This document shows positions 1 to 35,493 of a DNA stretch of 35,493 nucleotides, one piece after another. The notes beneath the pieces are model-generated. The model saw only the letters and a program-made list of their open reading frames with translations, had not been told where the DNA came from and did no database searches. Source of the DNA: Leptolyngbyaceae cyanobacterium T60_A2020_046. Its GTDB lineage: Bacteria; Cyanobacteriota; Cyanobacteriia; Phormidesmidales; Phormidesmidaceae. The position numbers were made by a program, and so were the translations under genes. Numbering within the stretch: position 1 is the stretch's first letter; each line of letters begins with the position of its first letter. The stretch lies in NCBI GenBank assembly GCA_015272155.1, contig JACYME010000036.1, positions 1 to 35,493 on the forward strand. Direction: 5' to 3'.

Positions 1-397
1 GGCGCGATCGCGACCCTGGGCTTTCTTGTCGCGTGTGCGCGTAGATCAGGCTCAATCGGGGGAAAGCGCTTGCCAATGCAAAGATTGCCCCTGCGATCGC
101 CATTTCACTCGATTCGAGGAATCACACGGCTTTTGCACAGACATTTTCAAGGCAGCTTGCAGTGCGTCTGCCCTGAATTCGCTGGCGAGAACCCCGGTTT
201 CTCGCCTAAAGCCAGTCTGGTTTTGGTGACCTGCCAACCCAGAAACCGGGGTTCTGTGTGGGATGGCAACCTGCTAGGGCTGTCATCCATTCACTTCAGA
301 GTCCCTATCACGGCTGGGTTAGCGCCTAGCACTGCTGTGAAGGCGGACGCGGTAATTCCGTCTGGGTAAGCGTTTTACCCTCGATTGATGACGCGCC
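1..397. other. Non-coding left edge with palindromic repeats
   Basis: I see no convincing gene in this stretch. Short open frames exist but none resembles a known protein. It lies beyond the 3' end of the minus-strand cbiX gene. It holds a pair of related palindromes (listed separately) and, at 364-380, a small perfect hairpin (GGGTAA, five-base loop, TTACCC) just past the cbiX stop. That hairpin has no T-run on either strand, so I do not call it an intrinsic terminator. Confidence 0.6.
185..256. repeat. Paired palindromic repeat with AAACCGGGG core (left copy)
   Basis: Two imperfect palindromes lie about 35 bases apart in inverted orientation. The first, 185-205, has arms GCGAGAA and TTCTCGC around CCCCGGT. 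The second, 240-256, reads CAGAAACCGGGGTTCTG. They share the core AGAACCCCGGTTTCT, read on opposite strands. The same core occurs in the same paired inverted arrangement at 33909-34001, so this is a dispersed non-coding repeat family. From memory, sequences close to AAGAAACCGGGTTTCTT are frequent between genes in many filamentous cyanobacteria. I see no coding capacity. Confidence 0.6.
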
Positions 398-1447
398 TTA
401 GGGAACTTGCCAGATGCGCTCGTGGTACTGGGCAGGTTCTGCGTAGGGGTCTTCCATCGGGTGATCATGGCTGTGGCCGTGTCCGTGACTGTGGTCATGA
501 CCATGACTATGACCGTGGTCATGACCCTGATCGTGGCCGTGGTGGGTGGCGGATGCGCCGTTGAGGGCAGCGAGGCGAAACTTACACATTTCGCAGTTCA
601 TCTGCACCTGGCCCAGTTGGGTTTCGATTTCGCGATCGCGCATCACCCGCATCAACTGCGGATGAATTCCCATTTCGGGCAGGCAAATCACCTCCATTTC
701 AGGATGGGCGGCCTGTTCTTGGGCGGCAATGTTCTGAATTTTTTTCATCAGCACGCCCGTAAACAGGAAATAGGGCAGCACGATGATGCGCTTGGGGTGA
801 TATAGCCGTGCCCGCCGGAAGCCTTCCTCCAAGCGGGGATGGGTAATGCCGATAAAGCAGGTTTCAACGGTGTCGTAGCCGCTGCCTTCCCACACCATGC
901 GGGCCAGTTTGTACACATCGCCGTTGGCGTCGGGGTCGCTGGCACCGCGCCCCACAAACAGCAGCACGGTCTGCTGGCGCTCGATGCTGCGGGGGTTGTG
1001 GTCGGGCTCATCCAGCCGCGCCAGGCGATCGCGCCACAGCTCCAAAATGCTGGGCGTAATGCCAAAGTGCCGCCCATAGTGAAAGCGCACTTGGGGATGC
1101 CGCTGGCGCGCACGATCGAGCTCATTGGTCACGTCAAACTTGTTGTGACGGGCGGCAAACAGCAGCACGGGCAGGGCTGAAATGTCGGTATAGCCTTTAG
1201 CAACGCAGCGATCGACCCCGTCTTGAATGGTGGGCTCTGTCAGTTCCAGAAAGCAGGGAATGACCGGGCGAGAGGGGTCAAGAGCTTGATAGGCGGCGGC
1301 AAAATCCATCAGGTTTTGGCGGCCCTGCTGATCGCGGCTGCCGTGGCCGATCAATAGCAGCGGGCGCGTTTCTGGCAGCGGCGGCAGTTGAGGCGTCAGG
1401 TCAGGATCAAAGGATCTCGGGTCAGTCAGAATCAGAGGTGTGGTCAT
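398..1447 (-). CDS. cbiX: Sirohydrochlorin cobaltochelatase, long form CbiX, with Fe-S motif and His-rich tail
   Basis: This 349-residue protein should insert Co2+ into sirohydrochlorin, the early metal step of anaerobic-type (pseudo)cobalamin synthesis, in the cytoplasm. Two CbiX domains are visible. The N-terminal one starts with [10 protein letters not shown], whose His is the expected metal or catalytic residue, and contains [16 protein letters not shown]. The second starts near [12 protein letters not shown]. Residues 283-288 read MNCEMC, an exact match to the MXCXXC motif described for the [4Fe-4S] centre of Bacillus CbiX-long. Residues 302-329 are a tail with 14 His in 28 positions, typical of metal-storing chelatases. 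The ATG at 1447 begins [11 protein letters not shown] cobalamin riboswitch lies about 50 bases upstream, so repression by B12 is expected. The motifs favour cobalt over iron (SirB), but the metal is not proven by sequence. Confidence 0.9.
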
Positions 1448-1498
1448 GCTGTGAATCGATTCCCTTCCTGTGCAACGCAGGAGTGAAGGAGGACAGCG

Positions 1499-1650
1499 CC
1501 ATCGGCAGGCATTCTGACTTTCCAGGGCGGCAGCAGGATCAGATGTGATCCGCGATCGCCACGCTGGACTACAGCTGCGGCACAGTGCCGGACTTGCTGA
1601 CTTGCTGCGTAGGCAAGACAGCGCACCGGACTTTCCCTACCGATGACGGT
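1499..1650 (-). promoter_or_regulatory. Cobalamin (B12) riboswitch upstream of cbiX
   Basis: Read on the minus strand, this leader contains the hallmarks of the AdoCbl riboswitch in the right order: TAGGGAAAGTCCGGTG near the 5' end, then GTCCGGCACTGTGCCGCAGC leading into AGCTGT (the B12 box), then GAAAGTCAGAATGCCTGCC at the 3' side. The two ends can pair: CATCGGTA near 1638-1646 and TGCCGATGG near 1498-1507 form the closing helix. It sits directly upstream of cbiX, which fits feedback control of cobalt insertion by cobalamin. Whether control is at transcription or translation cannot be read here, since no obvious T-run terminator lies between the aptamer and the ATG. Confidence 0.9.
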
Positions 1651-1841
1651 AACAAAATTGCTTTGCCATCTTAGCCTACTCGGAAGGCTCGAAAAATGCT
1701 GGGGAGGGGGGTTTGGCGCGATCGCGACACGCTTCACCCCGAATCCCAGACTTCCAGAGTCTAGATCATCCTCCGCTCGCCCGTGCAGCCTCCGACAGCC
1801 CCCAAGGTCTGCCCCGAGTTCTACTCAATCACCGAGATATC

Positions 1842-2300
1842 CTAGCCGCCCAGCTTCGCCTTCACCAGGGCTTGCACCTTGGCCCCATCCGCCTTGCCCT
1901 TGAGTTCCTTCATCGCTGGCCCCATCACCTTGCCCATGTCCTTGGGCGATGTGGCCCCCGTCTTAGCGATCAGGGCATCAATCACCGCAGCCACTTCTTC
2001 GTCAGACAGTTGGGCAGGCAGGTACTCTTCAATAATGGCTAGTTCCGCCGCTTCAGCGTCGGCCATGTCATCTCGTCCGGCCTGCTGATACTGCGCGATC
2101 GCATCCTTGCGCTGTTTTGCCAGTTGGGTCAGCACCTCCAACTCCTGCTCGGCGGTCAGTGCGTCTTGCCCGGTGGCGCGCACACTGCTTTCCCGCTCCA
2201 AAATCACTTTTTTGATGCTGCGTACCGTCTCTAGCCGCACCTTATCCTTCGCTTTCATCGCGGCTTTGATGTCTTCGCTGATTTGATCTTTGAGGCTCAT
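1842..2300 (-). CDS. YqeY / GatB-YqeY domain protein
   Basis: The product is a 152-residue soluble protein of the YqeY family, related to the tRNA-binding tail domain of the GatB amidotransferase subunit. Its exact function in bacteria is unsettled. The whole chain fits the family: N-terminal MSLKDQISEDIKAAMKAKDK, a middle AEQELEVLTQLAKQRKDAI segment, and the C-terminal block around SPKDMGKVMGPAMKELKGKADG. The reading frame could start 20 codons earlier, but the ATG at 2300 gives the standard family N-terminus and I prefer it. It lies 162 bases downstream of ffh on the same strand and may share its transcript. Confidence 0.9.
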   Translation of the reverse strand: MSLKDQISEDIKAAMKAKDKVRLETVRSIKKVILERESSVRATGQDALTAEQELEVLTQLAKQRKDAIAQYQQAGRDDMADAEAAELAIIEEYLPAQLSDEEVAAVIDALIAKTGATSPKDMGKVMGPAMKELKGKADGAKVQALVKAKLGG

Positions 2301-2462
2301 GATTGGGTTGAAGATAGAACACGATTTACCAGGGTGAGCGGGGCAAGCCGCCGCCGGCAAGGCATGGGATGAGGTCGAAGGGAACGTACCACGCAGGTCT
2401 ATGGGACGGCGTGGAACAATGCACTGACCTGATTTCCGCGCCCTGCGGTAAGAGCACAGGGT

Positions 2463-3953
2463 CTAAAGCTGACCGAAGCCCTTCTTCTTCTTGTTTGGCT
2501 TTTTCTTCTTTTTGCCGCCGCCCCCCATGCTGGGATAGCCCCGGAAACCAGGCTGCGGGCCACCGCCCATGCCAGGGAATCCGCCGCCCATGCCGGGAAA
2601 GCCACTGCCCATGCCAGGAAAGCCACCCCCGCCCATCCCAGGCATCCCAAACTGGCCGGAGCCCATCTGCTGCATGAGGGTGCGCATCTTCTGGAAGTCG
2701 CTGACCAGCTTGCTTACGTCCTTTTCTTGGTAGCCTGCACCTTTGGCAATGCGGCGACGGCGGCTCGGCGAGCCCGACAGCAATTCTGGGTTCTTCCGCT
2801 CGTCGCGGGTCATGGAGTTGATCATGGCCTCAACGCGCTTGAGCTGGGCCTCGCCCTGCTGGAGCTGATCGTCGGATATTTTGCCCGCCATACCCGGAAT
2901 CAGCTTCATGATGCCGCCGAGGGATCCCATGTTTTTCATGAGACGGGTCTGTTTCAGGAAGTCGTCGAAGTCGAATTGGGCTTCGAGGATTTTCTTCTGG
3001 AGTTTTTCTGCATCGGCGATGTCAACGGCTTCCTGGGCTTTTTCGACGAGGGTGAGCACGTCGCCCATGCCCAAAATGCGCGACGCCATGCGATCAGGAT
3101 AGAAGGGCTGTAAAGCCTCGACCTTTTCGCCGACGCCGATGAATTTGATCGGCTGGCCAGAAATTTGCCGCACCGAGAGCGCCGCTCCCCCCCGCGAATC
3201 GCCGTCCATTTTCGTCAAAATGGCTCCGGTGATGCCAATTTGTTCGTGGAAGGTGCGGGTCAGGTTGGCGGCTTCTTGGCCGGTCATTGCATCCACAACG
3301 AGCAGCACTTCGTGGGGCTGAATGACGGTCTTGATGTCGGCCAGTTCTGCCATCATGGCGGGGTCAATTTGCAGACGCCCTGCCGTATCGACGATCACGG
3401 TGTCGATGCCGTCTTCTTTGGCTTTGGCAATGCCGAGGCGGGCGATCTCCACGGGGTTGGCGTCGGTGCCCATTTCAAAGACGGGCACGTCGATCTGTCT
3501 GCCCAGGGTGATGAGCTGATCGACCGCAGCGGGGCGGTATACGTCGGTGGCGACGAGCAGGGTGCTGCGCTTTTCTTTGCGCAGGTGCAGGGCAAGTTTG
3601 GCGGCGGCGGTGGTTTTCCCGGTGCCCTGGAGGCCGGCCATGAGGACGACGGTGGGGGCGGTGTCGGCGTGGGCGAGGGGGGCGTTGGTGTCGCCCATGA
3701 GTTTGACGAGTTCATCGTTGACGATTTTGATGAACTGCTGGCCGGGGTTGACTCCGGCGATCACCTCTGCACCAAGGGCTTGCTCTTGAACGTCGGCTAT
3801 AAAGGACTTCACCACTTGCAGGTTGACGTCGGCCTCTAGGAGGGCGCGGCGGACTTCCTTGAGGGCGTCTTGGATGTTGGCGTCGCTGATTTTGTCTTGG
3901 CCGCGGAGCTTTTTCCAGGCTCCTTCGAGACGTTCGGATAGAGCTTCAAACAT
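2463..3953 (-). CDS. ffh: Signal recognition particle protein Ffh (SRP54)
   Basis: This is the GTPase subunit of the signal recognition particle. It binds 4.5S RNA and signal sequences and docks with FtsY to deliver membrane proteins. The 496-residue product has an N helical domain (about 1-90), a G domain with P-loop GLQGTGKT (107-114), DVYRPAAVDQL, DTAGRL, TKMDGDSRGGAAL and GVGEK motifs, and an M domain with the RNA-binding stretch SGSPSRRRRIAKGAG. The C-terminus is a long Gly/Met-rich run with repeated FPGMGGG units, followed by a Lys-rich end (KKKKKPNKKKKGFGQL). Both extend the M domain beyond the length of the Escherichia coli protein, and I believe Gly-Met tails are common in cyanobacterial Ffh. 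The ATG at 3953 gives the standard MFEALSERLEGAWKKL start. Confidence 0.97.
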   Translation of the reverse strand: MFEALSERLEGAWKKLRGQDKISDANIQDALKEVRRALLEADVNLQVVKSFIADVQEQALGAEVIAGVNPGQQFIKIVNDELVKLMGDTNAPLAHADTAPTVVLMAGLQGTGKTTAAAKLALHLRKEKRSTLLVATDVYRPAAVDQLITLGRQIDVPVFEMGTDANPVEIARLGIAKAKEDGIDTVIVDTAGRLQIDPAMMAELADIKTVIQPHEVLLVVDAMTGQEAANLTRTFHEQIGITGAILTKMDGDSRGGAALSVRQISGQPIKFIGVGEKVEALQPFYPDRMASRILGMGDVLTLVEKAQEAVDIADAEKLQKKILEAQFDFDDFLKQTRLMKNMGSLGGIMKLIPGMAGKISDDQLQQGEAQLKRVEAMINSMTRDERKNPELLSGSPSRRRRIAKGAGYQEKDVSKLVSDFQKMRTLMQQMGSGQFGMPGMGGGGFPGMGSGFPGMGGGFPGMGGGPQPGFRGYPSMGGGGKKKKKPNKKKKGFGQL

Positions 3954-4340
3954 GGATCAATTTAGGTGCAGTTGGGGCCAGCGATGGGTGCCGACCTTGG
4001 GCAGGGTGTCAGAATGTTAGTAATTTTGCTGAGGCTGTTCAATGACCTCGGAATCTCTATTCTAAGGGGTCGGCTGACTGGCGTATGCAAGACAGGGTGT
4101 TTCGGAATTGTTGTTCAGAGGATATCGATTCCAACCCGTGGCTGACTGCCTTGGATTTACGGTTGAGGGCTCAAGGTTGACTCAAGCTGAGGGATTTCTA
4201 GATTGGTGCGGATTTGAGGCCCGTTGTGGTTTCTCGCATGGTGCTGAAAGACCTGATGCGTCTGATCTTAGTGGAGTTTGTAAATCCCTGCTTGGGGGGA
4301 TTAGACTCGATGCACGGCTCAATGGTGGGATGAGGGCAAG
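3954..4340. other. Divergent intergenic region between ffh and the GAF gene
   Basis: This stretch of about 390 bases should carry the promoters of ffh (minus) and of the GAF-domain gene (plus). I see no convincing -35/-10 pair, no strong hairpin and no plausible small gene. Short frames inside it do not resemble known proteins. Confidence 0.5.
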
Positions 4341-6656
4341 ATGGCACAGGGATTGGGCACATACCGTCGATGGGGCTTGGGGCTGCTGGGGCAGTGGGTG
4401 TTGAGATGGGTGCGATCGCAACCGATGGAGCAGAGGACAAGCGCCATGATCAATAGACAGGTCAATTCGGAGGGGGAAATTGGCTCAGGGCATCTGGGCT
4501 ATGGTGGTCCCTTGCCTTCCCAAACGGGAACGATGGTTCCGGCGTGGTGGTCGGTGATTGAGCGCCACAGCCGATTGTTGGTGGCGGTGTTTGATTTGCG
4601 CACTCACCAGATTGAGTGGACGAGCGATCGCTTTCGGCAGTTGGTGGGTATGACGGACGAGCCGCCGACTCTGGACGATCGCGTGTTGACGCGCCTCGCG
4701 GCAGCGGATCAGCAATGGATGCGCGAGCGGGTACGCCGCCATGTGCTGCACGGCATTTTGACCCAGCAGTATGACCACAATGGTCTGCTGCCGTCGCGCT
4801 GGCTGCATGAGCCGCTGATTGTGTCGGTGTGTGAGTTGGGCAACGATCGCCACCGCTATGTAGAGTTTACGGTGAGCAGCGATCGCATTCGCATCGAATC
4901 CTTGGCCCCGGAGGTGCGCGAAGCCCTAGCCGCGTGCTGGCCCACCTGCCCCACCACGGGCGAAGTCATGCAGGCGCTGCATACGCCGGATTCTGCCCTG
5001 CAACGGGTGGTGCAGCAGCTCACCCCAGAGACCTATACCGCCAGCGGCACGGTGTTGATCGAAGGGACAGACGTGACCGATCGCGAGGTGGCCCAGCGGT
5101 TGACGGCGCTGCTGCTCGATCGCGAATCAATTTTGCATCCCCAGCGGTTTCATGACGCCAATCGCCTGATGAAGCGGTTGTTTCGGGCGACGGACAGCCT
5201 GATTGTGACCGCTGAGCAAGACGCCGCCAAGTTGTTCATTGACCTGGATGAGCCGGAATGGAAGGTGCAGGCGCACCCGGTGCAGGCGTTGCAAGCGTCG
5301 CCGATGTTTCAGGCGGCCTGCCGGGGCGAGGTGCTGAACTTGCCCGATTTGTCCTGCCTGTCGCTGACGCCCTGTGAGTCGGTGTTGCGCGATCGCGGCG
5401 CGAGATCGCTGCTGATGTTGCCGCTGGTGGTCAAGTCTGCTCGGCTGAAGGACTCTGCCCGGCTGATGGGCTTCATGGCCCTGGCCAGCGATCGCCCCGA
5501 CGACTTCGACATCATCGACGAGCGCAATGCTACGGCCCTGGTGCCCGCCCTCACCATCGCCATGCGCAACACCACCCACGACCGCTTTACCAACATTCAC
5601 GAATCGGTGCGGTGGCGCTTTGAAGAAGAGGCCGAGCGTCGCAGCCTGGGACTGCCGCCAGAGCCCATCGTCTTTAGCAACGTTTATCCGCTCTACGGCA
5701 TTTCAGACATTCGCGGCTCCTCCAGCGAACGCAACCGCGCCATTCAATCGGATCTGCTGGCCCAATTTGATCTGGCCCGCGCCATTCTTGCCGCTGTGTG
5801 TGATGCCAAGGGGCACGCCTTTATTCAACAGCTTTACCTGGATGTGATCGAAAAAATTGAGCAGCTTCAGCAGGGCGTGACGGTGGATGCGGAGGTGACG
5901 CTGCTGCGCTACCTGCGGGACGATATTGAGGCCCATTTTGACTATTTTGTGGGCTGTAGTGCGGCGGCTGAGGCCGCGATCGCCCAGTATCGCGCTGCCC
6001 AAGACCCCGAGCACGGCTGCGTCTACGAGGCCCGCGCCGCCTACGATCGCACCATTCACCACATCAATCAATCCCTGCGGGATACGTGGATGACCTGGCA
6101 AAAAACCATGCAAACCATCACCCCGCACTATTGCGATGTAGAAGCGACGGACGGCATTGATCACATGATTTACACTGGCCAATCCATCGACGCAAACTTC
6201 ACCGCCTTTCACCTGCGGAGCTTGCGCTACGACCAACTGCGCGCCGTGTGCGACTGTGCCCGCACTGCCTTTCGCCTCAAGGCCCAGCACGATACCGAAA
6301 TGGACATCACCCATCTCATCCTTGTGCAAGACTCGACGGTCGATATCACCCACGACGAAAATACCGAACGGCTGTTTGACGTGCGCGGCACCCGCGACAC
6401 CCGCTACGAAATTGTGAAAAAGCGCATTGACAAAGCAATGGATGCCCGCACCCAAGCCCGTATCACTCAGCCCGGTTCCCTGACGCTGGTCTATTCCACC
6501 AATGAAGAATGGGCCGAATATCAGGAATATCTGCGCTATCTCCAGCGGGAAGGGTGGATTGGCGACACAGTTGAGCAGGGCGCGGTGGAACCCCTCCAAG
6601 GGGTGACGGGACTCAAGTTTGCCCGCGTGCCTGTGTTGCCGGAGGGCACCCCCTAA
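4341..6656 (+). CDS. Large GAF-domain protein of unknown function
   Basis: This product of up to 771 residues has no signal peptide or membrane segment. The N-terminal third contains a PAS-like stretch (LLVAVFDLRTHQIEWTSDRF, about residues 75-94). A GAF-like sensor region follows (about 265-410), including GARSLLMLPLVVKSARL and MGFMALASDRPDDFDIIDER. The second half carries the conserved block VYPLYGISDIRGSSSERN. I recognise this as a signature of an uncharacterised GAF-containing family shared by cyanobacteria and Bacteroidetes. The C-terminal 300 residues have no domain I can name, and no kinase, cyclase or GGDEF motif is visible. The start is uncertain: the ATG at 4446 has a better ribosome-binding site (AGAGGA nine bases upstream) than the one at 4341 and would remove 35 unremarkable residues. 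It stands alone in its transcription direction. Confidence 0.8.
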   Translation: MAQGLGTYRRWGLGLLGQWVLRWVRSQPMEQRTSAMINRQVNSEGEIGSGHLGYGGPLPSQTGTMVPAWWSVIERHSRLLVAVFDLRTHQIEWTSDRFRQLVGMTDEPPTLDDRVLTRLAAADQQWMRERVRRHVLHGILTQQYDHNGLLPSRWLHEPLIVSVCELGNDRHRYVEFTVSSDRIRIESLAPEVREALAACWPTCPTTGEVMQALHTPDSALQRVVQQLTPETYTASGTVLIEGTDVTDREVAQRLTALLLDRESILHPQRFHDANRLMKRLFRATDSLIVTAEQDAAKLFIDLDEPEWKVQAHPVQALQASPMFQAACRGEVLNLPDLSCLSLTPCESVLRDRGARSLLMLPLVVKSARLKDSARLMGFMALASDRPDDFDIIDERNATALVPALTIAMRNTTHDRFTNIHESVRWRFEEEAERRSLGLPPEPIVFSNVYPLYGISDIRGSSSERNRAIQSDLLAQFDLARAILAAVCDAKGHAFIQQLYLDVIEKIEQLQQGVTVDAEVTLLRYLRDDIEAHFDYFVGCSAAAEAAIAQYRAAQDPEHGCVYEARAAYDRTIHHINQSLRDTWMTWQKTMQTITPHYCDVEATDGIDHMIYTGQSIDANFTAFHLRSLRYDQLRAVCDCARTAFRLKAQHDTEMDITHLILVQDSTVDITHDENTERLFDVRGTRDTRYEIVKKRIDKAMDARTQARITQPGSLTLVYSTNEEWAEYQEYLRYLQREGWIGDTVEQGAVEPLQGVTGLKFARVPVLPEGTP

Positions 6657-6737
6657 CGACCAACTGTTTCAACTTGCAATTCCCCAGCCCATCGGCTTTG
6701 GGACGCTTGGGACAGTGTCCCGTGCCGGCTGCTGGCC

Positions 6738-7106
6738 CTAGGCCGCTGGCCCCTGGTGGACAATCACGCGGTTGCCGTCGGGGTCGTAGGCGTAGATTTC
6801 GCGCCCGTGGGAGGCGGTGATCACTGCGCCGGGGGGCGGATAGCCCAGTTCGGTCAACTGGGCGATCGCGGCATCCAGATCTACCACCTCTAGACAAAGG
6901 CTCAGGGCTCCGGCGGGCGCAGCCTGCAATTCCTGACGATGATCCGCTTTGGGATAAAACAGGGCCAGTCGCAGCCCCCCCACCCGAAACTCTGCGTAGC
7001 GCTGGGGCTGGTAGGGCGTGGGCGATCTCTGCAACAGTGCTCCATAGAACGCCACCAAGCGATCGAGGTTGGGGGTCGCGATCGTGAGAAAAGCATCCTG
7101 AATCAT
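6738..7106 (-). CDS. VOC-superfamily (glyoxalase/dioxygenase-fold) protein
   Basis: This small protein of about 122 residues has the vicinal-oxygen-chelate fold. The opening IATPNLDRLVAFYGALL, the middle YAEFRVGGLRLALFY, and the closing IYAYDPDGNRVIVHQ follow the beta-alpha-beta pattern of this superfamily. The usual metal-ligand His at the first strand is absent (FLTIATPNL) and the last-strand Glu position reads VIVH. Metal-dependent glyoxalase activity is therefore doubtful, and a binding or resistance-type role is possible. I prefer the ATG at 7106 (MIQDAFLT) over a start eight codons upstream because it begins directly at the first strand. The substrate is unknown. It is followed on the other side by the convergent GAF gene. 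Confidence 0.8.
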   Translation of the reverse strand: MIQDAFLTIATPNLDRLVAFYGALLQRSPTPYQPQRYAEFRVGGLRLALFYPKADHRQELQAAPAGALSLCLEVVDLDAAIAQLTELGYPPPGAVITASHGREIYAYDPDGNRVIVHQGPAA

Positions 7107-7167
7107 CTCGCGATCGCCCCTTCTGCCCACTGCCCATCAAAGATCTCGAAGATAGCGCAATGCACCG

Positions 7168-7737
7168 TTACAGCCGCGCGCACTGGTCTTCCTTATTACC
7201 CCGGACGACGTTGTTGCCCCCCGTTGGAGCCGGGCTGTTTTCCTTACACTGCAAATTCCCGTCGATGCGGTTGTTTTGCACCGTGAGGCGGCTACGGTTC
7301 TGGAACGCTTGCAGATTGCCGCCGATGGTGTTGCCCTTGCTGCGCAGCGCCTGCGAATTTTCCTCAAGCTGGAGGTCGCCATCAATTCGGGTATTGAGCA
7401 CCACCACCGCGCCCGACTGCTTGACCTGAATGTTGCCTTCCACCACCGAGCGGGCCTTGACGTTGACCCGGGCGGCATTCTCGGCCTGGATGTTGCCATC
7501 CACCCGCACGCTCTTGGCCACCAGCACCGCCCGCGACCCGACAATGACGTTACCCTCTACCCGGGTGCCGTTTAGGGTGCAAGTTGCGCCATCGGGGACG
7601 CGCACATTATCGACGGTGATGCGGCCAATACGCCCGCGACAGGTGACATCATCGGCTATGCTTGCGGTGGCGTAGCCCACTACGCCAGCGGTGGCGAGGA
7701 CGCCAATGGTTAAAAATCGTGCGATCGCAGTCTTCAT
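7168..7737 (-). CDS. Small exported beta-helix/bactofilin-like repeat protein
   Basis: This is a 189-residue protein with a clear N-terminal signal peptide (hydrophobic FLTIGVLATAGVVGYATAS, likely cleaved after ASIA). The mature part is made of short repeats: VRVDGNIQ, VVEGNIQ, TRIDGDLQ, NTIGGNLQ and NRIDGNLQ recur about every 20-24 residues. The G-N/D-[IL]-Q turn pattern suggests a right-handed beta-helix or a bactofilin-like polymer fold. Cysteines near both ends of the mature protein (TCRG, TCTL, LQCKE, DQCARL) could form disulfides outside the cytoplasm. AAGG lies eight bases before the ATG at 7737. I do not know a function; a cell-surface or periplasmic structural role is inference. It is next to, and codirectional with, the VOC gene, 61 bases apart. 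Confidence 0.8.
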   Translation of the reverse strand: MKTAIARFLTIGVLATAGVVGYATASIADDVTCRGRIGRITVDNVRVPDGATCTLNGTRVEGNVIVGSRAVLVAKSVRVDGNIQAENAARVNVKARSVVEGNIQVKQSGAVVVLNTRIDGDLQLEENSQALRSKGNTIGGNLQAFQNRSRLTVQNNRIDGNLQCKENSPAPTGGNNVVRGNKEDQCARL

Positions 7738-8220
7738 CTGACACCTTACTTTATGGGTTTAGGGTCAAAGTTCACGACGGGTTTATTCCTTTCAGACGGG
7801 TGTTCTTGTCGATGCTGCAAATCTTGTCAACGTAGGGGCCTTATCCTGGCCTGCGATTGTATCTTATGGCGTGTCGTTGACTGTCCCGCTCATCCAGGGT
7901 GTGGTGAGTCTCGTCATCGCGATCGCCCAGCATTGCCTTCCAATGGGAGGCGTAAAACCCCTCAGGGGTTCACCCGTTTGAAGGACGCCGCCACCTTGAC
8001 CCGGCAACCTTGCACTCGACCCCACACAACACTCGGCTCGGCCCCAGAGATCATGCCCCCTGCCCTCTCGATAAGCTGCCCTTGTCATCCCCTTCTGATA
8101 AACCAATGACCCTTCCCCTAGAGTCTGCCTGCGAGGAATGACATTGTTCGGACAATAGATTTAAGTCTATTATCTTCAGTTCAAGATTTGCTTCGGCCAA
8201 TGTAAAATCAGGTGTTCGCG
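7738..8220. other. Divergent intergenic region upstream of bicA
   Basis: This region of about 480 bases lies between the minus-strand beta-helix gene and bicA. The last 80 bases hold a promoter-like element with overlapping dyads, listed separately. The first 370 bases contain open frames on both strands but none resembles a known protein, and I call nothing in them. Confidence 0.5.
8143..8173 (+). promoter_or_regulatory. Candidate bicA promoter with two overlapping dyads
   Basis: A plausible sigma-70 promoter reads TTGTTC at 8144-8149, an 18-base spacer, and TATTAT at 8168-8173, about 48 bases before the bicA ATG. Two perfect inverted repeats overlap it: ATTGT-TCGG-ACAAT at 8143-8156, across the -35, and AATAGA-TTTAAG-TCTATT at 8154-8171, running into the -10. 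Such placement suits repressor binding. Inorganic-carbon genes in cyanobacteria are controlled by LysR-type regulators (CcmR/NdhR, CmpR), but these dyads do not match the NdhR sequence I know, so the regulator is unassigned. Confidence 0.45.
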
Positions 8221-9919
8221 ATGGCAGTGACAAACCGCATTCACTTTCGCAACTTGCGCGGGGATGTCTTCGGCGGGGTTACAGCAGCGGTAATTGCCCT
8301 TCCAATGGCGCTGGCCTTTGGCTTCGGGTGCTGGGCCTCAGGCCGGGCTCTACGGCGCAATTTTGATCGGCTTTTTTGCCGCCTTGTTTGGCGGCACCCC
8401 CACGTTGATTTCTGAACCCACGGGGCCAATGACCGTGGTGATGACCGCCGTGATTGCCAAACTGACCGCCGCCGATCCCGAAAACGGGATGGCGATGGCC
8501 TTTACGGTGGTCATGATGGCGGGCTTATTTCAAATCTTGTTTGGGGCATTGCGCCTAGGCCGCTATGTCACGCTCATGCCCTACACCGTCATTTCCGGCT
8601 TTATGTCTGGGATTGGCGTGATTCTGATTATTCTGCAAATTGGGCCATTTTTAGGCCAGGCTAGCCCCAGTGGCGGCGTCATCGACACGATTACCAGCCT
8701 TCCCACCCTGCTCACCAGTTGGGAAGGCCCAGAGGTGGCGCTCTCAGTCTTTACCCTGGCTGTCCTATTCTTGATGCCCCGTCGTTGGAAGCGGGTGTTG
8801 CCGCCACAGTTGTTGGTGCTGATGGCGGGCACGGTGTTATCCATGGCGATCTTTGGTGATGCGGATATTCGCCGCATTGGGCCGATTCCCACCGGCCTGC
8901 CCGAACTACAGGTGCCTACGTTTACCGTGGCGCAGTTCCAGGTCATGCTGATCGATAGCCTGGTGTTGAGCATGTTGGGCTGCATTGATGCCCTGCTGAC
9001 CTCGATGGTGGCTGATAGTTTGACACGCACCCAGCACAATTCGGACAAGGAGTTAATTGGTCAGGGCTTAGGCAACCTGATGGCGGGCTTGTTCGGCGGT
9101 ATTGCCGGTGCAGGCGCAACGATGGGCACGGTGGTCAATATCCAGGCCGGAGGGCGCACTGCGGTGTCGGGCTTGGTGCGGGCGCTGTTGTTGATGGTGG
9201 TGGTGTTGGGGGCTTCGGGTCTAATCGCGCCGATTCCGCTGGCGGTGCTGGCGGGTATTGCGATGAAGGTCGGGGTTGATATTTTGGACTGGAGCTTTTT
9301 GAAGCGCGCCCACAATGTGTCTGTGAAGGGCACGTTGATTATGTATGGGGTGCTGCTGCTGACGGTGTTTGTAGACTTGATCGTCGCGGTGGGTGTGGGC
9401 GTGTTTATCGCCAATATTCTGACCATTGAGCGTCTGACCAAGCTGCAATCTGACAAGGTGAAGACGATTAATGACACCGATGTGGATGAGGATCTGGTGT
9501 TGTCGGTCGAGGAGCAGGCGCTGATGGATCAGGCCCGAAACCGGGTGCTGTTGTTTCACCTGAGTGGGCCGATGATCTTTGGCGTGGCGAAGGCGATCGC
9601 GCGCGAACATACGGCCATGGCTGATCACGATGTGTTGATTATCGACCTGCAAAACGTGCCAATTTTGGGCGTCACGGCCTCCCTCGCGTTGGAAAATGCG
9701 ATTCAAGATGCCTGTGAAAATGGCCGTCCGGTCTTCATTGTTGGGGCTCAGGGGCAGGCGCTGCGGCGGCTCGAAAAGCTTGGCCTGCATCGCTTTGTGC
9801 CGGACGATCGCATGGTCGAAACCCGGGCTGAGGCGCTGCGCCGTGCTCTGGTCATTTTGGATGGCGCTGACCCGAACGCTGAGGCGGAGATCGCGGCGGC
9901 TCCAACGCCGCTGTCGTAG
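8221..9919 (+). pseudogene. bicA: BicA-type SulP bicarbonate/Na+ symporter gene with a frameshift near the N-terminus
   Basis: The product would be a SulP/SLC26-family plasma-membrane transporter, best matched from memory to cyanobacterial BicA (Na+-dependent low-affinity HCO3- uptake). The first 36 codons from the ATG at 8221 encode AVTNRIHFRNLRGDVFGG and continue to ALAFGF. The frame then goes wrong (GCWASGRALRR) and ends at 8415. The rest, from ASGAGPQAGLYGAILIGFF onward, is in the next frame to 9919. It includes GGTPTLISEPTGPMTVVMTA, the NSDKELIGQGLGNLMAGLFG block and a C-terminal STAS domain (FHLSGPMIFGVAKAIAREH, GVTASLALENAI). The family reads ALAFGVASGAG here. A five-base deletion between GGC repeats near 8321-8326 would explain the missing residues and the frame change. 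An ATG at 8294 in the second frame would lack the first membrane helix. Sequencing error is a real alternative. Confidence 0.85.
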
Positions 9920-10345
9920 GCAGGCAAACGCTCCAGCGGCACCACGATCCACCGTTGGCTGCTGGGGTTTCTGTCGTCACTGTTCCAGTTTGCCAAGGTG
10001 CCCCCGCAATCGCTGCACGATTCCCGATGAGGAGTTGATCCGCGATCGCGGAGGTTCTTTTGTAGAAAAGTGCTCAGTGCTCCCCACAGAACTGATGGGG
10101 CAAACTGAAACGCCGCCAGCTTGGGGAGTGGTCTATGCTGGGGGGTTAGCCGCTGCGATCGCGCCTACGCTGACGGACATGATGTATCCGTGGCCACGGT
10201 TTCGCTCGCCCGATTGGGCTGACAAAATTCAGTTCATGCGCGGGCTTAATCCTAAATGGGTGCAATCCGCTCAACACTCTTTTTGACGCCTGCTGAGTTC
10301 CCTCACTTCGCCTCATCTGTCTTTCCTTTACCCCCGCTTCACCCC
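9920..10345. other. Intergenic region downstream of bicA, no gene recognised
   Basis: This stretch of about 425 bases separates bicA from the zinc-ribbon membrane protein gene. An open frame continues in phase directly after the bicA TAG for 36 codons, to TGA at 10028, and encodes a short hydrophobic-basic stretch around RWLLGFLSSLFQFAKVPPQ. It has no start codon of its own that I trust. Another frame runs to 10286 without resembling a known protein. I see no strong terminator hairpin after bicA. Confidence 0.45.
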
Positions 10346-11611
10346 ATGTTTAATCGTCTCCTCAGACGCTTTCGACGGTTTTTTCAAAAGTCCAGCACGA
10401 TCAACGATGAGCCCTTAAATAAAGTGAGCTTAATCGTCATTATCTTGATCGATATTTTCATCTTGGTGAATGTTTTTATCGGTTTAGATGATATCGGTCG
10501 CTGGTATATCAGCCCCTATCAATCCCACGGGTGTTATACCGAATGGCAAAGTTATCGAAACAGTACCGCACCCCAAAAAGAGTACGATGTATTGTCCCAA
10601 TCAGTGCTCAATGCCCAAAGCCCAGACTTGTCGGATGGGTCACCGCCCGATCGCAGTCTTCAGGCCCAATATCAACGCTGGGATGACGAGCATTTGGGCC
10701 GCCCCTCGCCCATTTGTTTGCAATATGCAGAACGCTATGATGCGCTCAATACCCCAGCAAATCAGCAATTTGTCCGAGAGATCGATCAAAAGCAGATTGA
10801 GATTGGCAATCTGGAGCAGGCCAATCAAACCATTCGGAGTCAGTATGATTCGACCCTGCTTGAAGAAATTGCCGGACAGCCGCGCGATCAGTCCATTAAT
10901 CAGGTCGAAGCAGCCCAAGCCCGCGCCACGCTAGACGCGAATACCCAGCGCATTGATACCCTCAAGGCTGAGCAAGCAGCGCTGCGCACGCAATTGGTGA
11001 TGAGCCCAGAGGGCGATCGCTTTTTGGTTTTCCTAAACGACGATGGACAATTCCGCACCCTAGAGCAAAGCTACGATCGCGCCTCCTTCTGGTATCCCAG
11101 CATTCAGATTGTGTTTCAAGGCATTTTTCTGGTGCCGTTGATTCTGATTGCTGCCACCGTCCATCGCTATGCCCAGCGCCGGGGATATGGCCTCATTGCC
11201 CTCATGAGCTGGCATTTGTTGGTCATTTTCTGCATCCCGCTGATCGTCAAAGTTTTCCAGTTTTTGCAGGTTGGCTTTTTGTTTGAGGTGCTGACTGAAG
11301 TCATCACTACGCTGCTGGGCGGACTGCTCTTTTTGGTGAGCTATCTGTATATTTTGGCCATTCCCTTGATTGGATTTGGAATCATCAAATTCTTTCAGCG
11401 GGTGGTGTTTAATCCACAGCTTCAAGCCGCAGGGCGAGTGCAAAAAAGTCGCTGTATTCGCTGTGCGAAAAAGCTAAAGCTGGGCGATCGTCACTGCCCC
11501 CACTGTGGCTATTCCCAGTTTGTGGAATGCCCCAATTGCCATGCCCCAACCTACAAATATTTGCCCTATTGTAAGGAATGTGGCACACTGCAACAGCCCA
11601 GCCGTCGCTAG
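10346..11611 (+). CDS. Membrane protein with coiled coil and C-terminal double zinc ribbon
   Basis: I do not recognise a named family for this 421-residue protein. One membrane helix lies near the N-terminus (SLIVIILIDIFILVNVFIGL). A long polar, glutamine-rich helical region follows (about residues 90-250, EIDQKQIEIGNLEQANQTI and ATLDANTQRIDTLKAEQAAL), probably a coiled coil outside the membrane. Three or four helices follow (IQIVFQGIFLVPLILIAATV; LLVIFCIPLIVKVFQFL; TLLGGLLFLVSYLYILAIPL). The C-terminus holds two zinc-ribbon knuckle pairs: CIRCAKKLKLGDRHCPHC and CPNCHAPTYKYLPYCKEC, eight cysteines in all. The ATG at 10346 gives MFNRLLRRF; an upstream in-frame start at 10256 adds an unconvincing 30 residues. 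It ends three bases before dusA and is probably cotranscribed with it. A quality-control or assembly role at the membrane is only a guess. Confidence 0.8.
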   Translation: MFNRLLRRFRRFFQKSSTINDEPLNKVSLIVIILIDIFILVNVFIGLDDIGRWYISPYQSHGCYTEWQSYRNSTAPQKEYDVLSQSVLNAQSPDLSDGSPPDRSLQAQYQRWDDEHLGRPSPICLQYAERYDALNTPANQQFVREIDQKQIEIGNLEQANQTIRSQYDSTLLEEIAGQPRDQSINQVEAAQARATLDANTQRIDTLKAEQAALRTQLVMSPEGDRFLVFLNDDGQFRTLEQSYDRASFWYPSIQIVFQGIFLVPLILIAATVHRYAQRRGYGLIALMSWHLLVIFCIPLIVKVFQFLQVGFLFEVLTEVITTLLGGLLFLVSYLYILAIPLIGFGIIKFFQRVVFNPQLQAAGRVQKSRCIRCAKKLKLGDRHCPHCGYSQFVECPNCHAPTYKYLPYCKECGTLQQPSRR

Positions 11612-11614
11612 GGC

Positions 11615-12652
11615 ATGGAGTTCGACTATCACATGCGATCGCAGTCGTCTGAATCTTCCGTTGTGGGGGGCAATCCCATCAGCATTGCCCCCATGATGGA
11701 TCGCACCGATCGCCACTATCGCTATTTCATGCGGCAAATTAGCCGCAAAACATTGCTCTATACCGAGATGGTAACGGCTCAGGCGATTTGGCATGGCGAT
11801 CGCGATCATCTGCTCGGCTTCAGCCCTGACGAAAAGCCCCTGGTGTTGCAGGTGGGGGGCGATGACCCCAAGCAGCTCGCGACCTGTGCCCGCATTGCGG
11901 CAGAGTTTGGCTACGACGAAATCAACCTGAATGTGGGCTGCCCCAGCGATCGCGTCCAGAGCGGCAATTTTGGCGCGTGTCTCATGGCCCAGCCCGCCCT
12001 GGTAGCGGAATGTGTCGCGGCGATGGCGGCGGCCAGCCCCCTCCCCGTTAGCGTGAAGCATCGCATCGGCATCGACGATACCGACCGCTACGAAGACATG
12101 GAGCAGTTCGTCAAAACCGTGGCGGCGGCGGGCTGTCAGCGCTTCACCGTCCATGCCCGCAAGGCGTGGCTCCAGGGGCTTAGCCCCAAGGAAAACCGCA
12201 CCGTTCCCCCCCTTCGCTATGGCGACGTACATCGCCTCAAGCGATCGCTGCCCCACCTATGGATCGAAATTAACGGCGGCTTCAAAACCCTCGACCAGGT
12301 GCAGGCCCAACTGGCCCATGTGGATGCGGTGATGGTGGGCCGCGCCGCCTACGATGATCCTTACCTGTTTGCGGAGAGCGATCGCCGCTTCTTGGGCGAA
12401 ACAGCGGCACCGCCCAGCCGCGACCAAGTGGTGGAAGCGATGCTGCCCTACATCGATTTCTGGACGGGGCGCGGCCTCAAGCTCAACAAAATCACGCGCC
12501 ACATGCTGATGCTGTTTGCAGGGCAGCCCGGCAGTCGCGGGTGGAAGCAGATCCTCACGGAACGCTCCTCAAAGCCGGGGGCCGGGGTCGAGGTGGTGCA
12601 GGCCGCGATCGCCCACGTCCGCGCTCAAGCCGCCGCGATCGCCGCCCTGTAA
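11615..12652 (+). CDS. dusA: tRNA-dihydrouridine(20/20a) synthase DusA
   Basis: DusA is a flavin-dependent enzyme that reduces U20/U20a in the tRNA D-loop using NADPH. The 345-residue product carries the family hallmarks: SIAPMMDRTDRHYRYFMR at the first strand, EINLNVGCPSDRVQSGNFGA with the catalytic Cys of the GCP motif (about residue 109), VKHRIGIDD, and FTVHARKAWLQGLSPKENR, which separates DusA from DusB and DusC. The NGG and VGRAAYDDPYLF FMN-phosphate motifs follow. Length fits the family. The ATG at 11615 is three bases after the upstream stop with no obvious Shine-Dalgarno, which suggests coupling. A second ATG six codons in (11633) is also possible. Confidence 0.96.
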   Translation: MEFDYHMRSQSSESSVVGGNPISIAPMMDRTDRHYRYFMRQISRKTLLYTEMVTAQAIWHGDRDHLLGFSPDEKPLVLQVGGDDPKQLATCARIAAEFGYDEINLNVGCPSDRVQSGNFGACLMAQPALVAECVAAMAAASPLPVSVKHRIGIDDTDRYEDMEQFVKTVAAAGCQRFTVHARKAWLQGLSPKENRTVPPLRYGDVHRLKRSLPHLWIEINGGFKTLDQVQAQLAHVDAVMVGRAAYDDPYLFAESDRRFLGETAAPPSRDQVVEAMLPYIDFWTGRGLKLNKITRHMLMLFAGQPGSRGWKQILTERSSKPGAGVEVVQAAIAHVRAQAAAIAAL

Positions 12653-12826
12653 TCCCCTCAGTACAGATCAAAAGCCGCCTTGGTGTCCTTTCCTGGGGGA
12701 TTGGGGTCGCAAGGAAGGTTGCCATGGGGTGAGCAATTGCTCAAATGGATCGTGGATTCAGTGGGGTGGGGCTTCCATTTCTGGTGAAGGAATCGATAGG
12801 CTAAAGGGGATAGTTTGGCTGAATCC

Positions 12827-13660
12827 ATGAGAATGCCTCGATTGAGATTGCGCGTCATCATCCCCCTGCTGGGGCTTTGCCTCTTCTATTTCCTCGGGAT
12901 CGGGCAGCCCGCGATCGCCGCCACCAACCCCGCCGAATTGACCCAACGCGACATTCAAACCATCGCCGAACTGCGGGAAAAAGCCTTTGCCACCAGCCGC
13001 GCCGGACAGTACGACGCGGCGGAAGACTACTGGACGCAACTCCTAGAGTTTTTGCCTGAAGAAGCTGCTATCTGGAGCAATCGCGGCATTGTGCGCGTCA
13101 GCCAAAACGAATTGGCCGGGGCGATCGACGACTACACCCACGCCATAGAACTCGCACCCGAGGCAGTGGATGCTTACCTCAATCGCGGCGCGGCCTATGA
13201 AGTGAGTCGCGACTGGGACGCCGCGATCGCCGACTACAACCACGCCCTCGCCCTTGACCCCAACGAAGCCGGAGCCTACAACAATCGCGGCAACGCTGAA
13301 GCAGGCCAAGGCAACTGGGACGCCGCGATCGCCGACTATCGCAAAGCCACCACCCTCGCCAACGAGTTCGCCCTCGCGCGGGTGAACTACGCCCTGGCGC
13401 TGTACCAGGTTGGCGAGACGACGGAGGCGGTGCGATCGCTGCGGGCGATTGTGCGCAAATACCCCAATTTTGCTGACGCACGGGCCGCCCTGACCGCCGC
13501 CCTGTGGACGACGGGCAAGCAAGGCGAGGCCGAGAGCCACTGGGTGGCGGTGTCTGGCCTGGATACCCGCTATCGCGACCTGCACTGGGTGCGATCGGTG
13601 CGGCGCTGGCCCCCTGCTGTCGCCGATGCCCTCGAACAGTTTTTGACGCTGGAGGGGTAA
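12827..13660 (+). CDS. Exported or membrane-anchored TPR protein
   Basis: This protein of about 277 residues has an N-terminal hydrophobic segment (VIIPLLGLCLFYFLGIG, then QPAIAA), either a signal peptide or an anchor. At least four tetratricopeptide repeats follow, for example WSNRGIVRVSQNELAGAIDD, YLNRGAAYEVSRDWDAAIAD and YNNRGNAEAGQGNWDAAIAD. TPRs bind partner proteins; the partner is not evident. The start is uncertain. The ATG at 12827 lacks a well-spaced ribosome-binding site, whereas AGGGGA at about 12804-12809 is five bases from an in-frame TTG at 12815, adding four residues. The stop codon is embedded in the Shine-Dalgarno of the next gene, so the two are likely an operon. Confidence 0.85.
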   Translation: MRMPRLRLRVIIPLLGLCLFYFLGIGQPAIAATNPAELTQRDIQTIAELREKAFATSRAGQYDAAEDYWTQLLEFLPEEAAIWSNRGIVRVSQNELAGAIDDYTHAIELAPEAVDAYLNRGAAYEVSRDWDAAIADYNHALALDPNEAGAYNNRGNAEAGQGNWDAAIADYRKATTLANEFALARVNYALALYQVGETTEAVRSLRAIVRKYPNFADARAALTAALWTTGKQGEAESHWVAVSGLDTRYRDLHWVRSVRRWPPAVADALEQFLTLEG

Positions 13661-13667
13661 GGCGATC

Positions 13668-14384
13668 GTGCTCGATTTGTTGCTGATGGTGAGCCTGGGT
13701 TTCTTGGGCAGCTTTGGGCACTGTGTCACCATGTGCGGCTCCATTGCGATCGCCCTCTCCCTATCGGCCCAATCCCGCCCGGCCGCTCGCCCTTGGCAGC
13801 GAGTCGCCTTTCACCTGACGCTCAATGTGGGGCGGCTGCTGAGCTATGTGCTGGTGGGGGCTGCGATCGGCGGGCTGGGGTCGGTGTTGGTGGCGGGAGG
13901 GCAGGTGGCTGGGGTGGGCAGTCCGCTACGGCGGGCGATCGCTCTATTGACCGGCCTGCTGCTTGTCTGGCTTGGGTTGCGACAGGTCGTACCGGGGCTC
14001 TTGCCCAAACTGCCCCTGCTGCACCCCCTGCAAGGGAAACTCCACGATCGCCTCCATCGCGCCATGACCCGGACAGCCCAGCAGCCCCACTGGTGGACCC
14101 CCGCCCTGTTGGGGATGGCGTGGGGGTTGTTGCCCTGCGGCTTTCTCTATGCGGCGCAGATCAAAGCGGCGGAAACCAGCACGGTGTGGGGCGGAGCGGC
14201 GACGATGGTGGCTTTTGGCCTGGGTACCCTACCGACGATGGTGGGGGTGGGGGTATCGAGCGCTTGGCTAAGCCGCCATCGCGCCAGCCAGCTCTTTCGC
14301 CTTGGGGGATGGATTACCCTTGCGATCGGCCTGCTAACCCTGAGCCGCACCGGAAATATGATGGTGGATCACACGGGCCACTGA
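13668..14384 (+). CDS. SafE/TauE-type membrane protein with CcdA-like cysteine motifs (COG2836 type)
   Basis: This 238-residue integral membrane protein has about six helices. The opening GFLGSFGHCVTMCGSIAIAL and the mid-protein ALLGMAWGLLPCGFLYAAQI are the paired half-repeat motifs of the UreH/SafE group, related to CcdA/DsbD-type thiol and metal transporters. Members are annotated as sulfite exporters, but many probably serve cytochrome or metal-centre assembly, so the annotation label should not be taken literally. GTG at 13668 is the start I choose: GGAGGGG at 13651-13657 sits ten bases before it and overlaps the end of the TPR gene. The 3' end falls inside a tandem duplication (14359-14404) that supplies the last residues and the TGA. 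The following b-cytochrome-like gene fits a redox or heme context. Confidence 0.8.
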   Translation: MLDLLLMVSLGFLGSFGHCVTMCGSIAIALSLSAQSRPAARPWQRVAFHLTLNVGRLLSYVLVGAAIGGLGSVLVAGGQVAGVGSPLRRAIALLTGLLLVWLGLRQVVPGLLPKLPLLHPLQGKLHDRLHRAMTRTAQQPHWWTPALLGMAWGLLPCGFLYAAQIKAAETSTVWGGAATMVAFGLGTLPTMVGVGVSSAWLSRHRASQLFRLGGWITLAIGLLTLSRTGNMMVDHTGH

Positions 14385-14404
14385 TGGTGGATCACACAGG
14401 CCAC
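14359..14404. repeat. 23-base tandem duplication at the safE-like stop codon
   Basis: Positions 14359-14381 and 14382-14404 are head-to-tail copies that differ at a single base (14375 G versus 14398 A). The TGA that ends the upstream gene is formed at the start of the second copy. Because 23 is not a multiple of three, the duplication changes the frame for whatever followed. It may have shortened the upstream protein or pushed the next gene's start downstream. Confidence 0.9.
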
Positions 14405-14421
14405 ACGCGATCGCCTGCCTA

Positions 14422-14931
14422 GTGCTCGCCTTGGTCGCGCGTCTCCTCAGCAAGCTCGTCCCCCATCTCATGAAATATCGGCGCGTGCTGGGCGTCAGCT
14501 CCTCTGTGCTGGCCTGTGCCCCCACCTTCCACATGGTCGAACATAGCTGGAACTGGAACCCCGCCGCCCTGCGGTTTATGCTGCCCCAACACCAATGGGG
14601 CATGGTGGCCGGAGTCGGCAGCCTAGCGCTGATGACCCCCCTCGCCCTGACGAGTACCCCCGCCGCCCAGCGCTGGCTCGGCTCCCTGTGGCGCAATCTG
14701 CATCTCCTCAGCATTCCGGCGCTGGTGTTGTGTGGCATCCACTGCACCTTGGTGGGATCGAGCTATTTGGGGCGGATCCAGTGGAGCGGGCGATCGCTGC
14801 TGCATACCGCCGCCATTGCCGGCCTAATTCTGCTGGTCTTGGCGGTGCGGTCGCACAGGGCTTGGGCCATCCTTGGCCTAGAGCGCTGGTACGTTGCCCC
14901 CAAATCAGCCTCAGAGTCAGCACCGCTTTGA
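14422..14931 (+). CDS. Ferric-reductase-like transmembrane (b-type cytochrome-like) protein
   Basis: This 169-residue protein has about four membrane helices and conserved-looking histidines: HMVEHSW and HQWGMVAG in the first half, then LHLLSIPALVLCGIHC in the third or fourth helix. A pair of His residues about 13 apart within one helix, facing others, is the pattern of the ferric-reductase-like or MsrQ-like heme-binding domain. I infer a b-heme membrane electron carrier. The annotated start is GTG at 14422; ATG at 14470 (MKYRRVLG) is equally possible and begins closer to the first helix. It is the third gene of the TPR, SafE-like, cytochrome-like cluster, 37 bases after the previous stop. 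Confidence 0.65.
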   Translation: MLALVARLLSKLVPHLMKYRRVLGVSSSVLACAPTFHMVEHSWNWNPAALRFMLPQHQWGMVAGVGSLALMTPLALTSTPAAQRWLGSLWRNLHLLSIPALVLCGIHCTLVGSSYLGRIQWSGRSLLHTAAIAGLILLVLAVRSHRAWAILGLERWYVAPKSASESAPL

Positions 14932-15020
14932 ATTTCATATTCTGAATGTTGAACATCCCGCCTGTTCACGGGCCGCCACCCTAGGCTGGAACCCAGTGTG
15001 CTGAATTGGTGGAATGCCCG

Positions 15021-16141
15021 ATGTTGTTCCTTGCGTTAACGTTGATATCGCTTTGGTTGCCGTGGCCCGCGATCGCCTCAGTGCCCGATCGCCCCGCGAT
15101 CGCTCAAGCTGCTATTCCCACGCCGACCCAGGCGCTAGAGCGGCTGTTTCAGGCCGAAACCATTCAGTCCGAGTGGTTTGCGCCCGTGTTTTTGCAGCAG
15201 GTGCCGTTCCCGCAAATGCAAGCCACCCTCGACGGGTTGACGGCACAGCTTGGAGCCTTGCAAGGCATTGAACCCCTGGCAGAAGGCTATCAACTGCGCT
15301 TTGAGAACGGTACCCTGTCGGCGCTGATTCAGCTCAATGATGCCGGGCAGATTGTGGCGTTGCTCTTTAGTCCGCTGGCGGAGGCGATGTCGCTGGCAGA
15401 GGCGATCGCGGCGATTGAAGCGTTTCCTGGCGAGGCTAGCTTGCTGGTGCTGGCGGGGGATGAGGTGCGGGCGGCGGTGGCGGCAGAGACGCCGCTGGCG
15501 GTGGGGTCGGCCTTTAAGCTGGCGGTGTTGGCGGCGCTGCAACGGGCGATCGCGGCGGGCACCCTCCGCTGGGACACCGTTGTGCCCCTAGAGGCAGCCT
15601 GGCGCAGCCTGCCCAGTGGCCTCTTGCAAGACTGGCCCGTGGGCAGTGCCATAACCCTCGAAACCCTGGCCACGCTGATGATTTCGGTGAGCGACAATAC
15701 CGCCACCGATTCTTTGTCCTCAAGAATCCTGAGAATGCGGACGCGCTCGCCGCATTTCGCCAGGGGAGCGATCGCGATCGGCGGCGTCTGCTGACGACCC
15801 TGCCCGACCTGCCGCTGCCCCCGGCCAGCCTGTTCAACGGCGATCCCATCGCGCTGGATGTGGAATGGTTTCTGTCGGCGCGAGAACTGTGCGCCCTGAT
15901 GGCGACGGTGAAGGATCTGCCGCTGATGGGCGTCAACCCTGGCGTCGCGCGTCCCGAAGACTGGCGGCACATTGCCTTCAAGGGCGGCTCTGAACCCGGT
16001 GTGCTGAACCTGACCACCTGGCTCGAAGCGGAAGATGGCCAAGCCTACTGCGTTGTCGCCACCTGGAACGATCCCAGCCAAGCCCTGGATGAAATGACGC
16101 TGATTCAGACCTATCAAGGACTCGTTACCGGACTTGCCGAG
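15021..16141 (+). pseudogene. Class-A beta-lactamase-like serine hydrolase gene, internal deletion and frameshift
   Basis: The first 230 codons from the ATG at 15021 (GGTGGA upstream) encode a signal peptide (MLFLALTLISLWLPWPAIAS) and the front of a penicillin-binding/beta-lactamase-fold enzyme: SAFK (163-166, the SxxK nucleophile) and SDN (224-226). After NTATD the frame shifts at about 15711. In the neighbouring frame the protein resumes at FFVLKNPENADALAAFRQG and continues with VEWFLSARELCALM, INPG-like VNPGVA and the KGGSEPG motif (the KTG equivalent) to about TYQGLVTGLAE at 16141. From memory of relatives, roughly 25-30 residues (around a GRE...RNRPFL segment) are missing, so this is a deletion with frameshift rather than a single-base slip. 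The first frame stops at 15794. The second lacks a timely stop and runs to 16558 into antisense sbcC, a second sign of decay. All three catalytic motifs are present but split between frames. Confidence 0.8.
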
Positions 16142-16215
16142 CGATCGCAGTCGCGAGTAGGTGTGAGGGCGAGGGCTGGAGGGATGGATGAGTTCAATCC
16201 TGCCTACTCCCTAGC

Positions 16216-16262
16216 TCTCTTGCTCTCCACTCTCAAGCTCTCCCACTCTCAAGCTCTCCCAC
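16216..16262. repeat. Pyrimidine-rich tandem repeat between convergent genes
   Basis: Two perfect 16-base units, TCTCAAGCTCTCCCAC at 16231-16246 and 16247-16262, follow a degenerate copy at 16216-16230 (TCTCTTGCTCTCCAC). The array lies in the gap between the broken hydrolase gene and the 3' end of sbcC. It has no coding role I can see. One strand is almost purely C/T. Confidence 0.85.
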
Positions 16263-16266
16263 TCCC

Positions 16267-19029
16267 CTACCCTTCCCGTTCCACCACGATCACGTTCTCG
16301 GTGACCTTCTCGAAGGTGTCGTCGTGGCTGATCACAAAGAGTTGGCTGAAGCTCTTGATGCGGGCTATCGCTTCGGCAAGACTATCACGGCGGGGTTTGT
16401 CCATATTGGTGGTGGGCTCGTCGAAAAAGGCGATGTCGATGTCGGCCAGCACCTTGAGCAAGGCCAGGCGTACGGCGAGGGCGGCGCACATTTGTTCGCC
16501 GCCGGAGAGGTTCGTAAAGCGGCGGCTATTGGGGCCTTCTTGGACGAGGATGTCGTAGTCGCGGGTCCAGGTGAGGGCGACATTGGGCCGATTCAGCAGT
16601 TCTCGAAAGAGGCGATCGGCTTCGCGGGAAATTTGCTCGACGTAGCGCTCGGTGATGCGCGGGCCAGCTTCTTTGTAGGCTTTGCGGGCAAAGGTGATGA
16701 AGCGTTTGACCCGATCGCGCTGTTTGCGTTCGGCGATCGCGCGATCGCGGCTGGCGGCCAATTCTGCTAAGGCATCCAACTGCTGTTGGAGTTCTTGCCA
16801 GAGCTGGCGCTGCTGGGGCAAGCTGCCGGACAGGCGATCGCGTTGCGATCGCAGATCTTGGTAAGTTGTCTCCACCTGCTCCACCCGTTGGGGATCGATT
16901 TGGGCTAGGGCAGTTTGGGCCTGCTCGGTCAGGGCGGTATAGCGCTGGTGCAGGTCGGTTTGGGTGTGTTGGGCGGCGGCCAGTTCGGCAGTCAGGTCGG
17001 GTTCGCGCTGGGCGAGGTTGACGTGCTGCAAGTATCGCAGATAGCCGCTGTGGTGGGTTTGTTTGATTTGGGTCTGCTGGGCGATTTCGGCTTCCAGGGT
17101 GTCGAAGGCGGTGAGGGCGGTTTCGAGGTCGGCAATTTGGCGCTGAATGCCTGCTTGGGCTGCTTCCATCTGGGTGTAGCGCTGGGTGAGTTGGGGCTGC
17201 TGGGCCAGCGATCGCGTCAATAACGCATGGCGACCTTTGGGATCTCCCAGGGCTTTGATCTTGGCCTCAAGGTGTTGAATCTTGGCAGTCACCTCGGTTT
17301 CGGCGGCGAGGCGCTGCGCTAAGCGATCGCGACGGGCATCGAGGGTGTGAGATTGCTGGCGCAGGGTTTCCAGCTCCTGTTTGCGCTGGGGCAGGGTGGC
17401 GATCGCGGCTTGCTGGCGAGTGAGCTGTCTGATTTGCGTGCGGATTTGATTGAGCTGCGCCTGCAACGCGGCGACATCGGTTTGGGTGGCGAGGTCGGCC
17501 AGAATGCCGCGAACGTCGGTCAAAATGTCCTGGTTTACGGTGATTCCGGCCTGGAGTGCTGCCTGGAGTGTCTCAATCGCCGAGGCTGACAATAGGGGGA
17601 TGCTGGCTTGCAGGTCGGCTAGGGTGGCGATCGCGGTGTGGACTTGGGTGGCGTAGCGATCGCTGGCTCCTTCTCCCGCTGCCACCAACCGCCGCAGTTC
17701 TGGCTCAAACTGGCGCGCTGCCTCAATGCGGCTGATCTGCTGTTGCAGGCGATCGCGCTGCTGTTCCAAATCGGGCAGCGCGTCGAGGGCGTTGGCCTGC
17801 GCCTGAAGCTGCTGGATCGCTGTCACTCGCTCAATGATTTGCCGTTGCAGAGGGATGCTCTGTTGTTCTAAGGCTTGCAGTTCGCCGCGTACTTCCGCCA
17901 GCGTGTGCTGTACGGCGAGTTGCTCTCTCAGTTGTTCCTCAAGCTCGCCCTGGGCAAGGATCTGGGGTTGTAGGCGCTGGCGTTCCGCCTCGGCCTCTGC
18001 CAATTGGTCGAGCTGGAGCTTGAGGCGGGTGAGATCCGCCGCGCGGCTGTCTAAGGTTTTTTGCAGATCGCGCTGGCGGATTTGCAGGGTGCGGCGTTCA
18101 GATTGCCGTTGGTTCAGGGTTTGCAGGGTGGCCTCGGCAGCCTGATAGGCGGCATAGGTGGGCTGGGCGGCGGTACAGAGGGCGGCGGCGTGCTGAGCTT
18201 GGGCGAGGGAAGTTTGCAGCATGGCGGTGTGTTGCTGCTGCTGGTCGAGGCGCGATCGCGCCTGCTGCACCTCTGTTTGGAGCGCTTGCACCCGCGTGGC
18301 TTCGGCTTTGAGGGCATCGCGCTCCTGTTGCAGGGCGGCAAGCTGCTGGTCGAGGGTGGTCAGTTGCGCCTCGTTCTGGGAAATTTGGGCGGTGAGGGTC
18401 TGGTGCCGCTGGTGCAGGTCGTCCCAACCCTGGAGCCGTTCTTCATACTGGGCGATGTCGCGATCGAGGGCGTCAACCTGGTCTTCGGCATAGCGGCGCA
18501 GAGTGTTCAGCTCTTTGTGGACGGTTTTGTATTCCTCGACTTTGAGCACTTTGTCGAATACCGTCTTGCGATTTTCGGCGGTTTGCAAAAAGTCGGCGGT
18601 AAAGGTGCCCTGGGGAACGCCCACCGTGCGTGCAAACAGTTCGCCGAGGTCGGTGCCGGGGGCGACGCCCATGTGCTCGCGCAGCCACGGCAACACTTCG
18701 TCTTTGATGCGGGTGTAGGGCAGGCGCACATTTTGCTGGGGATCAAAAATGACGTAGCCCTTGGTGGTGTTGCGCTGCACAGTGTAGGTGCGCCCGTCTT
18801 GGTGGGAAATAAATTCGACGGTGGCTTCGGCGCTGCCGCTGCCGTTGCGAATCAGATCTTCTTTTTTGTAGTCGCCCTGGTAGTTAAAGAGCACCCAGGC
18901 GATCGCTTCCAGAATGCTGGTTTTGCCCGCGCCATTTTCGCCGCAGATGGCGTTGGTGCCGGGGGCAAAGGTGAAGACGCGATCGCGATGGGTTTTGAAG
19001 TTTTTTAGCGTAACGGACAGAATCTGCAT
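16267..19029 (-). CDS. sbcC: SbcC/Rad50-like SMC-family ATPase
   Basis: This is a 920-residue DNA-repair ATPase of the SbcC/Rad50 type, which with an SbcD/Mre11 nuclease processes DNA ends and hairpins. Walker A GENGAGKT is at residues 30-37. Long Gln/Leu/Ala-rich coiled coils occupy about 180-740. The C-terminal ATPase half has the signature LSGGEQMCAALAVRLALLKV, Walker B IDIAFFDEPTTNMD and the switch His in QLFVISHDD. The middle contains a loop around KIKALGDPKGRHALL but no CxxC zinc hook, the dimerisation element expected of Rad50 and many SbcC proteins. The ATG at 19029 (MQILSVTLKNF) is standard. No sbcD gene is adjacent; upstream is a PLP lyase gene 61 bases away. Confidence 0.9.
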   Translation of the reverse strand: MQILSVTLKNFKTHRDRVFTFAPGTNAICGENGAGKTSILEAIAWVLFNYQGDYKKEDLIRNGSGSAEATVEFISHQDGRTYTVQRNTTKGYVIFDPQQNVRLPYTRIKDEVLPWLREHMGVAPGTDLGELFARTVGVPQGTFTADFLQTAENRKTVFDKVLKVEEYKTVHKELNTLRRYAEDQVDALDRDIAQYEERLQGWDDLHQRHQTLTAQISQNEAQLTTLDQQLAALQQERDALKAEATRVQALQTEVQQARSRLDQQQQHTAMLQTSLAQAQHAAALCTAAQPTYAAYQAAEATLQTLNQRQSERRTLQIRQRDLQKTLDSRAADLTRLKLQLDQLAEAEAERQRLQPQILAQGELEEQLREQLAVQHTLAEVRGELQALEQQSIPLQRQIIERVTAIQQLQAQANALDALPDLEQQRDRLQQQISRIEAARQFEPELRRLVAAGEGASDRYATQVHTAIATLADLQASIPLLSASAIETLQAALQAGITVNQDILTDVRGILADLATQTDVAALQAQLNQIRTQIRQLTRQQAAIATLPQRKQELETLRQQSHTLDARRDRLAQRLAAETEVTAKIQHLEAKIKALGDPKGRHALLTRSLAQQPQLTQRYTQMEAAQAGIQRQIADLETALTAFDTLEAEIAQQTQIKQTHHSGYLRYLQHVNLAQREPDLTAELAAAQHTQTDLHQRYTALTEQAQTALAQIDPQRVEQVETTYQDLRSQRDRLSGSLPQQRQLWQELQQQLDALAELAASRDRAIAERKQRDRVKRFITFARKAYKEAGPRITERYVEQISREADRLFRELLNRPNVALTWTRDYDILVQEGPNSRRFTNLSGGEQMCAALAVRLALLKVLADIDIAFFDEPTTNMDKPRRDSLAEAIARIKSFSQLFVISHDDTFEKVTENVIVVEREG

Positions 19030-19090
19030 GGGTTAGGGATCAACGGGCAGCAACACCGGGGGTTTCCTAAATCCTACCCAAGAACGGCGG

Positions 19091-20311
19091 TCACGACCGG
19101 GGCTCGGCGATCGTGGCCAGGATGCGATCGGCCAGGGCATCCACCTCGGCCTCTAGGGTGAGGTAATGGGTGCAGGCCCGCACACAGTGGGGATGCAGCA
19201 GCGTGCGCAAAAATACGCCCTCCGCTTCCAGGGTGTTGACCAGGTGGATGTGGCGATCGCGACTGGGCTCCCCGGCTTCCAAAATTTGGAAGGACACCAG
19301 CCCCGACTTGGGCGGCGTGGCGGTGATGCAGCGAATCTGTGGCTGATCGTTGAGACGCTGCCAGAGGCGCTGACTGAGCGCCACAATGCGGTCATAGCGC
19401 TGGGCATCGGTGCCCCACTGGCGATGGATCTCAAGGGCCGATCGCAGCCCCGCAATCAGCGTGTAGTCTGAGGTGGCGACCTCGTAGCGGCTGCCGTTGG
19501 GCTGCCAACCTGTGGGGTTTCCGGCGGCGTCGGTGGTGATGCCGCGCCAGCCAATGAAGGTGGGATGCAGGCGATCGCGCACCTCGGGCCGCACATAGAG
19601 CCCGCCTAGCCCAGCCGGGCCACAGCACCACTTGTGCCCGGTAAAGGCGTAGAAATCTATCCCCAGATCCGTCAAGTTGAGGGGCAACATGCCTACGGAC
19701 TGGGCCGCATCTGACAACACCCAGACGGGATCAGGACGGCGATCGTGGCAAAGCTGGGTGAGGTCTGCCAGGGGCAACACTTGCCCCGTATTCCACAGGA
19801 TGTGGCTGGCGACCAGCAGCCGGGTGCGGGGGTGGAGGGCGGCAGCAATGACCGCCACAGGATCGCCGCCTTGGGCAGTCGCCAAAATAGGGCAGGGGTC
19901 GATCGCCACGCCAAAGCGTCGGCTAATTTCCTGCACGGTGGCGATAATGCCAGGGTGTTCGCAGTCGGTCAGCAAAATGCGATCGCCGGGTTGCCAGTCG
20001 AGCCCCCACAGAGCAATGTTGCAGCCCACGGTGACATCCTCGGTCAGCGTGATGCTCTCGGGCGCAACGGCCAGCAGGTCGGCCCAGGCGGTGCGCATGG
20101 CGGCGGTGTCTTGCTGGAGTCCGCGATTGACCGCGCCGCTAAAGGGGCCAGTAGTTTGGATGTGCATCTGAGCGTCGTGCATGGCCGCGATCGCGGCCTC
20201 GGGCATTGGCCCCTGTCCGCCATAGTTGAAGTACCGATGACGCTGGAGCGCGGGAAACTGCCGACGATGTTGGGCAAGATCAACGGGGGCAGGAGACAGG
20301 CTGAGAACCAT
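19091..20311 (-). CDS. Class V aminotransferase, L-cysteine/cystine lyase type
   Basis: This 406-residue PLP enzyme belongs to the aminotransferase class V fold. Key features are TEDVTVGCNIALWGLDWQPG, the substrate/PLP loop around LVASHILWNTGQVLPL, WVLSDAAQSVG, and the Schiff-base lysine in FYAFTGHKWCCGPAGLGGL. The C-terminal part lacks the RxGHHC active-site cysteine loop of SufS/NifS desulfurases, having LRTLLHPHCVRACTHYLT instead. That points to the cysteine/cystine C-S lyase (C-DES) group described in Synechocystis, which releases persulfide from cystine and can support Fe-S assembly in vitro. An isopenicillin-epimerase-like label is the usual automatic alternative. It is followed by sbcC on the same strand, with no obvious functional link. 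Confidence 0.8.
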   Translation of the reverse strand: MVLSLSPAPVDLAQHRRQFPALQRHRYFNYGGQGPMPEAAIAAMHDAQMHIQTTGPFSGAVNRGLQQDTAAMRTAWADLLAVAPESITLTEDVTVGCNIALWGLDWQPGDRILLTDCEHPGIIATVQEISRRFGVAIDPCPILATAQGGDPVAVIAAALHPRTRLLVASHILWNTGQVLPLADLTQLCHDRRPDPVWVLSDAAQSVGMLPLNLTDLGIDFYAFTGHKWCCGPAGLGGLYVRPEVRDRLHPTFIGWRGITTDAAGNPTGWQPNGSRYEVATSDYTLIAGLRSALEIHRQWGTDAQRYDRIVALSQRLWQRLNDQPQIRCITATPPKSGLVSFQILEAGEPSRDRHIHLVNTLEAEGVFLRTLLHPHCVRACTHYLTLEAEVDALADRILATIAEPRS

Positions 20312-20471
20312 AGCAGCGGCGATTAAGTCTGGATGTCACTGCTTTCCACTGTATCGTTCTGCGCGATCGCGGTGAGGAGAGGGCGCAAGGAACTAAGGGG
20401 AACCGCGCTGGGTTTCCAGAGTGTTGGCTTTAGGACAGGTAGCGCCGGGGCAGGGGAGAAGCCACCCTGCC

Positions 20472-21635
20472 TTAACGCGGGGCAGGGATTTGGGAGCCCA
20501 GTTTCAGCGCCTCAATGATTTTGAGATTCGCCTTTGGGAAGGGATACTCGTCCAATTCGGCCACGGTGACCCAGCGAATTTCGTCGCACTCAATGGGTTG
20601 GGGCTCGCCGCTGAGGTGTCGGCAATGAAACACGTTTAGCGTCACCTTGAAGTGGGTGTAGGTATGCTCTAGCGTCATCAGGCGATCGCCCACCTCCACC
20701 GCGATCGCCACCTCTTCCTGAAGCTCGCGGCGAATGCAGTCTTCAACATTTTCACCGGGCTCAATCTTGCCCCCCGGAAATTCCCACAAGCCACCGAGTA
20801 AGCCCTCTTGACGACGGCGATCAATGAGAATTTTACCCTCATCATTCCACACCACTGCAACGCCAATTTGCTTATGGGGAATGGGATCCCGAACCTCTGT
20901 CATAGGAATCTCCGACTGTACGTTTTGATTGTACGCTGCGCAGTTTGTCTGCCAAGGACACTGGACACAGGTAGGCTGGCGTCGCGTACAGCAGGTTGCG
21001 CCCAAATCCATCAGCGCTTGGTTAAAGTCACGGCCATTGTCGGGGGGCACCAACGCTCCTGACAAATCCCACAGCAGGGCTAGGGCTTTGCTGGGGGGGC
21101 GATCAAGGGCGATGAGGCGCGATAGCACCCGCTTGACGTTGCCATCTAAAATTGGGAGCGGTTGGTTAAAGGCGGCGCTCAAGATGCCGCCCGCCGTGGT
21201 GCGACCAATGCCAGGGAGGGCGATCGCGGCTTCAAAATCCTGGGGAAACTGACCGTTGTGCTGGGTGGCGATCGCCTGCGCCGCCCGGTGCAAGTTGCGA
21301 GCTCGGGCATAGTAGCCCAGCCCCTCCCAGGCTTTGAGCACGGTCTGTTGATCCGCAGCCGCCAGCACCTCCACCGTCGGGAAGGTTTGCAGCCAGCGTG
21401 TGTAGTAGGGAATGACCGTCTTTACCTGGGTCTGTTGCAGCATGATCTCCGAGATCCAGATGGCGTAAGGATCTCGGGTGTCTCGCCAGGGCAGCGATCG
21501 CCCTTCTTGCTGATACCACCTCAACAGGGCATGGCGAAGTTCCCCCACATTAAAATTCGGCCAATCTGCAAACAGATTGGCCGAATCGCAACCGTCTCGA
21601 TTGGCGGAGGTGCTAAACCCCATCCGCCGAAGCAT
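20472..21635 (-). CDS. mutY: A/G-specific adenine glycosylase MutY with C-terminal Nudix-type domain
   Basis: MutY removes adenine mispaired with 8-oxoguanine. The 387-residue product has the HhH-GPD glycosylase domain with ISEIMLQQTQV (catalytic Glu), LPGIGRTTAGGILSAAF (helix-hairpin-helix) and ILDGNVKRVLSR (catalytic Asp). Next comes the four-cysteine [4Fe-4S] loop in CTRRQPTCVQCPWQTNC. The C-terminal domain (about 255-380) keeps a Nudix box with GGKIEPGENVEDCIRRELQEE, unusually intact for the MutY 8-oxoG-recognition domain. The ATG at 21635 overlaps the DUF760 gene by 23 bases; ATG at 21623 is another option. The first 30 residues are not conserved-looking, so the true start may be later. 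Confidence 0.95.
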   Translation of the reverse strand: MLRRMGFSTSANRDGCDSANLFADWPNFNVGELRHALLRWYQQEGRSLPWRDTRDPYAIWISEIMLQQTQVKTVIPYYTRWLQTFPTVEVLAAADQQTVLKAWEGLGYYARARNLHRAAQAIATQHNGQFPQDFEAAIALPGIGRTTAGGILSAAFNQPLPILDGNVKRVLSRLIALDRPPSKALALLWDLSGALVPPDNGRDFNQALMDLGATCCTRRQPTCVQCPWQTNCAAYNQNVQSEIPMTEVRDPIPHKQIGVAVVWNDEGKILIDRRRQEGLLGGLWEFPGGKIEPGENVEDCIRRELQEEVAIAVEVGDRLMTLEHTYTHFKVTLNVFHCRHLSGEPQPIECDEIRWVTVAELDEYPFPKANLKIIEALKLGSQIPAPR

Positions 21636-21954
21636 CCATCGCCATCAGCGATTCCTCAAAGGCAAGACGTTGCTCTGCCCCGCGCAAAAAGTAGCCGCTC
21701 ATCATCGCAGAGGCCAACAGCCGCCCCAGGTTTTCACGGTTGGTGGTGATGGTGACGTCAAAGTGCTTCGATGGCAGGCCGCCTAGTAAGCCAATGATGT
21801 TGTGCTCCATCGCCTGCATAACTTCGGGAGACACCGGGCGAGAAAGCTGCGCGATGGTTTCAGGGCTCATGGCCTGAACGTATTGCAACAGGCTGTTTTG
21901 ACCCTCGCGATCGCGATTAAAAAAGTCGGAAGTTTGACCAGGAGCGTTGTTCAC
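21613..21954 (-). CDS. DUF760 protein
   Basis: This 113-residue protein belongs to a family found in cyanobacteria and plant chloroplasts, function unknown. The recognisable core is LLQYVQAMSPETIAQLSRPV, then EVMQAMEHNIIGLLGGLPS, then FDVTITTNRENLGRLLASAM and MSGYFLRGAEQRLAFEESL. No signal peptide or membrane helix is visible. It is the first gene of a minus-strand run, and its last 23 bases overlap the mutY start, implying translational coupling. Confidence 0.9.
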   Translation of the reverse strand: MNNAPGQTSDFFNRDREGQNSLLQYVQAMSPETIAQLSRPVSPEVMQAMEHNIIGLLGGLPSKHFDVTITTNRENLGRLLASAMMSGYFLRGAEQRLAFEESLMAMDASADGV

Positions 21955-22338
21955 CTTGGGTTACCTCTATCGGCTAGCAACGGAAAAACGTTGGTAAAGC
22001 GTCGGTCTGTAGATGACCGTGCAATGGTTTTACTGTAACAACGAGCCTGTCACCGCAGAAGTGAGTGGAACCGAACCCCAGTGGCGAAGTTTACGCGCCT
22101 GTGATCGTGATGAAATGCCATCCCGTCGGGAAACCGAAATGCCCGGTGTAGAAACCCGTCGCGATCGCAACCCAGTGCGTTGCTCTCACCATGAAGCATT
22201 CCCAGAGTAGCCCCCAAAGGAATCGAGCCACGGATGGTGGGGCCAAGGAAACGTCATTTGTCACCCTCTGAGCCGCACACGACCGTCCCGTAGCGCAGCG
22301 ATGTCGCGAGGGTCGAACCTCTGTGAAAGGCAGAGCAG
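21955..22338. other. Intergenic region between DUF760 and ferredoxin genes
   Basis: This region of about 380 bases should hold the DUF760 promoter and the 3' region of the ferredoxin gene, both minus strand. Near 22290-22325 there is a GC-rich imperfectly self-complementary stretch (CCCGTAGCGCAGCGATGTCG), possibly a degenerate palindromic repeat. Short open frames on both strands resemble nothing I know. Confidence 0.45.
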
Positions 22339-22581
22339 CTACCAGGTGGGATCGACGTAGAGGTTGATAGTCAGCGTCGGATAGCCTGGGGGCACAGCAG
22401 AAATGCACGAGCAGATCGGCTCCTCAAGTCCCTCGATTTCCACCTCACAGGCATGACACGACCCCATTAAACAACCCGTCGGGATTTGAATACCCGCGCG
22501 ATCGGCCACCTTGAGCAAGGGCTCGCCGACCTCGGCATCTACCGTCACATCGTTGGGCAAAAAACGAATCGCAACACTCAT
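22339..22581 (-). CDS. Small [2Fe-2S] ferredoxin-type protein
   Basis: This 80-residue electron-transfer protein has the plant-type ferredoxin fold. The cluster ligands are three cysteines in TGCLMGSCHACEVEIEG (C-x4-C-x2-C) and a fourth in EEPICSCIS. It is shorter than PetF and its surface differs, so it is probably not the photosynthetic ferredoxin. Start is ATG at 22581; an adjacent GTG at 22584 is also in frame. It lies 24 bases after the DUF2470 stop on the same strand, so the two are probably one transcript and the ferredoxin may serve the DUF2470 protein. Confidence 0.85.
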   Translation of the reverse strand: MSVAIRFLPNDVTVDAEVGEPLLKVADRAGIQIPTGCLMGSCHACEVEIEGLEEPICSCISAVPPGYPTLTINLYVDPTW

Positions 22582-22605
22582 CACAGGATTCTGTTCGACG
22601 ATGGG

Positions 22606-22893
22606 TCAGGACGTGGCGGTGCTGCGAGCCTGCTTCAGCATGTCCACTAAGACGTGGTGGGCTTCTTTGGCATCGGCGAGGGGCGCGGCAAAGGGAACAC
22701 GCACAGGCACTCGCTCGCCATTCACCTCTGCGTCGAGGGTCATCCCTTCAAGGTCGATGGACTGCATCACGGCAGCGGTGGCCTCGGGGGTTTTGCCAAA
22801 TACGTGAGCGTAGGTAAGCACTGCGTCGGCATGGTCGTCGTTCATGTGTTTGCAGATGCGATCGCTCACTGCTGGAGTGATAGGCTCAGCCAT
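22606..22893 (-). CDS. DUF2470 protein
   Basis: This 95-residue protein consists of one DUF2470 domain: ISDRI-like VSDRICKHMNDDHADAVLTY, then IDLEGMTLDAEV, and a final helix EAHHVLVDMLKQA. This domain is found at the end of HugZ/HutZ-type heme-degrading or heme-binding proteins and in the chloroplast glutamyl-tRNA reductase-binding protein, which suggests heme or tetrapyrrole-related binding. HMNDDHADAV carries the His/Asp cluster typical of the family. The frame is open further upstream, but ATG at 22893 with MAEPITPAV is the natural start. It is the first of a pair with a ferredoxin. Confidence 0.9.
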   Translation of the reverse strand: MAEPITPAVSDRICKHMNDDHADAVLTYAHVFGKTPEATAAVMQSIDLEGMTLDAEVNGERVPVRVPFAAPLADAKEAHHVLVDMLKQARSTATS

Positions 22894-22941
22894 GATAAAT
22901 CTCGTAAAAGAATGGTTACAACAGGTTTTGTGTCTCCTCCG

Positions 22942-23361
22942 ATGATACCGCCTCAGCCTCCAAACGCCGACCATCCCTGGCCTGCTGGGCATGTGTTCCA
23001 GAGTCCTGGAGCACACTTAACCTATCGGGTGATTGGCCCCTGTTGTCGCTTGTTTGATCGCGAGCAACTGCCTTGGCCCTGCTGTCGGCTGCAATGGCGC
23101 GGCAAGGAACCGAGTTGGCGGCGCATTGGGCGGCGTTTTGTGCCCGATATGGCCGCGCGGCGCTTTCCGTCCTACAACGTGGAAATTATTGGCCAAAGCT
23201 ACCGCGCCGAGCCCTTTATCACAACGCTGTATACCAGCCGCCTGTCGCGCGAGCTGCAAGCCTGGTGGTATGCCAAGCGGATTGCCACCCAGGGGCAGTC
23301 GCTGCGATCGCACCCCGCGCCGGATGACGCCCCCCACCTACAGCCCGAGCCTGAACCCTGA
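22942..23361 (+). CDS. Cyanobacterial conserved hypothetical protein
   Basis: This 139-residue soluble protein is rich in Trp, Arg and Pro, with no signal peptide. I recognise its style as a cyanobacterial hypothetical (motifs YNVEIIGQSYRAEPFITTLY and RELQAWWYAKRIATQGQSL) but know no function. The likely start is ATG at 22942 (MIPPQPPNADHPW). An in-frame start at 22913 adds ten residues, and the frame stays open to 22654 as antisense of the DUF2470 gene, which I do not count. It is divergent from the DUF2470 gene, about 50 bases apart, and converges with the pentapeptide gene, whose stop lies one base away. Confidence 0.65.
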   Translation: MIPPQPPNADHPWPAGHVFQSPGAHLTYRVIGPCCRLFDREQLPWPCCRLQWRGKEPSWRRIGRRFVPDMAARRFPSYNVEIIGQSYRAEPFITTLYTSRLSRELQAWWYAKRIATQGQSLRSHPAPDDAPHLQPEPEP

Positions 23362-23362
23362 C

Positions 23363-23938
23363 CTATTCGGCAGCAGCATTGGTTTCAGCAGCGGTGCAGG
23401 CGTGGCGATAGTCGCCATAGGGCATCAATGCCCCACACAAAACCGCGCCCCGAAAGTCGGTGGCAACGATCACTGCTTGGGTAAAGTCTGCTGCAGACAG
23501 CAGCGCGTTTTGAAAGTTTACGCGCTCAATCAGAGCTTCGCGGAAGCTCGTGGTGTAAAACGTTGCTCCTGCAAAATCTCCCCGGTTCAGGTTGGCATAA
23601 TCCAGCCGGGCGGCGTTGAAGTTGGCTGCGCGCCCGTTCACTTCCCCCAGATAGGCATCGCGGAGGTCTGCGCCGTGGAGATCTGCGTTCTCAAGGTTTG
23701 CCTGGAAGAAGTTGGCGTTTCTCAGGTTCGCCTTCGAGAGGTTGACGCCGCTGAGGTCATAGCGTCTGAGGTCTGCCCCGGCCAAGTTGCAGCCCACACA
23801 CGATCGCGTGCTCAAAAGCTGAGTTAACGGATCTGGGCTATTGGCGATCGCGCGCGATGACAATGTTGTCAGGGCGATTGCAAGGGAACCAAGCCCCAAG
23901 ACAGCAAAAGGCGAAATGACACGATTCCAGCGTTTCAT
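23363..23938 (-). CDS. Exported pentapeptide-repeat protein
   Basis: This 191-residue protein has a signal peptide (VISPFAVLGLGSLAIALTTL, cleavage after SRAIA). A run of pentapeptide A(D/N)LXX repeats follows from about residue 47 to 160: CNLAGADLRRYDLSGVNL, ANLRNANFFQANLENADL, HGADLRDAYL. These form a right-handed quadrilateral beta-helix. Cyanobacterial genomes encode many such proteins, often periplasmic or lumenal, with unknown roles. A CVGC motif just before the repeats could bind metal or form a disulfide. Start choice: AGGAG lies six bases before ATG 23938; ATG 23941 immediately precedes it. The longer frame upstream to 24106 has no supporting features. Confidence 0.9.
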   Translation of the reverse strand: MKRWNRVISPFAVLGLGSLAIALTTLSSRAIANSPDPLTQLLSTRSCVGCNLAGADLRRYDLSGVNLSKANLRNANFFQANLENADLHGADLRDAYLGEVNGRAANFNAARLDYANLNRGDFAGATFYTTSFREALIERVNFQNALLSAADFTQAVIVATDFRGAVLCGALMPYGDYRHACTAAETNAAAE

Positions 23939-23941
23939 CAT

Positions 23942-24591
23942 GGACTCCTGATTCATCGGGGTAGCCTGTTTCAGCGCACGGTCAAGGGATTGAAGATGCC
24001 GAATCGGTGTGTTTCCAAAACCCACGAGGGCGTACCCTGCCCCTGAACTTTGGGTGTCAAGGTGTGGAAACGATCTGCACTCAGTCAAAACTGTTGCACG
24101 ACACAAAACATTGCCAACTCAGGTGCGACGGGTCTTCAGCGAATGGTCTGGTCTGAATCCAGAGGTTGGCCGCCACTTCTCCATCACTATGTCAAACCAC
24201 TTGCGAGGCTGACAAGGTAAAAAACGTGACCGCGATCGGCAACCTAGCTTGCGGGATCACCGTCACAGAGACTAGCTAGGAATTTAGTCTTGATGATGGC
24301 AAGCACAGTTCCTAAATCTTTGAGAAATAATTGATGGCTGCCGGGTAAATGGTTTGATAATTGGCTTCTGTGTTCTGATCCCTAAACCACATTCCAGTTG
24401 ACGCGCAACATCGTTTCGTCTTTGTTGTTCCCATTACGTTTACGTTTTCCCGAACATAAGGAACCGCGTGGAGGTGGTTTCAGAAAATTCCCGAAATTCG
24501 CTCTGCGGTTCCTGTAGCTAGCGCCTTTAGGATGATTGGGGGCGCTGTTTTGCCCCCGCTCTTCAACACACACTTGTCTATTGGGTGACCT
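23942..24591. other. Divergent intergenic region with several inverted repeats
   Basis: This gap of about 650 bases lies between the pentapeptide-repeat gene (minus) and the DUF3747-SLH gene (plus). Two clean inverted repeats are visible: CCTAGCT at 24243-24249 with AGCTAGG at 24274-24280, and AGGAACCGC at 24459-24467 with GCGGTTCCT at 24505-24513. The second could fold into a 55-base stem-loop in the leader of the SLH gene. I see no convincing small gene and no clear -35/-10 pair. Confidence 0.6.
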
Positions 24592-25806
24592 ATGAAATCT
24601 ACGACCACCGTAAAAATTGCCGCGATCGCCGCCACCGCGTTTAGCTTGCTAGGGGGAATGGGTAGCGCGATCGCGCAGATCTACACCACACAGGAGGTAG
24701 ACCAAAACCGCTTTTTGACCGTTGCCGCCCCCGGCACCGTGCTAATTCCCTACCGCCTCTACCTCATCGAACAGCGCACCAACGCCCGCCCCTGCTTTGA
24801 GGTCAACCCCACCACCGGAGAAGTAAACCCCCTGTGGACCACCTTTGACTTTACGGGCATTTGCGGGCGCTCCTCAGACAGCAATGGCTACTCCATCCGC
24901 GTCAACAACGGCGATCTTGGCTCGCAATACCAGTTGCAGGTGCGCCAGTCTGGCGGCAACTTGGTGCTGCTGGGTGTCCCCCGTGACGGCTCAGCCCCGA
25001 TTCCCATTGGCCGCAGCAACGGCATCGGCAGCAATGGCTTCACCGAAATCAACTTGAATCCGGGCTGGCGGGTGACCCAGCGCGTCTTTGAAGGTCGTCC
25101 CCTCGGCCACTTCTACTACACCAACGAGGCGACCCTGGCGCAACTCTTGGATGGCGCACCCGTGGCGACGGATCCCGGCACTCGCCCGCCCACCACGCCC
25201 CCACAAACCCTGCCCTTCTCCGACATTCGCGGGGATGTGTATGCCACACAAATTGCCCGAGCGGTCGAAATCGGGTTTGTTGCTGGCTTCCAGGATGGCA
25301 CCTTCAAACCCACCCAGCCGGTCACCCGCGAGCAAGCAGTTTCGATGATTGTTGAGGCGTTGCTCAAGCGCCAGCCCAACCTCAACATTCCCACCGTGCC
25401 CTTGGGCGCGGCTCCCTTCCCCGATGTGGCTGCTAACCGCTGGAGCGCAGGCAAAATTGCCTTTGCGCGTAGTGCGGGGATTGTCAGCGGGGACCAAACG
25501 GGCACCTTCCGCCCCGCAGCACCCGTGAGCCGGGTTGAGCTAATGGCGATTATGCGCCGCACGGCGGAGTATGAGCGGCAGGCAACAGGGCTAAGCACCA
25601 CCCTGGAGCCGACTCACAACGTCTTTAGCTTCTCGGATATTGGCGGTCACTGGGGCGAAAGCGTCATCCGCATGATGTCGGGTTATTGCCAAATCGCAAC
25701 GCCGCTCAATGAGCGTGGTACGGCCTTCGCGCCCAATTCTCCGGCCTTGCGTAATTACACCTCCGCTGCGATCGTGCGGCTCTTTGACTGCACCCGACCT
25801 CAATAG
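24592..25806 (+). CDS. DUF3747 protein with C-terminal SLH domains (surface-layer type)
   Basis: This 404-residue exported protein has a signal peptide covering about residues 1-29 (IAAIAATAFSLLGGMGSAIA). Residues 30-190 form the cyanobacterial DUF3747 domain, recognised from FDFTGICGRSSDSNGYSIR and GWRVTQRVFEGRPLGHFYYT. After a Pro/Thr-rich linker (about 195-205) come three SLH-type segments: FSDIRGDVYATQIARAVEIG with GFQDGTFKPTQPVTREQAVS; FPDVAANRWSAGKIAFARSA with GTFRPAAPVSRVELMA; and a more divergent FSDIGGHWGESVIRMMSG. SLH domains anchor proteins to cell-wall polymer or, in cyanobacteria, to the peptidoglycan-linked layer. ATG at 24592 is preceded by a weak GGTGACC. A strong terminator follows. 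Confidence 0.92.
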   Translation: MKSTTTVKIAAIAATAFSLLGGMGSAIAQIYTTQEVDQNRFLTVAAPGTVLIPYRLYLIEQRTNARPCFEVNPTTGEVNPLWTTFDFTGICGRSSDSNGYSIRVNNGDLGSQYQLQVRQSGGNLVLLGVPRDGSAPIPIGRSNGIGSNGFTEINLNPGWRVTQRVFEGRPLGHFYYTNEATLAQLLDGAPVATDPGTRPPTTPPQTLPFSDIRGDVYATQIARAVEIGFVAGFQDGTFKPTQPVTREQAVSMIVEALLKRQPNLNIPTVPLGAAPFPDVAANRWSAGKIAFARSAGIVSGDQTGTFRPAAPVSRVELMAIMRRTAEYERQATGLSTTLEPTHNVFSFSDIGGHWGESVIRMMSGYCQIATPLNERGTAFAPNSPALRNYTSAAIVRLFDCTRPQ

Positions 25807-25861
25807 GGCGGCGGTTTAGCAGCTTGTCGTAACGGGGGAGAATACCCCGCACACGCTGTAT

Positions 25862-25897
25862 AGGGGCTTCTTCTTTCTAGAAGGAGCCCCTGTTTTT
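25862..25897 (+). terminator. Rho-independent terminator after the SLH gene
   Basis: The stem AGGGGCTTCTTC (25862-25873) pairs with GAAGGAGCCCCT (25880-25891) over 12 bases with one G-U wobble. The loop is six bases and is followed by GTTTTTG. It lies 55 bases past the stop codon of the plus-strand SLH gene. Confidence 0.92.
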
Positions 25898-25960
25898 GTG
25901 GGTTAACCTGAGTTCGGGATCAGTCGTCCATTACGCAAGCCCGATCCGTTGCCAGAGGAC

Positions 25961-26043
25961 TTCCCCTCCTCGGAGGGGCCAGGGGTGGTTTGGCCCAAGG
26001 GCTTCCCCCACTCCGTCCTGTGGACGCCCTTCCCCAGGAAGGG
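25961..26043. repeat. Hairpin-rich dispersed intergenic repeat
   Basis: Three short perfect hairpins lie in a row: CCCCTCC-TC-GGAGGGG at 25963-25978, CGTCC-TGT-GGACG at 26014-26026, and CCCTTCC-CCA-GGAAGGG at 26027-26043. The segment TTCCCCTCCTCGGAGGGG followed by CCAGGGGTGGTTT looks like a common intergenic repeat I know from cyanobacterial genomes. It lies between the SLH terminator and the 3' end of the minus-strand phosphatase-like gene. Open frames running across it are artefacts. Confidence 0.6.
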
Positions 26044-26061
26044 AAAGGACTGGCCAATGGC

Positions 26062-26517
26062 TTAACCTGAACTGACGTTTCCGCTGGTAAGGGTGCTGTC
26101 GATGAAGGCTTGCCATGTGGCGTTGGGCTGCCAGATTTTAGCAAGGTCGGCCTGGGCGATCGCGGGTTCCATCCCTTGCAAAACCCGGTATGTATACACA
26201 AAGGCCGACACGCGCATATTGAGCGCGCAATGCACCAAAACTGTGCGATCGCGATGGGCATCAAGCACCTGGGAAAACTGCTCAAAGTCTTCGCGGGTTG
26301 GGGTTTCCCATACAACAGGAATCGGAATGTAGGTCATTCCCAACCCTTCAACAATGGCGCGCTCGTTGGGCAGGGCATTGGTCGAGGTGGGCATCGCCAA
26401 ATTGACCACAACCTCAACTCCGGCCTCGCGCAGTTCGTCAAACTGTTCGGCGGTGGGTTGTCCGGCGGTAAGAAGCTGGGGCGATAGCGCTAGAAAGTTG
26501 CGAATTTCAGTCAGCAT
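26062..26517 (-). CDS. Tyrosine-phosphatase-fold protein of the beta-lactamase-hydrolase-like type
   Basis: This 151-residue cytoplasmic protein belongs to the dual-specificity-phosphatase-like group often labelled beta-lactamase hydrolase-like. Family features are FLALSPQLLTAGQPTAEQFD at the N-terminus, VVVNLAMPTS, and the catalytic-loop region VLVHCALNMRVSAFVYTYR. The loop reads C-A-L-N-M-R, four residues between Cys and Arg instead of the five of the classical CX5R signature, so phosphatase activity is uncertain. The substrate is unknown. It is the third gene of a minus-strand set with a MOSC gene (41 bases upstream) and a small basic protein gene. Confidence 0.8.
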   Translation of the reverse strand: MLTEIRNFLALSPQLLTAGQPTAEQFDELREAGVEVVVNLAMPTSTNALPNERAIVEGLGMTYIPIPVVWETPTREDFEQFSQVLDAHRDRTVLVHCALNMRVSAFVYTYRVLQGMEPAIAQADLAKIWQPNATWQAFIDSTLTSGNVSSG

Positions 26518-26558
26518 GGTAGTTGATGGATGGGGGACAGAGCGCGGATTGTGGCCAT

Positions 26559-27353
26559 TTAGCTGGGAAAAAAGACGCGATCGCCAACCCGTATCACCTT
26601 GCCCGCCTCGGTGGGGGCCAGACGAGTGTTGACCGCCAACCGATAGAAGTGGTTGAAGCGCGATCGCGCCACAAAGGGCGGCATCGTAGCCTGTCGCTCC
26701 TGGTTGAAGCGCTTCACAAAGGCGGCGGTCACCGCTCCAGTGAGGGTGTCGCGAGTGGGGACGACGCAGCGCTGGCAGGGGTTGATGCCCAAGAGCGTCA
26801 CCGCGCCGATGGAAAACTCAACCGGGCTCCCAGTGTCCGAAAACAGCCGATCTTCCCAAAAGGGAGGGACGCCGCCAATTTCCAAATTGGTGCGAAAGCG
26901 GCGACGGGTTTCGTCGAGGCTGAGGTCAAACCAGGCGGCGGCGGTTTCTAGGGTGGCGGTGCTGATCACTGTGGGGCCAGAAGAAGCCGTATCGTCGGGA
27001 AAGCCCGTGATGGGGTTGTGCTGGAGGGTGATGGGCTGCTGAAAGTAGTCGCTCAACCAGGCTTCCAGGGCGGCGCGATCGCGCGATCGGTGAAAGGTTT
27101 ACGCTGCGGTGATCCCGGTTGTCAGATCGGCCCACAGGGTGATGTGGTGCAGGTCTGGGCTGAACCGCGATCGCACCCGATGGATGCGGGCGTCCCGTTT
27201 GCCGTTTACAAACTGCCCGGCAGCGTCCACCAGCGCATCGACGCGATCGTCCCGCAGGGCTCCGCTCGCCAACACCTCGGCGTGGTCAACGGTGAGGCCA
27301 TCCAGCGACTTTACCGGATACACATCAATGCGAGCGAGGGAGGGGGCAGTCAT
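26559..27353 (-). pseudogene. MOSC-domain protein gene interrupted by an in-frame TAA codon
   Basis: MOSC proteins (related to molybdenum-cofactor sulfurase C-termini) carry sulfur or reduce N-hydroxylated substrates with Moco. The gene starts at ATG 27353 and reads the N-terminal beta-barrel domain ARIDVYPVKSLDGLTVDHAE, then GQFVNGKRDARIHRVRSRF, to TTGITAA. A TAA then stands at 27101-27099. In exactly the same frame the sequence continues TFHRSRDRAALEAWLSDYF and the whole MOSC domain, including FRTNLEIGGVPPFWEDRLF, GINPCQRCVVPTRD (conserved Cys) and ARSRFNHFYRLAVNTR, to the stop at 26559. Total length without the stop is about 263 residues, normal for the family. A single C-to-T change from CAA would create the TAA. 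It could be a pseudogene, a sequencing error or readthrough. An ATG at 27056 could at best restart translation of the second part. Confidence 0.88.
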
Positions 27354-27377
27354 GGCAGCGGGCCCGACACAGGCTTT

Positions 27378-27593
27378 TTAGGCTAGCGAATTTTCGTCGC
27401 CGCGATCGCCCGCCAGATCAATCTCTCCCTCCTCTAGACTGGCGCGCAGCAGACGATTTTCGTAGCGGCGATTGCGGCGGCGCGCCTTGGCCCGGCCCGC
27501 GCGTTTGGCCGTGCGTTTGTCAGACACCACTTGATCCAGATCTTGGGCATCTTCCCAATGGTTGAATCCCCGTTGCGGAGTGCGGTGAGTCAT
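27378..27593 (-). CDS. Small basic cyanobacterial hypothetical protein
   Basis: This 71-residue protein has a strongly basic centre (KRTAKRAGRAKARRRNRRYE) flanked by acidic ends (HWEDAQDLDQVV and SLEEGEIDLAGDRGDE). There is no signal peptide or helix-forming hydrophobic stretch. The basic core could bind nucleic acid, but this is inference and I know no function. ATG at 27593 (MTHRTPQRGFNHW) is preceded by AGGA about ten bases upstream; an in-frame TTG lies three codons earlier. It is first in a probable operon with the MOSC gene, 24 bases downstream. Confidence 0.65.
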   Translation of the reverse strand: MTHRTPQRGFNHWEDAQDLDQVVSDKRTAKRAGRAKARRRNRRYENRLLRASLEEGEIDLAGDRGDENSLA

Positions 27594-27734
27594 CCCTATC
27601 AATCCTGGGTTTTATGAAGTGCTCTGTAAAGGAGTGTAAAGGGATTTTCGCGAAAAATGGGGCGCGATCGCCCCGAACACGTTACACAGACTACGGATTC
27701 CTTTCCTGAGAGAACTGAACTCTGTACACTATCT

Positions 27735-27740
27735 AATAAT
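27735..27740 (+). promoter_or_regulatory. Candidate -10 element of apcD
   Basis: AATAAT, five of six matches to TATAAT, lies 32 bases before the apcD ATG in a locally AT-rich patch that contrasts with the GC-rich surroundings. No convincing -35 is found 16-18 bases upstream, so an activator-dependent promoter is possible. Confidence 0.35.
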
Positions 27741-27772
27741 TAGCAGTTATCCATCCCCGTCTTCAAAAAACC

Positions 27773-28258
27773 ATGTCTGTAGTTAGTCAAGTGATTCTGA
27801 ACGCCGATGATGAGCTGCGTTACCCCACCATTGGCGAACTCTCCAGCATTAAAGACTTTTTAGCAACGGGCGAGCAGCGGCTACAGATCGCCCAAACCCT
27901 TTCTGAGAACGAAAAGAAAATTGTAGATAAGGCCAGCAAGGAGCTGTGGCGTCGTCGCCCAGACTTCATTGCCCCCGGCGGCAATGCCTTTGGGCAAAAG
28001 CAGCGGGCGCTGTGCCTGCGGGACTATGGCTGGTATCTGCGCCTCGTGACCTACGGCATCATCGCAGGAGACAAGGCTCCGATCGAGAGCATTGGCCTGG
28101 TGGGCGTGCGCGAAATGTACAACGCGCTGAATGTGCCGATGCCGGGGATGGCAGAAGCCATTCGCTGCTTAAAGGAGGCCTCCCTGGGTCTGCTGTCCAA
28201 TGAAGACGCCCTGGAAGCCGCGCCTTACTTCGACTTCATTATCCAAGCGATGTCCTAA
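27773..28258 (+). CDS. apcD: Allophycocyanin B alpha-type subunit ApcD
   Basis: ApcD is a terminal emitter in the phycobilisome core. It passes excitation energy to the photosystems, notably photosystem I, and affects state transitions. The 161-residue product matches the family end to end: [19 protein letters not shown] at the N-terminus, [20 protein letters not shown], the phycocyanobilin-binding Cys at position 81 in [17 protein letters not shown], and [12 protein letters not shown] at the C-terminus. The opening [13 protein letters not shown] distinguishes ApcD from ApcA. It stands alone rather than in the apcABC cluster, as is usual. No Shine-Dalgarno is visible before the ATG. A terminator follows at 28455. 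Confidence 0.97.
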
Positions 28259-28454
28259 GGGTGTGTCAATTCAGGAATGGCGGGTTTGCCTAAATCCTGA
28301 AGATGAGTTGGGGTTGAATTTTGAGGGGCTTCGACCCGTTAAGGTTTTCCTGACGGAACCCTGAGGGCAACGGTCTGGCTGCGGCGATCGCGCCCGGGGG
28401 CATCGCGCAGATAATCCCTGATCTTGCAGACGGTTCAAAGATTCGCAGAATAGG

Positions 28455-28486
28455 AGGGGCAGGGGTCAAGGCCGCTGCCCCTTTTT
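28455..28486 (+). terminator. Rho-independent terminator between apcD and the next gene
   Basis: A perfect eight-base stem, AGGGGCAG (28455-28462) with CTGCCCCT (28475-28482), has a 12-base loop and is followed directly by TTTT. It lies about 200 bases past the apcD stop and only 15 bases before the ATG at 28501. It may therefore end apcD transcripts, attenuate entry into the next gene, or both. Confidence 0.85.
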
Positions 28487-28500
28487 GTGGAGATAGGTGG

Positions 28501-29130
28501 ATGGATTTTCTCGACCGGACAGAGCGCGATCGCCGCATTGGCAAAGTGGTGAAGTCAAACTCCCACTGTGATTATGTAGTGCAGGTAGACGACAGCCACG
28601 ATGTGGTGTCGCCGCCGCCGTCGGAAGCCTTTGGGTTTGGACAGTTTGTGGCGCTGGAGGATGGCGATCGCCACTGGGCCGTCGGCCTCGTCTACAACTC
28701 CCAGTTGGTGAACCCGGCGTTTCTCAACAATGGGCCGCGCCTGTCGAGTGAGCCCGACCCCATGTTTACCCCCGACCTGATCAGTGAAACCCGCACCCTG
28801 CTGGGGGTGGTGCTGGTGGGCACGCGGCGGGTGGAGGGCCGCAGCCAGTGGGGCGACCACGGTATCCCTCGGGTGGTGGTGCCCGTCAACACAAATGTTT
28901 ACGCCATGCCCCCCGATGCAGTGCATCGTTTCCACTGCGATCGCGACGGGCGACCTCAGTTTCGCTACTACAGTCATCTGCTGCGATCGGGGGGGCGATT
29001 TGCCGCCCAGTTGACCCAGCAGGTGTTGACCGAATTGATTGACAGCAACCTGTTTGCTGGGGCAGATCAGCGGGCGCTCACGGTGTTGTGCAAAGAGCTG
29101 TCTTGGAAGAATACAATGGGCGCAATGTAG
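28501..29130 (+). CDS. Cyanobacterial conserved hypothetical, possible HAS-barrel-like protein
   Basis: This 209-residue soluble protein has no signal peptide. The opening IGKVVKSNSHCDYVVQVDD followed by GQFVALED is reminiscent of the small beta-barrel (HAS-barrel) domain found at the start of HerA-type ATPases, but no ATPase part follows. The C-terminal half (YYSHLLRSGGRFAAQLTQQV, VLCKELSWKNTMGAM) is uncharacterised to me. ATG at 28501 is preceded by GGAG and AGGTGG within 12 bases. It starts immediately after a terminator hairpin. Assignment beyond conserved hypothetical is tentative. Confidence 0.7.
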   Translation: MDFLDRTERDRRIGKVVKSNSHCDYVVQVDDSHDVVSPPPSEAFGFGQFVALEDGDRHWAVGLVYNSQLVNPAFLNNGPRLSSEPDPMFTPDLISETRTLLGVVLVGTRRVEGRSQWGDHGIPRVVVPVNTNVYAMPPDAVHRFHCDRDGRPQFRYYSHLLRSGGRFAAQLTQQVLTELIDSNLFAGADQRALTVLCKELSWKNTMGAM

Positions 29131-29191
29131 CGGTGCGCCGGGCTTTGGGGGCAGTTGGGCGGGAAAATTTGAGCGGGAAAATGGCAACAAA

Positions 29192-29285
29192 TAAAAAACC
29201 GACAGGACTCCCGTGTGCCTGTCGGTCGGTGTGTGTTCCCTGTAGATGACTCGGCTAGAGTTGAGTCATCTACAGTATGCGGATG
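29192..29285 (-). ncRNA. Candidate minus-strand small RNA with two hairpins and its own terminator
   Basis: Read on the minus strand, a perfect 13-base stem, CTGTAGATGACTC with GAGTCATCTACAG (29240-29252 and 29263-29275, ten-base loop), is followed by an unpaired linker GGAACACACACCG. Then comes a perfect nine-base stem ACCGACAGG/CCTGTCGGT (29198-29206 and 29218-29226) running straight into TTTTT. That is an intrinsic terminator pointing left. No minus-strand gene exists to its right for more than 4 kb, so it has nothing to terminate unless a short transcript starts nearby. On the plus strand neither hairpin has a T-run. A weak CATACT -10 precedes the first hairpin. The start position is my estimate. 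The linker does not match the Yfr1 or Yfr2 motifs as I remember them. Confidence 0.42.
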
Positions 29286-29322
29286 GGCTGAGGTTACCCC
29301 CACGATCTCCATCACGGTGCCG

Positions 29323-29338
29323 GGTGATATTGATCACA
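29323..29338. promoter_or_regulatory. CRP-like dyad upstream of purL
   Basis: GGTGATATTGATCACA matches the CRP-family consensus TGTGA-N6-TCACA at nine of ten defined positions. Cyanobacteria have cAMP-receptor proteins (SyCRP1 type) with a similar site. It lies about 180 bases before purL and about 40 bases beyond the proposed 5' end of the minus-strand small RNA, so it could serve either. Chance occurrence cannot be excluded. Confidence 0.35.
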
Positions 29339-29520
29339 CGGTTGGCTGATCGCGATCGCGTGTGTCATCGCGCTTTCAGCGATCGCCCCGAACCCTGGCA
29401 ATCTGGGCGCGATCGCATCCGATTTGGGATCGACATGGCCCTTGTCCACGAGAGAACTGCGCCGACCTCTCCGAGTGCCAAGGGGAACGGTAAAATGGGG
29501 CGGGTTTAGAGGGATTGACC

Positions 29521-31872
29521 ATGACTGCGCCGTTCTCCCCCGAAGAGATTGCCTCCGAAGGCATCAAGCCAGACGAATACGAGGAAATTGTGCGGCGTCT
29601 CGGTCGCCACCCCAACCGGGCCGAGCTGGGCATGTTTGGGGTGATGTGGTCAGAGCACTGCTGCTACAAAAATTCGCGCCCGCTGCTCAAGCAGTTCCCC
29701 ACGACGGGCGATCGCATTCTGGTTGGCCCTGGCGAAAATGCTGGCGTTGTGGACTTTGGTGACGGGCTCCAGCTTGCCTTCAAAATTGAGTCCCACAACC
29801 ACCCCTCAGCGGTGGAGCCCTTTCAGGGAGCCGCAACGGGCGTGGGTGGCATCCTGCGCGATATTTTTACGATGGGTGCCCGACCAATTGCAGCCCTCAA
29901 CGCCCTGCGCTTTGGCGATTTGTCAGAACCGCGCACCCGTCGCATCTTCACGGGCGTGGTGTCGGGCATTGCCCACTATGGCAACTGTTTTGGCGTGCCT
30001 ACGGTGGCGGGTGAGGTCTACTTTGACCCGGCCTATGCGGGCAATCCCTTGGTGAATGTAATGGCGATCGGCCTGATGGAAACGCCGGAAATCGTCAAAT
30101 CGGGCGCGTCGGGGATCGGCAACCCCGTGCTGTACGTGGGCTCCACCACCGGGCGCGACGGCATGGGCGGGGCCAGCTTTGCCAGCGCGGAGCTGAGCGA
30201 CGAATCTGAGGCCGATCGCCCCGCCGTGCAGGTGGGCGATCCCTTCTTAGAAAAATCGCTGATGGAAGCCTGTCTCGAAGCCTTCAAAACGGGGGCGGTG
30301 GTGGCGGCGCAGGATATGGGGGCCGCAGGTATCACCTGCTCCACGTCGGAAATGGCGGCGAAGGGCGGTGTCGGCATTGATCTCGACCTTGACAAAATTC
30401 CCGCCCGTGAAACAGGTATGGTGCCCTATGAATACCTGCTCTCAGAATCCCAAGAGCGGATGTTGTTTGTGGCGCAGGCGGGCCGTGAGCAAGAGCTGAT
30501 CGCAATTTTTGAGAAGTGGGGGCTCCACGCGGTTGTGGCAGGCACGGTGATTGAGGAGCCGATGGTGCGGATTCGCTTTCAGGGGGCGATCGCGGCAGAA
30601 ATTCCGGCCACGGCCCTCGCCGACGACACGCCCCTCTACCACCACGAGCTGATGGCCGACCTGCCCGACTACGTGAAAACCGCGCGGCAATGGTCAGAGG
30701 CGCAGCTTCCGGATTGTGCAGTCGAGGGTCTGGCAGGCGATCGCCCGCAAACTTGGTCGGCAGTGCTGATGACCCTGCTCGACAGCCCCACCATCGCCTC
30801 CAAGCGTTGGGTCTATCGCCAATACGACCACCAAGTGCAAAACAACACCGTGCTCGTCCCCGGCGGGGCCGATGCCGCCGTGGTGCGCCTGCGTCCTCAG
30901 GCGGGGCCACTGGCAGCGGCCTTGGTGAACACGCGCCGAGGCGTCGCCGCCACGGTAGACTGCAACGCTCGCTACGTGTATCTCGACCCCTACGAAGGGG
31001 CCAAGGCCGCCGTGGCAGAAGCCGCCCGCAACCTCAGTTGTGTGGGTGCGGAGCCCCTAGCTGTGACCGACAACCTAAATTTTGGCAGTCCCGAGAAACC
31101 CATCGGCTATTGGCAACTGGCGGAAGCCTGTCGAGGCTTGGCGGAGGGCTGTCGTGAGTTTGGCACGCCCGTCACCGGAGGCAACGTCTCGCTTTATAAC
31201 GAAACCCTCGACAGCCACGGCAACCCCACCCCCATCTACCCAACGCCAGTGGTGGGCATGGTGGGCATGGTGGAGGATGTGGGTCGGGTGTGCGGTCAGG
31301 GCTGGCGGGCCGAGGGGGATATCATTTATCTCCTGGGGCTCACCCTTGAGCAGGGCGATGGGGCGGCAGAGGCGGTGACCCTGGGAGCCTCGGAATATTT
31401 GGCGGTGGTGCACAACACGGTGGCGGGGCGTCCGCCCCGGGTGGATGGGGCGCTAGAACGGGCGGTGCAGCGAGTGTGTCGCGATGGCATTCGTCAGGGC
31501 TGGGTGAGATCTGCCCACGACAGCGCGGAGGGCGGGCTGGCGATCGCCCTTACAGAGTGCTGCATCAGCGGCCAACGGGGCGCATCGGTCACGTTTCCGC
31601 TGGGCCAAACCCAGGCCATTCGATGGGATCGGGTGCTGTTTGGGGAAGGGGGGGCGCGCATTCTGGTGTCCGTTGACCCAGCGATGGCGACGGCATGGGA
31701 AGCATATTTGGCGGAAACCCTGGGCGATCGCTGGCAACGACTTGGCATCGTCGGCGCGGGCACCGCGCCCCTAACCATTGATCTTGTTGGAGGTGAACGA
31801 TTGCTCTTGGCGGAGGTTGCGGCGCTGCACGGGGTCTGGAGCACCGCGATCGAGCGTCGCCTCGCCGATTGA
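29521..31872 (+). CDS. purL: Phosphoribosylformylglycinamidine synthase subunit PurL
   Basis: PurL is the ATP-dependent catalytic subunit of FGAM synthase, the fourth step of purine synthesis, acting with PurQ and PurS. The 783-residue product is the small-type Pur[21 protein letters not shown] near the N-terminus, [59 protein letters not shown] and, in the second half, [11 protein letters not shown] and [17 protein letters not shown] at 29521 with GAGGG upstream is preferred over an in-frame TTG two codons earlier. The upstream gap 29131-29520 contains the candidate small RNA and CRP-like site. purF follows 269 bases downstream in the same direction, the common PurL-PurF pairing. Confidence 0.97.
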
Positions 31873-32141
31873 GCCCACCCGTCCCATAACGTGACATAGA
31901 TCACACCCTCCGGTGGGAATGATAGGATCAGAGGGTATTAAGAGAAGATTAAACGGCGTTTGTGCCATGGCATGGCGGGCAAAATCTTTTCCCTGACACC
32001 CGTTGGGTAGCCTTCTAAGATGGAGAGTGGATGGTGCCCCAGGCTTGCCCTCGCGCCAGTCTACTCTTGTCCAGATCTGGTGACGGATCTGAACCGTTCT
32101 GTCTTTTCTCCGCTGCAATCTTTTTGGAGCCAGCGTCCCCG

Positions 32142-33659
32142 ATGAACTCGCGATCGCACCCATCTTTGTCGCATCGTCTGCCGTCCGCCGCTGGCACACC
32201 GCCACGTCCCGACAAACCCGAAGAAGCCTGTGGGGTATTCGGGATTCATGCCCCAGATGAGGATGTGGCCACGTTGACCTATTTTGGGCTCTTTGCCCTG
32301 CAACATCGGGGTCAGGAGTCGGCAGGCATCGCCACCTTTGATCACGGCACGCTGCACGTTTACAAGGCAATGGGGCTGGTTTCCCAGGTTTTTGATGGCA
32401 CTATCTTGCACGAGCTGCCGGGGCAGCTTGCGGTGGGGCACACCCGCTATTCCACGACAGGATCGAGCCACCTTGCCAACGCCCAACCCGCGATCGTGGA
32501 AACCCGCCTGGGCAAGCTTGCCCTCGCCCACAATGGCAACCTGGTGAATGCGCCTAACCTGCGGGAGGCGCTGCTGCAAGAGGGGCATGGGCTAGTCAGC
32601 ACAGCAGATACGGAGATGATTGCCGTCGCGATCGCCGAGGCTGTCAATGAAGGCAAAGACTGGATTCAAGGGGCGATCGCGGCCTTTCATCGCTGCGAAG
32701 GAGCCTTTAGCCTGGTGATTGGCACCCCCGACGGCCTCATGGGCACCCGCGACTCCCACGGCATTCGTCCTCTGGTATTGGGGGTGCTGGGCGATTTGCC
32801 CGCCGAGCCTAACGGCCCTGCCAAGTATGTGCTGGCCTCTGAAACCTGCGGCCTAGACATCATCGGAGCCCACTATGTGCGCGACGTTGAGCCTGGCGAA
32901 TTGGTCTGGATTACCGATGCTGGCGTGACTTCCTTCCAGTGGGATACCCAGGCCGAGCGTAAGCTGTGTGTCTTTGAGATGATCTACTTCTCTCGCCCGG
33001 ACAGCGTGGTTAATGAAGAAACCCTGTACAGCTATCGCATGCGGTTGGGGCAGCAGCTTGCCCGCGAGTCCCCGGCTGATGTGGATTTGGTGATGGCGGT
33101 GCCCGATTCTGGCGTACCTGCCGCGATCGGCTTTTCCCAAGAATCGCGCATTCCCTACGCCGAAGGGCTGATCAAAAACCGCTACGTGGGGCGTACCTTC
33201 ATTCAGCCCACCCAGTCGATGCGGGAGGTGGGCATTCGCATGAAGCTGAACCCCCTTAAGGATGTGCTGGAGGGCCAGCGGGTGCTGATTGTGGACGATT
33301 CCATTGTGCGCGGCACCACCAGCTACAAAATCGTAAAGGCGCTGCGCGATGCGGGGGCGACGGAGGTTCACATGCGGATTTCGTCGCCGCCGGTGACTCA
33401 CCCCTGTTTCTTTGGCATCGATACCGATAATCAGGCCCAGCTCATTGCGGCGAACCTCTCGGTGGAAGAAATTGCGGTCAAAATTGGGGTGGATTCCCTG
33501 GCCTATCTCAGTTGGGAGGGGATGTTGGCCATGACCCACCAAGACTCTCTGAGCTTTTGTTCGGCCTGCTTTACCGGAAATTATCCCCTCAACATCCCCG
33601 AGCCGTTTAAAAGTTCAAAGCTCAAGTTTGAGAAAACGCCCACTGCCACTGCGGTTTAA
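32142..33659 (+). CDS. purF: Amidophosphoribosyltransferase PurF
   Basis: PurF makes phosphoribosylamine from PRPP and glutamine, the committed step of purine synthesis. From ATG 32142 the product is 505 residues with a 29-residue leader ending DKPEEA. Cleavage would expose Cys30 of CGVFGIHAPDEDV, the Ntn glutaminase nucleophile. LQHRGQESAGIATF and the PRPP loop VLIVDDSIVRGTTS follow. Cysteines in the C-terminal FCSACFTGNYPL, with upstream ones, fit the Bacillus-type [4Fe-4S] enzyme. The frame is open to an ATG at 32031, but the extra 37 residues look unrelated, so I take the internal start although its GGAG is 13 bases away. The gap to purL (31873-32141) shows no clear terminator. Confidence 0.96.
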   Translation: MNSRSHPSLSHRLPSAAGTPPRPDKPEEACGVFGIHAPDEDVATLTYFGLFALQHRGQESAGIATFDHGTLHVYKAMGLVSQVFDGTILHELPGQLAVGHTRYSTTGSSHLANAQPAIVETRLGKLALAHNGNLVNAPNLREALLQEGHGLVSTADTEMIAVAIAEAVNEGKDWIQGAIAAFHRCEGAFSLVIGTPDGLMGTRDSHGIRPLVLGVLGDLPAEPNGPAKYVLASETCGLDIIGAHYVRDVEPGELVWITDAGVTSFQWDTQAERKLCVFEMIYFSRPDSVVNEETLYSYRMRLGQQLARESPADVDLVMAVPDSGVPAAIGFSQESRIPYAEGLIKNRYVGRTFIQPTQSMREVGIRMKLNPLKDVLEGQRVLIVDDSIVRGTTSYKIVKALRDAGATEVHMRISSPPVTHPCFFGIDTDNQAQLIAANLSVEEIAVKIGVDSLAYLSWEGMLAMTHQDSLSFCSACFTGNYPLNIPEPFKSSKLKFEKTPTATAV

Positions 33660-34009
33660 GGGGCAGGCAACCTGTGCGCCGCAGGATGGATGCCTCGGGT
33701 GGCGTCGCTAATTCATCCAGGGGCCCGTTAACCGAGTGTCTAGACGCTTGCTGGCATCCGGCGGGCACCCCAGCCCAGCCCAGCCTTGTCCTTGACCGAC
33801 ATACCCTGACTCAAAACCCTGCTCCGCCGGGAAGCAGGATTTTGAGTTGCTTGCCTCAGTCATGCCCTCAACCCGCAGACGCGCCGTCTGCCTATACGGG
33901 TGGAGTCTGGCAAGAAACCCGGTTTCTTCTAGGGTTGATGCACACAATGGGGCGGATGCACACAATGGGGCGAATGACTGAGGAGAAACCGGGGTTTTGC
34001 CCCGATGTT
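33660..34009. repeat. Intergenic repeat cluster between purF and the chelatase gene
   Basis: This 350-base gap between convergent genes holds three structures. First, a 15-base stem with one wobble: ACTCAAAACCCTGCT (33809-33823) and AGCAGGATTTTGAGT (33833-33847), with no T-run on either side. Second, inverted arms at 33909-33928 and 33981-34001, each carrying the AAACCGGG-type core also seen at 185-256; 33912-33928 alone is a perfect 17-base palindrome, AAGAAACCCGGTTTCTT. Third, between these arms, an exact 18-base tandem duplication, GATGCACACAATGGGGCG at 33937-33954 and 33955-33972. I see no gene on the plus strand; frames crossing it are antisense to the chelatase tail. Confidence 0.75.
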
Positions 34010-35299
34010 TTAGGCCGATGGGGGGTGATGGTCTGCATAGTGCGCATGGGTGGCGCGATCGCGATGATGGTCGTGATCCGCGTGATCATGCCCGTGCTCG
34101 TGATGCCCGTGCCCGTGATGCCCGTGGCCATGATGCTTGTGATCATGGAGATGATGATCGTGGTGATGGGCTTGGCTGTGAACGGATTGGGCCTGCACCG
34201 CTGCCATCGACAAATTCACCGCGATCGCATCCTCCTCCAGCAGTGCTGCAATCTGTGGATGTGCCCACTCTGCCGCCATCTCCAAGAACAGAGGATGGTC
34301 GTTAACACAGGGCATCTGCACATAGGTCACATCGGGTCGGCGCTTCCGCAGATGCCCAATGATGTGCTCCACATCCAGCAGCGTTTCGTGGTTTTCTGTG
34401 GCAAACCCAATGGGCATCATCACCAGTGCCGTTGCGCCCAGGTCGATGAGGTTTTGAGCGGCGAGGGTGACATTGGGCTGAGTCCACTCAATCAGGGGCG
34501 TATCGTGGTTGAGCCAACCGATGGAAATCAGCGGATAACGGCTGATCAACCGCTCGCGAACGCGCTCGTACAGCGCTTGACTTTCATCAATTCCTGAGGT
34601 GAAGCCCTTTGCTTTGTGGGGGCAGCCGTGGTTCATCAGCACAATGCCCGTTTGTGAGGGCAGGTGAGCGACGGCCAGATCGGTGCGAATTTTCTCCGCC
34701 ACGAGGTTTGCCAGTAGGTCAATATAATCCGGCTCATTAAAAAAGGAAGGAATGTAGCGCGTGCCCTTGAGCCAGTGCTCACCATCGGTCTCGCGGGCTA
34801 ACCGCGAGAGGGCATGGTTGACTTGTTCCACGGCAATGCCACTGGTGAAAATTGAGTCCACCACCAGCAGGGGATAAATCAGCAGCCGCTCAAAGCCCTC
34901 GTCCCGAATTTGCTCGAGCACCTGATCGGGCAAGAAGGGCGCACAGAAGTTGAAGGCTTTGAAAACCTTGACGCGATCGCCCCAGCGAGCTTGGAGTGAT
35001 TGCTCAATGCCTGCTCGCTGTCGCTCAAAAATTGCGTTGTGGGGCGAAATGAAGTGGTCGTGCTGGTGATCCCATTCGTGGCGATCAAACACTGCCAGCA
35101 GCTTGGCCAGCGGCGGATACAGCCACAGCGGTACGGGTGCAAACTTGGCCGTGAGCAGGTTTAGGGCTTGTTCGTTGTAGTTGGCAAAGTCTTCGTAGCT
35201 CTCGACTTCGCCATAGCCCATCAACAGCACTGCGACCTTAGGCGGCGTGGACGTGGCGTGAGAGTTTGCCGGGCGAGTCATATGGGGAGTCGTTGTCAT
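34010..35299 (-). CDS. Ferrochelatase-superfamily (HemH-like) chelatase with a 26-His C-terminal tail
   Basis: This 429-residue protein has the two-domain class II chelatase fold. Its start VAVLLMGYGEVESYEDF parallels the HemH LLMNLGGP opening. LLIYPLLVVDSIFTSGIAVE follows. The catalytic half has GIVLMNHGCPHKAKG, with the His corresponding to the HemH SAHG motif, and MMPIGFATENHETLLDVEHI, corresponding to SEHIETL with the acidic metal-site residue. It differs from standard HemH in many spacings and lacks the LHC-like tail of cyanobacterial HemH. Instead residues 374-429 hold 26 His in 56 positions (HHHDHHLHDHKHHGHGHHGH is a sample). Such tails store Co, Ni or Zn, so a role in cobalt or another divalent metal insertion is likely, but the substrate is not provable here. 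ATG at 35299 (MTTTPHMTRP) is my choice; an ATG at 35281 is possible. Confidence 0.82.
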   Translation of the reverse strand: MTTTPHMTRPANSHATSTPPKVAVLLMGYGEVESYEDFANYNEQALNLLTAKFAPVPLWLYPPLAKLLAVFDRHEWDHQHDHFISPHNAIFERQRAGIEQSLQARWGDRVKVFKAFNFCAPFLPDQVLEQIRDEGFERLLIYPLLVVDSIFTSGIAVEQVNHALSRLARETDGEHWLKGTRYIPSFFNEPDYIDLLANLVAEKIRTDLAVAHLPSQTGIVLMNHGCPHKAKGFTSGIDESQALYERVRERLISRYPLISIGWLNHDTPLIEWTQPNVTLAAQNLIDLGATALVMMPIGFATENHETLLDVEHIIGHLRKRRPDVTYVQMPCVNDHPLFLEMAAEWAHPQIAALLEEDAIAVNLSMAAVQAQSVHSQAHHHDHHLHDHKHHGHGHHGHGHHEHGHDHADHDHHRDRATHAHYADHHPPSA

Positions 35300-35337
35300 A
35301 AAACCTGGAAAGTTCCGATTCCCCTTGATGCTAACAA

Positions 35338-35406
35338 GATCCCCCCTAGGGGGATCCTAGCTTAAGGAATGCTCACGAATTCCTGTCTCTAGTCTGACAG
35401 GAGTTC
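35338..35406. promoter_or_regulatory. Two hairpins in the leader of the His-tailed chelatase gene
   Basis: Upstream of the minus-strand chelatase start are a perfect eight-base stem, GATCCCCC-CTA-GGGGGATC at 35338-35356, and an 11-base stem with one wobble, GAATTCCTGTC (35377-35387) with GACAGGAGTTC (35396-35406) around an eight-base loop. The first lies 39 bases before the ATG and could occlude translation or bind a regulator. Neither is followed by a T-run on the minus strand. I do not see the B12-riboswitch boxes found before cbiX, but the window ends at 35493 and could cut a leader. Confidence 0.5.
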
Positions 35407-35493
35407 CCGCGATCGCCGCCCTCCTTAATCAGAACGTTGGGCGGGGCAACATTCCCTCACACCATCGCGCCTACGGTGCCCGTGCCCATGGGG

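Follow-up and report, generated by a model that had tools for sequence, protein, structure and literature searches.

A new family of predicted small RNAs in cyanobacteria, probably controlled by cAMP-CRP, found beside purL in a Leptolyngbyaceae genome

The sequence analysed here, hereafter the window, is a 35,493-nucleotide stretch (contig JACYME010000036.1, positions 1 to 35,493) of Leptolyngbyaceae cyanobacterium T60_A2020_046. A small RNA (sRNA) element lies on its minus strand, in the intergenic region between an unnamed ORF and purL (Table 1). The phycobilisome gene apcD, the unnamed ORF and purL are all encoded on the plus strand, in agreement with what an earlier note on this DNA had stated about the flanking genes. 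In many Leptolyngbya-like genomes, the 209-aa ORF likewise adjoins the sRNA and is convergent with it. Elsewhere in the window, a cobalamin riboswitch is present on the minus strand at 1487-1659 (36 bits, above the Rfam gathering score).

Table 1. Positions of the predicted sRNA gene, its parts, its upstream sites and the neighbouring genes in the window
Feature	Position	Strand	Evidence or remark
apcD (phycobilisome gene)	27773-28258	plus	
Unnamed ORF, 209 aa	28501-29130	plus	no Pfam match
sRNA gene, predicted transcript of ~75-77 nt	29193..29269	minus	homologues; covariance model R1, 98.4 bits
Predicted intrinsic terminator, stem ACCGACAGG/CCUGUCGGU then U6	29193..29226	minus	terminator scan, fold, compensatory changes
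Conserved unpaired stretch AUCUACAGGGAACACAC, presumed seed	29231..29247	minus	invariant or nearly so in both alignments
5' hairpin, GACUC / AACUCUAGCC loop / GAGUC	29248..29267	minus	5 bp in most copies
-10 box, CATACT	29274..29279	minus	-10-like hexamer at this distance in ~150 of 169 distinct copies
Proximal degenerate CRP-like site GTGATGGAGATCGT, centre ~-40	29302..29315	minus	conserved TGA-N4-ATC
Distal CRP-like site TGTGATCAATATCACC, centre ~-62	29323..29338	minus	TGA-N6-TCA upstream in 163 of 169 copies
purL	from 29521	plus	divergent from the sRNA

A perfect 13-bp hairpin occupies 29275-29240 of the minus strand, as the earlier note had described; its arms are 29263-29275 and 29240-29252, and its loop is 29253-29262. 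Next come the linker, the terminator stem CCGACAGG/CCTGTCGG at 29225-29199 and a run of six U residues at 29198-29193. The terminator had previously been given as 9 bp running into five U; the stem comprises 8 bp, or 9 bp when one A-U pair is included, and the run is one residue longer. The 93-nt minus-strand sequence has a folding energy of -39.9 kcal/mol (z = -7.2), a value reached by none of 200 shuffled sequences. From the -10 box and the alignment of homologues, we infer a transcription start (+1) at 29267-29269, and predict that the transcript ends within the U run, at 29193.

Homologues of the sRNA were identified in 37 of 59 relatives by a nucleotide search with a 141-base query. The match in Leptolyngbya sp. 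PCC 6406 shows 99% identity over 87 bases, and the alignment covers approximately the RNA only; in other genera, the same 75-90 nt are found at 85-99% identity, the remainder of the intergenic region giving no alignment. Covariance models R1 and R2 detected the sRNA in 49 of 386 genomes, representing 34 of 139 genera of the phylum and including a large Nostocaceae-like family as well as Thermosynechococcus-like genomes (2.4-2.6 Mb), and over 100 named cyanobacterial records contain it (Leptolyngbya, Nodosilinea and Thermosynechococcus among them). Because Leptolyngbya relatives share the sRNA with genomes of the Nostocaceae-like and Thermosynechococcus-like kinds, a recent origin, one of two explanations offered earlier for the perfect stems, is excluded. 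When 30 genomes from the families that had given no match were searched for more remote homologues, among them genomes of Synechocystis-, Microcystis- and Microcoleus-like size, the scores were at chance level only.

The sRNA is present in one copy per genome as a rule, and some genomes contain two to four copies, often in tandem. At the multi-copy loci (L051, L082, L104, L120, L191 and others), tandem copies come with promoters of their own; neither the CRP site nor the CATACT box is present in a few of the downstream copies. At least one of apcD, the unnamed ORF and purL lies within 3 kb of the sRNA in 67 of 131 loci, and none of the three was detected within that distance at the other loci, some of which are cut by contig ends. 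The vicinity to purL pointed out in the earlier note is therefore a property of this genome and of only part of its relatives. The gene order apcD-RNA-purL is common to Leptolyngbya-like and Nostocaceae-like genomes, and for this reason looks ancestral.

In alignments of 24 and 42 copies, the sequence GACUCAACUCUAGCCGAGUCAUCWACAGGGAACACAC is nearly invariant. The terminator stem is variable, with compensatory changes in six of nine pairs and a covariation score reached by none of 500 shuffles. In the 5' stem (helix 1), 89.5% of cells are paired and no compensatory double changes are found, so that the covariation which the earlier note had proposed to look for in both stems is seen in the terminator alone. 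The commonest length of the 5' stem is 5 bp; a 13-bp stem occurs in only 2 of 163 copies, and its outer 8 bp are peculiar to the window genome and one relative. The perfect 13-bp stem of the earlier note is thus kept in its inner ~5 bp, which together with the terminator are conserved in close relatives, but not in its outer 8 bp. Because they are located downstream of the -10 box (29279-29274) and ahead of the expected start (29267-29269), the additional 5' bases are assigned to the promoter rather than to the RNA; the outer 5' arm is probably located upstream of the transcript start, running into the -10 box. Nostoc-like copies form a shifted 5' hairpin instead, in which the same 3' arm takes part in a different pairing. 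The Thermosynechococcus-like copies (L155, L156, L158, L159 and L160) have a different 5' loop (AGUACUAUCC). A peptide-coding reading was rejected and the sRNA is regarded as non-coding, since 94 of 96 copies contain no ORF longer than 8 aa and no ORF is conserved.

Upstream of the RNA, the -10-like hexamer is located at -25/-26 from the anchor in the ~150 distinct copies that contain it. The TGA-N6-TCA motif, present in 163 of the 169 distinct copies, is nearly always centred 75.5 or 76.5 bases upstream of the conserved GAGUC and, as an internal control, hardly ever occurs at other distances upstream of the sRNA. A weaker motif, TGA-N4-ATC, is conserved as well; it lies 22 bp downstream of the distal one. 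Thermosynechococcus-like copies have a single strong CRP-like site in the proximal place, i.e. 22 bp closer to the start. The centres at about -62 and -40 correspond to the class I and class II activation positions of Escherichia coli CRP. A palindrome of the TGTGA-N6-TCACA type is thus found at an activating distance from the -10 box, the arrangement by which members of a cAMP-CRP regulon are recognized in sequence. The site TGTGA-N6-TCACA is the one bound by Synechocystis SyCRP1 and Nostoc AnCrpA, whose promoters have a TAN3T box ~22 bp downstream (PMC2633013).

These features bear on whether the element is a gene at all. A stray bidirectional terminator or a mobile palindrome following the plus-strand ORF that ends at 29130 would fit the folding of the hairpins on the plus strand too and the distance of only 60 nt between the ORF end and the element. 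Its probability is nevertheless minimal, since the T run is present on the minus side only, there is usually one copy per genome, and a promoter, an invariant linker and deep conservation are unlike a mobile palindrome or a bare terminator; the homologues in relatives, the phylum-wide matches and the conservation of the upstream sites already contradict it. On comparative evidence, the pair of hairpins is a real, conserved non-coding RNA gene with a predicted terminator, -10 box and CRP-like sites. The small-RNA reading of the earlier note is accordingly supported, as a free-standing gene with its own promoter and terminator.

In the window genome, six helix-turn-helix matches of the CRP/FNR type scored above the cut-off. 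One of these proteins (L201) resembles E. coli CRP in having a cAMP-pocket RS motif, GEMAPLDEVPRST, together with RETVTR as its recognition helix; Crp-family regulators and E. coli CAP are among its nearest relatives of solved structure. The recognition helix of NtcA (L200) in the same genome is RVTVTR, and an RE-x3-R helix is found in just one CRP/FNR family member. A SyCRP1-like CRP is present in 110 of 386 genomes, namely in 48 of 49 genomes with the RNA versus 62 of 337 without it (Fisher p = 3e-29, uncorrected for relatedness and inflated by shared ancestry). The exceptional genome, G150 (C1:589245-589321, L190), contains the sRNA and a good CRP site and has no SyCRP1-type CRP match at a cut-off of 1e-45; recent loss of CRP, an assembly gap or the use of another regulator are possible explanations.

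In a different reading, the upstream palindrome belongs to the divergent purL or to some other regulator of the CRP/FNR family, the RNA itself being constitutive. Binding sites are alike across this family, those in the window are situated between the RNA and the divergent purL, and G150 has sites without a CRP gene. We nonetheless consider this quite improbable: in Thermosynechococcus-like genomes and in tandem copies, the sites accompany the relocated RNA away from purL at similar spacing, and the family members of the window genome include a single RE-x3-R recognition helix. Since the sites accompany the RNA in each of its locations, they are attributed to the sRNA and not to purL.

Promoter, short non-coding transcript, intrinsic terminator and conserved unpaired region, all recognized in the sequence, are the features of a trans-acting sRNA, and the best reading of the locus is that it probably encodes a ~75-nt, cAMP-CRP-activated sRNA of this class. 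Its transcription, its activation by CRP and the use of the unpaired stretch as a seed are what we infer from these features. Upon a rise in cAMP, a CRP of the SyCRP1/AnCrpA type would bind the palindrome at about -62 and the weaker one at about -40 and activate the promoter; RNA polymerase would read the short gene and stop at the terminator, releasing an RNA with a short 5' hairpin and the unpaired 17-nt stretch AUCWACAGGGAACACAC, which may base-pair with mRNAs elsewhere in the genome and thereby alter their translation or stability. As its promoter carries sites of the CRP-binding type, the sRNA probably relays the cAMP signal to other mRNAs. The earlier note had suggested the CA-rich linker as a plausible seed; the CACC end of this linker varies, and the conserved unpaired stretch, which is the likely seed, is the 17-nt sequence, not the CA run alone.

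Target prediction, also proposed in that note, was performed as a search for exact complements of 8-10 bases within 20-30 nt upstream of ATG in a few genomes, and no conserved target was seen in this weak test. In the window genome, exact 10- and 8-base complements ahead of ATG showed no excess over the reversed-pattern control; in up to 21 genomes, the 10-mer and 8-mer complements showed no consistent excess over the reversed pattern, a weak and narrow comparison; and among 80 complement sites fetched, no orthologous target gene recurred between genomes. As no targets were found, the base-pairing mode is deduced from the architecture of the RNA. Alternatively, the RNA is real and CRP-controlled, and what the 17-nt stretch binds is not mRNAs but a protein or a further small RNA (as a sponge). 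The near-absolute conservation of the unpaired block over deep divergence resembles that of a binding site, and the exact-complement searches revealed no conserved mRNA complement. However, seeds of base-pairing sRNAs such as Yfr1 are equally invariant (PMC4734099), and the searches were narrow, so that we hold this alternative to be unlikely. If the stretch were a site for a dedicated RNA-binding protein or another sRNA, the RNA would be a cAMP-controlled sponge, a kind not known in cyanobacteria.

The element has no match in Rfam, either at the gathering threshold or at relaxed E-values up to 10. A full-text literature search with the sequence of both strands returned unrelated primer matches only, a search combining apcD, purL and an sRNA brought up no paper, and the main text of PMC2633013 names neither apcD nor purL. 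In the open-access literature searched, no report of the sequence or of an sRNA at this locus was found, although an unnamed entry in the supplements of a Nostoc sRNA survey, which predicted 627 sRNAs (PMC4734099), is possible. The RNA is classed as a new sRNA family, likely under the control of cAMP-CRP.

What is known of cAMP signalling in cyanobacteria comes from a small number of CRP-dependent protein genes, for motility and nitrogen fixation. If the reading as a CRP-activated, trans-acting sRNA is true, an RNA of this kind kept from Leptolyngbya to Nostocaceae and Thermosynechococcus adds a post-transcriptional arm to the cAMP signal, and its occurrence in culturable strains (e.g. Leptolyngbya sp. 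PCC 6406) makes it a ready RNA for target hunting.

Among enterobacterial small RNAs, CyaR is activated and Spot 42 is repressed by cAMP-CRP. The proposed sRNA would, like CyaR, be an output of cAMP-CRP; it differs from both in belonging to another phylum and having no sequence relation to them, in line with the lack of an Rfam match. It resembles Yfr1 in that both are small and widespread in cyanobacteria and have an invariant CA-rich unpaired stretch flanked by two hairpins, but the Yfr1 motif is CACUCCUCACACC (PMC4734099), as opposed to the 17-nt sequence here. Identity with Yfr1 was rejected, as CACUCCUCACACC is absent from all aligned copies; the exact motif, CACTCCTCACACC, is found at another locus of the window genome (G000 contig C213, 49170-49182, L177), presumably its yfr1 gene. 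NsrR1 of Nostoc sp. PCC 7120, a ~110-nt RNA encoded between alr1709 and all1710 and repressed by NtcA (PMC6166021), is likewise a cyanobacterial sRNA that is conserved and intergenic and has a promoter with a regulator of the CRP/FNR family. It was rejected on motif, place and range: NsrR1 is confined to heterocystous strains and two unicellular ones (PMC6166021), whereas the present element occurs in Leptolyngbya, Nodosilinea and Thermosynechococcus records. Finally, the upstream region is similar to SyCRP1 and AnCrpA promoters, in which the palindrome is followed ~22 bp downstream by the TAN3T box (PMC2633013), and differs from them in that two sites 22 bp apart would here drive a non-coding RNA.
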